Assembly: GCF_003751265.1 (NCBI RefSeq)
Contig: NZ_RJKN01000001.1
Coordinates: forward strand, 310,001 to 374,000
DNA: 64,000 nucleotides
DNA from: Pseudokineococcus lusitanus
GTDB lineage: Bacteria > Actinomycetota > Actinomycetes > Actinomycetales > Quadrisphaeraceae
Reading direction: 5' to 3'
This document shows, piece by piece, positions 1 through 64,000 of the stretch. The notes beneath the pieces were generated by a model, which saw nothing but the letters and a program-made list of their open reading frames with translations, was not told where the DNA came from and did no database searches. Positions within the stretch are counted from its first letter, which is position 1. Every line of letters begins with the position of its first letter. The translations under genes and the position numbers were made by a program.

Positions 1-192
1 GCCCGCCTGGACGAGGAGGTGCTCGCGGGTCGCGAGGGCGGCGTCGACGGCCCGGGCCATGACGTGCTGGCCGTCGCGCCGGGACCCGCCCAGCGTGGCG
101 ACCGCCGCGGACAGCAGCGCGTCGACGTCGGGGGCCTCGGCGCCGCCGGACGCCCCCCTCGGGCCGGCGGTGCTGCGGGGCGTGCTCGTCAC
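1..192 (-). CDS. DinG-family ATP-dependent DNA helicase, N-terminal fragment
   Basis: The gene runs off the left edge, so only 64 codons are visible. A GTG at 190-192 opens a frame with a short Ser/Gly/Ala leader, then LLSAAVATLGGSRRDGQH and finally EHLLVQAG at the window edge. That is the stretch that directly precedes the Walker A loop (GTGKS) in actinobacterial DinG/XPD-type SF2 helicases, which unwind DNA in repair. The start is supported by a TACCCT -10 hexamer 6 nt upstream (199-204), as for many leaderless genes here. It lies downstream of hflX on the same strand, but the hflX terminator hairpin separates them, so it probably has its own transcript. Family assignment rests on the N-terminal pattern and on the usual actinobacterial position next to hflX; no catalytic motif is inside the window. 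Confidence 0.72.
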   Translation of the reverse strand, partial: MTSTPRSTAGPRGASGGAEAPDVDALLSAAVATLGGSRRDGQHVMARAVDAALATREHLLVQAG

Positions 193-198
193 CCCCCG

Positions 199-204
199 AG
201 GGTA
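199..204 (-). promoter_or_regulatory. -10 element of the DinG-like gene
   Basis: TACCCT on the minus strand ends 6 nt before the GTG at 192, which predicts a leaderless transcript. An 8-bp perfect hairpin (205-223, GGCGCCCC with a 3-nt loop) lies immediately upstream and could be an operator or part of the hflX terminator region. Confidence 0.5.
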
Positions 205-256
205 GGCGCCCCGTCGGGGCGCCCCGGGCCGCGTCCACAGGCCCCGACGACGGCAA

Positions 257-284
257 CGGCCCCGCACCCGGGGGTGCGGGGCCG
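257..284 (-). terminator. hflX terminator hairpin
   Basis: A perfect 13-bp GC-rich stem (257-269 paired with 272-284, 2-nt loop) lies 17 nt past the hflX stop. There is no U-tract, as is common in actinobacterial terminators. Confidence 0.65.
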
Positions 285-301
285 CGGCCGGGGCGGACGG
301 C

Positions 302-1858
302 TCAGACGGCCGTGCGCGCGCCCTCGAGCTGGGCCGCGAGGTGCTCGCCGACACGGGCGCGCAGCCGCGTGCCCTCGGCGGTGTGCTCCTCCTCGAGGAC
401 CTCCCCGTCCACGTGGACCCGGGAGACGAGGTCGCCCCGCGTGTAGGGGACGACGACGTCGACGTCGACCTGCGGGCGCGGCAGCCGCTCGGCGACGATC
501 TCCCGCAGCTCCTCGAGCCCCTCGCCCGTGCGCGCCGAGACGACGACGGCCCCGGGCAGCCGCGAGCGCAGCCGCGCCACGGTCTCCGGCGTCGCGAGGT
601 CGGCCTTGTTGAGGACGACGAGCTCCGGCACGTCGAGGGCGCCGACGTCGGCGAGGACCTCGCGGACCGCGGCGACCTGGCCCTCGGGGTCGACGTCCGA
701 GGCGTCGACGACGTGGAGCACGAGGTCGGCGCCCTGCACCTCCTCCAGCGTCGAGCGGAACGCCTCGACGAGCTGGGTGGGCAGGTGCCGGACGAAGCCG
801 ACCGTGTCCGCGAGGACCATCTCCCGGCCGTCCGGCGTGCGCGAGCGCCGCACCGTCGGGTCGAGCGTGGCGAAGAGCGCGTCCTCGACGAGCACGCCCG
901 CCCCGGTGAGGCGGTTGAGCAGGCTCGACTTGCCGGCGTTCGTGTAGCCGGCGATGGCCACCGACGGCACGCCGCCGGCGGTCCGCCGCGAGCGCTTGGT
1001 CTCCCGGGCGGGCGCCATCTCCTTGATCTGGCGGCGCAGCCGCGCCATCCGGGTGCGGATGCGGCGCCGGTCGAGCTCGATCTTCGTCTCGCCGGGGCCT
1101 CGGGAGCCGATGCCGGCACCGGCGGCCACGCGGCCACCGGCCTGGCGGGACATCGACTCGCCCCAGCCGCGCAGGCGCGGCAGCAGGTACTCGAGCTGGG
1201 CCAGCTCGACCTGCGCCTTGCCCTCCTTGGACTTCGCGTGCTGGGCGAAGATGTCGAGGATCAGGGCGGTCCGGTCGATGACCTTGACGCCGACGATGTC
1301 CTCGAGGCCGCGGCGCTGGGACGGCGACAGCTCGCCGTCGCAGACGACCGTGTCGGCGCCCGTGGTGGCCACGACCTCCTTGAGGTCTGCCGCCTTGCCG
1401 GAGCCGAGGAAGGTCGCCGGGTCCGGCGTCGGACGGCGCTGGAGGACGCCGTCGAGCACCGCGGAGCCCGCCGTCTCGGCGAGGGCGGCCAGCTCGCGCA
1501 GGGAGGCCTCGGCCTCCTCGACGCTCGCCGAGGTCCACAGGCCGGCGAGGACGACGCGCTCCAGGCGCAGCTGCCGGTACTCGACCTCGGTGACGTCGCG
1601 CAGCTCGGAGGAGTGGCTCCCGAGGCCGCCGACGCGGCGCAGCGCCTGCCGCTCGGCGAGGTCGAGCTGGTCGCCGTCCCAGTCGAGGTCGGCGGGCCCG
1701 GCGTCGCCGTGGCGGGCGAGGATGCGGGTGACGGCGTCGGCACGGTCGGCACGGGGCGCGGCGGGAGCAGCGGTGCTCCCGCGGCCGACGACGTCGTCGG
1801 GGGTCGCGGGCGCGGCGACGTCGGTGGTGGTCACGACGGTCTGGGTGGCGGGCGTCAT
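302..1858 (-). CDS. hflX: GTPase HflX, ribosome-associated
   Basis: HflX is a cytoplasmic GTPase that binds the large ribosomal subunit and can split stalled ribosomes during stress. The 518-residue product has the HflX N-terminal domain, the glycine-rich linker GPGETKIELDRRRIR with the helical segment after it, then a G domain with G1 GYTNAGKSS (Lys310), G3 DTVGF and G4 NKAD, and a short C-terminal domain. The ATG at 1858 was chosen because AGGAGA lies 2-3 nt upstream; the frame stays open further upstream, but that part is not HflX-like. The roughly 85-residue Ala/Thr/Asp-rich N-terminal extension is usual for actinobacterial HflX. It is divergent from the RsmC-like methyltransferase gene. 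Confidence 0.97.
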   Translation of the reverse strand: MTPATQTVVTTTDVAAPATPDDVVGRGSTAAPAAPRADRADAVTRILARHGDAGPADLDWDGDQLDLAERQALRRVGGLGSHSSELRDVTEVEYRQLRLERVVLAGLWTSASVEEAEASLRELAALAETAGSAVLDGVLQRRPTPDPATFLGSGKAADLKEVVATTGADTVVCDGELSPSQRRGLEDIVGVKVIDRTALILDIFAQHAKSKEGKAQVELAQLEYLLPRLRGWGESMSRQAGGRVAAGAGIGSRGPGETKIELDRRRIRTRMARLRRQIKEMAPARETKRSRRTAGGVPSVAIAGYTNAGKSSLLNRLTGAGVLVEDALFATLDPTVRRSRTPDGREMVLADTVGFVRHLPTQLVEAFRSTLEEVQGADLVLHVVDASDVDPEGQVAAVREVLADVGALDVPELVVLNKADLATPETVARLRSRLPGAVVVSARTGEGLEELREIVAERLPRPQVDVDVVVPYTRGDLVSRVHVDGEVLEEEHTAEGTRLRARVGEHLAAQLEGARTAV

Positions 1859-2025
1859 GGTCTCCTGCGGTGTCGGTGCGGGCGGTGCGCGCCGGGCGGG
1901 GTGGCCCGGTCGGTGCCCACTGTCCCTGCCAACGGCCGCGGGCGCGAGGATGTTTCCCCGGCCCGGCCCGCCGGGGCGCCGTCCGCCGCGGCCGAGGGAG
2001 CACCGGGCGCGCCGCCGGCTCCCGG

Positions 2026-2031
2026 TAGCGT
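2026..2031 (+). promoter_or_regulatory. -10 element of the RsmC-like gene
   Basis: TAGCGT ends 7 nt before the GTG at 2039, which predicts a leaderless mRNA and fixes the start codon. Confidence 0.55.
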
Positions 2032-2038
2032 CCCCGCC

Positions 2039-2671
2039 GTGGACGAGAGCGCCGGCGAGCACTACTTCAGCGGACGCCTGGCGGACCGGCCCGCGTCGGA
2101 CGCCGAGCGGGAGCTCGTCGAGGTCCGCCTGCGCGGCCGCGAGGTCGAGGTCGAGACGGCCCCCGGCGTCTTCAGCGGCGGGCGGATCGACCTCGGCACG
2201 CGGGTCCTCCTGCGGGAGGCGCCCGTGCCGCCCGCCTCGGGCGACCTCCTCGACCTCGGGTGCGGCTGGGGGGCCCTCGCGCTGGCGATGGCCGCCGACG
2301 CCCCCGGCGCGACGGTCTGGGCCGTCGACGTCAGCGCCCGCGCGCGCGACCTCACGCGGCGCAACGCCGAGCGCCTGGGCCTCCCGGGCGTGCGGGCCGT
2401 CGCCCCCGAGGAGGTGCCGGACGACGTCGTCCTCGCGGGCCTGTGGTCGAACCCGCCCATCCGGGTCGGCAAGGAGGCGCTCCACGGCCTGCTGCGGACG
2501 TGGCTGCCGCGGCTCGCCCCGGGCGCGGACGCGCACCTCGTCGTCCAGCGCAACCTCGGCGCGGACTCGCTGCAGGCGTGGGTGCAGACCTCGCTGGGCG
2601 AGGTCGTGCGGGTCGAGCGGGCCGGCAGCGCCAAGGGGTACCGGGTGCTGCGGGCCACGCGGCTCGGCTGA
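2039..2671 (+). CDS. RsmC-like class I SAM-dependent methyltransferase
   Basis: The 210-residue protein corresponds to the C-terminal catalytic domain of RsmC-type (MTS) guanine-N2 methyltransferases. It begins with the family hallmark HYFSG near residue 8, has motif I LDLGCGWGALAL for SAM binding, an acidic VDVSARA strand 2 end, and the catalytic SNPPIRVGKEALH box typical of enzymes that methylate exocyclic amino groups of rRNA bases. The likely substrate is 16S rRNA, but that is family inference. There is no Shine-Dalgarno sequence; GTG at 2039 follows a -10 hexamer by 7 nt. Upstream codons in this frame overlap hflX and are not protein-like. Confidence 0.88.
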   Translation: MDESAGEHYFSGRLADRPASDAERELVEVRLRGREVEVETAPGVFSGGRIDLGTRVLLREAPVPPASGDLLDLGCGWGALALAMAADAPGATVWAVDVSARARDLTRRNAERLGLPGVRAVAPEEVPDDVVLAGLWSNPPIRVGKEALHGLLRTWLPRLAPGADAHLVVQRNLGADSLQAWVQTSLGEVVRVERAGSAKGYRVLRATRLG

Positions 2672-2698
2672 GGCCGGCCGCCCGGGGGTCGGCGCCGG

Positions 2699-2983
2699 TC
2701 AGCGCCGGCCGGAGTCCCGGCGACGGCGCGACATCTCCAGCACGTGCAGGAGGGCCTCCCGGCGGGCCGCGCGGTCGCCGCCCGGGGCGTCCACGTCCTC
2801 CCGGGGCGCGGGCACCTCCGCGGTGACGGTGCGCATGAGACGGCGGCGGGCGGCGACGGTGCTCGGGGGTGCGGTGGCCGCGGGCCGGTGCCCGAGCTCG
2901 GCCGCCAGCCGTCCCACCTCGACCGCGTGGCGTCGCCGCGTCACGGCCCCCCGGCCGTCGACCTCCTGCGTGCCGTCCCCCAT
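2699..2983 (-). CDS. Small basic hypothetical protein downstream of dapF
   Basis: No function is recognised. The 94-residue product is basic and helix-prone (GAVTRRRHAVEVGRLAAELG near the N-terminus, AARREALLHVLEMSRRRRD near the C-terminus), with no signal peptide or membrane segment. ATG 2983 is preceded by AGGGGG at a 7-nt spacing, the best ribosome binding site in the frame; the frame also opens earlier at 3076. It sits in the dapF-hflX interval on the same strand, 174 nt after dapF. A nucleic-acid-binding role would be speculation from its charge. Confidence 0.55.
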   Translation of the reverse strand: MGDGTQEVDGRGAVTRRRHAVEVGRLAAELGHRPAATAPPSTVAARRRLMRTVTAEVPAPREDVDAPGGDRAARREALLHVLEMSRRRRDSGRR

Positions 2984-3060
2984 GACCGCCCCCTGCGTGT
3001 CCGTGCCCGGCGCCGGGGTCCTCGCCCGGCGTCGCGAGCGCCCAGTGCAGCACCTCGGGG

Positions 3061-3093
3061 TCACGATCCGTGGCACTGAGTCATCACGATCCG
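3061..3093. repeat. Pair of 10-bp direct repeats upstream of the small hypothetical gene
   Basis: TCACGATCCG occurs at 3061-3070 and 3084-3093, a 23-bp centre-to-centre spacing, in the 174-nt gap between dapF and the small gene. Spacing near two helical turns would suit an operator, but no regulator is implicated. Confidence 0.4.
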
Positions 3094-3157
3094 GTCACCG
3101 GCGCGTCGTCCCATCCCTCGGACATCGCCGCGGGGCCCGCCCCGGCGACGCCGTGGC

Positions 3158-4123
3158 CTACGCGAGGACGACGTCCGCGACGACGACGGCCGGCCCGGCC
3201 AGCTCGACCCGGCCCCCGGGCAGCGCCGTCACGCGCAGCGCCCCGCCCGGCACGGCGACCCGCCAGACGTCGGGCGAGTCGGCGCCCGCCCACAGCCGGA
3301 CGGCGAGCGCGGCCGCGCAGGCGCCCGTGCCGCACGAGCGCGTCTCCCCCACCCCACGCTCGCTGACGCGCATGAGCAGGGCGCCGACGCCCGGCGCGGG
3401 CGCGTCGAGGGGGACGACGAGCTCGACGTTCGTGCCGCCGGCCGGGGCGGGTGCCACCTCCGGCGCGAGCAGCAGGTCCGCGCCCTCGAGCTCCTCGCGG
3501 CTCGTCAGGGCGACGACGACGTGCGGGTTGCCGAGGTCGAACGACAGGCCGGGCCGGGGGACGCCGTCGAGGCCGCGCACGGCCACGGTGGCGTCGAAGC
3601 CGTCGGCGACGGCCGCGTCCCCGCCGGGCACCGACCACGGACCCATGTCGACGGCGAACCAGCCCGGGCGTCCGTCGTCGTCGGGCGCGGCGGCGACGCG
3701 CTTGACGCCGGACCGGGTGCCCACGGCGAGGGTGCGGCCGTCCGCCAGCTCCTCCGGCGCGACGAGGCCCTCGCGCAGGAGGTGGGCGACGAGGACGCGG
3801 ACGCCGTTGCCGCACATCTCCGCGGCCGAGCCGTCGGCGTTGCGGTAGTCCATGAACCAGGTCGCCGACGGGTCCTCCGCGAGCGCCGCGGCGCCCTCGG
3901 CCAGGGCGTCGCTGCGGACGGCCCGGATGAGCCCGTCGCCGCCCACGCCCGCGCGGCGGTCGCACAGCGCCGCCACGGCGGCGGCGTCGAGGTCGAGGCG
4001 GCCGTGCTCGTCCGTGACGAGGACGAAGTCGTTCTCGGTGCCGTGCCCCTTGGCCACCCGCAGGCCCCGCAGGGGCGCCCCGGGCGCCGTCGGGCCGGGC
4101 TGCTCCGCCACCGCGCTCGTCAT
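3158..4123 (-). CDS. dapF: Diaminopimelate epimerase
   Basis: DapF converts LL- to meso-diaminopimelate, the lysine precursor and peptidoglycan cross-linking residue. The 321-residue protein contains both catalytic cysteines of this cofactor-free two-base epimerase: Cys104 in MCGNGVR and Cys264 in SCGTGACA. KGHGTENDFVLV near residue 25 is the family N-terminus. ATG 4123 lies 10 nt after the miaA stop and 7 nt after a TAGCCT hexamer; the first three bases of that hexamer are the miaA stop codon, so dapF may have its own leaderless promoter inside the miaA-dapF pair. An in-frame start at 4141 is possible but would overlap miaA. dapA lies elsewhere in the window at 30223. Confidence 0.97.
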   Translation of the reverse strand: MTSAVAEQPGPTAPGAPLRGLRVAKGHGTENDFVLVTDEHGRLDLDAAAVAALCDRRAGVGGDGLIRAVRSDALAEGAAALAEDPSATWFMDYRNADGSAAEMCGNGVRVLVAHLLREGLVAPEELADGRTLAVGTRSGVKRVAAAPDDDGRPGWFAVDMGPWSVPGGDAAVADGFDATVAVRGLDGVPRPGLSFDLGNPHVVVALTSREELEGADLLLAPEVAPAPAGGTNVELVVPLDAPAPGVGALLMRVSERGVGETRSCGTGACAAALAVRLWAGADSPDVWRVAVPGGALRVTALPGGRVELAGPAVVVADVVLA

Positions 4124-4130
4124 GGCGGGG

Positions 4131-4136
4131 AGGCTA
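4131..4136 (-). promoter_or_regulatory. Candidate internal -10 for dapF overlapping the miaA stop codon
   Basis: On the minus strand TAGCCT ends 7 nt before the dapF ATG. The TAG of this hexamer is the miaA stop codon (4134-4136). Confidence 0.4.
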
Positions 4137-5114
4137 CGCACCCGCGAGCGAGGTCGCGACGACGTCGAGGGCCGCCGCCGCGAGGTCCGGCAGCCCGTCG
4201 TCCGCCGACGCGTCGAGCCACGTGATGCGCGGGTCGCGGTGGAACCAGGACTCCTGGCGCCGGACGTAGCGGCGCGTGGCCGCCGTCGTCGCCGCGAGCG
4301 CCTCGTCGAGGGTGCAGCGCCCGTCGAGGTGGTCGAGCACCTGCGCGTAGCCGAGGGCGCGGGACGCCGTCCGCCCCTCGCGCAGGCCCGCGCCGGCGAG
4401 GCGCCGGACCTCGTCGACGAGGCCCTCGTCGGCCATCCGCCGCACGCGCGCCTCGACCCGCGCGTCGAGGACGGGCCGCGGCACCCGCAGCCCCACCTGC
4501 ACGACGGGCGCCAGCGCGCCGCGGTCGGTGTAGGTCGGCAGCGTGGCGCTGAAGGGGCGGCCGTCCACCTCGGTCGCCTCGAGCGCGCGGACGACGCGGC
4601 GCACGTTGGCGGCGGGGATGCGGCCCGCCGAGGCGGGGTCGACCCGGGCCAGGACGGCGTGGAGCGCAGCCGGCCCCTCGGCCTCGGCGTACGCCTCCCA
4701 CCGCGCCCGGACGACAGGGTCGGTGCCCGGGAACTCGAGCGCGTCGACGACGGCGCGGACGTACAGCCCGCTGCCGCCCACGAGCACCGGCACCCGGCCC
4801 CGGGCGCGGACGGCGGCGACGTCGGCCCGGGCGGCCTCCTGGTAGGCGGCGACGCTCGCGTCCGCGCGCACGTCGAGCACGTCGACCTGGTGGTGCGGCA
4901 CGCCGCGGCGCTCCGCCACCGGCAGCTTCGCGGTGCCCACGTCCATGCCGCGGTAGAGCTGGGAGGCGTCGGCCCCCACGACCTCGCCGTCGAGCGCGAG
5001 CGCGAGCGCGACGCCGAGGTCGGACTTCCCCGACGCCGTCGGGCCCACGACGACGACGAGCGGCGGCCGCCCCCCGCGGCCCGGCGGCACGGGCGGGGAG
5101 GGGGGGCTGCTCAC
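4134..5114 (-). CDS. miaA: tRNA dimethylallyltransferase
   Basis: MiaA transfers the dimethylallyl group from DMAPP to adenosine 37 of tRNAs that read UNN codons; MiaB, encoded nearby, then methylthiolates this base. The 326-residue protein has the P-loop GPTASGKS (Lys30), the substrate loop DASQLYRGMDVGTAK, and LVGGSGLYVRAVVDALEFPG, all family signatures. The usual Ser in the DSxQ motif is Ala here. GTG at 5114 is the start; no clear Shine-Dalgarno sequence is visible. It is followed at 10 nt by dapF. Confidence 0.97.
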   Translation of the reverse strand: MSSPPSPPVPPGRGGRPPLVVVVGPTASGKSDLGVALALALDGEVVGADASQLYRGMDVGTAKLPVAERRGVPHHQVDVLDVRADASVAAYQEAARADVAAVRARGRVPVLVGGSGLYVRAVVDALEFPGTDPVVRARWEAYAEAEGPAALHAVLARVDPASAGRIPAANVRRVVRALEATEVDGRPFSATLPTYTDRGALAPVVQVGLRVPRPVLDARVEARVRRMADEGLVDEVRRLAGAGLREGRTASRALGYAQVLDHLDGRCTLDEALAATTAATRRYVRRQESWFHRDPRITWLDASADDGLPDLAAAALDVVATSLAGA

Positions 5115-5191
5115 GGCGCCGAGGGTCCCACGCCGCGCACCGGGTCCCGCGCGCGTCGGACCGCCGCCGGCGCGGTGGTTGGATCGCCGTG

Positions 5192-5956
5192 ATGAGCGCG
5201 CTCGAGGTCGGCCTCCTGCTGCTCGCCGGCGTCGGCGCTGGGCTCGTGGGCTCCGTCGTCGGGCTCGCCTCGCTCGTCTCCTACCCGGCGCTGCTGGCGG
5301 CGGGCCTGCCGCCCGTCGTCGCCAACGCCACGAACACCGTGGCGCTCGTCGCGTCCGGGATCGGCTCGGCGGCCAGCAGCCGGCCCGAGCTGGCCGGGCA
5401 GCGGGCGCGGCTGGTCCGCCTGACGCCGCTGTTCCTCGTCGGCGGGCTCACGGGCGCCGTGCTCCTCGTGACGACGCCGGCCGAGGCGTTCGAGCGGGTC
5501 GTGCCCTTCCTCGTCGGCGGGGCGTCGGTGCTCATGGTCGCCCAGCCGTGGCTCAAGCGGCTGGCGCGCCGGCCGGCGGCCCCCGACGACACGAAGGAGT
5601 CCTGGCTCGCGCTCCTGGGGCTCTTCCTCGTGGCCGTCTACGGCGGCTACTTCGGCGCCGCCGCCGGGGTGCTCATCACCGTGCTGCTCGGCTTCGTCCT
5701 CGACGCGAGCGTCCAGCGCCTCGTCGCGCTGAAGAACATCCTGCTCATGGTGAGCAACATCGCGGCCGCGGCACTCTTCGTCGTCCTCGGGCTCGCCGAC
5801 CTGCTCGTGGCCCTGCCGCTCGCGGCCGGGGTGCTCCTCGGGGGCTGGCTCGGCCCGATCGTCGCGCGGCGGCTGCCGCAGACGGTCCTGCGGCTCGTCA
5901 TCGGCGTGGCCGGCGTGGGCCTCGCCGTCGAGCTGTGGCGGCAGGCGACCGGCTGA
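5192..5956 (+). CDS. TauE/SafE-family membrane permease
   Basis: The product is an integral membrane protein of about 254 residues with roughly eight hydrophobic segments. The first half contains the TauE/SafE pattern GLVGSVVGLASLVSYPALLAAGL and ATNTVALV; the second half repeats it at GYFGAAAGVLITVLLGF and ALKNILLMVSN. This internal duplication is typical of TauE/SafE permeases, which export small organic anions such as sulfite or sulfoacetate; the substrate cannot be read here. ATG 5192 is 7 nt after a TTGGAT -10-like hexamer; a GTG three bases earlier is an alternative. It stands alone on the plus strand between miaA and miaB. Confidence 0.85.
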   Translation: MSALEVGLLLLAGVGAGLVGSVVGLASLVSYPALLAAGLPPVVANATNTVALVASGIGSAASSRPELAGQRARLVRLTPLFLVGGLTGAVLLVTTPAEAFERVVPFLVGGASVLMVAQPWLKRLARRPAAPDDTKESWLALLGLFLVAVYGGYFGAAAGVLITVLLGFVLDASVQRLVALKNILLMVSNIAAAALFVVLGLADLLVALPLAAGVLLGGWLGPIVARRLPQTVLRLVIGVAGVGLAVELWRQATG

Positions 5957-5971
5957 GCGCGCGCAGGCCCC

Positions 5972-7567
5972 TCAACGACGGCGGGTCGGGAGACCCAGCG
6001 CGACCGGCACGGGGCCGCGCGCGGCCGCGCCCGCCGGGGCCGGGACGCCGCACGACGCCGCCTCGCGGCGGTCCCACGCGTCGCCCGCCGTCGTCCGGCG
6101 GAGCCGGTGGACCCAGCCGCCCTCGGCGACCACCTGCGGGCCCGTGCCCACCGACGGGTCGGCGACGAGGTGGTGCGGCGCGGCGTAGGTGACCCGTGTC
6201 GTCACCATGTCGCCCGGCCGCGGCGTCTCGGCGTCCTCGGGCAGCGAGAAGTGGACGAGGCGGTTGTCGGGGGCGCGCCCGGACAGGCGGGCGGTGGCGC
6301 CGTCCTTGCGACCCTCCCCCACGGAGACCATGACCTCGACCTCGCGGCCGACGACCCGCTGGTTCTCCTCCCAGCTGATGCGCTCCTGCAGCGCGACGAG
6401 CCGCTCGAAGCGCTCCTGGACGACGGCCTTGGGCACCTGGTCGTCCATCGTCGCGGCCGGCGTCCCGGGGCGGGGCGAGTACTGGAACGTGAAGGCCTGC
6501 GCGAAGCGCGACGCCTCGACGACCTCGAGCGTCCGCGCGAAGTCCTCCTCGGTCTCGCCGGGGAAGCCCACGATGAGGTCGGTGGAGATGGCCGCCTCGG
6601 GCATGGCCGCGCGGACGCGGTCGAGGATGCCGAGGAAGCGGGCGCTGCGGTACGAGCGGCGCATGGCCCGCAGGACGCGGTCCGACCCCGCCTGCAGCGG
6701 CATGTGCAGCTGCGGCATGACGTTCGGCGTCTCGGCCATGGCGGCGATGACGTCGTCGGTGAAGGACGCCGGGTGCGGGCTCGTGAACCGGACCCGCTCG
6801 AGCCCGTCGATCCCGCCGCAGGCCCGCAGCAGCTTGGCGAAGGCGCCGCGGTCGCCCAGCTCGATGCCGTAGGTGTTGACGTTCTGGCCCAGCAGCGTGA
6901 CCTCGACGGCGCCGTCGGCCACGAGCGCCCGCACCTCGGCGAGGACGTCGCCCGGCCGGCGGTCCTTCTCGGTCCCGCGCAGCGCCGGGACGATGCAGAA
7001 GGTGCACGTGTTGGTGCAGCCGACGCTGATGGAGACCCAGCCGGAGGCCGCCGAGTCGCGCTTCGTCGGCAGCGTGGAGGGGAAGACGTCGAGCGACTCG
7101 AGGATCTCCACCTCGGCGCGCCGGTTGTGCCGCGAGCGGTCGAGCAGGGCCGGCAGGGAGCCGATGTTGTGGGTGCCGAAGACGACGTCGACCCACGGCG
7201 CCCTGTCGACGATCGTCGAGCGGTCCTTCTGCGCGAGGCAGCCGCCGACGGCGATCTGCATCCCGGGGCGGGAGGCCTTGACCGGCGCGAGCCGGCCGAG
7301 GTTGCCGTAGAGCTTGTTGTCCGCGTTCTCGCGGACGGCGCACGTGTTGAAGACGACGACGTCGGCCGTCTCGGGGTCCGCGCCCGCCGCCAGCGGCGCG
7401 TAGCCCGCCGCCTCGAGCGAGCCCTGCAGCCGCTCCGAGTCGTGGACGTTCATCTGGCAGCCGAAGGTGCGGACGGCGTAGGTCCGCCCCTCGCCGCCAC
7501 CCGGCAGCGGGCTGTCGGCGGGAGCGGCCTGGAGGGTGGCCTCGGGGGCGTCGGCGGTCGTCGTCAT
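5972..7567 (-). CDS. miaB: tRNA-2-methylthio-N6-dimethylallyladenosine synthase
   Basis: MiaB is a radical-SAM methylthiotransferase that converts i6A37 (made by MiaA) to ms2i6A37 in tRNA. The 531-residue protein has the UPF0004 domain with cluster-binding Cys37, Cys76 and Cys110, the radical-SAM motif GCTNTCTFC (Cys184, Cys188, Cys191), and a C-terminal TRAM domain followed by an unusual Ala/Arg-rich tail of about 60 residues. ATG 7567 is preceded by a TACCCT hexamer 9 nt upstream and no Shine-Dalgarno sequence, as expected for a leaderless start. It is divergent from the gluA-type gene. Confidence 0.97.
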
Positions 7568-7576
7568 GGCCGCACC

Positions 7577-7582
7577 AGGGTA
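7577..7582 (-). promoter_or_regulatory. -10 element of miaB
   Basis: TACCCT on the minus strand lies 9 nt upstream of the ATG. Confidence 0.4.
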
Positions 7583-7735
7583 CGGCGGCGCGGCGGCGGG
7601 CCCGGCGCGCCAGGGCCCGCCGGTGGACGACGGCCCCCGCGGCGACGGGACACCGAGCGGCGCAGCGCTGATCACGATGGCGTCACGACGCCACGACGTG
7701 TCCCACGACTCCCCCGTCCGCCCGCCCCGCCCCGT

Positions 7736-7741
7736 TATGTT
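7736..7741 (+). promoter_or_regulatory. -10 element of the gluABCD operon
   Basis: TATGTT ends 7 nt before the GTG at 7749. The ATG inside this hexamer (7737-7739) is in frame but is better explained as promoter sequence. Confidence 0.5.
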
Positions 7742-7748
7742 GCGCCGC

Positions 7749-8540
7749 GTGAGCAGCGACGAGGGCGGCGCAGCAGGCCGGCAGCACGGCACGGACGCGG
7801 GGCGGGAGCCCCTCGTCGTCATGTCCGGCGTCGACAAGCACTACGGCGCGCTCCACGTGCTGAAGGGCATCGAGCTCACCGTGGGCCGCGGCGAGGTCCT
7901 CGTCGTCATCGGCCCGTCCGGCTCCGGCAAGTCGACGCTGTGCCGGACCATCAACCGCCTCGAGGGCGTCGACGGCGGCCGCATCACCATCGACGGCAAG
8001 GAGCTCCCCGCCGAGGGCAAGGCCCTCGCCGGGCTCCGCGCCGACGTCGGGATGGTCTTCCAGTCCTTCAACCTCTTCGCGCACAAGACCGTGCTGGAGA
8101 ACGTCACCCTCGGGCCGACGCAGGTGCGCAAGGTCAAGAAGGCCGACGCGGACCGTCGGGCGATGGAGCTCCTCGAGCGCGTCGGCGTCGGGCACCAGGC
8201 GCAGAAGTACCCGGCACAGCTCTCCGGCGGCCAGCAGCAGCGCGTCGCCATCGCCCGTGCCCTCGCCATGGACCCCAAGATCATGCTGTTCGACGAGCCG
8301 ACGTCGGCCCTGGACCCGGAGATGATCAACGAGGTCCTCGACGTCATGACCGACCTGGCGAGGAGCGGGATGACGATGGTCGTCGTCACCCACGAGATGG
8401 GCTTCGCCCGCCGCGCCGCGGACCGGGTCGTCTTCATGGCCGACGGCGAGATCGTCGAGCAGGCCGACCCGGAGACCTTCTTCACGAAGCCGTCCTCCGC
8501 CCGGGCGCAGGACTTCCTCTCGAAGCTCCTCACCCACTGA
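7749..8540 (+). CDS. gluA: Glutamate ABC transporter ATP-binding protein, GluA-type
   Basis: This is the cytoplasmic ATPase of a polar amino-acid importer. The 263-residue protein carries Walker [10 protein letters not shown] (Lys61), a Q-loop in VFQSFNLF, the signature LSGGQQQR (158-165), Walker B IMLFDEP (Asp182, Glu183) and the switch His215 in [10 protein letters not shown]. The A-loop region [10 protein letters not shown] is typical of GlnQ/GluA. GTG 7749 was chosen because it follows TATGTT by 7 nt; ATG 7737 is an alternative. It begins a four-gene operon (ATPase, lipoprotein, two permeases) whose order matches gluABCD of Corynebacterium. Glutamate as substrate is inferred from this order. 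Confidence 0.93.
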
Positions 8541-8543
8541 CGT

Positions 8544-8600
8544 CTGCGCCCCACGGCGCAGCAGCACCGCACCGACCGGCCGGGACCCGACCGGGCCGGT
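8544..8600 (+). other. Two short hairpins in the gluA-gluB gap
   Basis: Two 7-bp perfect stems lie between the ATPase and binding-protein genes: 8544-8550 with 8555-8561, and 8575-8581 with 8594-8600. They may act as weak terminators or as mRNA processing and stability elements, allowing more binding protein than ATPase. Confidence 0.4.
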
Positions 8601-8636
8601 GGCCACGAGCACCCCCACCGACGAAGGGCTCACCTG

Positions 8637-9551
8637 ATGAGGCTCCACCGCACCCTCGCCGCCGCCGCGGCCGCCACCCTCATGATCACGCTCAGCGCGT
8701 GCGGGCAGGAGGGCTCCCCGACGTCCCCCGCCGCCCCCGGCGAGAGCGGCGGCACGACGGCGGAGGCCCCGGAGTACGAGGTCGCGAGCGACGTCGACCT
8801 GGCCGACAGCCTCACCTACGAGCGCATGGTCGCCAACGGCGGCCCGACGATCGGCGTGAAGTTCGACCAGCCGGGCCTCGGCCTGCAGTCCCCCGGCGCC
8901 GACGCGCCCGAGGGCTTCGACGTCGAGATCGCCAAGCTGATCGCGGCCGACCTCGGCTTCGCGCCGGAGGACATCACCTTCACGGAGACGGTCTCCGCCA
9001 ACCGCGAGCCGTTCCTCCAGAACGGCACGGTGGACCTCGTCGTCGCCACCTACACGATCAACGACGAGCGCAAGCAGGTCGTCGACTTCGCCGGGCCCTA
9101 CTACGTGGCCGGCCAGGACCTCCTCGTCCGCGCGGACGACGACTCGATCAACGGGCCGGACGACCTCTCCGGCAAGACGGTGTGCTCGGTCGACGGCTCC
9201 ACGCCGGCGCAGCGCATCACCGAGGAGTACCCCGACGCCGAGCTCGTCACCTTCGACGCCTACACGAACTGCGTCGAGCAGCTCACCGGCGGTCAGGTCG
9301 ACGCCGTGACGACGGACGACGCCATCCTCCGCGGGTACGCCGCGCAGCAGCCCGAGCTCCTGCGCGTCGTGGGCGAGCCCTTCTCGGAGGAGCCCTACGG
9401 CATCGGCATGCCCCTCGGCGACACGGCCCTGCGCGACTTCGTCAACGACTCCCTCGAGGAGGCCGAGGACGACGGCCAGTGGCAGGCGGCCTTCGAGTAC
9501 ACCCTCGGCGACAGCGACGGCGTCGAGCCGCCCGAGGTCGACCGCTACTGA
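8637..9551 (+). CDS. gluB: Glutamate ABC transporter substrate-binding lipoprotein, GluB-type
   Basis: This extracellular solute receptor is anchored by a lipid. The 304-residue product has a lipoprotein signal peptide with lipobox LSAC (Cys22), a Ser/Gly/Thr-rich tether, and a family-3 periplasmic-binding fold: GFDVEIAKLIAADLGF, EPFLQNGTVDLVVATYTI and DFAGPYYVAGQDLLVR are typical of glutamate/glutamine receptors. ATG 8637 is preceded by GAAGGGC about 7 nt upstream. It is separated from the permease gene by a strong hairpin, which should raise its level relative to the membrane subunits. Confidence 0.93.
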   Translation: MRLHRTLAAAAAATLMITLSACGQEGSPTSPAAPGESGGTTAEAPEYEVASDVDLADSLTYERMVANGGPTIGVKFDQPGLGLQSPGADAPEGFDVEIAKLIAADLGFAPEDITFTETVSANREPFLQNGTVDLVVATYTINDERKQVVDFAGPYYVAGQDLLVRADDDSINGPDDLSGKTVCSVDGSTPAQRITEEYPDAELVTFDAYTNCVEQLTGGQVDAVTTDDAILRGYAAQQPELLRVVGEPFSEEPYGIGMPLGDTALRDFVNDSLEEAEDDGQWQAAFEYTLGDSDGVEPPEVDRY

Positions 9552-9559
9552 TCGACGGA

Positions 9560-9596
9560 CGGGTGGGGCGGCCGGCGTGACCGGCCGCCCCACCCG
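9560..9596 (+). terminator. Intra-operon hairpin after gluB
   Basis: A perfect 16-bp GC stem (9560-9575 with 9581-9596, 5-nt loop) sits 8 nt after the gluB stop and 55 nt before gluC. It looks like a partial terminator or a 3' stabiliser of the gluAB part of the message. Confidence 0.6.
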
Positions 9597-9651
9597 CCTG
9601 CCCGGCCCCACCTGACCCAGCCGACACCCCCGACCACGCAGAGGAGGCGCC

Positions 9652-10317
9652 GTGGACGCGGTCCTCGACAACCTCGGGCTCTTCGCCAGCGGACTGGCCG
9701 GCACCGTGACCCTCTTCGTGTGGTCGGCCGTGGCGTCCCTCGTCCTCGGCGTGGTGCTCGCCGTCATGCGGGTCGCACCGAGCCCCGCCGTCCGCGCCTT
9801 CGGCACGGCTTACGTGCTGACCGTCCGGAACACGCCCCTGACCGTCGTCTTCGCCCTCATCGTCTTCGGCGGCCCCATCCTCGGCCTGTCCGTCGGCGGC
9901 AGCGTGGACCTGCAGTACCGGGTCCTCGCCGTGCTGGCGCTCTCGCTCTACACGGCGTCCTTCGTCTGCGAGGCCCTGCGCGGCGGTATCGCCACCATCC
10001 CCGTCGGGCAGGCGGAGGCGGCACGCTCGCTCGGGCTGACCTTCCCGCAGACCCTGCGGCACGTCGTGCTGCCGCAGGCCGGGCGGACCGTCGTCCCGCC
10101 GCTGGGCAGCGTCCTCATCGCCATGGCGAAGAACACGAGCATCGCCTCGGCGTTCAACAACACCGAGCTCATCTCGGCGATGAGGACGGGCATCGAGAAC
10201 CGCGGCGACGCGGTCATCGCGATCCTCGTGGCCACGGCGGTCGCCTACCTGCTCGTCACGCTGACCCTCAGCCTCGTCTTCGCCCTCGTCGAGAAGAAGG
10301 TGGCGATCGTCCGATGA
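9652..10317 (+). CDS. gluC: Glutamate ABC transporter permease, GluC-type
   Basis: This is a membrane subunit of the importer. The 221-residue protein has five or so hydrophobic segments and the HisM-type family pattern: VRNTPLTVVFALIVFGGP in the first half, then the cytoplasmic EAA loop EAARSLGLTFPQTLRHVVLPQA that docks to the ATPase, and MAKNTSIASAF after it. GTG 9652 has GGAGG 5-6 nt upstream. Its last codons overlap the next permease start by ATGA. Confidence 0.94.
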   Translation: MDAVLDNLGLFASGLAGTVTLFVWSAVASLVLGVVLAVMRVAPSPAVRAFGTAYVLTVRNTPLTVVFALIVFGGPILGLSVGGSVDLQYRVLAVLALSLYTASFVCEALRGGIATIPVGQAEAARSLGLTFPQTLRHVVLPQAGRTVVPPLGSVLIAMAKNTSIASAFNNTELISAMRTGIENRGDAVIAILVATAVAYLLVTLTLSLVFALVEKKVAIVR

Positions 10318-11159
10318 GCGCACCCACGAGCGTCCTCTACGACCTGCCGGGGCCGAAGGCCGTCCGCCGCAACCGGGTCATCGGCGTGGTCGGCGTCCTC
10401 CTCGTCATCGGGCTCGTCGCCTTCTTCGTCTACCGGATGGGCGAGGCCGGCCAGCTGACGGCCGCCCGCTGGACGCCCTTCCTCTACAGCGACATCCAGA
10501 ACGCCCTCCTCGACGGCCTCCTCGCCACGCTGCAGGTGGCGGCCATCGCGGGTGCCCTGGCGCTCGCCTTCGGCGTCGTCTTCGCCGCCGGCCAGCTGAG
10601 CGACCACCGGGTGCTCCGGTGGCCCAGCGTGGCCGTCGTCCAGCTCTTCCGCGGGCTGCCGCTGCTGCTGCTCATCTTCGCGCTCTTCTTCGCGAGCGGC
10701 GGGGCCATCACGGTCTTCTGGTCCCTGGTCCTCGGGCTCGTGCTCTACAACGGGTCCGTCCTCGCCGAGGTCTTCCGTGCCGGCGTCCTCGCCGTCCCGC
10801 GCGGCCAGTGGGAGGCGGCGTCGGCGCTCGGCCTGCGCAAGACGGCGACCATGCGCCTCGTCCTCGTGCCGCAGGCCGTCCGGTCGATGCTGCCGGTGAT
10901 CGTGGCCCAGCTCGTCGTCCTCCTCAAGGACTCCGCGCTCGGCTTCATCGTGGGCTACACCGAGCTCCTCCGGCAGGGCCGCCTCATCGGGACGAACTTC
11001 TTCAACGTCATCCCGTCCCTGCTCGTGGTGGCCGTGATCTACATCGTCATCAACTTCCTCCTCGGGCTGCTGGCGACGTACCTCGAGCGGCGCCTCAGCC
11101 GCTCCAAGCGGTCGTCGGCCGACACTCACGCCCCCGAGGTCGAGCTCGAGCAGCGCTGA
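10314..11159 (+). CDS. gluD: Glutamate ABC transporter permease, GluD-type
   Basis: This is the second permease subunit, 281 residues. It starts with a cytoplasmic segment of about 20 residues, has a first membrane helix near residues 24-43, and carries the typical FRGLPLLLLIFALFFA and EAA loop EAASALGLRKTATMRLVLVPQA, followed by LLKDSALGFIVGYTELL. The C-terminus ends in a polar tail rich in Ser, Arg and Glu. The ATG at 10314 overlaps the gluC stop (ATGA), which suggests translational coupling. It is the last gene of the operon and is followed by a strong terminator. Confidence 0.94.
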   Translation: MSAPTSVLYDLPGPKAVRRNRVIGVVGVLLVIGLVAFFVYRMGEAGQLTAARWTPFLYSDIQNALLDGLLATLQVAAIAGALALAFGVVFAAGQLSDHRVLRWPSVAVVQLFRGLPLLLLIFALFFASGGAITVFWSLVLGLVLYNGSVLAEVFRAGVLAVPRGQWEAASALGLRKTATMRLVLVPQAVRSMLPVIVAQLVVLLKDSALGFIVGYTELLRQGRLIGTNFFNVIPSLLVVAVIYIVINFLLGLLATYLERRLSRSKRSSADTHAPEVELEQR

Positions 11160-11181
11160 CCCGGCGCCTCGGCGAAGGACG

Positions 11182-11222
11182 GACGGAGGGGCACGACGGC
11201 GACGCCGTCGTGCCCCTCCGTC
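11182..11222. terminator. Bidirectional terminator between gluD and recX
   Basis: A perfect 19-bp stem (11182-11200 with 11204-11222) and a 3-nt loop lie between two convergent genes, 22 nt after gluD and 25 nt after recX. It can serve both strands. Confidence 0.85.
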
Positions 11223-11247
11223 GTCCCGCGCCTGCCGGGCGTCCGGT

Positions 11248-11895
11248 TCAGCCGTCGCGCTCGGCGTCCAGCGCCTCCCGGACCACGGCGTACGCGACGC
11301 CGGGCGGGTAGCCCTTGCGGGCGAGGACGCCGGCCAGCCGGCGCAGGCGCACCTGCTCGTCGAGGCCGCGGGTGGCGCGCATCTTCCGCTCGACGACGCG
11401 CTCGGCCCCGGCCCGCTCGTCCTCGTCGCTGACGTCCGCGACGGCGCCGCGGGCGACGTCGTCCTCGACACCCTTCGTCCGCAGCTCGTGGAGCAGCGCG
11501 CGACGGGCGAGCCCGCGCGTCTCCTGGCGGGAGCGGACGAGCATGTCCGCGTAGGCGACGTCGTCGACGAGACCGACCTCCGTGAGCCGGTCGAGCACCT
11601 GCTCGACGACGGGCTCCTCGACCCCCTTGCGCGCCATCGCCGCGGCCAGCTCCCCGCGGCTACGGGGGGCCATCGCCAGCTGGCGCAGCGCGATGCCCCT
11701 CGCGACGGCGACAGGGTCGGCCGGCGGCTCGGCCGCACGGGGACCCTCGTCGCCCGCGGCGCCCTCCCCCGCGCCCGGCGGCCCGGGTGCGTCGCGAGGT
11801 CCGGAGGGGGGCGACGACGCGCCCGTCCGGCGGCGGGCGCCGGGCCGGCGACGGCCCGGCCGGCCGCCGCGCCCCTCGCCGCCCTCAGCGCTCAC
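11248..11895 (-). CDS. recX: Regulatory protein RecX
   Basis: RecX binds RecA filaments and limits their activity. The 215-residue protein has a disordered N-terminal third rich in Gly, Arg and Pro, then the RecX three-helix repeats: ALRQLAMAPRSRGELAAAMARKG, LDRLTEVGLVDDVAYADMLVRS and LARKGYPPGVAYAVVREAL are recognisable. GTG 11895 is taken as the start; the downstream conserved domain does not depend on this choice. It lies 25 nt after recA on the same strand, the usual recA-recX operon. The long N-terminal extension is common in high-GC actinobacteria. Confidence 0.93.
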   Translation of the reverse strand: MSAEGGEGRGGRPGRRRPGARRRTGASSPPSGPRDAPGPPGAGEGAAGDEGPRAAEPPADPVAVARGIALRQLAMAPRSRGELAAAMARKGVEEPVVEQVLDRLTEVGLVDDVAYADMLVRSRQETRGLARRALLHELRTKGVEDDVARGAVADVSDEDERAGAERVVERKMRATRGLDEQVRLRRLAGVLARKGYPPGVAYAVVREALDAERDG

Positions 11896-11920
11896 GAGAG
11901 CCCTCGCCCGCCGCGGCCGC

Positions 11921-12964
11921 TCAGAAGGCGACCTCGGCCTCCGCGGGCTCGGCCGGCTTGTCGACCTGCGGGCCGACGCCGAGCTTCTCCTTGATCTTCT
12001 TCTCGAGCTCGTCCGCGAGGTCGGGGTTGTCGCGCATGAAGGCGCGCGCGTTCTCCTTGCCCTGGCCGAGCTGGTCGCCGTCGTACGTGTACCAGGCGCC
12101 GGACTTGCGGACGAAGCCCTGCTCGACGCCCATGTCGATGAGGCCGCCCTCCCGGGAGATGCCGTGCCCGTAGAGGATGTCGAACTCGGCCTGCTTGAAC
12201 GGCGGGCTGACCTTGTTCTTGACGACCTTGACCCGGGTGCGGTTGCCGACGGGCTCGGTGCCGTCCTTGAGCGTCTCGATGCGGCGCACGTCGAGGCGGA
12301 CGGAGGCGTAGAACTTCAGGGCCTTGCCGCCCGTCGTCGTCTCGGGCGAGCCGAACATCACGCCGATCTTCTCGCGCAGCTGGTTGATGAAGATCGCCGT
12401 GGTGCCGGAGCTGTTGAGCGCACCGGTGATCTTGCGCAGGGCCTGCGACATGAGGCGGGCCTGGAGGCCGACGTGGCTGTCGCCCATCTCGCCCTCGATC
12501 TCGGCGCGGGGCACGAGCGCGGCCACCGAGTCGATGACGATGACGTCGAGCGCGCCGGAGCGGATGAGCATGTCGGCGATCTCGAGGGCCTGCTCACCCG
12601 TGTCGGGCTGGCTGACGAGCAGCGCGTCGGTGTCGACGCCGAGCTTCTTGGCGTAGTCCGGGTCGAGCGCGTGCTCGGCGTCGATGAAGGCGGCGATGCC
12701 GCCGGCGCGCTGGGCGTTGGCCACGGCGTGCAGCGCCACGGTCGTCTTTCCCGACGACTCCGGGCCGTAGATCTCGACGACGCGGCCGCGGGGCAGGCCG
12801 CCGATGCCGAGCGCGACGTCCAGCGAGATGGCGCCGGTGGGGATGACCTCGATGGGTGCTCGGACCTCGTCGCCGAGACGCATCACCGAGCCCTTGCCGA
12901 ACTGGCGGTCGATCTGGCCGAGGGCCGTCTCGAGGGCCTTGCCGCGGTCTGCCGTCACGGGCAT
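11921..12964 (-). CDS. recA: Recombinase RecA
   Basis: RecA forms filaments on single-stranded DNA, drives strand exchange and triggers LexA self-cleavage. The 347-residue protein has the normal length and all core motifs: Walker A GPESSGKT (67-74), Walker [11 protein letters not shown], loop L1 with [20 protein letters not shown], and loop L2 with [20 protein letters not shown]. No intein is present. ATG 12964 is preceded by GAGGTGATGAC, giving a usable ribosome binding site. Upstream are a RecA-NDp/PafBC-type promoter (13024-13046) and, further out, a LexA box (13116-13131), so damage control is probably dual, as in mycobacteria. Confidence 0.99.
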
Positions 12965-13023
12965 GTCATCACCTCAGGGTCTGGGCCGGCCGCTGGCCGG
13001 TGTGGCTTCGGTCCGTCGGGAGG

Positions 13024-13046
13024 ACGCTAGGAGCGCCCACCGACAG
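13024..13046 (-). promoter_or_regulatory. RecA-NDp/PafBC-type DNA-damage promoter of recA
   Basis: The minus strand reads CTGTCGGTG, then 8 nt, then TAGCGT. This matches the LexA-independent damage promoter consensus TTGTCRGTG-N8-TANNNT with one mismatch in the 9-mer. The predicted transcript start is about 50 nt upstream of the recA ATG. Confidence 0.8.
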
Positions 13047-13108
13047 CGGGTCCGGGCCTGGCCCGGGCTGGGGACGGACGACGCCGGACGTCGACCTGTG
13101 CGCGCCCG

Positions 13109-13131
13109 ACGGTACTCGGACACGCGTTCGA
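13109..13131 (-). promoter_or_regulatory. LexA box and adjacent -10 of the distal recA promoter
   Basis: The minus strand reads TCGAACGCGTGTCCGA at 13131-13116, a single mismatch from the actinobacterial SOS box TCGAAC-N4-GTTCGA. A TACCGT hexamer (13114-13109) follows one base later, so bound LexA would block this promoter. The recA leader from here would be about 140 nt. Confidence 0.75.
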
Positions 13132-13173
13132 GCGGCGCGCACGACACGCCGGTCCGCGCCGGACGTCGCGCCG

Positions 13174-13404
13174 TCAGCCCCGGGGCCGGCGGCGCGCCGG
13201 GTCCGCGCCCAGCCGGCGCTCCGGCGGCACGTCCATGGCGTCGCACAGGGCCTCCCACACCTCGCGGGGAGGGACGCCGTCGGCGAGCGCCTCGTCCGGC
13301 GTCCGGTGCCCGAGCCGCCCGACCACCTGGGTGGCGGTGACCGACCGGGCGTACGTCGGGCCGAGCTCGCCCTCCGCCAGCCGCCAGAACTCGCTGAGCC
13401 TCAC
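13174..13404 (-). CDS. DUF3046 family protein
   Basis: The 76-residue protein matches the DUF3046 family, small acidic actinobacterial proteins found almost always next to recA. It begins VRLSEFWRLAEGELGPTYAR and contains VVGRLGHRTPDEALADGV and REVWEALCDAMDVP, the family core. GTG 13404 gives the standard start. The function is unknown. It is transcribed toward recA from between the recA and lhr damage promoters, on the same strand as recA. Confidence 0.9.
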   Translation of the reverse strand: MRLSEFWRLAEGELGPTYARSVTATQVVGRLGHRTPDEALADGVPPREVWEALCDAMDVPPERRLGADPARRRPRG

Positions 13405-13435
13405 GCGGGCCAGCGTGCCACCACCGGCGGGGCGG

Positions 13436-13458
13436 CTGTCGGTGCCCCGGGGCAGGAT
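13436..13458 (+). promoter_or_regulatory. RecA-NDp/PafBC-type DNA-damage promoter of lhr
   Basis: CTGTCGGTG, 8 nt, CAGGAT; the -10 ends 6 nt before the lhr ATG. The 9-mer is identical to that of the recA promoter 400 bp away, on the opposite strand. Confidence 0.78.
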
Positions 13459-13464
13459 CACCGC

Positions 13465-16400
13465 ATGGCCCGGGGCAGCACGACGACCGCAGCGCCCGCC
13501 CCCGTGCCCGCCCCCGACCCGGCCGCCGTGCTCGGCCGCTTCTCCGAGGCGACCCGCCGGTGGTTCACGGGCGCCTTCGCCGCCCCCACCCCCGCGCAGG
13601 CGGGCGCCTGGCACGCCATCAGCAGCGACGAGCACACGCTCGTCGTCGCGCCCACGGGCTCCGGCAAGACGCTGTCGGCCTTCCTGTGGTCGGTGGACCG
13701 CCTCGTCACGGACCCGGTGCCCGAGGCCGCGCTGCGCTGCCGCGTCCTCTACGTCTCCCCGCTGAAGGCGCTGGCCAGCGACGTCGAGCGCAACCTCCGG
13801 GCCCCGCTCACGGGCATCGGCCACGAGCGGGTCCGGCTCGGGCTGGAGCCGCCGGACGTGCGCGTCGGCATCCGCTCCGGCGACACCTCCCAGGCCGAGC
13901 GCCGGCTGCAGGCGCGGACGCCGCCCGACGTGCTCATCACGACGCCGGAGTCGCTCTTCCTCGTCCTCACGTCGCGGGCCCGGGAGTCGCTGGCCGGCGT
14001 CACCACCGTCGTCCTCGACGAGGTCCACGCCGTGGCCGGCACCAAGCGCGGGGCCCACCTGGCGCTGTCGCTCGAGCGGCTGGACGCGATGCTCGAGCGC
14101 CCCGCCCAGCGCATCGGCCTGTCCGCCACCGTCCGCCCGCCGGAGACGGTCGCCCGCTTCCTCGCCGGCGCGCGCACCCCGCAGGACGGCGGCCGGGCGG
14201 TCCGGGTCGTCCAGCCGCCGTCGACGAAGGTCTTCGACCTCTCCGTCGTCGTGCCCGTCGAGGACATGTCCCGCCTCGGCGAGCCCACCGACGACCTCAG
14301 CGGCGCGGCCGCGGGCGCCCAGCGCACGACGTCGATCTGGCCCTCGGTCGAGGAGCGCGTCGTCGACCTCGTCGCCCCCACCGAGGACGAGCACCGCTCC
14401 ACCATCGTCTTCGCCAACTCCCGGCGGCTGGCCGAGCGCCTCACCTCGCGCCTCAACGAGGAGTGGGCCGAGCGGCTCGAGGCGGCCGCCGAGGGCGTCG
14501 TCGACCTCGAGGCCGACCCCGGCACGACGGACGGGGCGGGGGCCCGCCGCCCGCCCGCCGAGGTGATGGCGCAGGCCGGCACGTCCGCGGGCGTCCCGGC
14601 CGTCCTCGCGCGGGCCCACCACGGGTCGGTGAGCAAGGAGCAGCGCTCGCTCATCGAGGAGGACCTCAAGAGCGGGCGCCTGCCGGCCGTCGTCGCGACG
14701 TCGAGCCTCGAGCTCGGCATCGACATGGGGGCCGTCGACCTCGTCGTCCAGGTGGAGTCCCCGCCCAGCGTGGCCAGCGGCCTGCAGCGGGTCGGCCGTG
14801 CGGGCCACCAGGTGGGCGCCGTCAGCCGCGGCGTCCTCTTCCCCAAGTTCCGCTCCGACCTCGTGCAGACGGCCGTCGTCACCGAGCGCATGCGCGAGGG
14901 GCTCATCGAGGAGCTGACGGTCCCCGCCAACCCGCTCGACGTCCTCGCCCAGCAGGTCGTGGCCATGACGGCGCTCGACGAGTGGTCCGTCGACGACCTC
15001 GAGGCGCTCGTCCGCCGGGCCTCGCCCTTCGAGGGCCTCACCCGCCCGGTGCTCGAGGCCGTGCTCGACATGCTGTCCGGCCGCTACCCCAGCGAGGAGT
15101 TCGCCGAGCTGCGGCCGCGCGTCGTGTGGGACCGCGTCGCCGGCACCCTCACCGGCCGCCCGGGCGCCCAGCGGCTCGCGGTGACGAGCGGCGGCACCAT
15201 CCCCGACCGCGGCCTCTACGGCGTCTTCCTCGCCGGCGGCGACGGGCCCGGCCGCCGCGTCGGCGAGCTCGACGAGGAGATGGTCTACGAGTCGCGGGTC
15301 GGCGACGTCTTCACGCTGGGCGCCTCGACGTGGCGCATCGAGGAGATCACGCGCGACCAGGTGCTCGTCACCCCCGCGCCGGGCCAGCCGGGCAAGCTGC
15401 CGTTCTGGCACGGCGACGCCCCGGGGCGGCCCGCCGAGCTGGGGCGCGCCCTCGGCGCCTTCGTCCGCGAGCTCGCCGCCGCGCCGGGAGGGTGGGACGG
15501 CGAGGTCGCCCGCGGCCGGGCCGAGGCCGCCGGCCTCGACACGTGGGCGGTCGACAACCTCCTCGCCTACCTGCGCGAGCAGCAGGAGGCCGTGGGCCAC
15601 CTGCCCGACGACCGCACCGTCGTCGTCGAGCGCTCCCGGGACGAGCTGGGCGACTGGCGCGTCGTCGTGCACTCCCCCTACGGCAAGCCGGTCCACGCCC
15701 CGTGGGCCCTGGCGGTCTCGGCGCGGCTGCGCGAGCGCTTCGGCGTCGACGTCCAGGCCATGCCGTCCGACGACGGCCTCGTCCTGCGGCTGCCCGACGT
15801 CGGCCTCGGCGACGACGGCGGCGGCACCGGCGGCGAGGGCGACCTGCCCGACCTCGCCGAGGTGCTCCTGCTCGACCCGGACGACGTCGCCGCCGTCGTC
15901 ACCGAGGAGCTCGGCGGCTCCGCGCTCTTCGCCGCCCGCTTCCGCGAGTGCGCCGGGCGGTCCCTCCTGCTGCCCAAGCGTCGTCCCGACCGGCGCCAGC
16001 CGCTGTGGCAGCAGCGCCAGCGGGCCGCGCAGCTGCTCGAGGTCGCCAGCCGCTACCCGTCCTTCCCCGTCGTCCTCGAGACGGTGCGGGAGTGCCTGCA
16101 GGACGTCTTCGACGTGCCGGCGCTGGAGCAGCTGCTCAAGGACCTGCGCTCGCGCGCCGTCCGCGTCGTCGAGGTGACGACGCAGACGCCCTCCCCCTTC
16201 GCGCGGAGCCTGCTCTTCGGCTACGTCGCGCAGTTCCTCTACGAGGGCGACTCCCCCCTGGCCGAGCGGCGCGCGGCCGCCCTCCAGCTGGACCCGGGCC
16301 TGCTGTCGGAGCTGCTGGGCCGCGGCGACGGCGCCGCGCTGGCGGACCTCCTCGACCCGGCGGCCGTCCTGCGGACGCACGCGGAGCTGCAGCGGCTGGC

Positions 16401-18678
16401 CCCCGAGCGCGCCGCCCGCGGCGCGGAGGACGTCGCGGACCTCCTGCGCGTCCTCGGGCCCCTCAGCACGCTGGAGGTGGCGCGGCGCACCCGCGCCGAC
16501 GCGGTGCCCGACGCGGTGCCGCCGGTGCCGCCGGTGCCGCGGCAGGCCGTCCCCCTCGACGACGCGGCCCCGGACGGGGACGCGGAGCGCGTGGAGGACG
16601 CGGCGGACCCCGCCGGGGGCGAGGACGACGGCACGCCCGACGGGCCGACGGACGAGGACGCCGCGCTGGCGCGCGTCCCGGCCGTCGAGGGCTGGCTGCG
16701 CGGGCTCGAGCGCTCGCGCCGGGTCATCGCCGTGCGCATCGCCGGCGAGGAGCGGTGGGCCGCCGTCGAGGACGCCGGCCGCCTGCGCGACGCGCTCGGC
16801 ACGCCGCTGCCCGTCGGCGTCCCCGAGGCGTTCACGGCGCCCGTCGAGGACCCCGTCGGCGACCTCGTCTCCCGGTACGCCCGCACCCACGTGCCCTTCG
16901 TCGCCGACGACCTCGCCCGCCGGCTGGGCCTCGGCGGCGCCGTCGTCGCCGCGGCCGTGCGGGCGCTGGTGCAGCGGGGCCGGCTCGTGCGGGGCGACCT
17001 GCTGCCGGAGGCCCTGCGGGGTCGGCTCGGGGAAGGGCCCGAGGCCGCCCCCGCGGTGCCGGCCGCGGACGCCGACCGGTCCGTCGAGCACGTCTGCGAC
17101 GCCGAGGTCCTCCGCGTGCTGCGGCGCCGCTCGCTCGCCGCGCTGCGCGCGGAGGTCGAGCCCGTCCCGCCCGAGGACCTGGCCGCCTTCACGCCCCGCT
17201 GGCAGGGCGTCGGCGCCCGCCTCCGCGGCGCGGAGGGCCTCGTGCGCGTCGTGGAGCAGCTGAGCGGCGCGGTGCTGCCGGCCAGCGCCGTCGAGACGCT
17301 CGTCCTCCCCTCCCGCCTCCAGCGGTACTCCCCCGCGCTCCTCGACGAGCTGACGGCGAGCGGCGAGGTCGTGTGGTGCGGCCACGGGGCGCTGCCCGGC
17401 GACGACGGCTGGGTCTCGCTCCACCTCGCCGACTCGGCCCACCTCACGCTGCCGCCGCGCCCCCTCCCCGGCGACGGCGACGGCCCGGAGGGGGACGTCG
17501 CCGCCGCGCCGTCCCGCGACGAGCTGCTCACCCTCACCGACGACCACCGGGCCGTGCTCGACGCCCTGTCCGGCGGGGGCGCCTACTTCTTCCGGGCGCT
17601 GGCCGACGCCGTCGGCTCCGTCGACGACGAGCGCCTCACCGGCACGCTCTGGGACCTCGTCTGGGACGGACGGCTCACCAACGACACGCTGAGCCCGCTG
17701 CGGGCCCGGCTGCGGGGCGGACGGACGCGCCACAAGGCGGCACCCGCCCCGGCCCGCTCGCGCTACGCGAGCAGCCGCTCCGGCTGGGCCGCGGGCCGCT
17801 CGCGGCCCGGGCGCCCGTCGGTGCCCGTCCGCGGCGGACCGCCCGTCGCCGCGGGCCGCTGGTCGCTGCTGCCCGAGGCGGAGGCCGACGCGACGGTCCG
17901 CGCCCACGCCCTCGCCGAGGTGCTGCTGGACCGCTACGGCGTCGTCACCCGCGGCGCGGTCGCGGCCGAGAAGGTGCCGGGCGGCTTCGCGGCCGTCTAC
18001 CGCGTCCTCGCGGCCATGGAGGACGCCGGGCGCGTCCGTCGCGGCTACTTCGTCGAGGGTCTCGGGGCGTCGCAGTTCGCCGGCCCCGGCGCGGTGGACC
18101 GGCTGCGCGCCGTCGCCAAGCCGCTCGGCGACGGCGGTCCCGGCCGGGCGGGCGGCGGCGGCTACGGCGGCGCCGGCGGGTACGGCGCCCCGGCCGAGCC
18201 GGTCGGCGCCCCGGCGGTCGTGCTGTCGGCCTGCGACCCCGCCAACCCCTTCGGCGCCGCGCTGCCATGGCCGGACCGCGGCACCGCGGCCGGCGGCGGG
18301 ACGACCGACGCGGACGCCGACGCCCCCGCCGACGGCGGCGACGACGGCGGGTCGTCGGACGCCGACGCCGCACCGGGACGGCGCGGGCGCGCCCGTCCCG
18401 CCCGGGCCGCCGGCGCGCTCGTCGTCCTGCGCGAGGGACGCCTGCTCGTCCACGTCGAGCGCGGGGGCCGGTCGCTGCGGACGTGGACCGACGACGCCGA
18501 CGACCTGCGGGCCGCCGCGGAGGCGCTCGTCGCCGCGGTCCGCGAGGGCGGCCTCGGCCAGCTCCTCGTGCAGCGCGCCGACGGCGGGTCGGTCCTCGAC
18601 GCGGCCGCACCGGTGGCGGCGGCGCTGGAGACGGCCGGCTTCGTGCCGACGCCCCGCGGCCTCCGGCTGCGGACGTGA
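13465..18678 (+). CDS. lhr: ATP-dependent helicase Lhr, large SF2 DNA-repair helicase
   Basis: Lhr is a 3'-5' translocating SF2 helicase of DNA repair, acting on DNA or RNA:DNA duplexes. The 1737-residue protein has Walker A APTGSGKT (Lys68), motif Ia SPLKALASDVERNL, DEVH at 185-188, motif III GLSAT, and motif VI LQRVGRAGHQ, then the winged-helix/Lhr-core and a long C-terminal region with DUF-type domains. Two low-complexity Asp/Pro/Gly-rich inserts (about residues 1010-1075 and 1550-1645) make it longer than the usual roughly 1500 residues. ATG 13465 lies 6 nt after a CAGGAT -10 and so is leaderless. A glycosylase gene follows at 48 nt; this lhr-nei pairing is conserved in actinobacteria. 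Confidence 0.96.
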   Translation: MARGSTTTAAPAPVPAPDPAAVLGRFSEATRRWFTGAFAAPTPAQAGAWHAISSDEHTLVVAPTGSGKTLSAFLWSVDRLVTDPVPEAALRCRVLYVSPLKALASDVERNLRAPLTGIGHERVRLGLEPPDVRVGIRSGDTSQAERRLQARTPPDVLITTPESLFLVLTSRARESLAGVTTVVLDEVHAVAGTKRGAHLALSLERLDAMLERPAQRIGLSATVRPPETVARFLAGARTPQDGGRAVRVVQPPSTKVFDLSVVVPVEDMSRLGEPTDDLSGAAAGAQRTTSIWPSVEERVVDLVAPTEDEHRSTIVFANSRRLAERLTSRLNEEWAERLEAAAEGVVDLEADPGTTDGAGARRPPAEVMAQAGTSAGVPAVLARAHHGSVSKEQRSLIEEDLKSGRLPAVVATSSLELGIDMGAVDLVVQVESPPSVASGLQRVGRAGHQVGAVSRGVLFPKFRSDLVQTAVVTERMREGLIEELTVPANPLDVLAQQVVAMTALDEWSVDDLEALVRRASPFEGLTRPVLEAVLDMLSGRYPSEEFAELRPRVVWDRVAGTLTGRPGAQRLAVTSGGTIPDRGLYGVFLAGGDGPGRRVGELDEEMVYESRVGDVFTLGASTWRIEEITRDQVLVTPAPGQPGKLPFWHGDAPGRPAELGRALGAFVRELAAAPGGWDGEVARGRAEAAGLDTWAVDNLLAYLREQQEAVGHLPDDRTVVVERSRDELGDWRVVVHSPYGKPVHAPWALAVSARLRERFGVDVQAMPSDDGLVLRLPDVGLGDDGGGTGGEGDLPDLAEVLLLDPDDVAAVVTEELGGSALFAARFRECAGRSLLLPKRRPDRRQPLWQQRQRAAQLLEVASRYPSFPVVLETVRECLQDVFDVPALEQLLKDLRSRAVRVVEVTTQTPSPFARSLLFGYVAQFLYEGDSPLAERRAAALQLDPGLLSELLGRGDGAALADLLDPAAVLRTHAELQRLAPERAARGAEDVADLLRVLGPLSTLEVARRTRADAVPDAVPPVPPVPRQAVPLDDAAPDGDAERVEDAADPAGGEDDGTPDGPTDEDAALARVPAVEGWLRGLERSRRVIAVRIAGEERWAAVEDAGRLRDALGTPLPVGVPEAFTAPVEDPVGDLVSRYARTHVPFVADDLARRLGLGGAVVAAAVRALVQRGRLVRGDLLPEALRGRLGEGPEAAPAVPAADADRSVEHVCDAEVLRVLRRRSLAALRAEVEPVPPEDLAAFTPRWQGVGARLRGAEGLVRVVEQLSGAVLPASAVETLVLPSRLQRYSPALLDELTASGEVVWCGHGALPGDDGWVSLHLADSAHLTLPPRPLPGDGDGPEGDVAAAPSRDELLTLTDDHRAVLDALSGGGAYFFRALADAVGSVDDERLTGTLWDLVWDGRLTNDTLSPLRARLRGGRTRHKAAPAPARSRYASSRSGWAAGRSRPGRPSVPVRGGPPVAAGRWSLLPEAEADATVRAHALAEVLLDRYGVVTRGAVAAEKVPGGFAAVYRVLAAMEDAGRVRRGYFVEGLGASQFAGPGAVDRLRAVAKPLGDGGPGRAGGGGYGGAGGYGAPAEPVGAPAVVLSACDPANPFGAALPWPDRGTAAGGGTTDADADAPADGGDDGGSSDADAAPGRRGRARPARAAGALVVLREGRLLVHVERGGRSLRTWTDDADDLRAAAEALVAAVREGGLGQLLVQRADGGSVLDAAAPVAAALETAGFVPTPRGLRLRT

Positions 18679-18726
18679 CGGGCCGCCCGGCCCCGGTCGC
18701 GGCCCCCCGACGGGACGGGGGTCGCC

Positions 18727-19617
18727 GTGCCGGAGGGTGACACCGTCCTGCGCACCGCCCGCCGGCTGCACGCCGCCCTCGGCGGCGAGGTGCTCGCGCG
18801 CAGCGACCTGCGGTGGCCGTCGCTGGCGACGACGGACCTGTCCGGCCAGCGCGTGACCGAGGTGGTCGCCCTCGGCAAGCACGTCCTGCTGCGGACCGAC
18901 GCCGGCCTCACCCTGCACAGCCACCTGCGGATGGACGGCTCCTGGCACGTCACGCCCACGGGGCGCCCGTGGGGCGCCCGGTCGTCCGACGGCGTCCGCG
19001 CCGTGCTGGAGGGGCCGCGGTGGACCGCCGTCGGGCACCGTCTCGGGATGCTCGACCTTCTGCCGACGGCGGCGGAGGGCGAGCTCGTGGGCCACCTCGG
19101 GCCGGACCTCCTGGCCGACGGGTGGGACGAGGGGGGCGCGGCCACGGCGGCGGGCGCCGTCGCCGCCGACCCGGCGCGCGAGGTGGGCGACGCCCTGCTG
19201 GACCAGCGGCTCGTGGCGGGCGTGGGCACCTTCTGGATGAGCGAGGCGCTCTTCCTCGTCGGGACGAGCCCCTGGGCGCCGGTCGGCGACGTCGCCGACG
19301 TGCCCGGGCTGCTGGCCCGCCTGCGGCGGATGATGCGCGCGGCCGCCGACGCGCGGGAGCCCGTCCAGACGACGACGGGCGACACGCGTCCGGGCCGCAA
19401 CCGGTACGTGCACGCGCGGTCCGGCCTGCCCTGCCTGCGCTGCGGGACGACGGTGCGGGTCGCGCCGCTCGGGACGGGTCCCACGGCGCGGAGCGCCTTC
19501 TCCTGCCCGCACTGCCAGCCGGGCCCGCGGCCGACCGACGACGGGCGGCCGCAGACGCCGCTCGGGCACGACCGGAGGCGGACGGGGCAGACGCCGCGCT
19601 ACTCCCGGGGCCGATGA
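18727..19617 (+). CDS. nei: Nei-type (Fpg/Nei family) DNA glycosylase/AP lyase
   Basis: The enzyme excises oxidised bases and cleaves abasic sites. After the initiator, Pro2 (catalytic Schiff base) and Glu3 are intact in the conserved start PEGDTVLRTARRL. An H2TH-like region with DALLDQRLVAGVGTFW and the zinc finger CLRCGTTV...FSCPHC at the C-terminus (about residues 236-263) complete the family architecture. It is 296 residues long with a basic tail. GTG 18727 places Pro at position 2, which fixes the start. It probably shares the damage-controlled transcript of lhr, 48 nt upstream. It resembles mycobacterial Nei2 by context. Confidence 0.93.
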   Translation: MPEGDTVLRTARRLHAALGGEVLARSDLRWPSLATTDLSGQRVTEVVALGKHVLLRTDAGLTLHSHLRMDGSWHVTPTGRPWGARSSDGVRAVLEGPRWTAVGHRLGMLDLLPTAAEGELVGHLGPDLLADGWDEGGAATAAGAVAADPAREVGDALLDQRLVAGVGTFWMSEALFLVGTSPWAPVGDVADVPGLLARLRRMMRAAADAREPVQTTTGDTRPGRNRYVHARSGLPCLRCGTTVRVAPLGTGPTARSAFSCPHCQPGPRPTDDGRPQTPLGHDRRRTGQTPRYSRGR

Positions 19618-19622
19618 GGGAC

Positions 19623-19651
19623 GCCCCGTGGCGACGACGTCGTCACGGGGC
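19623..19651. terminator. Terminator between nei and the ClgR-like gene
   Basis: GCCCCGT pairs with ACGGGGC, and the inner GACGAC pairs with GTCGTC with a small bulge, in the 43-nt gap between convergent genes. Confidence 0.6.
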
Positions 19652-19660
19652 GGTGGGGCG

Positions 19661-20203
19661 TCAGGCGGCGCTGACGAGCCCCTCGGGCCGGCGGCCGTCC
19701 TCGACGAGGTCGGCCGGGACGACGTCGGGGACGACGAGGTCCTCGGCGAGGGCCACGCGGTCGCTCACCTGGCGCAGCAGCGCCGACAGCGGGGTGCCGA
19801 GCGCCCCGCAGATCGACGACAGCAGCTCCGACGAGGCCTCCTTCTGGCCGCGCTCGACCTCGGAGAGGTAGCCGAGGCTGACCCGGGCCGTGCCCGAGAC
19901 CTCGCGGAGGGTGCGCCCCTGCTCCTGCCGGAGCCCGCGGAGGGCGTCGCCCAGCTCACGGCGCAGGAGCACCGGTGCGGTGGCGACGGGCCGCGGGGCG
20001 GGCGGCAGCGGGGCCGCGGGCGGCGCGACGGGGGCGGGCCGCTGGGCCCGGACGCCGGGGCGGGCGTCCCGGGCGGGCTCGGTGCGGCGGTCGTCGGGAC
20101 GGACCCGCGACGGACCCGCGGGCGGGGCCTGCACGGGACGACGGCGAGCCGGCAGCTCGGGACGCGTGCTGCGTCCGGCGGGCGCGGCGGGGCCGGTGGT
20201 CAT
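19661..20203 (-). CDS. XRE-family transcriptional regulator, ClgR-like
   Basis: The 180-residue protein has a Pro/Arg/Ala-rich N-terminal half and a C-terminal helix-turn-helix of the Cro/C1 type: [40 protein letters not shown] and [20 protein letters not shown]. ClgR proteins activate clp protease and stress genes in actinobacteria, and the position next to cinA-pgsA-rimO matches clgR in mycobacteria and Streptomyces. The N-terminal extension is longer than in typical ClgR (about 110 residues). ATG 20203 follows a TACCGT hexamer by 6 nt. Target genes cannot be inferred here. Confidence 0.85.
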
Positions 20204-20209
20204 CGCCCC

Positions 20210-20215
20210 ACGGTA
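20210..20215 (-). promoter_or_regulatory. -10 element of the ClgR-like gene
   Basis: TACCGT on the minus strand ends 6 nt before the ATG, as in a leaderless transcript. Confidence 0.5.
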
Positions 20216-20350
20216 CCCGGGGCGTCGGCGGGAGGGAGCGGGGCCGGTCGGTGTCACGCCCACCTCAACGCGGACGGGTGCGGCCGGTGTTCCACGGGCA
20301 CCCCCCGCGGGGCACCTGCCGGGGACGCGGGGACGGTGCGCCGCGCTGAC

Positions 20351-20869
20351 CTACGCCGACGGGGCGGGCCGGTCCCGGTCGGCCAGGGCGGCCGCGAGCA
20401 GCCGCAGGGCGGCCTCGGCCACACCGGCGCGCACGGCCGCGCGGTCCCCCGGCAGGTGCAGCTCCTCGGCGTGCTCGCCCGCCGCGCCGGTCACGGCCAC
20501 GAACGCCGTCCCGGCCGCGTGGCCGTCGGCGGGACCGGGCCCGGCGACCCCCGTCGTCGCCACCCCGACGTCGGCGCCGAGCAGGGCACGGACGCCGTCG
20601 GCCATGGCGCGGGCCACGTCCACGTCGACGGGGCCCGTGCGGGCGAGCCGGTCCTCCGGGACGCCGAGCACCGAGGCCTTGACGTCGGTGGCGTAGGCGA
20701 CGACGCCGCCGCGGAGGACGGCCGACGCCCCGGGGACGTCGGCGAGGCGGGCGGCGACGAGGCCGGCGGTCAGCGACTCGGCGACGGCGACGCGGAGCCC
20801 GGCGTCGCGGGCGAGCCCGACGCAGCGGCGCGCCGTCCCGCCGTCGTCCACCGTGCCGTCAGCGGGCAC
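20351..20869 (-). CDS. pncC: CinA C-terminal domain protein, nicotinamide-nucleotide amidohydrolase
   Basis: PncC-type CinA domains deamidate nicotinamide mononucleotide to nicotinic acid mononucleotide in NAD salvage. The 172-residue protein contains AVAESLTAGLVAARLADVPG with the catalytic Ser of the ESxTxG motif, GGVVAYATDVKASVLGV and GVATTGVAGPGPADG. The N-terminal MoCF-like domain of full CinA is absent, as in most actinobacteria. GTG 20869 overlaps the pgsA stop by 11 nt, so it is translated with pgsA. The older name competence/damage-inducible protein does not indicate a competence role here. Confidence 0.93.
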   Translation of the reverse strand: MPADGTVDDGGTARRCVGLARDAGLRVAVAESLTAGLVAARLADVPGASAVLRGGVVAYATDVKASVLGVPEDRLARTGPVDVDVARAMADGVRALLGADVGVATTGVAGPGPADGHAAGTAFVAVTGAAGEHAEELHLPGDRAAVRAGVAEAALRLLAAALADRDRPAPSA

Positions 20870-21500
20870 GGCCGGCGCCGCCGGGACGACGGGCGCGGTG
20901 CTGCCGCACCGCCGACAGCACGTAGTCGACGCCGGTGACGACCGTGACGACGACCGCGACGAGCATGACGACGAGCGCCAGCGGGTCCAGCACGGCGGGC
21001 AGGAGGCCCCCGAGGACGCCGTCCGGGCGCGGGACGAGGTAGAGCGCGATCGCGACGCTCTGCAGCACCGTCTTGAGCTTGCCGCCGCGGCTGGCGGGGA
21101 TGACCCCGTGCCGGATGACGAGGAAGCGCAGCAGCGTGACCCCGAGCTCGCGGACGAGGACCACGACGGTGATCCACCACGGCAGCTCGCCGAGCACCGA
21201 GAGCAGGACGAGCGCCGTCCCGATGAGCGCCTTGTCGGCGATGGGGTCGACGAGCTTGCCGAAGTCCGTGACGAGGTCGTGGCGGCGGGCGATCTCGCCG
21301 TCCACCTTGTCGGTGGCGATGGCGACGGCGAAGGCGAGCGCGGCCCCGAGGCGCCACCCGCCCTGCTCGCCGTCGTCCATGACGAGGAGCACGGCCATGA
21401 CCGGGACTAGCAGCACCCGCAGCACCGTGAGGGCGTTCGCGAGGTTCCAGGCGCTCGGCCGCCCGTCCGCGTGGCGACGCGCGACGAGCCAGGAGGTCAC
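20859..21500 (-). CDS. pgsA: CDP-diacylglycerol-glycerol-3-phosphate phosphatidyltransferase
   Basis: PgsA makes phosphatidylglycerol phosphate from CDP-diacylglycerol in the membrane. The 213-residue protein has the CDP-alcohol phosphotransferase motif in full, [18 protein letters not shown] then KLVDPIADK, with its four metal-binding Asp residues. Five or six membrane helices are predicted from the hydrophobic segments. GTG 21500 overlaps the rimO stop (GTGA), giving coupled translation. The alternative CDP-alcohol substrate (inositol phosphate) is less likely given the conserved rimO-pgsA-cinA order. Confidence 0.93.
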
Positions 21501-23041
21501 GGCGCGGCCCTGCCCGTGCGCGCCGCTCCCCCGACGGGCTCGGCCACGAGGTCGGCGCCCCACGCGTCGACGACGACGGCCTCGACGAGGTCGCCGACCC
21601 GCGGCAGCGGCGCGCCCACGGGCAGCCGGAGCTCCGTCGTGCCGTCGACCTCGGGGCCCTGGTGCGCCGCACGGCCGACGACGGCCGCGTCGTCGTCCGC
21701 CCCGGGGCCCGGGACCTCCTCGACGAGGACGTGCAGGGTCTCGCCCACGCGCTCGGCGGCACGCTCGTCGACGAGGGCCTCGACGAGCTGCTCGACGCGG
21801 GCGCGGCGCTCCTCGACGACCTCGGCGGGCAGGTGGTCCGGCAGGTCCACGGCCGCCGTGCCGTCCTCGTCGGAGTAGCCGAAGACGCCCGTGACGTCCA
21901 TGCGCGCCGCCCGGAGGAAGTCCTCGAGCTCGGCCAGCTCGGCCTCGGTCTCGCCGGGGAACCCCACGATGACGTTGGAGCGGACGCCCGCCGTCGGCGA
22001 GAGCGACCGGACCCGGTCGAGGAGGGCGAGGAAGTCGGTGCTGCCGCCGAAGCGGCGCATCCGGCGCAGCAGGGCCGGCGCCGCGTGCTGGAAGGACAGG
22101 TCGAAGTAGTCGGCCACGCCCGGCGTGCCCGCGATGACCTCGAGCAGGCCGGGGCGCACCTCCGCGGGCTGCAGGTAGGTGACCCGGACGCGCTCGACGC
22201 CGTCGACGGCCGCCAGGCGCGGCAGCAGCTCCTCGAGCGCCCGCAGGTCGCCGAGGTCCTTGCCGTACGAGGTGGAGTTCTCGCTGACGAGCAGCAGCTC
22301 GCGGACGCCCTGGTCGGCCAGCCACCGGGCCTCGTCGAGGACCTCCTGCGGCGGGCGGGACAGGTAGGCGCCGCGGAAGGCGGGGATGGCGCAGAAGGTG
22401 CACCGGCGGTCGCAGCCCGAGGCCAGCTTGAGCGGCGTCCACGGACGGCCGGGCTCGAGCAGCCGCCGCAGCACGGGCGGGCCCGACGCCGGGGCGAGCA
22501 GCGCGGCGGTCTCGTCGGCGGCCGCCCCGTGGCCGGGCGTCGCGACGTCGGCGGCGGCCGCACGACGGGCGACCGGGGACAGCGGGAGCAGCGTGCGGCG
22601 GTCGCGCGGGACGTGGCTCGCGGGCCGCTCCCCCGCCAGGACGGCGTCGAGGTGGCCGGACAGGTCGGCGTAGGAGTCGAAGCCGAGGACGGCGTCGGCC
22701 TCGGGCAGCTGCTCGGCCAGCTCGGTGCCGTAGCGCTCGGCCATGCACCCCACGGCGACGACGGCGCGCGTGCGGCCGGTCTCCTTGAGGTCGCTCGCCT
22801 CGAGCAGCGCGTCGACGGAGTCCTTCTTCGCCTGCTCGACGAACCCGCACGTGTTGACGACCGCGACGTCGGCCTCGGCGGCGTCGTCGACGAGGTCCCA
22901 CCCGGCGCTCGACAGGCGCCCGGCGAGCTCGGAGGAGTCGACCTCGTTGCGCACGCACCCGAGCGTCACGAGCGCCACCGACCGGCGGGCCGGGGGCCCG
23001 TCCGCGGCCGTCGTCGTCGGGACCTGCGTCGTGGTGCTCAC
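21497..23041 (-). CDS. rimO: Ribosomal protein uS12 methylthiotransferase
   Basis: RimO methylthiolates an Asp of ribosomal protein S12. The 514-residue protein has the UPF0004 cysteines (Cys29, Cys65, Cys99), the radical-SAM motif GCDRRCTFC (Cys210, Cys214, Cys217), and a C-terminal TRAM-like domain. It differs from the MiaB in this window at the substrate side: [13 protein letters not shown] and [10 protein letters not shown] are RimO-type. GTG 23041 follows TACAGT by 7 nt and GGGGAGG directly, so both a leaderless and a Shine-Dalgarno start point to it. A stretch of about 45 Ala-rich residues (150-195) before the radical-SAM domain is an insertion typical of high-GC homologues. Confidence 0.96.
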
Positions 23042-23048
23042 CCTCCCC

Positions 23049-23054
23049 ACTGTA
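23049..23054 (-). promoter_or_regulatory. -10 element of rimO
   Basis: TACAGT on the minus strand ends 7 nt before the GTG. Confidence 0.5.
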
Positions 23055-23183
23055 GGCGCGGCGGCGAGCGACCTGGCTCGCCTCGCCTCCTGCCGCCGCG
23101 GCGGCCGATGACCTGGTTCTCCGCCGGGTCCGTCGCCGCGGCGGCGAGCGACCCGGCCCCCCACCGGTCCGGCCACCACGGCG

Positions 23184-24794
23184 TCACCGACGCACCGGCG
23201 GCTCCAGCACCTCGGTGTGGACGACGTCGCCCCGCGTGCTGCGGAGCGTCACGGTCATCGTGCCCGTGCGGCCCTCGACGGCGACGTGCCCGAAGTACTG
23301 GTTGCGCCCCAGCGGGCTCTCGTTGGCCGACGACGGGCCGGCCGCGAACACCCGCCGCGGGCCGAAGGTGCCGTCCAGCTCCCCGACCGGGAAGGCGCCG
23401 GCGTGGATGGGGCCCGAGACGAACTCCCAGAAGGGGTCGAAGTCGGTGAAGGCCGCCCGGGCGGGGTCGTAGTGGTGGGCCGCCGTCCAGTGGACGTCCG
23501 CGGTGAGCCACACGAGGCCGGTGACGCGGGCGCGACGCAGGCGGCGCAGGAGGTCGGCCAGCTCGAGCTCGCGGCCCAGCGGCGGCCCGTCGTCGCCGTT
23601 GGCCGCGGCCTCGAAGCCGGAGCCGTCGGGGACGACGACCCCGAGCGGCATGTCGGCGAGGACCACCTTCCACGTGGCCCGGCTCCGGCGCGTCTCGCGC
23701 ACGAGCCAGTCGGCCTGCTCCTGCCCGAGGAAGCGGGTGGCGGGCCCGGCGGCCGGCTGCACGTTGGGGCTGTTGGCGCCGCGGTAGGTGCGCATGTCGA
23801 GCTGGAAGAGGTCGAGGTGCGGCCCCCGGGAGAAGGACCCGTACACCTTGCCCTCGGCGTCGCGGCGCCGGCCGTCGAAGGGGTGGTACTCGACGAAGGC
23901 CTGCCGCCCCCACCGGGCGAGGACGTCGGCGCGGCGCTCGCGGTCGTAGACGTCGGCGGGCAGGAGCTCGCCGGGGTACCAGTTGTTCGTCACCTCGTGG
24001 TCGTCCCACTGGGCGTAGAGCGGTGCACCGGCGGTCAGCGCGCGCACGTGCGCGTCGCCGCGGTTGTAGCGGTGGCGGCCGCGGAACTCGTCGAGGCTCT
24101 GCGCGCGGCGCTCGACGCCGTCCTCGACGACGTTGCGCCACGTCGTCCCGTCGGGCAGCAGCACCTCGGGGGCGATGGGCCCGTCGGCGTAGACCGTGTC
24201 GCCGCTGTGGACGACGAAGTCGGGCTCCGTCGCGTGCATCGCCGCGAAGCCCGGCATGCCGAGGTCGACGTGCCGCCCCCAGCCCTGGCCGGCCGTGTCG
24301 CCGGTCCAGACGAAGGAGACGTCGCGGCGGGCCCGCGGGGCCGTCGTGAGCCGGCCCGACGCCGCCTCGCCCGGTCCGTCCGCCGTCTCGACGAGCAGGC
24401 GGTACTCGTAGGTCTCCCCCGACCGGAGCCCGTCGAGCCGCACCGTCCCGGTGAGGTCGGTGCCCGTGCCGACGACCGGCCCGGGCACGCGGCGCCACCC
24501 GCCGCCCCGGCCGGGCTCCCGCACCTCCGCGACGAGCCGGCCCGGCGCGTCCGCCCGGCCCCACAGGACGGCGGTGGTCCGGGTGACGTCGCCGGAGGCG
24601 ACGCCGAGGGACAGCCCGGGGCGTCCCCGGCGCACGAGCGCCGGGGACCCCGGCCGCGCCGCCGACGCGGGGGCCACCGCCAGCCCGCCGAGGGCGAGGC
24701 CCGCGCCGAGGACGGCACGACGCCTCGGCCCGGCGGGGGCGCGCCCCGTGGAGCGGGCGGCGTCCCGGGCAGGTCCGGCGTCTCGGCGCGTCAT
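23184..24794 (-). CDS. PhoD-family alkaline phosphatase/phosphodiesterase, Tat-exported
   Basis: The 536-residue protein is an exported metallophosphoesterase. The N-terminus carries a twin-arginine signal, [15 protein letters not shown] near residues 23-37, ending about APASA. Next comes the PhoD N-terminal fibronectin-like domain ([18 protein letters not shown]), then the catalytic domain with metal-site motifs [32 protein letters not shown] and [10 protein letters not shown]. PhoD enzymes release phosphate from phosphodiesters and teichoic-type polymers and use iron and calcium. ATG 24794 gives the best signal peptide. It is probably induced by low phosphate, but no clear Pho box was identified. 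Confidence 0.92.
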
Positions 24795-24886
24795 GGACCC
24801 AGCAGACGCCCCCGCGACGAGCGGCGGGTGGCCCCGCCGTGGCGGGCGGGTGACACCCGGACGACGACCCGGTGCAGCCCGGGGCC

Positions 24887-25546
24887 TCAGCCGGCGGTGG
24901 CCTCCACGAGCGAGCGCATCGACCGCGTCGGCCGCAGCCAGGCGCCCTCGGGCGGCAGGTTGTCGAGCCGGATCCGCGGCAGCGGGCTCGTGAAGGCGCC
25001 CGGCACGTCCTCGATGTCGAGGAAGGTGATGAGGTCCGACTCCTGCGCGTAGCCCGCGACCTCGGAGAACGCGACGACGACGCACTCGACGCCCTGCCGG
25101 GCCAGCTGCTCGAGCGGCTCGCGGAAGTTCCGGCCGTCGGCGCTGGCGACGACGACGCGGGCGAGGGTGCCCTCCTCGGCACGCCGGGCGACGTGCTCGA
25201 GCATCGCCTCGTCGACGTCGTCGTCCGGCTGCGTCTTGGGGCGCGCGAAGACCGCGAAGCCGAAGGAGCGGACCGCCTCGACCCAGCCGCGCATGTTCGG
25301 CGCGGCCGCGGGGACGATGTTGGTGAAGACGCAGCCCTCGACGTCGTGCTCGCCCGCGGTCGTCACGAGCCAGCGCGCGATGGCGTCGAAGCGCGGCCGC
25401 GACGACGGCGACGGGCGCTCGCCGATGACGTTGGCCAGCGTCATGTCGATGTTGGGCGCGTCCCACACCAGCAGGTCCAGGGGCGGGCCCGGGAGCTCCG
25501 GCCCGTCCTCGGCCGCGGGGGCCCCCACCAGGTCCGTCGTGCTCAT
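24887..25546 (-). CDS. NYN-domain protein, putative PIN-like ribonuclease
   Basis: The 219-residue protein matches the NYN (LabA/PIN-like) fold: DLLVWDAPNIDMTLANVIG begins with the conserved acidic strand and Asn-x-Asp, ACFARPKTQPDDD-like FARPKTQPDDDVDEAM supplies the middle acidic cluster, and VVVASADGRNFREPL is the SxDxDF-type motif, here ADGRNF. These Asp residues would bind Mg2+ in a PIN-type nuclease. It starts 7 nt after the ftsK stop on the same strand, so it is likely cotranscribed with ftsK. The RNA target and any partner are unknown. Confidence 0.8.
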   Translation of the reverse strand: MSTTDLVGAPAAEDGPELPGPPLDLLVWDAPNIDMTLANVIGERPSPSSRPRFDAIARWLVTTAGEHDVEGCVFTNIVPAAAPNMRGWVEAVRSFGFAVFARPKTQPDDDVDEAMLEHVARRAEEGTLARVVVASADGRNFREPLEQLARQGVECVVVAFSEVAGYAQESDLITFLDIEDVPGAFTSPLPRIRLDNLPPEGAWLRPTRSMRSLVEATAG

Positions 25547-25553
25547 GAGCCGA

Positions 25554-28481
25554 TCACCGTCCCGTCAGCTGCCAGGCGTCGTCGCCGTCGTCGTCGTCGT
25601 CCCAGCCGCCCGAGCCGGCACCGTCGTGGCCGTCGTCGTAGCTGCGCGGGGGCGGCGGGAGCCCGCCGTCCCAGTCGTCCTCGCCGGGGGCGCCGTAGCG
25701 ACCGCCCGCCGGTGCGGCGGCCGGCCGGCGCACCGGCTCGACCTCCACCGCCTGCTCGTAGGGCGCGTCGCCGCCCGACGGCGACGGGTCGCCGCGCAGG
25801 GCCGCGAGCGTGCCGGGCATGTCGTCCGGGCGCACGAGGACGTCCCGTGCCTTGGAGCCCTCGCTCGGGCCGACGACCCCGCGCGACTCCATGAGGTCCA
25901 TGAGCCGCCCCGCCTTGGCGAAGCCCACGCGCAGCTTGCGCTGGAGCATCGACGTCGAGCCGAACTGGGTCGTGACGACGAGCTCCACGGCCTGCAGGAG
26001 CAGGTCGAGGTCGTCGCCGATCTCCTCGTCCACCTGCCGCTCCGGCGCCGTGACGACGACGTCGTCGCGGTACACGGGGGCCAGCTGCTCCTTGACGTGC
26101 GCGACGACCGCGCCGATCTCGGCCTCGGTGACCCACGCCCCCTGGACGCGCATGGTCTTCGAGCTGCCCATGGGCAGGAACAGCGCGTCGCCCTGGCCGA
26201 TGAGCTTCTCGGCGCCGGGCTGGTCGAGGACGACGCGGGAGTCGGCGAGCGAGCTCGTGGCGAAGGCCAGCCGCGACGGCACGTTGGCCTTGATGATGCC
26301 GGTGACGACGTCGACGCTCGGGCGCTGCGTCGCGAGCACGAGGTGGATGCCCGCCGCGCGCGCCAGCTGCGTGATGCGCTGGATCGAGGCCTCGACGTCG
26401 CGGGGGGCCACCATCATGAGGTCGGCCAGCTCGTCGACGACGACGAGCAGGTAGGGGTACGGCTGCAGCACCCGCTCGACGCCGGGCTTCGCCTGCACCC
26501 GGCCCGCGCGGACGGCCGCGTTGAAGTCGTCGACGTGCTTGAAGCCGTAGGTCGCGAGGTCGTCGTAGCGCGCGTCCATCTCCCGCACGACCCACTCGAG
26601 GGCCTCGGCGGCCTTCTTCGGGTTCGTGATGATCGGGGTGATGAGGTGCGGGATCCCCTCGTAGGCCGTCAGCTCGACGCGCTTGGGGTCGACGAGCACG
26701 AGGCGGACCTCGTCCGGCGTCGCCCGCATGAGCACCGAGGTGATCATGGCGTTGACGAAGCCCGACTTGCCGGCGCCCGTGGCGCCCGCGACGAGCAGGT
26801 GCGGCGTCTTGGCGAGGTTGGCGACGACGTAGCCGCCCTCGACGTCCTTGCCGACGCCCATGACGAGGGGGTGCGTCTGGTGCCGGGCCGCCTGGCTGCG
26901 CAGGACGTCGCCGAGGGAGACCGTCTCGCGGTCCGCGTTGGGGATCTCGATGCCGATGGCCGACCGGCCCGGGATGGGCGAGAGGATCCGCACGTCCGCG
27001 CTGGCGACGGCGTAGGCGATGTTCTTGCTGAGCGCCGTGACGCGCTCGACCTTGACGCCCGTGCCGAGCTCGACCTCGTAGCGCGTGACCGTCGGGCCGC
27101 GGCTGAAGCCGGTGACGGCCGCGTCGATGTCGAAGGACTCGAGCACGCCGGTGAGCGCCTCGACGACGCGGTCGTTGGCGGCGCTGCGGGCCTTGTGCGG
27201 CGTCCCCGGCGTGAGCAGGTCCGACGCCGGGAGGCTGTACGTGACGTCCCCGCCGAGGAGCAGCTGCTCGACGCGCTGCGGCAGCTGGGTGACGGGCGGC
27301 GCCTCGAGGTCCTCGGCCGGCTCCGCGGGCGCGGCCTGCGCCGGCACCCGGGCGGTGGCCGGGGCGGGGGCGCGGCGTCGGCCGGGGCGCGGGGCGGGCG
27401 GCGCGCCGTCGACGGGGTCGGCGGGGTCGTCCTCGTCGGCGCCCGCGTCGCCGCCGGCCGCGCGCGACCAGCCGACGGGCTCGGCCTCGGCCGGCGTCTC
27501 CGCGGCCGCGGCCTCGCCCCGGGCCCGGCGGCGCAGCCGCTCGGCGGCGCGGCGGGCGCGGCTGTGGCCGTCCTCGTCCCCCGGGTCCCCCTCGCCCGCG
27601 ACGCCGGTCGGCTCCTCAGCGGGCACCGCGGCGTCGGCGTCCTTCCGGGAGCGGCCGCGCCGGCGGGCAGGGGCGGGCGCCTCGTCGACGTCCTCGTCGG
27701 CCGGACGGCGGGAGCCGCGCGAGCGCGTGGTGCCCGGCTCGGGCAGCTCGTCGGAGGGGCCGTAGCCGGCGTCGGCGCGGTGCTCGCGGCGCAGGAGGCG
27801 GTCCCGCAGCGCGGCGAGGCGCTCGGGGACGGCGTGGACGGGGGTCCCCGTGACGACGAGCAGCCCGAAGAGGCCGAGCAGGAGGAGGACGACGACCGCG
27901 ACGGCGGGCGCCGTCCCGCGGGCGAGGGGCGCCGCGGCCACGAAGCCGAGGACCCCGCCGCCGGAGCGGAGCACGGGGGCGGTCGCGGCGGCGTCCGCCC
28001 CGACCGTGCCGAGGTGCACGAGGCCGCAGGCGGAGAGCAGGAGCGCGACGACGCCGACCCAGGAGCGGTCCCTGCCGGCGGGCCGGTCGGGGTGGCGCAT
28101 GAGCCGCACCGACGCGGCGAGGAGCGCCAGCGGCACGACGAGGGCGACGAGGCCGACCGTGCCGGCGACGACGTCGTGGACGGCGACGCCGATGGTGCCG
28201 GTGACGCCCCACCACTCGCGGGCCGCGACGAGGACGCCGAGGCCGAGCAGCGCGAAGGCGAGCCCGTCGCGGCGGTGCGCCGGGTCGAGGTCGCGGGCCC
28301 CGGCCCCGACGCGCCGCACCCCGCCGCCGACGACGCGGGCGGCACCGCCCCAGACGGCCCGCAGGCCGCGGAGGAGGACCGAGCCGGCCGGCGGGGGGAC
28401 GGGACGCGAGCCGCCCCGGCCGCCGCCGCCGGAGCGCGCGGGACCCGGGCGCCGGGCCGTGGTGGAGCCGCGCGTCGCCAT
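25554..28481 (-). CDS. ftsK: DNA translocase FtsK
   Basis: FtsK pumps chromosomal DNA through the division septum and helps resolve dimers. The 975-residue protein has four N-terminal membrane helices between about residues 70 and 230, an Arg/Glu/Pro-rich linker to about 415, the alpha domain, and the RecA-like motor with Walker A GATGAGKS (Lys572), Walker [13 protein letters not shown] and the [17 protein letters not shown] segment. The C-terminal gamma domain (winged helix recognising KOPS-like sequences) is visible as [18 protein letters not shown] and [20 protein letters not shown]. An Asp-rich tail ends the protein. ATG 28481 lies 6 nt after TACGGT. Confidence 0.97.
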
Positions 28482-28487
28482 GGCGGC

Positions 28488-28493
28488 ACCGTA
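28488..28493 (-). promoter_or_regulatory. -10 element of ftsK
   Basis: TACGGT on the minus strand ends 6 nt before the ATG. Confidence 0.45.
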
Positions 28494-28540
28494 TCGCCGC
28501 CCCGGCCCGCCCCGGCCGAGCCGGGGCGGCGCGGCGGGCG

Positions 28541-30226
28541 TCAGGCGCTGACGACGACCGGGACGATCATCGGCCGGCGGCGGAGGCGGCCCGAGGCGAA
28601 GCGGCCGACGACGCGGCGCACGACCTGCTGGAGCTGGTGGGTGTCCGTCGTGCCGTTGGCCGCGGCCTGCTCGAGCGCCGCGACCACCTGGCCGCGCACC
28701 TGGGCGAAGACGGCGGAGTCCTCGGCCACGCCGCGGGCGTGGATCTCCGGGCCCGCCACGACGGCGCCGGAGGAGGCGTCGACGGCGACGAAGACGGAGA
28801 TGAAGCCCTCGTCGCCGAGGATGCGGCGGTCCTTGAGGTCGGCGTCGGTGATGGCGCCGACCGAGGAGCCGTCGACGTACACGTAGCCGCACGGCACCGC
28901 GCCCGCGATCCGGGCGACGCCGTCGCGCAGGTCGACAGCGACGCCGTCCTCGGCGATGACGACGCGCTCGCGCGGGATGCCGGTGGCCACCGCGAGGTCG
29001 GCGTTCGCGTGCAGGTGGCGGTGCTCGCCGTGCACCGGCATGACGTTCTTCGGGCGCACGATGTTGTAGCAGTAGAGGAGCTCGCCGGCGCTGGCGTGGC
29101 CCGAGACGTGGACGCGGGCGTTGCCCGAGTGGACGACCTTGGCGCCGAGCCGCGTGAGCCCGTTGATGACGCGGAAGACCGCGTTCTCGTTGCCGGGGAT
29201 GAGCGAGGAGGCGAGCACGACGGTGTCGCCGCGGCCGATCCGGACCCGGTGGTCGTTGTTGGCCATGCGGGACAGCGCGGCCATGGGCTCGCCCTGGCTG
29301 CCGGTGCACATGAGGACGACCCGGTGCTGCGGCAGGTCGTCGACCTGCTTGGCGTCGACGAGGACGCCGTCCGGCACGGTCAGGTAGCCGAGGTCGGCGG
29401 CGATCCCCATGTTGCGGACCATGGAGCGGCCGACGAGCGCCACGCGGCGCCCGGAGCGGGCGGCGGCGTCGAGCACCATCTGCACGCGGTGCACGTGGGA
29501 GGCGAAGGACGCGACGATGATCCGGCGGTCGGCGGTCCGGAAGACCCGGTCCAGCGACGGCTCGATCTCCCGCTCGGACATCGTGAAGCCGGGGACCTCG
29601 GCGTTCGTGGAGTCCACGCAGAAGAGGTCGACGCCCTCCTCGCCGAGCCGGGCGAAGGCCCGCAGGTCGGTGATGCGGCCGTCGAGCGGCAGCTGGTCCA
29701 TCTTGAAGTCGCCGGTCAGCAGCACCGAGCCGGCCGCCGTGCGGACCATGACGGCGAGCGCGTCGGGGATGGAGTGGTTGACGGCCACGAACTCGGCGGA
29801 GAAGGGGCCGAGGTCCTCGACCTGGCCCTCCCGGACCGTGAGCGAGTACGGCCGGATCCGGTGCTCCTTGAGCTTCGCCTCGACGAGGGCGAGCGTCAGG
29901 GTGGAGCCGACGAGGGGGATGTCGGGCCGCAGGCGCAGCAGGTAGGGCACCGCGCCGATGTGGTCCTCGTGGCCGTGGGTGAGGACGACGGCGACGACGT
30001 CGTCCAGCCGGTCGGCGATGGAGGAGAAGTCCGGGAGGATGAGGTCGACGCCCGGCTGGTGGTCCTCGGGGAAGAGGACGCCGCAGTCGACGACGAGCAG
30101 CTTGCCGGCCGTCTCGAGGACGGTCATGTTGCGCCCGACCTCGCCGAGGCCGCCGAGCGGGGTCACGCGCAGCGTGCCCTCCGCCAGCTCGGGGGGCGGT
30201 CCCAGCTCGGGGTGGGGGTGGCTCAC
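28541..30226 (-). CDS. rnj: Ribonuclease J
   Basis: RNase J is a metallo-beta-lactamase endo- and 5'-3' exoribonuclease of mRNA decay and rRNA processing. The 561-residue protein has the zinc motif [11 protein letters not shown] (His84, His86, Asp88, His89), [10 protein letters not shown] after GDF, the beta-CASP domain with FASHVHRVQ, and the phosphate-binding HVSGHAS and [10 protein letters not shown] motifs. The C-terminal domain is normal length. GTG 30226 overlaps the dapA stop in GTGA, so translation is coupled to dapA, as in many actinobacteria. It lies 59 nt upstream of ftsK on the same strand. Confidence 0.96.
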
Positions 30227-31155
30227 AGGAGACCTGCTTCCGTCAGGGCAGCGCGCAGCAGCTCGTGCTCGTCGTCGTCGAGCGCGACGAGGGGCAGCCG
30301 CACGGTGCGGTGGGAGGTGGCACCGAGCAGCTGCGCGACGGCCGAGGCCGAGGCGGCGCCCTGGGTGCGGTTCATGATGGCGTCGACGACCGGCAGCAGC
30401 CGGGTGTGGACGGCCCTCGCCGTGGGCAGGTCGCCCGCGTCGACGGCGTCGACCATGGTCCGGTAGGCGCCCGCGGCGGCGTGGCCGACGACGCTGACGA
30501 CGCCGGCCGCGCCGGCGGCGAGGTGGGCCAGGTTGAGCGCGTCCTCGCCGGAGTACCAGGCCAGGTCCGTCGTGGCCATGACCTGCGAGGCGGCGAAGAG
30601 GTCGTTGCGGCTGTCCTTCACCGCGACGACCCGGGGGTGCTCGGCGAGCGCCCGCAGCGTGTCCACGCCGACGGGGACGCCGGTGCGCCCGGGGATGTCG
30701 TAGACCATGACCGGGAGGTCGGTCGAGCCGGCGACGGCGCGGAAGTGCGCCAGCAGCCCCGCCTGGGGCGGCTTCGAGTAGTAGGGCGTCACGACGAGCA
30801 GGCCGTGGGCGCCCGAGTCCTGCGCGGCGCGGGCGGCCTCGACGCTGGCGGCGGTGTCGTTGGACCCGGCGCCGGACAGGACGTGGGCCCGCTCCCCCAC
30901 CGCCTCGAGCACGGCGCGCAGCAGGACGTCCTTCTCCCGGGGCGTCGTGGTGGGCGACTCGCCCGTCGTCCCGTGGAGGACCAGGCCGTCGCAGCCGGCG
31001 TCGACGAGGTGCTCGGCGAGGCGGACACCGCCGTCCACGTCGAGCGAGCCGTCGGCGGTCATCGGCGTCGCCATGGCCACGAGGACCGACCCGAAGGGGC
31101 GGGGCACGGTCGGACCCGGCCTCTCCGGCGAGGACGGGGTCGTCGTCTGCGGCAC
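30223..31155 (-). CDS. dapA: 4-hydroxy-tetrahydrodipicolinate synthase
   Basis: DapA condenses pyruvate with aspartate semialdehyde, the first committed step to diaminopimelate and lysine. The 310-residue TIM-barrel protein has GTTGESPTT (catalytic Thr in the hydroxyl relay), [12 protein letters not shown] with the relay Tyr (residues 125-126), and the Schiff-base Lys180 in VAVKDS. IPGRTGV follows the pyruvate-binding strand. GTG 31155 follows TAGCGT by 6 nt; that hexamer begins with the stop codon of the upstream plsC-like gene, so dapA probably has its own promoter. Confidence 0.96.
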
Positions 31156-31161
31156 GGGGGC

Positions 31162-31167
31162 ACGCTA
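31162..31167 (-). promoter_or_regulatory. -10 element of dapA overlapping the plsC stop codon
   Basis: TAGCGT on the minus strand ends 6 nt before the dapA GTG; its TAG (31165-31167) is the stop codon of the acyltransferase gene. Confidence 0.5.
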
Positions 31168-32028
31168 CCGACCCCGGCGCCGCCTCCCGCGCACCGCCGC
31201 ACGGCCGCCGCGCGTGCCGCCGGGGCGCGCCGGGCCGGTCGCGCCGCCCCCCGGGCCGTCGACGGGGCGGGCCGGCCCGTCCGGCGCCAGGCCGCCCGGG
31301 ACGCCGGACGGCGGCAGGGGCGGCGGGCCCTCGGCGCCCTGCTCGCGGTGCCGGGCGATGACGTCCTTGGTGACGGTCGCGTACACGTCGACGTACTCCT
31401 GGCCGGACAGCGCCACGAGCGCCCGCATGATGTCGTCGGTCGCCGCCCGCAGGACGAAGCGGTCGTCGGCGCGGCCGGCGTAGCGGGACAGGTCCACGGG
31501 CGGCCCCACCCGGACGCCCACGCGGCTGAGGTTCGGCACGACCCGGCCGACCGGCTGGACGACGTCCGTGCCGACCATGGCGACGGGCACGACCGGGACG
31601 CCGCTCTCGAGCGCCAGGCGCGCCGCCCCCGTGCGGCCCCGGTGGAGGCGGCCGTCGGGGCTGCGCGTGCCCTCGGGGTAGATGCCGAGCAGCTCGCCGC
31701 GCCGCAGGACGGCGAGCCCGGTCCGGAGGGCCGCCAGCCCGGCCGTGCCGCCGGAGCGGTCCACGGGCAGCTGCCCCACGCCGCGGAAGAAGCCGGCCGT
31801 GAGCCGGCCGCGGACGCCGCGGCCGGTGAAGTAGTCGTCCTTCGCGAGGAAGGTGACCCGGCGGTCGAGGACGAGCGGCAGGAAGATCGAGTCGCTGAAG
31901 GACAGGTGGTTGCTCACGAGGAGCGCGCCGCCGTGGTCCGGGACGTGCTCGGCGCCCTCGACCCACGGCCGGTACGTCGTGAGGAGCAACGGCCCGAGGA
32001 CGAGCCGCTTGAGCAGCCAGTAGAGCAA
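31165..32028 (-). CDS. PlsC-like 1-acyl-sn-glycerol-3-phosphate acyltransferase
   Basis: The enzyme acylates lysophosphatidate to phosphatidate at the membrane, or a related lipid. The 287-residue product has the acyltransferase box NHLSFSD (His41, Asp46), a second box around FFRGVGQLPVDR, YPEGTRSPDG (Glu119-Arg122), and VPVVPVAMVG. A hydrophobic N-terminus (LLKRLVLGPLLL) can associate with the membrane. A Gly/Pro/Arg-rich tail of about 55 residues follows the catalytic domain. The start appears to be TTG at 32028, preceded by GAGGGG about 7 nt upstream; no ATG or GTG fits the conserved N-terminus. TACGCT on the minus strand at 32113-32118 is a candidate -10. Confidence 0.9.
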   Translation of the reverse strand: MLYWLLKRLVLGPLLLTTYRPWVEGAEHVPDHGGALLVSNHLSFSDSIFLPLVLDRRVTFLAKDDYFTGRGVRGRLTAGFFRGVGQLPVDRSGGTAGLAALRTGLAVLRRGELLGIYPEGTRSPDGRLHRGRTGAARLALESGVPVVPVAMVGTDVVQPVGRVVPNLSRVGVRVGPPVDLSRYAGRADDRFVLRAATDDIMRALVALSGQEYVDVYATVTKDVIARHREQGAEGPPPLPPSGVPGGLAPDGPARPVDGPGGGATGPARPGGTRGGRAAVRGRRRRGR

Positions 32029-32112
32029 CCGACGACCCCTCCCGGTCTCCCGCTGCCGCCGGCCCCTGCGCTGGAGCCGGCCCGCGGCCGGTGCGGCGGC
32101 GGGCGGGTGTCG

Positions 32113-32118
32113 AGCGTA
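32113..32118 (-). promoter_or_regulatory. Candidate -10 of the plsC-like gene
   Basis: TACGCT on the minus strand; predicted leader about 78 nt, containing the Shine-Dalgarno GAGGGG before the TTG start. Confidence 0.35.
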
Positions 32119-32140
32119 GGGCCACCCCGGGGGCGCCCCC

Positions 32141-32192
32141 TCCCCGGCGCCCGTCCCCGGCGCCCGTCCCCGGCGCCCATCCCCGGCGCCCG
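32141..32192. repeat. Four tandem copies of a 13-bp repeat
   Basis: TCCCCGGCGCCCG is repeated head to tail at 32141, 32154, 32167 and 32180 (the third copy ends in A). It lies in the divergent region between the plsC-like and hydrolase genes, upstream of both promoters. Confidence 0.85.
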
Positions 32193-32294
32193 TCCGGGGC
32201 GGTCGTCCGGGTCCGCCCGTCCGCCTCCCGGGTGGCGGCCTCGCCCGTCCGGGCGCGGCCGCTCCCGACGGGCACGCGGCGGGGGCGTCCGTGC

Positions 32295-32300
32295 GACGAT
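32295..32300 (+). promoter_or_regulatory. -10 element of the alpha/beta hydrolase gene
   Basis: GACGAT ends 6 nt before the GTG at 32307. Confidence 0.4.
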
Positions 32301-32306
32301 CGGCCC

Positions 32307-33170
32307 GTGCCCCAGCGCCACCCCCGGACCGGACGACGCGCGGGCCGTCCCCCCGCGCGCACCCCCCTCGTCGTGCGCGGCGCCGAGGCCTGGTCGGCCG
32401 ACCCCCCGGCGGGCCCGGGCGACGGGCCCCGCGTCGGCGTCCTCGTCCTCCACGGCTTCACCGGGAGCCCCGCCTCCGTCCTCCCGTGGGCCCACGCCCT
32501 CGCGGACGCCGGGCTCGCCGTGGCCGTCCCCCGGCTCCCGGGGCACGGCACCGACGTCCGTGACCTCGACCGCACGACGTGGCGCGACTGGTACTCCCTC
32601 GCCCGCGCCGACCTCCAGCAGCTGCGCGACCGGTGCGACGTGACCCTCGTCGCCGGCCTGTCGATGGGAGGCGCCCTCGCCCTCCGGCTCGCCGTCCACG
32701 AGCGCGACCTCGTCGACGGCGTCGCGGTGGTCAACCCCGCCGTCCTCCTCGGGGACCCCCGCCTCGTGGCGCTCCCCGTGCTGCGGCTGCTGCGGCGCAC
32801 GGTGCCGGGCGTCGCCGACGACATCGCCATGCCGGGACGCACCGAGCTGGGCTACGACGCCGTCCCCCTGCGGGCGCTGACGTCCTTCCTCGGCCTCATG
32901 GCCGAGGTGCGGCGCGACCTGCCCCTCGTGACGCAGCCGACGCTCGTGGCCTCCTCGCCGCAGGACCACCTCATCCCGCCGGAGAGCTCACGCGTCGTCC
33001 GAGCCGGCCTCGGCTCGGCCGACGTCCGCGACGTCCGCCTCGAGCGCAGCTACCACGTGGCGACGCTCGACCACGACTTCCCCCTCGTCGTCGAGGAGAC
33101 CCTGCGCCTCGTCCACGACGTCGTCGACGGCCGGACCGCGACGACGCCCGTGGCGGGGGTGCCCGCATGA
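32307..33170 (+). CDS. Alpha/beta hydrolase, monoacylglycerol lipase/carboxylesterase-like
   Basis: The 287-residue protein is a serine hydrolase of the EstA/thermostable monoacylglycerol lipase type. It has the oxyanion motif LVLHGFTGSP, the nucleophile elbow GLSMGG (Ser119), the acid in SSPQDHLIPP and the catalytic His in SYHVATLDHD near the C-terminus. No signal peptide is seen. GTG 32307 lies 6 nt after GACGAT. The stop overlaps the start of a membrane protein gene (ATGA), so the two are coupled. The substrate is probably a short glycerolipid or ester, a family inference. Confidence 0.88.
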   Translation: MPQRHPRTGRRAGRPPARTPLVVRGAEAWSADPPAGPGDGPRVGVLVLHGFTGSPASVLPWAHALADAGLAVAVPRLPGHGTDVRDLDRTTWRDWYSLARADLQQLRDRCDVTLVAGLSMGGALALRLAVHERDLVDGVAVVNPAVLLGDPRLVALPVLRLLRRTVPGVADDIAMPGRTELGYDAVPLRALTSFLGLMAEVRRDLPLVTQPTLVASSPQDHLIPPESSRVVRAGLGSADVRDVRLERSYHVATLDHDFPLVVEETLRLVHDVVDGRTATTPVAGVPA

Positions 33171-33922
33171 CCACCGCCGACGAGCCGCGCCCGGAGGACG
33201 AGGACCGTCCCGCCGGAGGCACGGACGACGCCGCCAACGCCGCCGACGCCGCCGACGCCGCCGACGCCGACTCTCGACCTCAGGTCGAGGGTGACGTCGA
33301 GGGTCGTGGCGGTCCGTCGCGCCGGTCGGACGTCGACGTCGAGGCGGCCTGGGCCGACATCGTCGCCCGCTGGGGCGACGTCCCCGACGCCGCCGCCGAG
33401 GTGCGACGCCCCCCGCGCCCGTCGGGCCGCGACGGCGGCGCGCCCGGGCGGCGGGTCGTGCGCGAGCCGGGCACCCCGGCCCCTGGGGCCGGGCCGGGCA
33501 CGCCCGGCCTCCCCGGCCCGCAGGACGTCCCGCCCGGTCCGCCGCCCGCCCCGGGCGCACGGGGCGACGGGCCGGCCCAGCCGGTCCGGCCGTCCCCCGG
33601 CGCCGACGACGACGTCGTCGGCTGGGAGGACCGTCCGGCCGGCCCCACGCCCGACGAGCGACCGCCGGTCGTGCCCGAGGACGAGGGGCACTACGAGCCC
33701 CCGCCGCTGGCCCCGGCGCCCCCGACGGACCGCGTCACCCGTCTCGCCTGGGTCGGTGCCCTCGCGGGGCCGGCGCTGCTGCTCCTGTGCGCGCTCGTGT
33801 GGCGGGACGCCCCGACGCTCGTCGTGCTCGCCGCCGTGGCGGCCTTCGTCGCGGGCTTCGCCGTCCTCGTCTCGCGGCTGCCGCGCTCGCGGGACGACGA
33901 CGACGACGGCGCGGTGGTCTGA
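33167..33922 (+). CDS. Hypothetical protein with acidic/proline-rich N-terminus and two C-terminal membrane helices
   Basis: No family is recognised. The 251-residue protein begins with an acidic Ala/Asp region containing an ANAADAADAADAD repeat, then a short helical segment VDVEAAWADIVARWGDVP (residues 54-71) that looks like the only ordered soluble part, a long Pro/Gly-rich linker, and two membrane helices (about 195-211 and 216-234) before a DDDDDG tail. ATG 33167 overlaps the hydrolase stop, so it is probably translated together with it. Similar coiled or disordered proteins with a C-terminal helical hairpin sit after lipase-like genes in other actinobacteria; no role is known. Confidence 0.75.
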   Translation: MTTADEPRPEDEDRPAGGTDDAANAADAADAADADSRPQVEGDVEGRGGPSRRSDVDVEAAWADIVARWGDVPDAAAEVRRPPRPSGRDGGAPGRRVVREPGTPAPGAGPGTPGLPGPQDVPPGPPPAPGARGDGPAQPVRPSPGADDDVVGWEDRPAGPTPDERPPVVPEDEGHYEPPPLAPAPPTDRVTRLAWVGALAGPALLLLCALVWRDAPTLVVLAAVAAFVAGFAVLVSRLPRSRDDDDDGAVV

Positions 33923-33947
33923 CCCGCCCGGCCCGGCGCCCGGGGCG

Positions 33948-34679
33948 TCAGGCGCGGACCGGGTCCCCGACGGCCAGGTCGGCGACCACCGGTCGGTGGT
34001 CGCTGGCGCCGTCCACCGCGGGCACCGTCGTCGCGAGGACGCGCGCGCCGCGGACGAGGAGGGCGTCGATCCGCTGCCGCGGACGCGCCGCGGGGTAGGT
34101 CGCGCCGTCGCCGTCGCGGCCGGCCACGGCCCAGCAGTCCTCGGCGTCCGGCAGCAGCGTCGACCACGAGGGCCCGCCCGGGCGCTCGTTGAGGTCCACC
34201 CCGACGACGCGCGGGACGGCCCCGGGCGCCCGGCCGACGACGTCGTCCGGCAGCGGCTGCAGCCGCCGGACGTGGTCGGCCCGCTCGTCCTCGGAGAGGC
34301 CGAGGTGGGCGCTGGAGACGACGACGGGCGCGCCCCCGGGCGGGGCCACGAGCGCCGTCGCGCTCCCGCGGACGGGCATGCGCAGCCCGCGGACGGGCAG
34401 CTCCGTCGCCGCGGCCGCGAGGACGTCGAGCCGGGCGGCGACGAGGACGACGGCCCCCGCGGCGGGCCGGCCGGCGGCGCCGACGAGCATCCCGGCGCGG
34501 CGCGCGAGGTCGGCGGCGCGGGGCAGCGTGCGGGGCCCGCGGGGGCCCTCCTGCAGGAGGGCGACGTCGCACCCGGCGTCGCGCAGCACCCCGGCGACGG
34601 CGTCGGCGCCCGCGCGCAGCCCGTGGACGTTCCAGGTGAGGACACGCAGCGTCGTCCCCGGTGCCCGCCCGGCCGTCAT
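33948..34679 (-). CDS. Endonuclease/exonuclease/phosphatase (EEP) family protein
   Basis: The 243-residue protein has the EEP catalytic set: TWNVHG (Asn), LLQEG (metal-binding Glu), SSAHLGL (His), GVDLNERPGG (Asp and Asn), and SDHRPVV (Asp-His) near the end. EEP enzymes are Mg2+-dependent phosphodiesterases or phosphatases; the substrate could be nucleic acid, a phosphoinositide-like lipid or a sugar phosphate. There is no signal peptide. ATG 34679 overlaps the stop of the ROK gene upstream (ATGA), so it belongs to a coupled three-gene unit with two sugar kinases. Confidence 0.88.
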   Translation of the reverse strand: MTAGRAPGTTLRVLTWNVHGLRAGADAVAGVLRDAGCDVALLQEGPRGPRTLPRAADLARRAGMLVGAAGRPAAGAVVLVAARLDVLAAAATELPVRGLRMPVRGSATALVAPPGGAPVVVSSAHLGLSEDERADHVRRLQPLPDDVVGRAPGAVPRVVGVDLNERPGGPSWSTLLPDAEDCWAVAGRDGDGATYPAARPRQRIDALLVRGARVLATTVPAVDGASDHRPVVADLAVGDPVRA

Positions 34680-35884
34680 CCCCAGCCCCGCGAGAGGTCC
34701 GCCGCGCCGACGAGGCCGGCGTCCGGCCCGAGCCGCGCCAGGACGACCTCCGCCTCGGGCCGGTGCCCGCGGCCCGTGAGGGTGCGCCGCATCTCCTCGC
34801 GCGCCGGGCCGAGCAGCAGCTCGCCGGCCTCGCTGACGCCGCCGCCGATGACGAAGGTGCCCGGGTCGAGGGCGGCGGCCAGGTTGGCCAGCCCCGTCCC
34901 GAGCCAGCGCCCCGTGTCCTCCATGATCTCCACCGCCGCCGGGTCGCCGGCGCGGGCGGCGGCGGTCACGACCGGGCCGCGGACCGCCTCGGCGTCGCCG
35001 CCGGCCCCGGCGAGCAGGGCGTGGCCGAAGGGCGAGCCGCCCCGCGCCAGCTCCCGCCCGTCGCGGCCGAGGGAGTTGCCCGACGCGTACTGCTCCCAGC
35101 AGCCGCGGTTGCCGCACTCGCAGCGGTGCCCGCCGGGCACGAGCACCATGTGGCCGAACTCGCCGGCGATGCCGTACCGCCCCCGCTGCAGGCGCCCGTC
35201 GCGGACGACGGCGCCGCCGATGCCCGTGCCGAGGGTGATGACGACGAGGTGCGGCTCGCCGCGTCCCGCGCCAAAGCGGTACTCCGCCCAGGCCGCGGCG
35301 TTGGCGTCGTTCTCCACGAGCGTGCGACGGCCGACGCGCCGGCCGAGCCGCTCGCGCACGCGCAGCTCCACGGCCTCGCGGAGCGGCTCGTCCCGCCACG
35401 CGAGGTGCGGGGAGAAGAGGACCGTCGAGCGGGTGGCGTCGACGAAGCCCGCGGCGCCGATGCCGACCGACACGACGTCGTGGCGGGCCGACAGCTCCTC
35501 GACGAGGTCGGCGATGAGGTCCTCGACCGCCTGCGGGCTGCGGGTCGGCGTCTCCCGGCGGGCCCGGGCGACCACGCGGCCCTCGGCGTCGACGACGCCG
35601 GCCGCGACCTTCGTGCCGCCGATGTCGATGCCGATGGCGAGCCCGTCCCCGATCCACGCCCGCCGCGCCTGGCGGCGGAGCCGCTCCCCCGCCTGGTGCC
35701 GCCGCTGCCGGGCGACCTCGTCGACGCCGCCGGGGAGCAGGGTCGAGCGCTCGCGGGCGGCGCGGCGGCGCTGCGCCGGGGTGCCCTCGCCGTCGCGCGG
35801 CCGCCGGCGGGGCCGCGCGGGCGGCAGGCCGTCCCGGCCGGGCCGGTCCGGGAGGTCGTCCTGCGGGCCGGGCGGACGGCTCAC
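34676..35884 (-). CDS. ROK-family sugar kinase, glucokinase-like, with N-terminal extension
   Basis: The 402-residue protein has the ROK fold: phosphate-1 loop GIDIGGTKVAAGVV, VENDANAAAWAEY, ITLGTGIGGAVV, the EFGHMVLVPGGHRCECGNRGCWE segment with the zinc-binding cysteines and catalytic motif, and IGGGVSEAGELLL. About 80 extra N-terminal residues rich in Arg and Pro precede the kinase domain. They lack a recognisable helix-turn-helix, so this is a kinase rather than a NagC-type repressor, although a downstream start near the kinase domain cannot be excluded. GTG 35884 overlaps the stop of the second ROK gene in GTGA. Glucose is the likely substrate. Confidence 0.88.
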   Translation of the reverse strand: MSRPPGPQDDLPDRPGRDGLPPARPRRRPRDGEGTPAQRRRAARERSTLLPGGVDEVARQRRHQAGERLRRQARRAWIGDGLAIGIDIGGTKVAAGVVDAEGRVVARARRETPTRSPQAVEDLIADLVEELSARHDVVSVGIGAAGFVDATRSTVLFSPHLAWRDEPLREAVELRVRERLGRRVGRRTLVENDANAAAWAEYRFGAGRGEPHLVVITLGTGIGGAVVRDGRLQRGRYGIAGEFGHMVLVPGGHRCECGNRGCWEQYASGNSLGRDGRELARGGSPFGHALLAGAGGDAEAVRGPVVTAAARAGDPAAVEIMEDTGRWLGTGLANLAAALDPGTFVIGGGVSEAGELLLGPAREEMRRTLTGRGHRPEAEVVLARLGPDAGLVGAADLSRGWG

Positions 35885-36822
35885 GGGCGCGCGGCGAGCG
35901 CCGCGACCCCGACCATGCCCGCGTCGTTGCCGAGGACGGCGGCGTCGATCCGGGCGAGGTCACGGTGCATGGCCGCCGTCAGCGCGCCGGCGAAGGCCTC
36001 GCGCATCGGCTGCAGGAGGAGGTCGCCGGCCTCGCTGACGCCGCCGCCGACGAGCACGAGCCCCGGGTCGAGGACGGCGGCCAGGCTCGCGGCGCCCTCG
36101 CCGAGCCAGCGCCCCAGCGTGGCCACGAGGCGCACCGCCGCGACGTCGCCCTCCTCGGCCGCCTGCGTGACGTGGACGCCCATGACGGCGTCGGGGTCGC
36201 CGCCGGAGAGCTCGAGGAGCCGCGCGGCGGCGACGGGCTCGGTGCGCGCGAGCGCCCGCGCCCAGCGGACGAGCGCCGAGCCGGAGCCGTACTGCTCCCA
36301 GCAGCCGGTCCGGCCGCAGCCGCACTGGTGGCCGTCGGGGACGACGCGCAGGTGGCCGACCTCGGCGGCCATGCCGCCCGTGCCTCGGACCAGCTCGCCG
36401 TCGAGGACGATCCCGCCGCCGAGGCCCGTGCCGACGGTCAGCAGCACCATGTCGCGGCTGCCCTTCCCGCCGCCGTGCGTGAACTCGCCCCAGGCGGCGG
36501 CGTTGGCGTCGTTCTCGACGACGACCGGCAGCCCGACCCGCTTCTCGACCTCCTCGCGCAGCGGCTCGTGCCGCCAGGAGAGGTTGGGCGCGAAGACGAC
36601 GACGGAGCGGGTGGCGTCCACGTACCCCGCGGCCGCGACGCCGACGGCCGTCACGTCGTGCTCGGCCCGCAGCTCGGCGACGGCGTCGGCCACGGCGTCC
36701 TCGATGGCCTCCGGGTCGGTCGCCGGGGTGTCGCGCCGGGTGCGGGCCAGGACCGCGCCGTCGTCGTCGACGACCCCGGCCGCGATCTTGGTCCCGCCGA
36801 TGTCCACGCCGATGGTGCTCAT
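35881..36822 (-). CDS. glkA: ROK-family glucokinase
   Basis: The 313-residue protein is a typical bacterial ROK glucokinase that phosphorylates glucose with ATP (or polyphosphate in some actinobacteria). It starts directly with TIGVDIGGTKIAAGVV and has VENDANAAAWGEF, LTVGTGLGGGIV, EVGHLRVVPDGHQCGCGRTG followed by the CWE zinc/catalytic motif, and VGGGVSEAGDLLL. It is a close paralogue of the downstream ROK kinase. ATG 36822 has GGGAG about 6 nt upstream. It is divergent from the acyl-CoA synthetase gene. Confidence 0.92.
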   Translation of the reverse strand: MSTIGVDIGGTKIAAGVVDDDGAVLARTRRDTPATDPEAIEDAVADAVAELRAEHDVTAVGVAAAGYVDATRSVVVFAPNLSWRHEPLREEVEKRVGLPVVVENDANAAAWGEFTHGGGKGSRDMVLLTVGTGLGGGIVLDGELVRGTGGMAAEVGHLRVVPDGHQCGCGRTGCWEQYGSGSALVRWARALARTEPVAAARLLELSGGDPDAVMGVHVTQAAEEGDVAAVRLVATLGRWLGEGAASLAAVLDPGLVLVGGGVSEAGDLLLQPMREAFAGALTAAMHRDLARIDAAVLGNDAGMVGVAALAARP

Positions 36823-36964
36823 CCGGCTCCCGTCCTCGCCCTCGCCGCCACGCCGGCTGCGGCGGACGGGCTCCGGGCCAGGAGGCTAGCGCCCGCGGGC
36901 CCTCCCGCCGCCGCACGGCCACGCCGGGACGGGCGGGGGCGCCGTCGTCGGGGCGACCCACCCC

Positions 36965-36970
36965 TACGCT
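36965..36970 (+). promoter_or_regulatory. Candidate -10 of the acyl-CoA synthetase gene
   Basis: TACGCT lies 74 nt upstream of the GTG; unlike most promoters here it predicts a leader, consistent with the GAGGAG ribosome binding site. Confidence 0.35.
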
Positions 36971-37044
36971 GGAGGCACCGGCCCGGGGCGGCGCCGGGGC
37001 CGTCGCCGTCGGCCCGACGCCCCGGCGGGTCCGAGGAGACGCCC

Positions 37045-38847
37045 GTGCGCGAGGCCAGCCGACCCCCGCTCGTGGACGCCGACCCCGCGCACCACCTGGC
37101 GCGCCTCGTCGTCGTCAACGCCGACGAGCAGCCCGACGCCGTGTCCTTCCGGCGCCCGGACGGCTCCGGCGGCTGGGCCGACGTCACCGCGGCGCAGTTC
37201 CGCCGCGAGGTCGAGGACGTCGCCGCGGGCCTCGTCGCGGCGGGCGTCGCCGTCGGCGACCGGGTCGGCCTCATGTCCCGCACCCGCTACGAGTGGACGC
37301 TCGTCGACTTCGCGATCTGGACCGCGGGCGCCGTCACGGTGCCGGTCTACGAGACGAGCTCGCGCGAGCAGGTGGCCTGGGTGCTGCAGGACTCCGGCGC
37401 GCGGGTCGTCGTCGCGGAGACGGCGGCGCACGCCGGCCTCGTGTCACGGGCGCGCGCGGAGGGCGACGGCTCGCCGACGTGGACCGTCGACGACGGCGGG
37501 CTCGACGCCCTCCGCGCGCTCGGCGCCGACGTGGACCGCGCCGAGCTCGACCGGCGGCGGGCGTCCCTGCGGGGCTCCTCCCCCGCCACGCTCATCTACA
37601 CGTCGGGCACGACGGGGCGCCCGCGCGGCTGCGTGCTGACCCACGAGGGCTTCCTCCTTCTCGCGGAGAACGCGGTCGCGCTCATGCCGGGGGTCCTGCG
37701 CGGCCAGGACGCCTCGACGCTCCTCTTCCTCCCGCTGGCCCACGTCCTGGGGCGCTTCGTCCAGGTCCTCGCCGTGGCCGCGCGCACGCCGATGGGGCAC
37801 ACGCCGGACCCGAAGCAGCTGGCCGACGACCTCGTGTCCTTCCGCCCGACGTACGTCCTGTCGGTCCCCCGCGTCTTCGAGAAGATCTACAACGGCGCCG
37901 AGGCGAAGGCGGACGCGGCCGGCCGGGGCGACCTCTTCCGCCGGGCGGCCGGCGTGGCCGAGCGCTGGAGCCGGGCGGAGCAGTCCGGCGGCGCGGGCCT
38001 GCTGCTCAAGGCCCAGCACGCGCTCTTCGACCGGCTCGTCTACCGCCGCATCCGCGCGGCCACGGGCGGTCGGCTCGAGTACGCCGTCTCCGGCGGCGCG
38101 CCGCTCGGCGAGCGTCTCGGCCACTTCTTCCGCGGCGTGGGCATCACCGTGCTCGAGGGCTACGGCCTCACCGAGTCGACGGCGCCCACGACGGTCTGCA
38201 CGCCCGACGCGCTGCGCATCGGCACCGTGGGCCGACCGCTGCCGGGCACCTCGGTCCGGGTGGCCGACGACGGCGAGATCCAGCTCCGCGGCGCCCACGT
38301 GACCGCGGGCTACTGGCACGACGACGCGGCCACCGCGGCCGCCACCGTCGACGGCTGGTTCCGCACCGGCGACCTCGGGCACCTCGACGACGACGGCTAC
38401 CTGCGCATCACCGGCCGGTCCAAGGAGATCCTCGTCACCGCGGCCGGCAAGAACGTGGCCCCCGCCGTCCTCGAGGACCGGCTGCGCGCCCACCCGCTCG
38501 TGGGGCAGTGCATGGTCGTCGGCGACGGCCGGCCCTTCGTCGGCGCCCTCGTGACGCTCGACCCGGACATGCTGCCGATCTGGCTGTCCAACCACGGCCT
38601 GCCCGCCGTCGGCCCGGCGGAGGCGTCGGCGCTGCCCGAGGTCGTGGCCGAGGTGCAGCGCGCCGTCGACGCCGCCAACGAGGCCGTGTCCCGCGCCGAG
38701 TCGGTGCGGCGCTTCGTCGTCCTGCCGACCGACCTCACCGAGGAGACGGGGCACCTCACGCCGTCGCTCAAGCTCAAGCGCCAGGCCGTGCTGCGCGACC
38801 ACGCCGACCGCGTCGAGGAGATCTACGCGGCGGCGCCGCCGCGCTGA
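37045..38847 (+). CDS. Long-chain acyl-CoA synthetase, FadD15-like
   Basis: The enzyme activates fatty acids to acyl-CoA through an acyl-adenylate. The 600-residue protein has the P-loop YTSGTTGRPRGC, the A4-type LFLPLAHVLGR region, GYGLTE, the GWFRTGDLG motif with the ribose-binding Asp, and the C-terminal catalytic region with ITGRSKEILVTAAGKNVAP. GTG 37045 is preceded by GAGGAG at 8 nt. It is convergent with the pimB'-like gene; the same pair (fadD15-pimB) is found in mycobacteria, so the product may serve membrane lipid or phosphoinositide mannoside acylation, an inference from context. Confidence 0.94.
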   Translation: MREASRPPLVDADPAHHLARLVVVNADEQPDAVSFRRPDGSGGWADVTAAQFRREVEDVAAGLVAAGVAVGDRVGLMSRTRYEWTLVDFAIWTAGAVTVPVYETSSREQVAWVLQDSGARVVVAETAAHAGLVSRARAEGDGSPTWTVDDGGLDALRALGADVDRAELDRRRASLRGSSPATLIYTSGTTGRPRGCVLTHEGFLLLAENAVALMPGVLRGQDASTLLFLPLAHVLGRFVQVLAVAARTPMGHTPDPKQLADDLVSFRPTYVLSVPRVFEKIYNGAEAKADAAGRGDLFRRAAGVAERWSRAEQSGGAGLLLKAQHALFDRLVYRRIRAATGGRLEYAVSGGAPLGERLGHFFRGVGITVLEGYGLTESTAPTTVCTPDALRIGTVGRPLPGTSVRVADDGEIQLRGAHVTAGYWHDDAATAAATVDGWFRTGDLGHLDDDGYLRITGRSKEILVTAAGKNVAPAVLEDRLRAHPLVGQCMVVGDGRPFVGALVTLDPDMLPIWLSNHGLPAVGPAEASALPEVVAEVQRAVDAANEAVSRAESVRRFVVLPTDLTEETGHLTPSLKLKRQAVLRDHADRVEEIYAAAPPR

Positions 38848-38890
38848 CCGCCCCGGGGCCCGCCGGCGGGGACCTGGCCGGCCGGCGTCG

Positions 38891-40084
38891 TCAGGGCCCG
38901 AGCCGGAGGGCCGGGTCCGCGGCGACGGGCAGCGGCACCGCCGGGTCGAGCAGCCCCCGGAGGCGCGCCACCTGCCCGTCCCAGGACCACGTCGAGGCCA
39001 CCCACTCCCGGCCCGCCGCGCCCATGGCCCGCGCACGGGCGCGGTCCCGCAGCAGGGCGGCCACCGCGGCGGCGACGGCGGCCACGTCGCGCCCGTCCAC
39101 GACGAGCCCGGTGCGCCCCTCGAGGACCGCGTCCGGGGCGCCGCCGGAGCGCCCTCCCACGACGGCGAGCCCGGTCGCGGCCGCCTCGAGGTAGCAGATG
39201 CCCAGGGCCTCCGGCTCGAGGCCGAGGAGCCGGGTGCGCGTCGGCATGGCGAAGACGTCGCCGGCGGCGTAGTGCTCCGGCGTGCGGTCCCAGCCGACCC
39301 GCCCGGCCATGACGACGGCATCCGCGACGCCGAGGCGGCGGGCCAGCCGCTCGACGCGCCGCCGGGCGGGGCCGTCGCCGACGACGAGGAGCACCGCGTC
39401 GGGCACCTGCGCCAGGACGGCGGGCAGGGCCCGGACGAGGACGTCCTGGCCCTTGCGGGCGACGAGGCGCGAGACGCAGACGACGACGGGCCGGTCGCCC
39501 AGCCCGTGGGCGCGGCGGACGGCGCCGTCGCCGGCCCCGGGCCGGAAGCGCGTGGCGTCGACCCCCGGCACGAGGCGCTGGAGCCGCTCGCGGGCGGCGG
39601 GCGCGAGGGGGCGGGCGATGCGCCCCGCGCACCACGGCCCGAGGGCGGTGACGACGTCGACGCGCCGGCCGATCGCCCGCAGCGCCGTCCGGGCGCCCGG
39701 CAGGGAGGACCACCAGACCTCGTGGCCGTGCGTCGTCGCGACGAGGCGGCGCACCCCGGCCCGGCGGAGCGCGGGCGCCATGAGGGCCAGCGGCGCGGCG
39801 GCGCCGAACCAGACGCGGTCGCAGCCGTGCTCGCGCGCCGTCGCGACGACGCGGCGCACGACCGCGGGCGTCGGCACGAGCAGGCGGGCCGGGTCGCGGA
39901 CGACGGGGAAGGGCAGGGCCGCGTCGTGCGCCGCGTCGCCCGGCTGGCGGGCGGTGTGGACGACGACCTCGTCGGCCGGCAGCCGGGTCGCGACGGCGAG
40001 GACGAAGGACTCGATGCCGCCCGTGCGCGGCGGGAAGTCGTTGGTGACGACGAGCGTCCGGCCACCACGGGGGGACGGCGCCAC
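38891..40084 (-). CDS. GDP-mannose-dependent GT4 glycosyltransferase, PimB'-like
   Basis: PimB' adds the second mannose to phosphatidylinositol mannoside on the inner face of the membrane. The 397-residue GT4 protein has the characteristic start TLVVTNDFPPRTGGIESF, the VVCVSRLVARKGQDVL strand, VVGDGPARRRVERLA, and the nucleotide-sugar site LGLEPEALGICYLEAAATGL with its EX7E motif. GTG 40084 is 1 nt after the stop of the HExxH protein gene, so it is likely part of an operon running from 41763. It is convergent with the fadD15-like gene. Confidence 0.88.
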   Translation of the reverse strand: MAPSPRGGRTLVVTNDFPPRTGGIESFVLAVATRLPADEVVVHTARQPGDAAHDAALPFPVVRDPARLLVPTPAVVRRVVATAREHGCDRVWFGAAAPLALMAPALRRAGVRRLVATTHGHEVWWSSLPGARTALRAIGRRVDVVTALGPWCAGRIARPLAPAARERLQRLVPGVDATRFRPGAGDGAVRRAHGLGDRPVVVCVSRLVARKGQDVLVRALPAVLAQVPDAVLLVVGDGPARRRVERLARRLGVADAVVMAGRVGWDRTPEHYAAGDVFAMPTRTRLLGLEPEALGICYLEAAATGLAVVGGRSGGAPDAVLEGRTGLVVDGRDVAAVAAAVAALLRDRARARAMGAAGREWVASTWSWDGQVARLRGLLDPAVPLPVAADPALRLGP

Positions 40085-40085
40085 G

Positions 40086-41516
40086 TCAGGCCGTCCCCGC
40101 GAGCGCGACGACGTCGTCTCGCCACTGCTGCTCGAGCACGGCCAGGTCCACGCCGAGCACCTGCGGGACGGCCTGCTCGGGCGGGACGGGCGCCGCGCCG
40201 GGCACGACCTCGCCGGCCACCTCGGCCGGGGCCCGCCCGGTCGTGGCGCGGACGAGCTCCAGCAGGGCCGGGCGCCCGTACCGCTGCTCCACCGTCCGGG
40301 CCGCGAGGTAGGCGGCGCCGTAGGCCGGCGCGACGTCGCCGCGCGTCGCGTCGAAGGCCTCGGGGGCGGGGAGGGACGCCGGCGGCCCGTCGCGGCGGAC
40401 CGCGTCGAGGAGGTCGGCGGCCACGGCCTCGGGCGGCAGCGCCTCCTCGCCCTCGCCGGGGGCGTAGCCCACGAGGTCGGCGAAGCCCTCGGACAGCCAG
40501 AGCGGCGGGTCCGCGGCGGCGCCGGCGCGGACGGCCACGTGCGTCGTCTCGTGCGTGAGGACGACCGTGCGGCCGCGCTCCTCCAGCCGGGCCAGGCCGG
40601 AGGGGTTGACGAGCACGCGGTCGACGGCCCCCTCCGCGCCCGCGGCACCGGAGCCGCGCTCGGCGCCGACGGTGAGGGCCGCGAGCTGGTCGAGCCCGGC
40701 CGTGCCGTCGCGCCCGAGCACGCGGGCGAGCTGCTGCTCGTCGGCGGGGACGACCAGCACGGTCCGCCGGGGCCACGACGTCCCCCAGACGGCGTCGACC
40801 CGGCGGGCCGCGACGTCGCCCAGCGCCCCCTGCTCCTCGAGCACCGCCCGCGGGGCGGTGCCGACGACGACCGTCCGCTCGGTCTGCACGACGTCGACGA
40901 CGCCGAGGTCCCACAGGTCGGCGCGCGTGGGGCCGTCGTCGTCCGCGGTGAGGAGCCACGCGCCGTCGCGGCGGACGACGGTGAGGGACTGCTCCCGCTG
41001 CTGGTCCACGGGGTCGACGCCCGCCACCCGGTAGGACAGGAGCACGTCGGCCACCCAGGCGTCCGGCCCCAGCTCGGCGAGCCGGCCGGCCCCGAGCGGG
41101 GCGCCCTCGCCCCGCACCTCGTAGGACCAGCGCTCGAGCGGCACCCGCGCGAGCCCGGTGGCCGTGGCCTCCTGGCGCGCCCGGAAGTCGGGGGCGGCCG
41201 GGTCCGCCGTCCCGACGACGCCGGCGACGTCGCCCGCCAGCACCGCGGCGGCACGGCGGTCGAGCAGCTCCTGCAGCGCGGCCTCCCGGGCCTCCGCGGC
41301 GGGCACCGCCGACGCGGTCGGCGACGGCGACGGGTCGGGTGCGCCGACGTCGGGCCCGTCCGCCGCCCGGGGCACGAGCAGGGCCGCGGCCACGCCGAGG
41401 ACGACGACGAGGGCGCCGACGAGGAACAGGGCGGACCGGCCGGGGCGCCGCCGCCGGCCGGCGGGCCGGGCGGCGCCCGCGTCAGCCCGCCCTGGTCGCC
41501 CGTCCACGCCGGGCAT
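40086..41516 (-). CDS. Membrane-anchored gluzincin-like HExxH protein
   Basis: No named family is certain. The 476-residue protein has a basic cytoplasmic N-terminus, one membrane helix (about residues 29-49), a Ser/Pro-rich stalk, and a large extracytoplasmic domain. The latter contains HETTH (His322, Glu323, His326) and, 17 residues on, LSEGFADLVG with Glu343, the zinc site arrangement of gluzincin metallopeptidases of the M1/M61-like type. ATG 41516 overlaps the upstream small gene by 35 nt; TACGAT just before it could also be a weak internal -10. It is translated upstream of pimB' with a 1-nt gap. The substrate may be envelope proteins. Confidence 0.8.
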   Translation of the reverse strand: MPGVDGRPGRADAGAARPAGRRRRPGRSALFLVGALVVVLGVAAALLVPRAADGPDVGAPDPSPSPTASAVPAAEAREAALQELLDRRAAAVLAGDVAGVVGTADPAAPDFRARQEATATGLARVPLERWSYEVRGEGAPLGAGRLAELGPDAWVADVLLSYRVAGVDPVDQQREQSLTVVRRDGAWLLTADDDGPTRADLWDLGVVDVVQTERTVVVGTAPRAVLEEQGALGDVAARRVDAVWGTSWPRRTVLVVPADEQQLARVLGRDGTAGLDQLAALTVGAERGSGAAGAEGAVDRVLVNPSGLARLEERGRTVVLTHETTHVAVRAGAAADPPLWLSEGFADLVGYAPGEGEEALPPEAVAADLLDAVRRDGPPASLPAPEAFDATRGDVAPAYGAAYLAARTVEQRYGRPALLELVRATTGRAPAEVAGEVVPGAAPVPPEQAVPQVLGVDLAVLEQQWRDDVVALAGTA

Positions 41517-41763
41517 CGTAGGAGCCGCCGGCCGGCGGCCCGTCCGCCGCGGGCGGGCCGACGGGCACGAGCCGCAGCGGCGGGACCAGGCCCGAGCCCG
41601 CCAGCACGGCGATGGCCGCGCGCTCGGCCTCGTCGAGGTCCTCGGCGGGCCGCGGGCCCGCCGGCTCGTCCCGGCGGACCGCCGGCATGCCCAAGAGCAC
41701 GCTGACGACGCAGTCGGAGCAGGCCGGGCCACGCACCGCGCAGCCGTCGCAGTCGACGATCAC
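41482..41763 (-). CDS. Small CxxC-x6-CxxC protein, conserved actinobacterial hypothetical
   Basis: The 93-residue protein begins VIVDCDGCAVRGPACSDC, giving two CxxC pairs (Cys5, Cys8, Cys15, Cys18) that look like a zinc-ribbon or small metal site, followed by VVSVLLGMP, an acidic helix (EDLDEAERAAIAVLAGSGLV) and a basic disordered tail. I recognise the start as a conserved pattern of unannotated actinobacterial proteins, but no function is known. GTG 41763 has GGGGAG 7 nt upstream. Its promoter carries a RecA-NDp/PafBC-type motif (41812-41834), so it is probably induced by DNA damage. It overlaps the HExxH protein gene. Confidence 0.82.
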   Translation of the reverse strand: MIVDCDGCAVRGPACSDCVVSVLLGMPAVRRDEPAGPRPAEDLDEAERAAIAVLAGSGLVPPLRLVPVGPPAADGPPAGGSYDARRGRATRAG

Positions 41764-41811
41764 AGCAACTCCCCTCGCTCGGCGGCCGGGGGACCCCGAC
41801 CGACGCGACGG

Positions 41812-41834
41812 ACGCTAGGGAGGGGCACCGACAA
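41812..41834 (-). promoter_or_regulatory. RecA-NDp/PafBC-type DNA-damage promoter of the CxxC protein operon
   Basis: The minus strand reads TTGTCGGTG, 8 nt, TAGCGT. This is a perfect match to the published consensus TTGTCRGTG-N8-TANNNT. The predicted leader is about 40 nt and contains the ribosome binding site. Confidence 0.82.
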
Positions 41835-41942
41835 CGCCCCCGCCGCGCCGCCCCGGGGTCCGCGTCGACGGCCCGGCGCGGGCGGGCCCCGTCGACCGGC
41901 CGCCGCGCCCGCCACCCGGTCGGCGGGCGCGGCGGCCGGTCG

Positions 41943-41965
41943 CTGTCGGGGGGCCCGCCTACGGT
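41943..41965 (+). promoter_or_regulatory. Partial RecA-NDp-like promoter of the DEDD/GIY-YIG gene
   Basis: CTGTCGGGG, 8 nt, TACGGT: seven of nine positions of the upstream element agree with TTGTCRGTG, with exact spacing to the -10. TACGGT ends 7 nt before the ATG at 41973. Confidence 0.5.
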
Positions 41966-41972
41966 CCCCCGC

Positions 41973-44012
41973 ATGCCCGTCGCCCTGCCCCGCACCCCGC
42001 CGGCCGCGCCCCCGCCGGCGCCCGGCGCCCCCCGGGCGCCGCGGGTCCCCGTCCAGACGTCGCTCGACGACCTGGGGACGCCCCTGCACGAGGTGACGTT
42101 CGTCGTCGTCGACCTCGAGACGACGGGCGGCTCGTCGCGCACGTGCGCCATCACGGAGATCGGCGCGGTGAAGGTGCGGGGCGGCGAGGTGCTCGGCGAG
42201 ATGTCGACGCTCGTGGACCCGGGCGGCCCCGTCCCGCCGCTCATCACGGTGCTCACGGGCATCACCGACGCCATGCTCACCGCGGCCCCGCGCGTCGAGG
42301 AGGTGCTCCCGGCCTTCTGGGAGTTCGTCGGCGACGCCGTCCTCGTCGCGCACAACGCCCCCTTCGACACGGGCTTCCTCCGGGCCGCGGGCGCCCGCGC
42401 CGGACGCCGCTGGCCGGGCAACGAGGTCGTCGACACGGTGCCGCTCGCCCGGGCCGTCCTGGCCCGCGACGAGGTCCGCAACCACAAGCTGGCCACGCTC
42501 GCCGAGCACCTCGGCGCCACGACGACCCCGACGCACCGCGCCCTCGACGACGCGCGCGCCACGGTGGACGTCCTCCACGGCCTCCTGGGCCGGCTCGGCG
42601 GCGTGGGCGTCCGGACGCTCGAGGACCTCCGCGAGCAGCAGCGCGCCGGCACGCGGGTCTCCCCCGCGCGGCGCGCCCGCCGCCACCTCGCCGAGGGCCT
42701 GCCCGACGCGCCGGGGGTCTACCTCTTCGTCGACGCGCTCGGCGAGGTCCTCTACGTCGGCACGTCCCGCTGCATCCGGCGCCGGGTCCGCAGCTACTTC
42801 ACGTCCTCCGAGACCCGCGCGCGCATGGAGCAGATGCTCGCGCGCGCCGCCCGGGTGGTCCCCGTGGTCTGCCCGACGCCGCTCGAGGCCGCCGTCCGCG
42901 AGCTGCGCCTCATCGCCGAGCACCGGCCCGCCTACAACCGCCGCTCGACGCGGCCGGAGCGGACCCGCTGGCTCAAGCTCACCGACGAGGCCTTCCCCCG
43001 GCTGTCCGTCGTCCGACGGGTGGCCGAGGACGGCGCCACCTACCTCGGTCCCGTCCGCGGCGCGGCGGCGGCCGCGCTGGCGGTCGAGGCCCTGCAGGAG
43101 GCGCACGCCCTGCGCCGCTGCGCGGGGCGGCTGCCCGCCCGGCCGTCCCCGTCGGCGTCGGCGTGCGCCCTGGCGGCGCTCGGGCGGTGCGGGGCCCCCT
43201 GCACCGGGGCCCAGGACCGCGAGGGCTACTCCGTGGTGGTCGAGGCGGCGCGGGCCTCGATGCTCGACGACCCCCGTGCGGTCGTCGAGGCGGGCCTGCG
43301 CCGGGCGGGCGAGGCCGCGGCCGCCGAGCGCTTCGAGGAGGCCGCCGCCCACCGGGACCGGCTGCTGGCCTACCTCGCCGCCGCCGGCGCGCGGCAGCGG
43401 CTCGCCCCCCTGGCCGCGGCGCCCGAGCTCGTCGCCGCCCGTCGCCGTCCGCCGGAGGACGGGGGCGGCTGGGAGCTCGTCCTCGTCCGCCACGGACGGC
43501 TGGCGGGCACGGCGGTCGCGCCGGCCGGCACCGACCCGATGGTCGTCGTGGCGTCCCTGCGGCAGGCCGGCGAGGTCGTCGGCGCGCCGGCCGGACCGGC
43601 GCCGGCCGCCCTCGTCGAGGAGACCGAGCTCGTGGCGCGCTGGCTCGAGCAGGAGGGCGTGCGCCTCGTCGAGCTCGACGGCGTGTGGGCCAGCCCGCTG
43701 CACGGGGCCGCCGGCGCCGCGGGGCGCCTCCGGCTCCCCCTCCCCCCGGTGGAGGAGCTCGCGGCCGTGGCCGAGGAGGCGGCGGGCGCCGACGCGGTCG
43801 TCGCCTGGCCGGCCGAGGAGGCCCGGGGCGTGCCGGACGAGGAGGACCCAGAGGAGGACGCCGACGCGACCGGCGCACCCGTCCCCCCGGGGCCGGGTGC
43901 CGTCGCGCCGGCGGCGCACCCGCCGGCGGCCGCGGCCCGCTCGACGCCGACGGCCCCGCGCGCCACCCTGGGCGCGCCCCTCACCGCCGAGACCGCCGGA
44001 GCGCGTCCGTGA
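41973..44012 (+). CDS. DEDD exonuclease / GIY-YIG endonuclease fusion with UVR-like motif
   Basis: The 679-residue protein joins a DnaQ-type 3'-5' exonuclease to a UvrC-like N-terminal nuclease. Residues 40-205 hold the DEDDh set: VVVDLETTG (Asp47, Glu49), VAHNAPFDTGFL and HRALDDARAT. Residues 245-330 hold GIY-YIG: APGVYLFVDALGEVLYVGTS, RRVRSYF. A Cys-containing region (ALGRCGAPCTG) and a UvrB-contact-like UVR motif (RFEEAAAHRDRL, near 450-463) follow. The UvrC C-terminal endonuclease and HhH domains are missing. The last 70 residues are Ala/Pro-rich. This matches the architecture of mycobacterial Rv2191. ATG 41973 is leaderless after TACGGT. Confidence 0.93.
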   Translation: MPVALPRTPPAAPPPAPGAPRAPRVPVQTSLDDLGTPLHEVTFVVVDLETTGGSSRTCAITEIGAVKVRGGEVLGEMSTLVDPGGPVPPLITVLTGITDAMLTAAPRVEEVLPAFWEFVGDAVLVAHNAPFDTGFLRAAGARAGRRWPGNEVVDTVPLARAVLARDEVRNHKLATLAEHLGATTTPTHRALDDARATVDVLHGLLGRLGGVGVRTLEDLREQQRAGTRVSPARRARRHLAEGLPDAPGVYLFVDALGEVLYVGTSRCIRRRVRSYFTSSETRARMEQMLARAARVVPVVCPTPLEAAVRELRLIAEHRPAYNRRSTRPERTRWLKLTDEAFPRLSVVRRVAEDGATYLGPVRGAAAAALAVEALQEAHALRRCAGRLPARPSPSASACALAALGRCGAPCTGAQDREGYSVVVEAARASMLDDPRAVVEAGLRRAGEAAAAERFEEAAAHRDRLLAYLAAAGARQRLAPLAAAPELVAARRRPPEDGGGWELVLVRHGRLAGTAVAPAGTDPMVVVASLRQAGEVVGAPAGPAPAALVEETELVARWLEQEGVRLVELDGVWASPLHGAAGAAGRLRLPLPPVEELAAVAEEAAGADAVVAWPAEEARGVPDEEDPEEDADATGAPVPPGPGAVAPAAHPPAAAARSTPTAPRATLGAPLTAETAGARP

Positions 44013-44290
44013 TCACCGCCATCGTCCTCGTCGACACCGAGGCCGCCCTCATCCCCGAGGCGGCCGCCGCCATCGCCGACCTGCCCGACGTCACGGAGGT
44101 CTACTCCGTGACGGGCGACGTCGACCTCGTCGCCGTCGTGCGGGCCCGCCGCCACGAGGACCTGGCCGACGCGGTCGCCGACCGCATCAGCAAGGTGCCC
44201 GGCGTCGTGCGCACGCGCACGCACATCGCCTTCCGCACCTACTCGCGGCACGACCTCGAGCAGGCCTTCGACCTGGGTCTCGAGGGCTGA
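44009..44290 (+). CDS. Stand-alone Lrp/AsnC ligand-binding (RAM) domain protein
   Basis: The 93-residue protein is an Lrp/AsnC effector domain without the DNA-binding helix-turn-helix: [40 protein letters not shown], and a C-terminal [20 protein letters not shown] domains form dimers and higher rings and bind amino acids. GTG 44009 overlaps the DEDD/GIY-YIG stop (GTGA), so it is translationally coupled to the nuclease; it is convergent with trpD. Similar genes lie beside trpD in many actinobacteria, so a link to tryptophan or amino-acid sensing is possible but unproven. Confidence 0.9.
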
Positions 44291-44291
44291 G

Positions 44292-44309
44292 GCGGGCGCT
44301 CGCGCCCGC
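44292..44309. terminator. Short bidirectional hairpin between the RAM gene and trpD
   Basis: GCGGGCG pairs with CGCCCGC around a CTCG tetraloop in the 19-nt gap between convergent genes. Confidence 0.55.
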
Positions 44310-45377
44310 TCAGGCGGAGGTCGCCGCGACCCACCGCTCGAGGACGTCGCCCGCGGCGCCGGAGTCGACGGACGCCGCCGCCCGCCCCAGCGCGGCGGAC
44401 AGCCGGCCGGCCAGGTCGCCCCCGCCGCCCTCCGCCGCGACGAGGGCGCCGGCCGCGTTGAGCAGCACGGCGTCGCGCACCGGCCCGGGCCGCCCCGCGA
44501 GGAGGTCGCGGACCACCGCGGCGTTCTCGGCCGGGCCGCCGCCGCGCAGGTCCTCGGGGACGGAGCGCGGCAGGCCGAGGTCGACCGCGTCGACGACGAG
44601 CTCGCGCACCGCACGGGGCGTCCCGTCGTCGCCGCCCTCCGGGGCGTGCACCCACCACACCGTCGTCGGCGCCGTCGTCGTCAGCTCGTCGAGCCCGTCG
44701 CCGCCGCGGACGACGAGGGCGTCGGTGCCGCGGGCGGCCATGACGCCGGCGACGAGCGGGGCCGTCCGCGCGTCCGCGACGCCGACCGCCGCGGCCGCGG
44801 GCCGCGCGGGGTTGGTCAGGGGACCGAGCAGGTTGAAGGCCGTCGGCAGCCCGAGCTCGCGGCGCACGGGGGCCGCGTGCCGCATCGAGGGGTGGACGAC
44901 GGGCGCGAAGCAGAAGGTGATGCCGACCTCGACCGCCACCTCGGCGACCCGGGCGGGGGGCAGGTCCAGCCGGACCCCCAGCGCCTCGAGGACGTCGGCC
45001 GTGCCGCAGGCGGACGACGCCGCCCGGTTGCCGTGCTTGACGACCCGCTCGCCGGCGCCGGCGGCCACGAGCGCCGCCATCGTCGACAGGTTGACGGTGC
45101 TCGCCATGTCGCCGCCGGTGCCGACGACGTCGAGCGCCCGGCCCGGCACGTCCAGCGGCACGGCGACCTCGAGCATCGCGTCGGCGAGCCCGGTCAGCTC
45201 CGCCACGGACTCGCCCTTCGCCCGGAGGGCGACGAGGAAGCCGGTCAGCGGGACCGCCGGGGCCTCGCCCGCGACGACCCGGCCCATGGCCCACGCGGTC
45301 TCCGCGGCCGTGAGGTCGTGGCCGGCGAGCAGCCGTGCGGTCAGGTCTCGCCACGAGGGCCCGGCGGTCGCCTGCAC
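44310..45377 (-). CDS. trpD: Anthranilate phosphoribosyltransferase
   Basis: TrpD joins anthranilate to PRPP in tryptophan synthesis. The 355-residue protein has the PRPP site [16 protein letters not shown], the [22 protein letters not shown] motif, anthranilate-binding [21 protein letters not shown] and [14 protein letters not shown] 45377 follows TAGTCT by 7 nt, a leaderless start. It stands alone, not in a trp operon, as in other actinobacteria where it lies next to ctaE. It is divergent from ctaE. Confidence 0.96.
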
Positions 45378-45384
45378 GGGACGG

Positions 45385-45390
45385 AGACTA
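45385..45390 (-). promoter_or_regulatory. -10 element of trpD
   Basis: TAGTCT on the minus strand ends 7 nt before the GTG. Confidence 0.45.
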
Positions 45391-45530
45391 GCCACCCGGG
45401 GCCCCGCCGCGGCCGTCCCGGAGCCGCGCGCCGACGGCGCCGGACGGGCCCACGAGGTCACGGGACGGACACGACGGGCTGTGCCGGACGACACGCGCGC
45501 ACCCCCCGTGTCGGGCGTCGCCGCGTCGTC

Positions 45531-45536
45531 CATACT
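45531..45536 (+). promoter_or_regulatory. -10 element of ctaE-qcrCAB
   Basis: CATACT ends 6 nt before the ctaE GTG. Confidence 0.45.
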
Positions 45537-45542
45537 GCTCTC

Positions 45543-46181
45543 GTGACCTCCGAGACCGCAGTCCCCACGGCCGTCGGCCACAGCACGGTCAACCGGCCCA
45601 ACATGGTCTCGGTCGGCACCATCGTGTGGCTCTCCAGCGAGCTGATGTTCTTCGCGGGGCTCTTCGCGATGTACTTCACGATCCGCGCCGTCAGCCCGGC
45701 CCTGTGGGGCGAGGAGACGCCGCTCCTCGACCTGCCGTTCGCGTCGATCAACACGACGATCCTCGTGCTCAGCTCGGTCACCTGCCAGCTCGGCGTCTTC
45801 GCCGCCGAGCGCTTCCAGCCGTACCGCACGGGCAGCCTGCTGAACGTGCGCCGCTGGGGCATGGTCGAGTGGTACGTCCTCACCTTCCTCATGGGCTCGA
45901 CCTTCATCGGCGGCCAGGTGTGGGAGTACGCGACGCTCGTCAGTGAAGGCCTGACGATCGCCAGCTCGCCCTACGGCTCGGTCTTCTACCTGACCACCGG
46001 GTTCCACGGCCTCCACGTCATCGGCGGCCTCATCGCCTTCTGCGTCGTCATCGCCCGCGCCTTCGCCTCGTACCGCTTCGGCCACCACGAGGCGACGAGC
46101 GCCATCGTCACGTCGTACTACTGGCACTTCGTCGACGTGGTCTGGGTCGGCCTCTTCGCCGTCATCTACCTGATCCAGTGA
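45543..46181 (+). CDS. ctaE: Cytochrome c oxidase subunit III
   Basis: This is the membrane subunit III of the aa3 oxidase. The 212-residue protein has five membrane helices and the family motifs [48 protein letters not shown] and [17 protein letters not shown] 45543 lies 6 nt after CATACT. It heads the operon with qcrCAB, encoding part of the bcc-aa3 supercomplex; no terminator is seen in the 97-nt gap to qcrC. Confidence 0.97.
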
Positions 46182-46278
46182 GCCCGTCGGGCCCGAAGTA
46201 CCGGGCGAGCGCCCTGCACCCGCGCCCCGCGCGCACCCGTCACCCCCGCACCACCCCGAGCGTGAGGAACATCAGGAC

Positions 46279-47076
46279 GTGAGACAACTCGCCGCACGCC
46301 GCCGGCACCCGCTGGCGACCGCGATGCTGCTGCTCCTGGCGCTCGTCGTCACGGGGGCGGCCTACACCGCCGTCGCCCCCGGCCAGGCCGACGCCGCCCC
46401 CACGATCAACGACGCCGAGGGCGACGTCGACCGCGGGCAGGAGCTCTTCCTCGCCAACTGCGCCACCTGCCACGGGCTCCAGGCCCAGGGCGGCACCGGC
46501 GGACCCAGCCTCATCGGCGTGGGCGCGGCCTCCGTCGACTTCCAGGTCGCCACCGGCCGCATGCCGCTCGCCCAGCAGGCCCCCCAGGCCCCGCAGAAGC
46601 CGCGCGTCTTCGACGACCAGGACACCGCCGACCTGGCGGCCTACGTGGCGTCGCTGGCCCCCGGCCCGGCCATCCCGGCCGACGAGTACCTGACGGTGTC
46701 CGAGGACCCCGACGACATCGCCGCCGGCGGCGAGCTCTTCCGCATCAACTGCGCCATGTGCCACAACGTCGTCGGGGCCGGCGGCGCCCTCACGCAGGGC
46801 AAGTACGCGCCGTCCCTGGACGGCGTCGAGCCCCGCCACATCTACGAGGCCCTGCAGACCGGCCCGCAGTCGATGCCCGTCTTCAACGACGACAACATCA
46901 CGCCCGCCGAGAAGCAGCAGATCATCAGCTACCTCGACCACGTGAACACCGAGCCCAGCCCCGGCGGCTGGTCGCTCGGCTCCATCGGCCCCGTCACCGA
47001 GGGCCTGTTCGTCTGGGTCGGCGCGATGGTCCTCCTCATCGGCTGCGCGGTCTGGCTGGGGGCGAAGTCCTCGTGA
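46279..47076 (+). CDS. qcrC: Cytochrome bc1 complex di-heme cytochrome c subunit
   Basis: QcrC passes electrons from the Rieske protein straight to the CuA site of the oxidase, so no soluble cytochrome c is needed. The 265-residue protein has an N-terminal signal anchor, two c-type heme sites CATCH (61-65) and CAMCH (158-162), and a C-terminal membrane helix (about 243-260). GTG 46279 has AGGAC just upstream. Its stop overlaps the qcrA start (GTGA). Confidence 0.97.
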   Translation: MRQLAARRRHPLATAMLLLLALVVTGAAYTAVAPGQADAAPTINDAEGDVDRGQELFLANCATCHGLQAQGGTGGPSLIGVGAASVDFQVATGRMPLAQQAPQAPQKPRVFDDQDTADLAAYVASLAPGPAIPADEYLTVSEDPDDIAAGGELFRINCAMCHNVVGAGGALTQGKYAPSLDGVEPRHIYEALQTGPQSMPVFNDDNITPAEKQQIISYLDHVNTEPSPGGWSLGSIGPVTEGLFVWVGAMVLLIGCAVWLGAKSS

Positions 47077-48101
47077 GCGACGTCCAGCTCCCCAACAGCG
47101 ACAAGTCCGCGGTCGACCAGCCGGACGCCGGCCGCACGCCGGTCCGCTTCCGCAACCCGGGCCTGCCGGCGCACCAGCACCGGCGCGCCGACTCCGACCC
47201 GAAGGCGGCCCGCCGCGCCGAGCGGCAGGTGCTCGCGATGCTGGGGCTCTCGGCCCTGGGCACCGTCGTCTCGCTCGTCGGCTACTTCGCCATCCCCCTC
47301 GACGGCACCTTCGGCACGCTCCGGCTGTCGAACATCACGCTCGGCCTCGGCCTGGGCTTCGGCATCTTCTTCATCGGCACCGCGGCCGTGCACCTGGCCA
47401 AGACGCTGATGCCCGACACCGAGGCCATCGACGAGCGTCACCCGCAGCGCGGCACGGACGAGGAGCGTGCGACGGCGGCCGAGATCATGACGGCCAGCGG
47501 TCAGGAGTCCGGCCTCGGCCGGCGCCCGTTCATCCTCGGCGGCCTAGTGGGCGCCGCGGCGCTGGCGCCCCTCCCCGCGGTGGCGCTCCTGCGCGACCTC
47601 GGGCCGCTGCCGGGCGACTCGCTCAGCACGACCCTGTGGGCCCCCGGCGTGCGCCTCGCGCTCGACCCCTCGGCGGAGCCGATCCGCGCCGCCGACGTCA
47701 CGCTCGGGTCGGTCTTCCACGTCATCCCGGAGAACCTGTACGAGAGCTCGCACTTCCTCGACGAGAAGGCCAAGGCGGCCGTCCTCATCATGCGTGTCGA
47801 CCCGGGCGTGGTGCAGTACCGCGCCGACCGCGAGGGCTGGGACGTCGACGGCATCTACGCCTTCTCGAAGATCTGCACGCACGTCGGGTGCCCCGTGGCG
47901 CTCTACGAGCAGCAGACGCACCACCTGCTCTGCCCCTGCCACCAGTCGACGTTCGACCTGACCCAGCACTGCAAGGTCATCTTCGGCCCGGCCAAGCGTG
48001 CCCTCCCCCAGCTGCCCATCGAGGTGGACGACGAGGGCTACCTGGTGGCGACGTCAGACTTCCACGAACCGCCCGGAGCCAGCTTTTGGGAGCGCGGATG
48101 A
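47073..48101 (+). CDS. qcrA: Cytochrome bc1 complex Rieske iron-sulfur subunit
   Basis: The 342-residue protein has the actinobacterial N-terminal part with three membrane helices (about 53-73, 88-106 and 152-172), then the Rieske domain. The 2Fe-2S ligands are Cys268, His270, Cys287 and His290 in CTHVGC and CPCHQS; Cys273 and Cys289 form the usual disulfide. GTG 47073 is coupled to qcrC; the stop overlaps the qcrB ATG. Confidence 0.97.
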   Translation: MSDVQLPNSDKSAVDQPDAGRTPVRFRNPGLPAHQHRRADSDPKAARRAERQVLAMLGLSALGTVVSLVGYFAIPLDGTFGTLRLSNITLGLGLGFGIFFIGTAAVHLAKTLMPDTEAIDERHPQRGTDEERATAAEIMTASGQESGLGRRPFILGGLVGAAALAPLPAVALLRDLGPLPGDSLSTTLWAPGVRLALDPSAEPIRAADVTLGSVFHVIPENLYESSHFLDEKAKAAVLIMRVDPGVVQYRADREGWDVDGIYAFSKICTHVGCPVALYEQQTHHLLCPCHQSTFDLTQHCKVIFGPAKRALPQLPIEVDDEGYLVATSDFHEPPGASFWERG

Positions 48102-49780
48102 GCACCACCGGCACCACCACCCCGGCAAGCCGCACCGCCCGCCTGTCCGCCGGCGCGGCCGACTACCTCGACGAGCGCATCGGCGCGGCACGACTGGTCA
48201 AGGGCTTCGCCCGCAAGGTCTTCCCCGACCACTGGTCGTTCATGCTGGGAGAGGTCGCGCTCTACAGCTTCCTCATCCTGCTGATCTCCGGCACGTTCCT
48301 CGCGCTGTTCTACGTGCCGAGCATGACCCTCATCACCTACGAGGGCTCGTACGCCCCCCTGTACGGCGTGACGATGTCCGAGGCCTACGCCTCGTCGCTG
48401 CACCTGTCCTTCGACATCCGCGGCGGCCTGCTCATGCGGCAGGTGCACCACTGGTCGGCCCTGATCTTCGTCGCCGCCATCGTCGTGCACATGTTCCGCG
48501 TCTTCTTCACCGGCGCGTTCCGCAAGCCGCGTGAGTTCAACTGGGTGCTCGGCGTCGTGCTCGCGATCCTCGCCCTGGCCCTCGGCTTCACCGGCTACTC
48601 GCTGCCGGACGACCTGCTGTCCGGCAACGGCCTGCGGATCATCCAGGGCGTCATCCTGGCCATCCCGGTGGTCGGCACGTACATCACGTTCTTCCTCTTC
48701 GGCGGGGAGTTCCCCGGCGAGACGATTATCCCGCGGCTCTACATCCTCCACGTCTTCGTGCTGCCGGGGATCACGCTCGCGGTCATCGCCCTGCACCTGG
48801 CGCTGGTCGTCGCCCACAAGCACACCCAGTACCCCGGCCCCGGGCGGACCAACGACAACGTCGTCGGCTTTCCGCTGATGCCGGTGTACGCGGCCAAGGC
48901 CGGTGGCTTCTTCTTCATCGTCCTCGGCGTCATCGTCCTCATCTCGTCGGTGGTCTCCATCAACGCGATCTGGAACTACGGGCCCTACGACCCGTCACCG
49001 GTCTCGGCCGGCACCCAACCGGACTGGTACATCGGCTTCGTCGACGGGCTGCTCAGGCTCATGCCGGGCCAGCCGGAGTTCTACCTGGCCGGCTACACGC
49101 TCTCGCTCAACGTCTTCCTGCCGTCCCTCGTCGTGCCCGGGATCATGGTGGTCGGCCTCATCGCCTACCCCTTCCTCGAGCAGTGGGTCACGGGCGACAA
49201 GCGGGAGCACCACCTGCTCGACCGTCCCCGCAACGCCCCGGTCCGCACGGCCATCGGCGTCACGGCGATCGTCAGCTACTGCGTCATGTGGGCCGCGGCC
49301 GGCAACGACCTCATGGCCATCGCCTTCGGGATGTCGATCAACGACCTCACGTGGCTCCTGCGCTTCGCGTTCTTCGTGCTCCCGCCGGTGGCCTTCGTCG
49401 TGACGAAGCGCATCTGCATGGCGCTGCAGCGCAAGGACCGCGAGCTGGCGCTCCACGGCCACGAGACCGGCCGGGTCGTCCGCACCGCCGACGGCGAGTA
49501 CTTCGAGGTCCACGAGCCGCTCAGCGACTCCGACCGCTGGGTGCTCGTCCAGCACGAGGCCTACCGCCCCCTGTCGATCCCGCCGCGTCGCTACGAGGAC
49601 GGCTCCAAGCCCTCCCCCGTGGAGCGCGTGCGCGCCTCGCTCTCGAACTTCTTCTTCGAGGACCGGGTCGAGCCCGTCACGCCCCGCGAGCTGGCGGCGG
49701 CGCAGCACCACGGCGAGCACGAGGCCATCGAGCAGCCGGTCGAGTCCCGCCGAGAGATCACCTCGGGCACGCCCGACTGA
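48098..49780 (+). CDS. qcrB: Cytochrome bc1 complex cytochrome b subunit
   Basis: The quinol-oxidising membrane subunit carries both b hemes. The 560-residue protein has about eight membrane helices, heme-ligating His in VHHWSALIFVAAIVVHMFRV and in LHVFVLPGITLAVIALHLAL, and the quinol-site region with PDWYIGFVDGLLRLMPG in place of the PEWY motif. A soluble C-terminal extension of about 120 residues is typical of actinobacteria. ATG 48098 overlaps the qcrA stop (ATGA). The operon ends at a strong hairpin. Confidence 0.98.
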   Translation: MSTTGTTTPASRTARLSAGAADYLDERIGAARLVKGFARKVFPDHWSFMLGEVALYSFLILLISGTFLALFYVPSMTLITYEGSYAPLYGVTMSEAYASSLHLSFDIRGGLLMRQVHHWSALIFVAAIVVHMFRVFFTGAFRKPREFNWVLGVVLAILALALGFTGYSLPDDLLSGNGLRIIQGVILAIPVVGTYITFFLFGGEFPGETIIPRLYILHVFVLPGITLAVIALHLALVVAHKHTQYPGPGRTNDNVVGFPLMPVYAAKAGGFFFIVLGVIVLISSVVSINAIWNYGPYDPSPVSAGTQPDWYIGFVDGLLRLMPGQPEFYLAGYTLSLNVFLPSLVVPGIMVVGLIAYPFLEQWVTGDKREHHLLDRPRNAPVRTAIGVTAIVSYCVMWAAAGNDLMAIAFGMSINDLTWLLRFAFFVLPPVAFVVTKRICMALQRKDRELALHGHETGRVVRTADGEYFEVHEPLSDSDRWVLVQHEAYRPLSIPPRRYEDGSKPSPVERVRASLSNFFFEDRVEPVTPRELAAAQHHGEHEAIEQPVESRREITSGTPD

Positions 49781-49805
49781 CCTCCCCGGCCACCCCCGGT
49801 GGCCC

Positions 49806-49850
49806 ACGACGACGCCCCCTCCCGCCGCGCGCGGGAGGGGGCGTCGTCGT
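49806..49850. terminator. Terminator of ctaE-qcrCAB
   Basis: A perfect 20-bp stem (49806-49825 with 49831-49850) with a 5-nt loop lies 26 nt after qcrB. It has no U-tract. Confidence 0.85.
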
Positions 49851-50005
49851 CCCGGCACGTACCGGCCCGGCGTATCCAGCGAGCGCCGGCGCTGCGGCGA
49901 CGCCGCCGTCCCCTCCGGAGCGCCCGCACGACGCGGGTGCGTCCGACGGCCCGCCCTTGCCAGGTGGAACCCAGCCCGCTGGCAGGAGGGACCGGCAGGC
50001 TGCGC

Positions 50006-50030
50006 ACCGCACCGCACCGCACCGCACCGC
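50006..50030. repeat. Pentanucleotide microsatellite (ACCGC)5
   Basis: Five perfect head-to-tail copies of ACCGC, followed after 2 nt by one more, lie 38 nt upstream of the start of the secreted protein gene. A 6-bp inverted repeat (TGCCAG at 49958 with CTGGCA at 49979) precedes it. No TANNNT -10 is evident. Confidence 0.9.
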
Positions 50031-50067
50031 ACACCGCACGCGACCGAGGCCGACGAGGAGACCGACC

Positions 50068-50619
50068 ATGGGCCGACGTACCACCGCCGTCGTCGCTGGA
50101 CTGGCGGTCGCGGGCGCCGCCGCCCTCGTCGGGCCCGCGCTCGCGGAGGACGGCGCCGAGGCACTCCTCTCCCCCGCCCGCCAGGGCGCCTCCGACACCC
50201 GCGACGCCGCGGTCGCCACCCTCGGCGACGGCACCCTCACGGACGCCGAGGTGGCCGACGCCGTCCGCGCGCTCGACCGCGGGCTCGACGCCGGCGACGG
50301 GTCGGGCGACCTCCCTGCAAGGGCGCCGAGCTCCTGGACCGGCCTCGCCGGTGACGCGCTCGCTGCCGCCGCGGTCCCGCTCCGGACGACCGCCGACGAG
50401 CTCGCCGCCGACCTGCGCCGTGAGGGCGCCACGCTGGCCTCCGTGGCGCGGGACCGCGGGGTCGACGTCCACGAGGTCGGGGACGCCCTGGAGGCGGCCG
50501 CCGTGCAGCGTGTCGACGAGGCGGCGGCGGACGGGCTCGTGACGCCGGAGCGCGCTCGAGAGCTGCGCGCAGCCGTCGTCTCCGACCTCGCCGGCGTCCT
50601 CGTCACCCCGCTCGGCTGA
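50068..50619 (+). CDS. Secreted alpha-helical hypothetical protein
   Basis: No named family is recognised. The 183-residue product has a Sec signal peptide (basic start, hydrophobic core, cleavage likely after GPALA near residue 26), then a short EF-hand-unlike TLTDAEVADAVRALDRGLDAG segment and a helical C-terminal part: DELAADLRREGATLASVARD, then DVHEVGDALEAAAVQRVDEA and ADGLVTPERARELRAAVVSD. The last part resembles repeats found in other secreted actinobacterial proteins that pair a helix-turn with an acidic helix; no enzyme motif is seen. ATG 50068 has GAGGAG about 8 nt upstream. Confidence 0.8.
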   Translation: MGRRTTAVVAGLAVAGAAALVGPALAEDGAEALLSPARQGASDTRDAAVATLGDGTLTDAEVADAVRALDRGLDAGDGSGDLPARAPSSWTGLAGDALAAAAVPLRTTADELAADLRREGATLASVARDRGVDVHEVGDALEAAAVQRVDEAAADGLVTPERARELRAAVVSDLAGVLVTPLG

Positions 50620-50631
50620 CGCCGCCGGTCC

Positions 50632-51372
50632 TCAGCGCGGCGCCGACGCCCGCTCGTCGAGGAAGCGCCGCACGGCCGCCGTCACGGCCGCCCCGTCGCC
50701 GCGCAGCGTGTGGTCGCCCTCGACCCCCACCACGGTCGTCCGCGGGCCCGCGACGGCCCTCACGTCCTCCGGCCCCCCGAAGCGGTCGCGACGACCCTGC
50801 ACGACGAGCACGGGCAGGGACGTCGCCAGCTCCGGTGCCCGGCTCGGGCCCGGCGCCCCGGCCCGCGTCGTCGGGACGAGCGGGAAGGCCAGCGCGACCA
50901 CGGCGTCCACGTCGAGCGCCGCAGCCGTCCGGCACGCCACCCGCGCCCCTGCGCTCCGTCCTCCGGCGACGAGCGGTCCGCCCCCCGTCGACCCGCGCCG
51001 GGACGCCAGGACGGCCACGACCGCCGTCCAGGCGACGTCGAGACGGGCCGGCGCCACGGCTACCCGGCGACCCGCCACCTTCCACGGCTGGTCGAGGAGG
51101 ACGGCGCTCCAGCCGGCCTCGAGGGCCCCGTCGACGGCGGCCCGCAGGTCGGGCGCCACGACGTCCGCCCCGCCGCCCGCGCCGTGGCCGAGGACGAGCA
51201 GCCCGCGCGACGGACCCGCCGGCGCGGACGTCGTCGTGCGGACGGTCCCCTCGGGCGTCTCGTGGAGCTCCGTGAGGGGGACCGGCCCGTCCGTGGCCGT
51301 CGCGCCGCCCCCGGCAGCACGACGCCCCGCCCCTGCGCGCAGGGACGGGGCGTCGTGGTCGGACGGCGGCAC
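50632..51372 (-). CDS. Alpha/beta hydrolase, TEX30/KANL3-like
   Basis: The 246-residue protein has a serine-hydrolase core: VLGHGAGGGADVVAP (oxyanion loop), the nucleophile elbow GGRSAGARVA, VVQGRRDRFG with the acid, and GVEGDHTLRG with the His. This arrangement matches the small dienelactone-hydrolase-like family that includes TEX30. Only GTG 51372 is a good start: it lies 2 nt after the ctaF stop, so the gene may be translated by coupling to ctaF. The first 18 codons, however, overlap a strong hairpin that looks like the ctaDF terminator. Confidence 0.8.
   Translation of the reverse strand: MPPSDHDAPSLRAGAGRRAAGGGATATDGPVPLTELHETPEGTVRTTTSAPAGPSRGLLVLGHGAGGGADVVAPDLRAAVDGALEAGWSAVLLDQPWKVAGRRVAVAPARLDVAWTAVVAVLASRRGSTGGGPLVAGGRSAGARVACRTAAALDVDAVVALAFPLVPTTRAGAPGPSRAPELATSLPVLVVQGRRDRFGGPEDVRAVAGPRTTVVGVEGDHTLRGDGAAVTAAVRRFLDERASAPR
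51319..51356 (-). terminator. Terminator or attenuator hairpin after ctaF, inside the hydrolase start
   Basis: A 19-bp inverted repeat with one mismatch (51319-51337 with 51338-51356; the innermost bases form the loop) lies 19 nt past the ctaF stop, within codons 6-18 of the hydrolase gene. Confidence 0.7.
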
Positions 51373-51374
51373 GG

Positions 51375-51773
51375 TCAGTGCGCGAAGCGTCCGCGGTAGT
51401 GCTCGAAGAGGAGACCCACCAGGGAGACGGCGGCCAGAGCGGCGCCGATGAAGGCCACCCACCAGGCCACGGCCGCGCCGAAGAAGATCATGAACGCCGA
51501 GAAGGCGAGCGGGAGCGGCCACCAGGACCAGGGGCTGAAGAAGCCCTGGTCACCCGGGGCGTCCGCGATGTGCGCCTGCGGGTCGTCCTCGGGACGGGGG
51601 TCGATCCGTCGCGCGGTGAGCCACAGGTACCCACCGATCATCGCCGCGAGGCCGCCGGTGAGGAAGAGGCCCGTCGTGCCCACGGCCTCGCCGCCCGACC
51701 AGAGGGCGTAGATGACGCCCACCGGCACGAAGACGAAGACCCCGCTGAAGAAGAGCTTGGTCTCGATGCTCAC
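51375..51773 (-). CDS. ctaF: Cytochrome c oxidase subunit IV (CtaF)
   Basis: This actinobacterial accessory subunit of the aa3 oxidase is 132 residues with four membrane helices ([40 protein letters not shown], and two in the C-terminal half) and a [15 protein letters not shown] motif. GTG 51773 overlaps the ctaD stop (GTGA). Confidence 0.95.
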
Positions 51774-53539
51774 TGGTTCTTGCCCTTCGGCTCGCCCTTG
51801 AGGTCCGCCTCGCCGAAGACCCGGTCGAGGGTGCCCCGGTCCGGCGTCGTCACGGTGGACGCCGCCACCTCCGGGTGGTGGAGGTCGAACGCCGGCGACT
51901 CCGAGCGGATCCGCGGGATCGACGTGAAGTTGTGCCGCGGCGGCGGGCAGCTGGTGGCCCACTCGAGCGACCGGGCGTAGCCCCACGGGTCGTCGACGAC
52001 GACGCGCGGCGCCGTGCGCCAGGTCTTGTAGACGTTGTAGGCGAACGGGATCATCGACGCCCCCAGGAGGAACGAGAAGATCGTCGAGACCTGGTTCATG
52101 CCGGTCCAGCCGTCCGACTGCAGGTAGTCCGCGTAGCGGCGGGGCATGCCCACGACGCCCAGCCAGTGCTGGATGAGGAACGTGCCGTGGAAGCCGACGA
52201 ACAGCAGCCAGAAGTGGATCTTCCCCAGCTTCTCGTCGAGCATCGTGCCCGTGAACTTCGGCCACCAGAAGTAGAAGCCGGCGAACATCGCGAAGACGAC
52301 CGTGCCGAACACGACGTAGTGGAAGTGCGCCACGACGAAGTACGTGTCGGAGGTGTGGAACGTCAGCGGGGGGCTGGCGAGGATGATCCCGGTGAGCCCG
52401 CCGAAGAGGAAGGTGACGAGGAAGCCGATCGACCACAGCATCGGCGTCTCGAAGGTGATGGACCCCCGCCACAGCGTGCCGATCCAGTTGAAGAACTTCA
52501 CGCCCGTCGGCACCGCGATGAGCATCGTCATGAAGGCGAAGAAGGGCAGCAGCACCGCGCCGGTCACGTACATGTGGTGGGCCCACACCGTGACGGAGAG
52601 GCCGGCGATGGCGATCGTCGCGAAGACGAGGCCCTTGTAGCCGAAGATCGGCTTGCGGCTGAAGACCGGGAAGATCTCCGTGACGATGCCGAAGAAGGGC
52701 AGCGCGATGATGTAGACCTCGGGGTGCCCGAAGAACCAGAACAGGTGCTGCCAGAGGATGGCACCGCCGTTCTCGGCCTCGAAGACCTGGGCGCCCAGCC
52801 GCCGGTCGGCGCCGAGCGCGAAGAGCGCGGCGGCCAGGGGCGGGAACGCCATGATGACGAGGACGGCCGTCAGCAGGATGTTCCAGGTGAACAGCGGCAT
52901 CCGGAACATCGTCATGCCGGGGGCGCGCATGCAGACGATCGTCGTGATGAAGTTGACGCCGCCGAGGATGGTGCCGAAGCCCTGCAGCGCCAGTCCGAAG
53001 ACCCACAGGTCACCACCGACCCCTGGTGAGTACACGGGGTTGGACAGCGGCGCGTAGGCGAACCAGCCGAAGGAGGCCGCGCCGCCCGGCACGAAGAAGC
53101 CCATGAAGACCATGGCCCCGCCGAGCAGGAACAGCCAGAACGAGAACATGTTGAGCCGCGGGAACGCGACGTCCGGGGCGCCGATCTGCAGCGGCACGAT
53201 GACGTTGCCGAAGCCGATGAACAGCGGTGTCGCGAACATCAGCAGCATGATCGTGCCGTGCATCGTGAAGAGCTGGTTGTACTGCTCCTTGTTCTGCACG
53301 ATCTGGATGCCCGGCTCGAAGAGCTCGGCGCGGATGATCAGCGCCATCACGCCGGCCACGAGGAACCAGAAGAACGAGGTGATCAGGTACATGTACCCGA
53401 TGACCTTGTGGTCGGTGCTCGTGATCCAGGAGACGACCGCCCGGCCCAGCGTGCGCTGCGACATGCGGCCGACCGACTGGCGGGCGGTGGTGCTCGTGGT
53501 CGGCTCGCCGGCTCCGGCGGCCTCGTAGTAGGTCGTCAC
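51770..53539 (-). CDS. ctaD: Cytochrome c oxidase subunit I
   Basis: This is the catalytic subunit of the aa3 oxidase, with heme a, heme a3 and CuB. The 589-residue protein has 12 membrane helices, the CuB ligand set in [19 protein letters not shown] and VWAHHMYV, the K-channel and active-site Tyr in the HPEVY motif, and heme ligands in [20 protein letters not shown] is the low-spin heme His region. GTG 53539 overlaps the ctaC stop (GTGA). A C-terminal tail of about 65 residues is polar. Confidence 0.98.
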
Positions 53540-54414
53540 CGGACGCCCTCCCTCTCGCCGTCGGCGTTGAGCTTGTTGAGGTCCTCGCCGAGGGCGCCCG
53601 TCTGGCCGGCGTCACGGAGGAGCTGCATCTGCTCGTCGTAGTCCTCCTGGGACACGACGGCGACGCGGAAGAGCATCTCGGAGTGGTACTGCCCGCAGAG
53701 CTCGGCGCACTTGCCCTCGAAGACCCCGATCTCCTGCGGGGTGAGCTCCATGTAGTTGTCCCGCCCCGGGATCATGTCCTTCTTGTAGAGGAAGCCGGGC
53801 ACCCAGAAGGAGTGGATGACGTCGCGGGCCGTGAGGTGGAAGGTCACGGTCGTGTCCACGGGCAGGTACAGCGTGGGGATCTCGGTGACCGGGTTGCCCT
53901 GGTCGTCCAGGTCCACCTGCGTCGACGTCTCGTAGACGTCGTCGGTCGTGTAGTTGAAGTCCCACGCCCACTGCTTGCCGACCACGTTGATCTCGAGCTC
54001 GCGCTGGTCCTGCGGCGTGATGGTCTCGATGTCCACCTGGTCGCGGTGGGTGTAGTAGAAGAGGACGCCGACCATCATCAGCGGGACGACGGTGTAGAGC
54101 ATCTCCAGCGGCACGTTGTAGCGCAGCTGCGCCGGCAGGCCGACGTCGTCCTTCTTGCGGCGGTACGCGACGACGCACCAGATGATGAGGCCCCAGACGA
54201 GCACGCCGGTGGCGAGGGCCGCGATCCACGAGCCGTTCCACAGCGAGATGACGGTGCCGGTGTTGTCGGTCGTCGTGGGGGTGCTGGGCATCCAGCCGGT
54301 GGAGACCGCCTCGGCGGAGCAACCGGCCGTCAGCAGCGCGACGGCGGCCAGCGCGCCGAGCGCGCGGGGCGCCCTGCGGCGGCGGGGGTGGGGCGGAGCG
54401 GTCGGGAGCACCAT
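53536..54414 (-). CDS. ctaC: Cytochrome c oxidase subunit II
   Basis: Subunit II takes electrons through its CuA centre. The 292-residue protein is a lipoprotein with a lipobox LTAGC (Cys32), two membrane helices (about 62-84 and 106-122) and a cupredoxin domain with CuA ligands His201, Cys236, Cys240, His244 and Met247 (in [12 protein letters not shown]). ATG 54414 has GGAAGG just upstream, and TAGCCT on the minus strand at 54482-54487 is a candidate -10. It heads the ctaCDF operon, convergent with ctaE-qcrCAB. Confidence 0.98.
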
Positions 54415-54481
54415 CGGCCTTCCGGGTCCGTCGTCCGTCCCCCGGGGAGGGCGGCCGAGCAGCGTGGTGATGTCGAGACGG

Positions 54482-54487
54482 AGGCTA
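54482..54487 (-). promoter_or_regulatory. Candidate -10 of ctaCDF
   Basis: TAGCCT on the minus strand, predicting a leader of about 60 nt that includes the Shine-Dalgarno GGAAGG. Confidence 0.35.
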
Positions 54488-54531
54488 CCCCCCGCATTCC
54501 CGGCGGCGACCGGTGGGCCGCGTGCGGCGCG

Positions 54532-55338
54532 TCACCCGACCGGGGACGTCCGGGGAGCGTGCGCGGGCGGCCTGCCGGGCGCGGCCAGGGCGGGCGGCGG
54601 GGGCAGGACCACGGCGTCCGCGAGCCGCTCGAGGTACTCCCCGCGCGGGACCTCGACGACGCCCAGCGTGCCCAGGTGGTCGGTGCGCCACTGAACGTCG
54701 AGGAGGCGGCCGCGACCGTCGGCGCCGTCGTCGCGCAGCAGGTCGACGAGCGCGGCGACCGCGACCTTCGAGGCGTCGGTGCGCCGGGAGAACATGGACT
54801 CCCCGGCGAAGAGCCCGCCCAGCACGACGCCGTAGAGGCCGCCCACGAGCGCCCCGTCGTCGTCGCGGACCTCCACGCTCGTGGCGTGGCCCAGGGCGTG
54901 CAGCCGGGCGTACGCGCCCCGGACCTCGCGGGTGATCCACCGTCCGCTGCGCGACGGGTCGGCGCACCCCTCGACGACCTCGTCGAAGGCCGTGCCCACG
55001 GTCACGGAGAGCCGGGCGCGCGAGCGTCGCAGCGACCGGCTGACGTGCAGCCCGTCCAGCGGGAGGACGCCGCGCGGGTCGGGCGACCACCAGCCGAGGG
55101 GACGGCGGCCGCCGCCGCCGAGGCCCATGGGGAACAGCCCGAGCCCGTAGGCGTCGAGCAGCGTCGCCGGCTGCAGGTCGGCACCGGTCGCGACGAGGTC
55201 CTCCCCCGCCGGGACGCGCGCCAGGGCGGCGGCGAGGCCGGCGCCCCACCCCGAGCGGTGGCCGGCGCCGTCGCCGACCGGGCGACCGGTGCCGTCCCCG
55301 GGGGCTCGCGCCGCGTCGTCGCCGCTCACGCCACCCAC
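54532..55338 (-). CDS. aat: Leucyl/phenylalanyl-tRNA-protein transferase
   Basis: Aat adds Leu or Phe from tRNA to proteins with N-terminal Arg or Lys, marking them for ClpS/ClpAP-type degradation (N-end rule). The 268-residue protein has GLGLFPMGL, WWSPDPRGVLPL, LHVSRSLRRS, GRWITREVRGAYARLHALGHA, GGLFAGESMFSRRTDASKVA and LLDVQWRTDHLGTLG, all family motifs. GTG 55338 follows GGGGGA by 4 nt; GTG 55329 is equally possible. It is between ctaC and erpA on the same strand. Confidence 0.94.
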   Translation of the reverse strand: MGGVSGDDAARAPGDGTGRPVGDGAGHRSGWGAGLAAALARVPAGEDLVATGADLQPATLLDAYGLGLFPMGLGGGGRRPLGWWSPDPRGVLPLDGLHVSRSLRRSRARLSVTVGTAFDEVVEGCADPSRSGRWITREVRGAYARLHALGHATSVEVRDDDGALVGGLYGVVLGGLFAGESMFSRRTDASKVAVAALVDLLRDDGADGRGRLLDVQWRTDHLGTLGVVEVPRGEYLERLADAVVLPPPPALAAPGRPPAHAPRTSPVG

Positions 55339-55382
55339 CGCGTCCCCCGTCCCACCGCGCGCCGCCCCGCCCCGGGACGCAG

Positions 55383-55420
55383 CGCGGGCCGCCGCCCCCC
55401 GAGGAGGACGACGGCCCGCG
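55383..55420 (-). terminator. Hairpin after erpA
   Basis: A 12-bp stem with one mismatch (55383-55394 with 55409-55420) lies 28 nt past the erpA stop, in the gap before aat. Confidence 0.5.
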
Positions 55421-55447
55421 GTGCGCCCGCCGGGGGCGGGGTGCGGC

Positions 55448-55840
55448 TCAGCTGAAGGAGTCGCCGCAGGCGCACGAGCTGCCCGCGTTGGGGTTGTCGA
55501 TGGTGAAGCCCTGCTTCTCGATGGTGTCGGCGAAGTCGATCGTCGCGCCGTCGAGGTAGGGGACGCTCATCTTGTCGACGACGACGCCCACGCCGTCGAA
55601 GTCGCGCACGGCGTCCCCGTCCAGCGAGCGCTCGTCGAAGTAGAGCTGGTAGATGAGGCCGGAGCAGCCGCCGGGCTGCACGGCCACGCGGAGCCGCAGG
55701 TCGTCGCGGCCCTCCTGGTCGAGCAGGGCCCGGACCTTCTCCACGGCGGGCGCGCTGAGCTCGACCCCGTGGGTCCGCTCGGGCGCGGCCGTCGCGGCCT
55801 CGGGGGCCGTCGTGCCGGTGTCCTGGGTGGTCTGCGTCAT
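55448..55840 (-). CDS. erpA: Iron-sulfur cluster insertion protein, ErpA/HesB type
   Basis: A-type carrier that delivers Fe-S clusters to target proteins. The 130-residue protein has the three conserved cysteines: Cys59 in QPGGCSGLIYQL, and Cys123 and Cys125 in the C-terminal SSCACGDSF. An Ala/Thr-rich N-terminal extension of about 22 residues precedes the domain. ATG 55840 has GGAGG at 9 nt. Confidence 0.95.
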   Translation of the reverse strand: MTQTTQDTGTTAPEAATAAPERTHGVELSAPAVEKVRALLDQEGRDDLRLRVAVQPGGCSGLIYQLYFDERSLDGDAVRDFDGVGVVVDKMSVPYLDGATIDFADTIEKQGFTIDNPNAGSSCACGDSFS

Positions 55841-56020
55841 GGGGCGTCTGCCTCCGCGCTGCGGGCGCCGCGGCGCCGTGGTCGTGCGGTCGTCGGCACC
55901 AACGGTGCCGGTCGCCGGTCTGTTCCGTGCTGCCGGTCGGTCGTCGGCGGCGGGCCCGCCGCGTCGTCCGGCCGTCCCAGGGTACGGCGCCCCCGGCCCC
56001 GGCCGGACGGGTCCGCGCGG

Positions 56021-57427
56021 TCAGACCTCGCCCGCGAGACGGGCCAGCAGCAGCGTCTCGGCCGTCGCCGCCCGCCCCAGCACCGCGAGCGAGAGCGACT
56101 CGTCGACGCCGTGCGCCGCCGTGGCCGGGTCCTCGACGCCGGTGATGAGCACCTCGGCGTCGGGCAGGAGGTCGAGGAGCTCGGCCACCAGGGGGATCGA
56201 GCCGCCGAGCCCCTGGTGCGCGACGCGGGCACCGTCCCAGGCGGTCGACAGCGCCCAGTCGGCGGCGTCGCGGGCGGGCCCGGGCCGGTCGCCCTCGAAG
56301 GGCCGCCCCGAGGCCAGCCGCTCGACCTCGAGGTGCGCGCCGAAGGGGACGGTGGCCGCCAGGTGCTCGCGCAGCAGCCGCTCGGCCTCGTCGACGTCCT
56401 GGCCGGGCGCCAGCCGCACCGACAGCCGGGCGGTGCGCGCCGCCGCCAGCGTGTTGGACGCGAGAGCCAGCGGCACGGCGTCCGACGCCACGACCGTCAC
56501 GGACGGGCGGCGCCACGTCCGCGACAGCAGGGAGCCGCGCCCCACGAGCTCGACCCCGGGCAGCACCCCGCCGTCGGCGCGCAGCCCGTCCTCGGTGCGC
56601 GGCAGGTCCGCCGCCTCCCCCCGGACGAGCCCCTCGACGGCGAGGTCGCCGGCGTCGTCCCAGAGCCGGGCCAGCAGCACGGTGAGCGCCTGCGTGGCGT
56701 CCGGCACGAGGCCGCCCCAGATGCCCGAGTGCAGCGGCTGCCGCAGCGTCCGGACGGTGACGTCGAGCTCCAGCAGGCCGCGCAGGCTGACGGTCAGCGA
56801 GGGGACGTCCACCGACCAGTTGTCGGAGTCGGCGACGACGACGACGTCCGCGCGCAGCCGCTCCCCGTGGGTCGCGAGGAGGTCGGGCAGGGACGGCGAC
56901 CCCGACTCCTCCTCGCCCTCGACGAGCACGACGACGCCGACGCCGTCCTGCGGCCCCCACGTCGGCAGCAGCGCCCGCAGGACCGTGACGTGCGTGACGA
57001 CGCCGGCCTTGTCGTCCGCGGTGCCGCGCCCGTGGAGGCGCCCGTCGCGCTCGACCGGCTCGAAGGGCGGCGTCGTCCACGCCTCGGCCGGGCCCGTCGG
57101 CTGCACGTCGTGGTGGGCGTAGAGGAGGACCGTCGGCGCGCCGGCCGGCGCGGGGCGCCGTGCGAGCACCGCGGGCGCGCCGGGGGTGCCGTCGGGGCCC
57201 CGCGCCGTGACGACCTCCACGTCCGGCATCCCGGCGTCGCGCAGGAGGCCCGCGACCATCTCGGCGCCGCGGGCCAGCTCCGGACCGGCGTCGGGCGAGG
57301 AGGAGATGCCGCGGACGCGGACGAGGTCCTCCAGGTCGGCGCGGCCCGCCGGCAGCAGGTCGGCGACGCGGCGCCGCAGCGCCCCCACCGCCCCGTCGGA
57401 GGTGCCGGCCGTCGTGACGTCGCTCAT
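56021..57427 (-). CDS. M20-family dipeptidase
   Basis: This zinc peptidase cleaves dipeptides in the cytoplasm. The 468-residue protein has the metal motif AHHDVQP (about 104-110), GRGTADDKAGVVTHV with the bridging Asp, VEGEEESGSP with the catalytic Glu, and ADSDNW. The dimerisation domain includes LHSGIWGGLVPDA with the conserved His. ATG 57427 lies 6 nt after TAGCGT. No partner gene is obvious; it is divergent from DUF3043. Confidence 0.93.
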   Translation of the reverse strand: MSDVTTAGTSDGAVGALRRRVADLLPAGRADLEDLVRVRGISSSPDAGPELARGAEMVAGLLRDAGMPDVEVVTARGPDGTPGAPAVLARRPAPAGAPTVLLYAHHDVQPTGPAEAWTTPPFEPVERDGRLHGRGTADDKAGVVTHVTVLRALLPTWGPQDGVGVVVLVEGEEESGSPSLPDLLATHGERLRADVVVVADSDNWSVDVPSLTVSLRGLLELDVTVRTLRQPLHSGIWGGLVPDATQALTVLLARLWDDAGDLAVEGLVRGEAADLPRTEDGLRADGGVLPGVELVGRGSLLSRTWRRPSVTVVASDAVPLALASNTLAAARTARLSVRLAPGQDVDEAERLLREHLAATVPFGAHLEVERLASGRPFEGDRPGPARDAADWALSTAWDGARVAHQGLGGSIPLVAELLDLLPDAEVLITGVEDPATAAHGVDESLSLAVLGRAATAETLLLARLAGEV

Positions 57428-57433
57428 ACGGCG

Positions 57434-57439
57434 ACGCTA
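57434..57439 (-). promoter_or_regulatory. -10 element of the M20 dipeptidase gene
   Basis: TAGCGT on the minus strand ends 6 nt before the ATG. Confidence 0.5.
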
Positions 57440-57520
57440 CCGAGGCCCCCCGACCTGGCCCGACGCCGTGGCGGCCCCGCGAGGGCACCCGGCGGGGCGG
57501 GGCGCGCCCGGCGCCGCACC

Positions 57521-57526
57521 TATCCT
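57521..57526 (+). promoter_or_regulatory. -10 element of the DUF3043 gene
   Basis: TATCCT ends 6 nt before the GTG at 57533. Confidence 0.5.
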
Positions 57527-57532
57527 GGGCGC

Positions 57533-58114
57533 GTGCCCGCGCCCTGGACCCGCCGCAAGTCGACGACGCCCCCGGTGGAGGAGACCGCCCCGGCCGCCCC
57601 CGCCGTCGGCAAGGGCCGCCCCACGCCCCGCCGCGCCGAGGCCGAGGCCGCACGCCGCCGACCGCTCGTCGTCACCGACCGCAAGGCCGCGGCGAGGGCG
57701 TCGCGCGAGCGGCTGCGCGAGGAGCGCGGCCGCACCCGCACCGCCATGGAGACGGGCGACGAGCGGTACCTGCCGGCCCGCGACCAGGGCCCCGTCAAGC
57801 GCTTCGTGCGCGACGCCGTGGACGTCCGCCGCAACGTCGGCGAGTACCTCCTCTTCGCCGCGCTCGCGCTGGTCCTCGTGACCTTCGTCGTCCCGCCGGA
57901 GCAGGCGCTGTACGCCACCTTCGCGCTGTGGTTCGCCGTGCTGGCGGTCGTCGTCGACTGCTTCGTCCTCAACCGGCACCTCAAGCGGCAGCTGACCGCC
58001 CGCTTCGGCGAGGTGCCCGTGGGCTCCGTCCGCTACGGCGTCATGCGCGCGCTGCAGATCCGCCGCAGCCGCCTGCCGAAGCCGCAGGTGGCCCGGGGCG
58101 CGCAGCCCCGCTGA
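57533..58114 (+). CDS. DUF3043 family membrane protein
   Basis: The 193-residue protein matches DUF3043, a small actinobacterial membrane protein family. It has a basic N-terminal half with PTPRRAEAEAARRRPLV and RERLREERGRTRTAMETGDE, then RDQGPVKRFVRDAVDVRRNV, two membrane helices (about 103-120 and 125-145) and a basic tail. The function is unknown. GTG 57533 is leaderless after TATCCT. Its last 74 nt overlap the 3' end of the convergent methyltransferase gene. Confidence 0.9.
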   Translation: MPAPWTRRKSTTPPVEETAPAAPAVGKGRPTPRRAEAEAARRRPLVVTDRKAAARASRERLREERGRTRTAMETGDERYLPARDQGPVKRFVRDAVDVRRNVGEYLLFAALALVLVTFVVPPEQALYATFALWFAVLAVVVDCFVLNRHLKRQLTARFGEVPVGSVRYGVMRALQIRRSRLPKPQVARGAQPR

Positions 58115-58763
58115 CCCGCAGCACGCCGGTCGACCGGGTCCCGGCGTCCTCGACGTCGCCGACCACCGGGACGGCGTACCGCCCGACCTCGGCCAGCCGG
58201 CCCGTCGGCAGGTGCGCCCGCCCCGGGTCGCCCACGAGGACGAGCGCGCCCCCGTCGGCGCACCGCTCCAGGAGCGGCAGCAGCGCCTCGGCGACCGGGC
58301 GCTCGTAGAACAGGTCGCCGACGAGGACGACGTCCGCGCCGTCCAGCGGGCCCGGCCCCGCGGCGAGGACGTCGGCCACCCGCACGTCGACGACGACGCC
58401 GGCCCGCGCCGCCGTCCACCGGGCCGCCGCCGCCGCCAGCGGGTCGAGGTCCAGGGCCGTCACGGCCGACGCCCCCGCCAGCGCGGCCGCGACCGCGACG
58501 ACGCCGGAGCCGCAGGCCACGTCGACGACGGCACGGCCGGCCACGAGGTCGGGGCGGTCGAGGACGTGCCGGGCGAGCGCCTGCCCGCCGACCCACGGCG
58601 CGCCCCAGAAGGGCGGCGGCTGCGGGCGGCCCGCGGCGGCGTCCGTGCGCTCCCACAGGGCGACCACGTCGTCGACGACCGGCACGACGACCTCCGGCAC
58701 GAGCGGGACGGCGGCGGCACGGGCGCCCCACCGGGCGAGGTCCAGCGGCGCGTCGGGGTCCAC
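58041..58763 (-). CDS. Class I SAM methyltransferase, PrmA/ETFB-lysine-MTase-like
   Basis: The 240-residue protein has motif I VVDVACGSGVVAVAAALAGA, the acidic end of strand 2 ALDLDPLA, ADVVLVGDLFYERPVAEALL (motif IV region) and a PPFWGAPWVGGQALARHV lead-in, which is the pattern of protein-lysine or ribosomal-protein methyltransferases of the PrmA/METTL20 type. GTG 58763 has GGAGGGTGG upstream. The last 74 nt overlap DUF3043, so the C-terminal Gly/Ala-rich tail is encoded antisense to that gene. The substrate is unknown. Confidence 0.82.
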   Translation of the reverse strand: MDPDAPLDLARWGARAAAVPLVPEVVVPVVDDVVALWERTDAAAGRPQPPPFWGAPWVGGQALARHVLDRPDLVAGRAVVDVACGSGVVAVAAALAGASAVTALDLDPLAAAAARWTAARAGVVVDVRVADVLAAGPGPLDGADVVLVGDLFYERPVAEALLPLLERCADGGALVLVGDPGRAHLPTGRLAEVGRYAVPVVGDVEDAGTRSTGVLRVSGAARPGPPAASAGGCGGSAARA

Positions 58764-58781
58764 GGGTGCCACCCTCCGCCC

Positions 58782-59714
58782 GTGAGCTCCGCGACGCACG
58801 TGCCCGAGACCTCCCGGATGGAGGACGACGAGCTCGAGGCGGACGACGCCTGGCACACGGTGCGGCGCTGCGGGCGGACCTTCCCGCTCGAGGTCGTGCG
58901 GCGCTTCCGGTACGCGGACGGCTTCTCGCACTCGCGCGCGCTGGGCCTGCAGCTGTGCCTCGCGGTGCTGCCCCTGGTCGTCGCGCTCGTCGGCCTCGCC
59001 GGGTCGGTGACGGCCGAGCGGCTGGCGGAGGTGCTGCGCGAGACGCTCCTGGCCCTGACGCCCGGGGCGTCCGCCGACGTGGTCCGGGAGACCCTCGACG
59101 GGGACGTCGGCGGCGCCGGCGCCCGGCTGGCGCTCGTCGTCGGCCTCGTCACCGCCCTCGTCGCCCTCACGACGGCGATGGCGCAGGTGGAGCGCGGCAC
59201 CAACCGCGTCTACGGCATCGAGCGCGACCGGCCCTTCGTCGCCCGTTACACCCGCGCGGCGGTGCTCGCCGTCGTCGCGGGCGTCCCGGCCCTCGTCGGC
59301 TTCGTGCTGCTCGTGGGCTCCGGCCCGGCGGGCGACGCGGCCGAGGCGGTCTACGGGCTCGACGACGACGTCGTCCAGGCGGTCGCGCTGCCGCTCGGCG
59401 CCGTCCTCCTCGTCGGCGCGGTGACCACCCTCTTCCGCCACAGCCCGCGACGGCACCAGCCGGGGCTGTCGTGGCTGGCCCTCGGCGCCCTCCTCGTCCT
59501 CCTCCTGTGGGCGGCCCTCACCGCGTGCGTCGTCGGGTACGTCGAGATCTCCAGCGGCTTCACGACCGTCTACGGGCCGCTCGCCGTCGTCGTCGCGCTC
59601 CTGCTGTGGGGGCAGCTCACCGCCGTCGCCGTCTTCCTCGGGACGGCGGTCGCCGCCCAGCTGGAGGCCGAGCGCGTCGGCGTCCACCGGGGCGCCCGCG
59701 ACGACGTCGCCTGA
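58782..59714 (+). CDS. YihY/BrkB-family membrane protein
   Basis: The 310-residue protein has six membrane helices and the YihY pattern: RRCGRTFPLEVVRRFRYADG lead-in, FSHSRALGLQLCLAVLPLVV, an amphipathic periplasmic part, MAQVERGTNRVYGIERDRPF near the middle, and YGPLAVVVALLLWGQLTAVA at the end. Despite its old annotation as ribonuclease BN, the family is an uncharacterised membrane transporter-like group. GTG 58782 is the start; ATG 58818 is an alternative. It is divergent from the methyltransferase gene. Confidence 0.88.
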   Translation: MSSATHVPETSRMEDDELEADDAWHTVRRCGRTFPLEVVRRFRYADGFSHSRALGLQLCLAVLPLVVALVGLAGSVTAERLAEVLRETLLALTPGASADVVRETLDGDVGGAGARLALVVGLVTALVALTTAMAQVERGTNRVYGIERDRPFVARYTRAAVLAVVAGVPALVGFVLLVGSGPAGDAAEAVYGLDDDVVQAVALPLGAVLLVGAVTTLFRHSPRRHQPGLSWLALGALLVLLLWAALTACVVGYVEISSGFTTVYGPLAVVVALLLWGQLTAVAVFLGTAVAAQLEAERVGVHRGARDDVA

Positions 59715-59769
59715 CCCGTCGGGGTGCCGGCGGCACGCGCGCGGCCGCCCGTTCGTCCTGCCGGGAGAC

Positions 59770-60555
59770 GTGCACGACGACCGAGGAGCTCTCCTGCCCA
59801 CCGCACCGCCCGCCCGGCCCCTCCCCACCTCCCTCGCCGCCCTCGCCGCGGCCACCGCCCTCGCCGTGCTGCCCCTCGCCCCGGCGACCGCCACGACGGC
59901 GCCCGCCGACGCGGGCGCGACGACCTACTGGGGCTCCTTCCTCGTCGAGGACGGCGCCTGGGCCTTCGCGCCGGTCGGGCCGAGCGGGCGCCCCGCCGTC
60001 GACGGCACGGTCGAGGGGCTCCGCCTGGCCACGGTCGCCGACGACGCGGAGCCCCGGCCGCCCCGCGACCTGCCGTCCTTCGACGCCCTCTGCGGGGACG
60101 TCGCCCCGGCGGCGGACCAGGTCCGGGTCGGCGTCGTCGTCGACGCCGGCCGGCCCGCCGACCTCGTGGCCCTGCCCGGGGCGGGCACCCCGCCGGACGC
60201 GCCGCGCGGGGCGTGCGCGCAGGTGCCGGAGGGCTCCGTGGTCACCGCGGCCCTCGAGGACGTCGCCGACCTCCGGGTCGAGGGCGGCGTCCTCTGCGCC
60301 GTCGACGGGCTACCGCGCGAGGTCTGCCAGCCGGCGGTGGACCTGCCCGACGCCGCCGCCGCCCCGGACGAGCCGGTGGCCGTCGTGCTCGGCCGGGCGC
60401 CCGCCGTGGCCGACGCGGGACCGGCGGACGAGCCGTCGCCGCTCGCCGGGCCGCTCGGGCTGGCCGGGGCGCTGGCGGCGGCGCTCGCCCTGTCGGCGGG
60501 GGTGGCCGTCGCCGCCCGCTCGCTCCTGCGCCGGCGGGCCGCGGCCCGCCGCTGA
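59770..60555 (+). CDS. SCO2322-family secreted, membrane-anchored protein
   Basis: The 261-residue protein has a signal peptide (hydrophobic stretch about residues 20-40, cleavage near ATATTA) and a C-terminal membrane helix with an RRR tail, so it is anchored outside the membrane. The ectodomain matches the SCO2322 family of Streptomyces: TYWGSFLVEDGAWAFAPVGP, VDGTVEGLRLATVADDAEPR, SFDALCGDVA, RGACAQVPEGSVV, and the paired Cys in VLCAVDG and REVCQPA. In Streptomyces the family sits beside ECF transporter genes; no such genes are here. GTG 59770 has CGGGAGAC just upstream. Confidence 0.82.
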   Translation: MHDDRGALLPTAPPARPLPTSLAALAAATALAVLPLAPATATTAPADAGATTYWGSFLVEDGAWAFAPVGPSGRPAVDGTVEGLRLATVADDAEPRPPRDLPSFDALCGDVAPAADQVRVGVVVDAGRPADLVALPGAGTPPDAPRGACAQVPEGSVVTAALEDVADLRVEGGVLCAVDGLPREVCQPAVDLPDAAAAPDEPVAVVLGRAPAVADAGPADEPSPLAGPLGLAGALAAALALSAGVAVAARSLLRRRAAARR

Positions 60556-60571
60556 GGCAGGCCCCGGGCGG

Positions 60572-61780
60572 TCAGGCCTTCGTGCGGTCGGGGACGAACG
60601 GCGGCCGCACGACACGGCAGCGCAGGGCACGGCCGCGGACGTCGACGGCGACGACGTCGTCGGCCGCCGCCCGGGCGTCGAGCAGCGCGAGCGCCACGCC
60701 GACGCCGAGCGTCGGGGAGAAGGTGCCCGACGTCGTCGTGCCCAGCTCCTGCCCGTCAACGTCGAGGACCTGCAGGCCGGCGCGCAGGACGCCGCGGCCC
60801 TCGGCCAGCAGCCCCCACGCGCGGCGCGACGGGCCGGCCTCCTTCTCGGCGACGAGGACGTCGCGGCCCCAGAACTCGGGCTTGCGCCAGCCCACGGCCC
60901 AGCCGACGCGCGCCTGCACCGGGGTGATGTCGGCGGTCAGCTCGTGGCCGTGGAGGGCGTAGCCCATCTCGGTGCGGAGGGTGTCCCTGGCTCCGAGCCC
61001 GGCGGGCAGCCCGCCGCGGGCGCGGACCTGCTCGACGGCGGCGTCCCAGAGCTCGCCCGCGTCGTCCCAGCGGGGCAGCAGCTCGTAGCCGCGCTCCCCC
61101 GTGTAGCCGGTGCGGCAGACGACGACGGGCCGGCCGCGCCACGACGCGTCCACCCAGCCCATGTAGTCGGCGCCGACGGGCAGGCCGAGCGCGTGGAGCA
61201 CGCCGTCGGCCTCGGGGCCCTGGACGGCGAGGACGGCGTGCTCGCGGTGCTCGTCGACCACCTCGACGCCGGCCGGCGCGGCCGCGCGCAGGCGCGCGGC
61301 CACCTCGCCGGCGTTGGCGGCGTTGGGGACGGTGAAGACCTCGTCGTCGCCGCGCAGGTAGGCGATGAGGTCGTCGACGACGCCCCCGCGCTCGTCGCAG
61401 CACAGGGAGTACTGGGCGCGGCCCGGCGCGATGCGCCCGAGGTCGTTGGTCAGGCAGCGGTCGACGAACGCCGCCGCCCCGGCGCCGCGGACGCGCACCT
61501 TGCCGAGGTGGCTCACGTCGAAGACGCCGACGGCCTCGCGGACCGCGCGGTGCTCCGCGACGACGCCGCCGCCCGCGTGCTCCAGGGGCATCGACCAGCC
61601 GCCGAAGTCGGCCATCTTGGCGCCGGCGGCCACGTGCCGGTCGTGGAGCGGGCCGCGCAGGGGGCCCGGCGCCGGGGCGTCGGCCGCCTCCTCGCGGACG
61701 ACGTCCACCTGGTCGGCGGCGCGCTCCGCGGCGCGGTCGGCGGCCTCGGGCGCGGGCCTGGTCCCCTCGGGCGTCGTCAC
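60572..61780 (-). CDS. gcvT: Aminomethyltransferase, glycine cleavage system T protein
   Basis: GcvT releases ammonia and gives methylene-tetrahydrofolate from the aminomethyl group on the H protein. The 402-residue protein has a 40-residue acidic extension, then [67 protein letters not shown] and [19 protein letters not shown]. The conserved catalytic Asp of the folate site is present in the FDVSHLGK lead. GTG 61780 lies 7 nt after TAGGGT. gcvH and gcvP are not in the window, as in other actinobacteria where gcvT sits next to pepA. Confidence 0.95.
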
Positions 61781-61787
61781 GGGGGCG

Positions 61788-61793
61788 ACCCTA
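61788..61793 (-). promoter_or_regulatory. -10 element of gcvT
   Basis: TAGGGT on the minus strand ends 7 nt before the GTG. Confidence 0.45.
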
Positions 61794-61882
61794 GCGACGG
61801 CCCCACCGCCGGGCGCCGCGCCGTGGGTGCCGGGCGGGCGCGGACGTCGGCGCACGCCGGGTGCGCCGTCGGAGGGCGTGGG

Positions 61883-61888
61883 TAGCCT
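61883..61888 (+). promoter_or_regulatory. -10 element of pepA
   Basis: TAGCCT ends 6 nt before the ATG. Confidence 0.5.
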
Positions 61889-61894
61889 CGCCGG

Positions 61895-63406
61895 ATGACC
61901 ACCGTGAGCCTGCAGAACAAGGACGCGGCGTCCGTCTCCGCGGACGCCGTCGCCCTCGCCGTCGCCTCGACCGAGGACGGCCCCCGCCTCCTCGCCGACC
62001 TGCCGCGGGCCCTGCGCTGGCTGCCCGGCTCTCTCGCGTCGCTCGGCGTCACGGGCGCGGCCGACGAGGTCGTCAAGGTCGCCTCCGCCGGCGGCGCCTC
62101 CGCCGGGGTCCTCGTGCTGACGGGCGTCGGCAAGATCACCGGCGACGTCCCCGACCACGAGCGCCTGCGCCGCGCGGCCGGTGCCGCGGCCCGCGCCGCC
62201 GCCGGCCTCGGGACCCTCGCGCTGGCCCTGCCGTCGGCGGGCGTCGAGGACGGCGTCGCCGCCGTCGAGGGCGCCCTCCTCGGCGCCTACGCCTACTCCA
62301 CCTACAAGGAGAAGAGCGCGAAGGCGCAGAAGGCGCCGGTGGGCGAGGTCGTCCTCCTCACCTCCGCGACCCGCGACAAGAAGCTCAAGGCCGGCGTGGA
62401 GCGCGCGGGCGTCCTCGCCGACGCCGTGGCCGCCACGCGCGACCTCGTCAACGCGCCGCCCTCGGACCTCTACCCCGAGGCCTTCGCCGGCATCGCCTCG
62501 CGCGCCGCCAAGGAGCACGGGCTCAAGATCACCGTCCTCGACGACCAGCAGCTCCGCGACGGCGGCTACGGCGGCCTCACCGGCGTCGGCCAGGGCTCGG
62601 TGCGCGGCCCCCGCCTCGTCAGCGTGCGGTACTCCCCGCGCGGCGCCACCGCCGACGTCGCCCTCGTCGGCAAGGGCATCACCTTCGACTCCGGCGGCCT
62701 CTCCCTCAAGCCCGCCGCGTCGATGGAGACGATGAAGTGCGACATGGCCGGCGCCGCGGCGGTGCTGCAGACGGTCGTCGCCGCCGCCCGCCTCAAGCTG
62801 CCCGTGGCCGTCACCGGCTGGCTCTGCCTGGCCGAGAACATGCCGTCGGGCACGGCCATGCGGCCGTCGGACGTCATCTCGATCTACGGCGGCCGCACGG
62901 TCGAGGTGCTCAACACCGACGCCGAGGGCCGGCTCGTCATGGCCGACGGCCTCGTGGCCGCCTCCGAGACCAAGCCCGACCTGCTCCTCGACGTCGCCAC
63001 CCTCACGGGCGCGCAGATGGTCGCGCTCGGCGCCCGCGTGTCGGCCGTCATGGCCGACGACGAGGCCGTCGGCCGCCGCGTCGTCGCCGCGGCGGACCGC
63101 TCGGGCGAGCAGTTCTGGCCCATGCCGCTGCCCGAGGAGCTGCGCGCCGGCCTCGACAGCCAGGTGGCCGACATCAGCAACATGGGCGAGCGCTTCGGCG
63201 GCATGCTCGTCGCCGGCCTCTTCCTGCGGGAGTTCGTCGGCCGCACCGGCGGGGAGGGCAGTCCCCGCATCCCGTGGGCGCACCTCGACATCGCCGGCCC
63301 GGCCTTCAACGAGCGCGGCCCCTGGGGCTACACGGGCAAGGGCGGCACGGGTGTCGCCGTCCGCACGCTCGTCCAGCTCCTCGAGGACACGGGCGCCGGT
63401 CGCTGA
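61895..63406 (+). CDS. pepA: Leucyl aminopeptidase (M17)
   Basis: This is a two-metal cytoplasmic aminopeptidase, hexameric in the family. The 503-residue protein has the full catalytic domain: [33 protein letters not shown], the signature [14 protein letters not shown] with the metal-binding Asp and Glu, [11 protein letters not shown] and PLPEELR. A variable N-terminal domain of about 180 residues precedes it. ATG 61895 follows TAGCCT by 6 nt. A hairpin follows 12 nt after the stop. Confidence 0.97.
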
Positions 63407-63418
63407 CCGACCCACCGC

Positions 63419-63460
63419 CGACGACGGCCGCCGCCCCGCCCGGGACGGCGGCCGTCGTCG
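63419..63460. terminator. Terminator after pepA
   Basis: A perfect 15-bp stem (63419-63433 with 63446-63460) and a 12-nt loop lie directly after pepA. Confidence 0.75.
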
Positions 63461-63484
63461 TGCCAGGCTCGTGCGGGGGCACGC

Positions 63485-63572
63485 CGACCGGGGAACGCCC
63501 GGACCGGCCGCGCACCGACCGGGGAACGCCCGGACCGGCCGCGCACCGACCGGGGAACGCCCGGACCGGCCG
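63485..63572. repeat. 31-bp tandem repeat, nearly three copies
   Basis: Two full units and one 26-bp partial unit begin at 63485, 63516 and 63547. Each unit starts CGACCGGGGAACGCCCGGAC and continues CGGCCGCGCAC. The third copy diverges after GGACCGGCCG. They lie in the convergent gap between pepA and the GntR gene. Confidence 0.9.
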
Positions 63573-63595
63573 GGAGGCCCTGCACCGGTCAGCCC

Positions 63596-63638
63596 GTTCC
63601 CCGGTCGCCCGTCGACCGGGCAGGACGCTCCCCGGTCG
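63596..63638. repeat. Inverted copies of the repeat core
   Basis: The core CGACCGGGGAAC of the tandem repeat recurs in inverse orientation at 63596-63607 (perfect) and at 63627-63638 (one mismatch), with a partial direct copy at 63613-63620 between them. Confidence 0.8.
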
Positions 63639-63667
63639 AGGTGCAGGCCGCCCTCCCGGCTGCCCCG

Positions 63668-64000
63668 TCAGGCGGGGCCGAGGGCGGCGCGGACCAGCGC
63701 CACCGCGCGCTCGGGGTCGAGCCCGAGCCGGCGGACCCGCTCGGCGTAGGCGCCGGCGGCCGCGACGGCCTCGGCCTCGGCGTCGCCGCGCGGGGCGACG
63801 ACGGTCCCGGCCCGGCCGCGCGTCTCGACGACGCCGTCCGCCTCGAGCTCCTTGTAGGCGCGGGCCACGGTGCCCGCCGCCACGCCGAGGTCGGCGGCGA
63901 GACGCCGCACCGGCGGCAGCCGCTCCCCCGGTGCGAGGTCGCCGGCGTCGACGGCGGCGACGACCTGGGACCGCAGCTGCTCGTACGGCGGGACGGGTGA
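63668..64000 (-). CDS. GntR-family (YtrA-like) transcriptional regulator, 5'-truncated by the window
   Basis: The gene begins beyond the right edge; 110 codons are visible. They encode a GntR winged helix-turn-helix of the short YtrA type: PPYEQLRSQVVAAVDAGDLA, PGERLPPVRRLAADLGVAAG, TVARAYKELEADGVVETRGR and AGTVV, then a short C-terminal helical region ending in VRAALGPA. There is no effector domain, typical for YtrA regulators, which often control an adjacent ABC transporter encoded downstream. The repeats at 63485-63638 lie past its 3' end. Confidence 0.9.
   Translation of the reverse strand, partial: SPVPPYEQLRSQVVAAVDAGDLAPGERLPPVRRLAADLGVAAGTVARAYKELEADGVVETRGRAGTVVAPRGDAEAEAVAAAGAYAERVRRLGLDPERAVALVRAALGPA

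Follow-up and report, generated by a model that had tools for sequence, protein, structure and literature searches.

The window analysed here is a stretch of 64,000 nucleotides from Pseudokineococcus lusitanus, in which two sets of genes are read away from a shared intergenic region. This region holds two candidate promoters of the PafBC (RecA-NDp) type, and the features on either side of it are as follows.

38891-40084, minus strand: pimB'-like GT4 glycosyltransferase, starting 1 nt after the stop of the HExxH gene
40086-41516, minus strand: putative membrane-anchored HExxH (HETTH...WLSEG) metallopeptidase, 476 aa
41482-41763, minus strand: small CxxC-x6-CxxC protein, 93 aa, widespread in actinobacteria
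41812-41834, minus strand: predicted PafBC/RecA-NDp-type promoter of the CxxC operon, exact consensus, conserved before CxxC homologues
41943-41965, plus strand: predicted PafBC-type promoter of the nuclease gene at leaderless spacing, motif match conserved before nuclease orthologues
41973-44012, plus strand: DEDD exonuclease plus GIY-YIG nuclease (NF005907), 679 aa, identified by Pfam and NCBIfam
44009-44290, plus strand: Lrp/AsnC ligand-binding-domain protein, overlapping the nuclease stop

Read from 41834 to 41812, the minus-strand site consists of the -26 element TTGTCGGTG, the 8-nt spacer CCCCTCCC and the -10 element TAGCGT, with 0 mismatches to tTGTCRgtg-8 nt-TannnT, the consensus as printed for RecA-NDp/PafBC in PMC5656591. 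The plus-strand site (41943-41965) consists of CTGTCGGGG, the 8-nt spacer GGCCCGCC and the -10 element TACGGT; it matches 7 of 9 positions with an intact -10, and both mismatches lie outside the TGTCRG core. The earlier note had described an exact match on the minus strand and, on the plus strand, a 7-of-9 version with the same spacing leading to the nuclease start, and we found both as described; the two divergent sites are present, 108 bp apart. Both motifs are oriented toward their genes and lie a short distance from the starts. On the minus strand, the end of the -10 and the GTG start codon of the CxxC ORF are 48 nt apart, and a purine-rich segment resembling a Shine-Dalgarno sequence lies between them. 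On the plus strand, 7 nt lie between the -10 and the nuclease ATG, which is, as judged from the sequence, the spacing of a leaderless mRNA. An ordinary -35/-10 promoter was rejected, as only 11 nt separate TTGTCG from the -10. We found no LexA box in 41701-42000, where the best candidate has 5/12 mismatches, and since recA in the same window does have a box with one mismatch, the earlier claim that this region would respond to damage without LexA fits the data. The recA features are given below.

12155-12940, minus strand: recA
13024-13046, minus strand: PafBC-type motif of recA, an internal positive control
13116-13131, no strand assigned: LexA (SOS) box upstream of recA, 1 mismatch

With both a PafBC-type motif and a LexA box upstream, recA is a built-in comparison within the same window.

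We searched the genome of the organism itself (3.84 Mb in 19 contigs) for the motif. Exact consensus sites number three, the minus-strand site of the window being one of them, and sites with up to two mismatches number 85 versus 20 for the reversed pattern. Since the reversed control also yields 20 sites, a single two-mismatch site proves little, and this count is what speaks for a chance resemblance in GC-rich DNA. The stricter core TGTCRG-N10-TANNGT occurs at 13 sites versus 0 for its reverse, and both window sites are among them. ORFs downstream of these 13 sites were chosen by script and nine were run against Pfam, giving uvrB, an SbcD-like metallophosphatase, a RecQ-like helicase, a 5'-nucleotidase, dnaX, a ribonucleotide reductase, a RadA-like ATPase, a DUF222 protein and one ORF without a match (the labels SbcD-like, RecQ-like and RadA-like were assigned from domain content). 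The remaining four sites precede recA, the CxxC gene, the nuclease gene and a start nearly identical to that of the DUF222 gene (locus L159). Repair or replication genes thus stand behind 8 of the 13 strict sites. At seven of the 13 (L148, L150, L153, L155, L157, L158 and L159), 7-8 nt lie between the -10 and the chosen start, a spacing that suggests leaderless mRNAs. The other two exact sites, L158 (G000:C5:316371-316393) and L159 (G000:C8:187990-188012), precede near-identical gene starts at 7-nt spacing; L158 belongs to the DUF222 protein, and the gene at L159 is cut by a contig end. The strict site L160 (G000:C14:9882-9903) lies 48 nt before a 311-aa ORF, for which Pfam gave no match.

On the plus-strand side, the nuclease scores 842 bits against NF005907 (PRK07883; cut-off, 454), with PF00929 and PF01541 also over cut-off, so that Pfam and NCBIfam agree with the earlier label of a DEDD/GIY-YIG nuclease. 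Matches were present in 12 of 13 genomes of the same family. Eleven of these loci were complete enough for comparison (G004, a fragment, and G002, with no match, were left out), and the nuclease-directed motif has at most two mismatches in 10 of them, while L041 has a degenerate form only. For a broader set, we took 80 loci from titled records, of which four with too little upstream DNA were left out. The earlier note had proposed looking for the motif upstream of homologues, and this search recovered it with up to two mismatches on the nuclease strand in 49 of the 76 titled loci (shuffles, 4/760) and, within 200 nt upstream of the CxxC gene, in 88 of 130 loci (shuffles, 6/2600). On the opposite strand of the titled-locus stretch, the corresponding figure is 6/76 (shuffles, 4/760). 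Motif direction is reported to matter, and the form given for Mycobacterium tuberculosis is TGTCGG, TGTCAG or TGTCAC-N10-TA-N3-T (PMC8151990). The Lrp/AsnC-domain gene overlapping the nuclease stop is probably co-transcribed with it. Its product is a stand-alone domain without a helix-turn-helix, and a homologue lies within the fetched DNA of 73 of the 80 titled loci.

The 130 CxxC loci were drawn from a larger set. A profile built from 24 such CxxC proteins (A2) detects the gene in 241 of the 393 class genomes and in 85 of 123 genera; the loci examined (30 plus 100, picked non-randomly among the matches listed) cover 28 families and 53 genera, with f31 g55 supplying 20 rows and f26 g54 supplying 12. 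The best site has 0, 1, 2, 3 and 4 mismatches in 18, 34, 36, 31 and 11 loci, respectively, and in 33 of the 53 genera, the best locus has two or fewer. Random windows of the same loci gave 6/1114 and the reversed pattern 0/130. In a spacer scan, 8 nt gave 88 loci, 4-7 and 9-12 nt gave 4-12, and 13 nt gave 30; the 13-nt signal was discarded, as all 30 loci re-use the -26 element of their best 8-nt site. TGTCR-N16-TANNNT was found in 0/130, while the short form TGTCR-N11-TANNNT occurs in 96/130, with 0 or 1 loci at each of six other spacings. We consider a chance resemblance extremely improbable, as the shuffle, reversed-pattern, random-window and spacing controls reject it for the conserved sites, and conservation had already refuted it.

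At 42 of the 130 loci, the best site is weak, with 3-4 mismatches, and 26 of these read TGTCRNACC with a [TC]ANNNT -10. Judged by its sequence, this form is a lineage variant. In f31 g55, 16 of the 20 loci have CANNNT as the -10, and in 19 of them all the start follows after 6-8 nt. Outside the class, 20 of the 57 loci (among L299, L302, L304-L321 and L322-L358) again show a TGTCRNACC -26 with its distance to the -10 unchanged, perhaps reflecting a different recognition preference of PafB there. Four loci from genomes of 1.2-1.5 Mb (L251-L254) retain the CxxC gene with a one-mismatch motif 6-7 nt from its start.

The same gene was also recognized directly near the nuclease. Using the expression [DE]CxxC...CxDCV for a small ORF near nuclease loci, we found it in Kribbella, Jiangella, Geodermatophilus, Cellulomonas, Blastococcus and Actinoallomurus, among others. 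Such genes are present at 35 of the 80 titled loci, and 32 of the 35 have a motif with up to two mismatches within 200 nt upstream. Within the family of the window's organism, eight loci were scanned with the expression over about 1.5 kb of DNA preceding the nuclease, and seven of them (six g4, one g2) gave no match.

Since the two genes are often close neighbors, the minus-strand site could work only within the control region of the nuclease, with the CxxC gene a bystander. We located both genes in 78 loci, and the gap between them is shorter than 450 nt in 47, as this reading would have it; there, at up to two mismatches, both motifs are present in 27, the nuclease motif only in 10, the CxxC motif only in 5 and neither in 5. 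However, among the 31 loci with a larger gap, 22 keep both motifs, while 3 have the CxxC motif only, 2 the nuclease motif only and 4 neither. The divergent pair is therefore common but not required. The motifs also face the start of the CxxC gene, and some lineages have them at the leaderless spacing of 6-7 nt; we regard the bystander reading as very unlikely. In four large-gap loci, the intervening DNA encodes an NYN-like protein (L223, L285) or contains a small ORF of zinc-ribbon-like type (L197, L209, L285). An NlpC/P60-type gene follows the CxxC gene in L193, L232 and L251; these three labels were given from sequence motifs.

As for the activator, the genome encodes PafA (TIGR03686, 734 bits), PafB (WYL plus WCX) and PafC (PF19187 at 135 bits, plus WYL and WCX) within about 6.5 kb on contig C1; pafB and pafC occupy about 150.1-152.2 kb and follow pafA downstream at a distance of about 3 kb. 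We extended this to 296 genomes of the phylum, of which 76 have the CxxC gene, some of them outside the class, and 192 have PafC (PF19187) over cut-off. PafC is also common in genomes without the CxxC gene, so co-occurrence of the two is weak evidence. By comparing the two match lists by hand, we found nine of the 76 CxxC-positive genomes to be without a strong PF19187 match: it is weak in G480, G634, G646, G597 and G657, and not among the matches listed for G542, G584, G604 and G661. The CxxC match in G584, at 18 bits and without the cysteine part, is probably spurious. In the out-of-class set of 57 upstream regions, one of which offers hardly any readable sequence and was scored as motif-less, the strict motif is present in 25 of the 48 PafC-positive loci (shuffles, 0.0), versus 1 of the 9 without a strong PafC match, two more of which have the relaxed form. 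The single one of these nine with the strict motif is G542; this genome is 92% complete, and G524 of the same genus does have PafC. The motif is thus not strictly tied to PafC: 23 of the 48 PafC-positive loci are without the strict motif and three of the nine others have it in some form.

Three of the genomes with weak PF19187 (G480, G634 and G646; loci L322, L323 and L324) belong to one genus, g191. Here, PF19187 reaches no better than E 1.6e-6, LexA is present, and the PafBC motif was found before the CxxC gene in 0/3. A LexA box with one mismatch precedes the gene in 3/3 instead, at a distance of 18-19 nt from where the profile match begins; shuffles at this mismatch level gave 0.05 of 57. 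Since the three genomes are from one genus, they count as one event at most. On sequence grounds, these boxes support a place for the CxxC gene in the damage response independently of the PafBC motif, and their position before the CxxC start is a further point against the bystander reading. At L338, a PafBC-type motif and a LexA box (1 mismatch) both precede the CxxC gene. In the class, 6 of the 130 CxxC loci have a LexA-like site with up to two mismatches (1.5 expected).

These data bear on whether the promoters could be real but served by another factor reading the same element, such as ClgR or another WYL protein. ClgR is reported to recognize recA P1 (Wang 2011, as cited in PMC5656591), there are two further WYL matches in the genome, and a strict or relaxed motif is found in the three of nine genomes without strong PafC mentioned above. 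On the other hand, the -26/-10 arrangement is that described for the PafBC initiation complex (PMC11804915), pafBC is present near pafA, and g191 lacks the motif and has a LexA box. We therefore favor PafBC and hold a different activator to be unlikely, if the least improbable of the alternatives.

Together, these findings suggest, with a probability of roughly 0.9, that two divergent sigma-A promoters of the PafBC type serve the nuclease gene and the CxxC operon under DNA damage. The mechanism would follow the one described for PafBC, which involves binding of single-stranded DNA and adaptation of sigma to the -26 element (PMC11804915). As published for M. smegmatis, single-stranded DNA would activate PafBC upon damage, which would let the housekeeping RNA polymerase use promoters where a -26 element (TGTCGG...) replaces the -35. 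In the plus direction, this would give a leaderless mRNA for the DEDD/GIY-YIG nuclease, probably together with the small Lrp-like gene, and in the minus direction an mRNA for the four-cysteine protein, probably together with the HExxH protein and PimB', whose genes overlap or adjoin. PafBC binding, damage induction and co-transcription at both promoters are what we infer from these arrangements. The CxxC, HExxH and pimB' genes are probably on one mRNA because of the 35-nt overlap at the HExxH start and the 1-nt gap before pimB', gene packing being the basis for placing the latter two on the CxxC transcript.

The CxxC protein is most likely the product of an uncharacterised actinobacterial DNA-damage-response gene, since its motif is conserved and often kept where the gene lies far from the nuclease gene, and g191 has a LexA box in front of the gene. 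Invariant positions are D4, C5, C8, C15, D17 and C18, along with a C-terminal block LxVLAxxGLVPPLR, and the four cysteines would form a Cys4 metal site. Searches gave no family in Pfam (E<=0.001) or NCBIfam (E<=0.1) and a single chance-level match among PDB sequences (E 1.3), and the AlphaFold model is poor (mean pLDDT 64.3). In tblastn with the window protein, neither phages (E<=1) nor plasmids (E<=0.01) gave a match. Among the papers that our literature searches listed, none dealt with the protein; the gene may appear uncommented in the Muller 2018 and Adefisayo 2021 datasets. We consider it most likely to act in the cytosol as an accessory factor in the damage response, binding a metal (probably zinc) through a Cys4 site, and perhaps, as a guess, to be a partner of the divergently encoded nuclease. 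That it is a phylum-wide damage effector, kept inducible through whichever regulator the lineage uses (PafBC in many, LexA in one genus) and possibly partnering or regulating the nuclease, strikes us as reasonably probable, if clearly less secure than the promoter assignment.

In the HExxH protein, a hydrophobic N-terminal helix is predicted at low confidence for residues 29-47, and H322, E323, H326 and E343 are invariant in six HExxH sequences. No Pfam family, Peptidase MA and DUF4157 included, matched it over cut-off; its homologue in L116 matches Peptidase_MA_2 below cut-off (25.8 versus 32.4 bits). Foldseek with the HExxH model returned, among the 50 matches listed, mostly M1, LTA4H and M61 peptidases, all weak (E >=1.6e-3, TM <=0.36).

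Work on non-SOS control of the DNA damage response in actinobacteria has centered on mycobacteria. The window resembles the mycobacterial PafBC regulon and its RecA-NDp promoters (recA P1) in the -26, the -10, the 8-nt spacing, the repair genes and pafBC near pafA, but it is from another actinomycete and places two such promoters back to back, one of them driving a family without a known role. It differs from the LexA/SOS regulon in that its intergenic region is without a LexA box, while the one-mismatch boxes before the CxxC gene in g191 and L338 resemble that regulon. As the motif is already known in other actinobacteria (PMC8223512), what seems new is the CxxC gene as a broadly conserved target rather than the promoter type. 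A conserved small protein would thus join the widely kept targets of non-SOS control, beside a repair-type nuclease. The data also suggest a regulator change, from PafBC to LexA, under which the gene stays damage-inducible, and a role of the protein in repair becomes directly testable in M. smegmatis or a similarly harmless actinomycete.

We take M. smegmatis MSMEG_4259 and M. tuberculosis Rv2191 to be the probable nuclease orthologues, from gene order; like the window nuclease, this presumed counterpart is a DEDD-type gene near a ripC-HExxH-pimB' block. MSMEG_4259, annotated as DNA polymerase III epsilon, is in an expression table with lexA, recA and ruvC (PMC9416677), and MSMEG_4256 is listed as the Rv2190c homologue (PMC3987819). 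In mycobacteria, Rv2189c is described as a DUF4157-like HExxH protein next to ripC with pimB nearby (PMC12067865); the terms "DNA damage," "SOS" and "PafBC" do not occur in the main text of that paper. Rv2189c resembles the window protein as an HExxH protein before pimB', but it is called DUF4157-like, whereas the window protein has no Pfam match over cut-off. Nine f12 loci match the window HExxH protein at 29-33% identity. At L232, a probable mycobacterial locus, an NlpC/P60-type gene lies between the CxxC and HExxH genes, unlike in the window, where there is none. At L234, another probable mycobacterial locus, the CxxC ORF may carry a His-Asp-rich N-terminal extension, which hints at metal handling.
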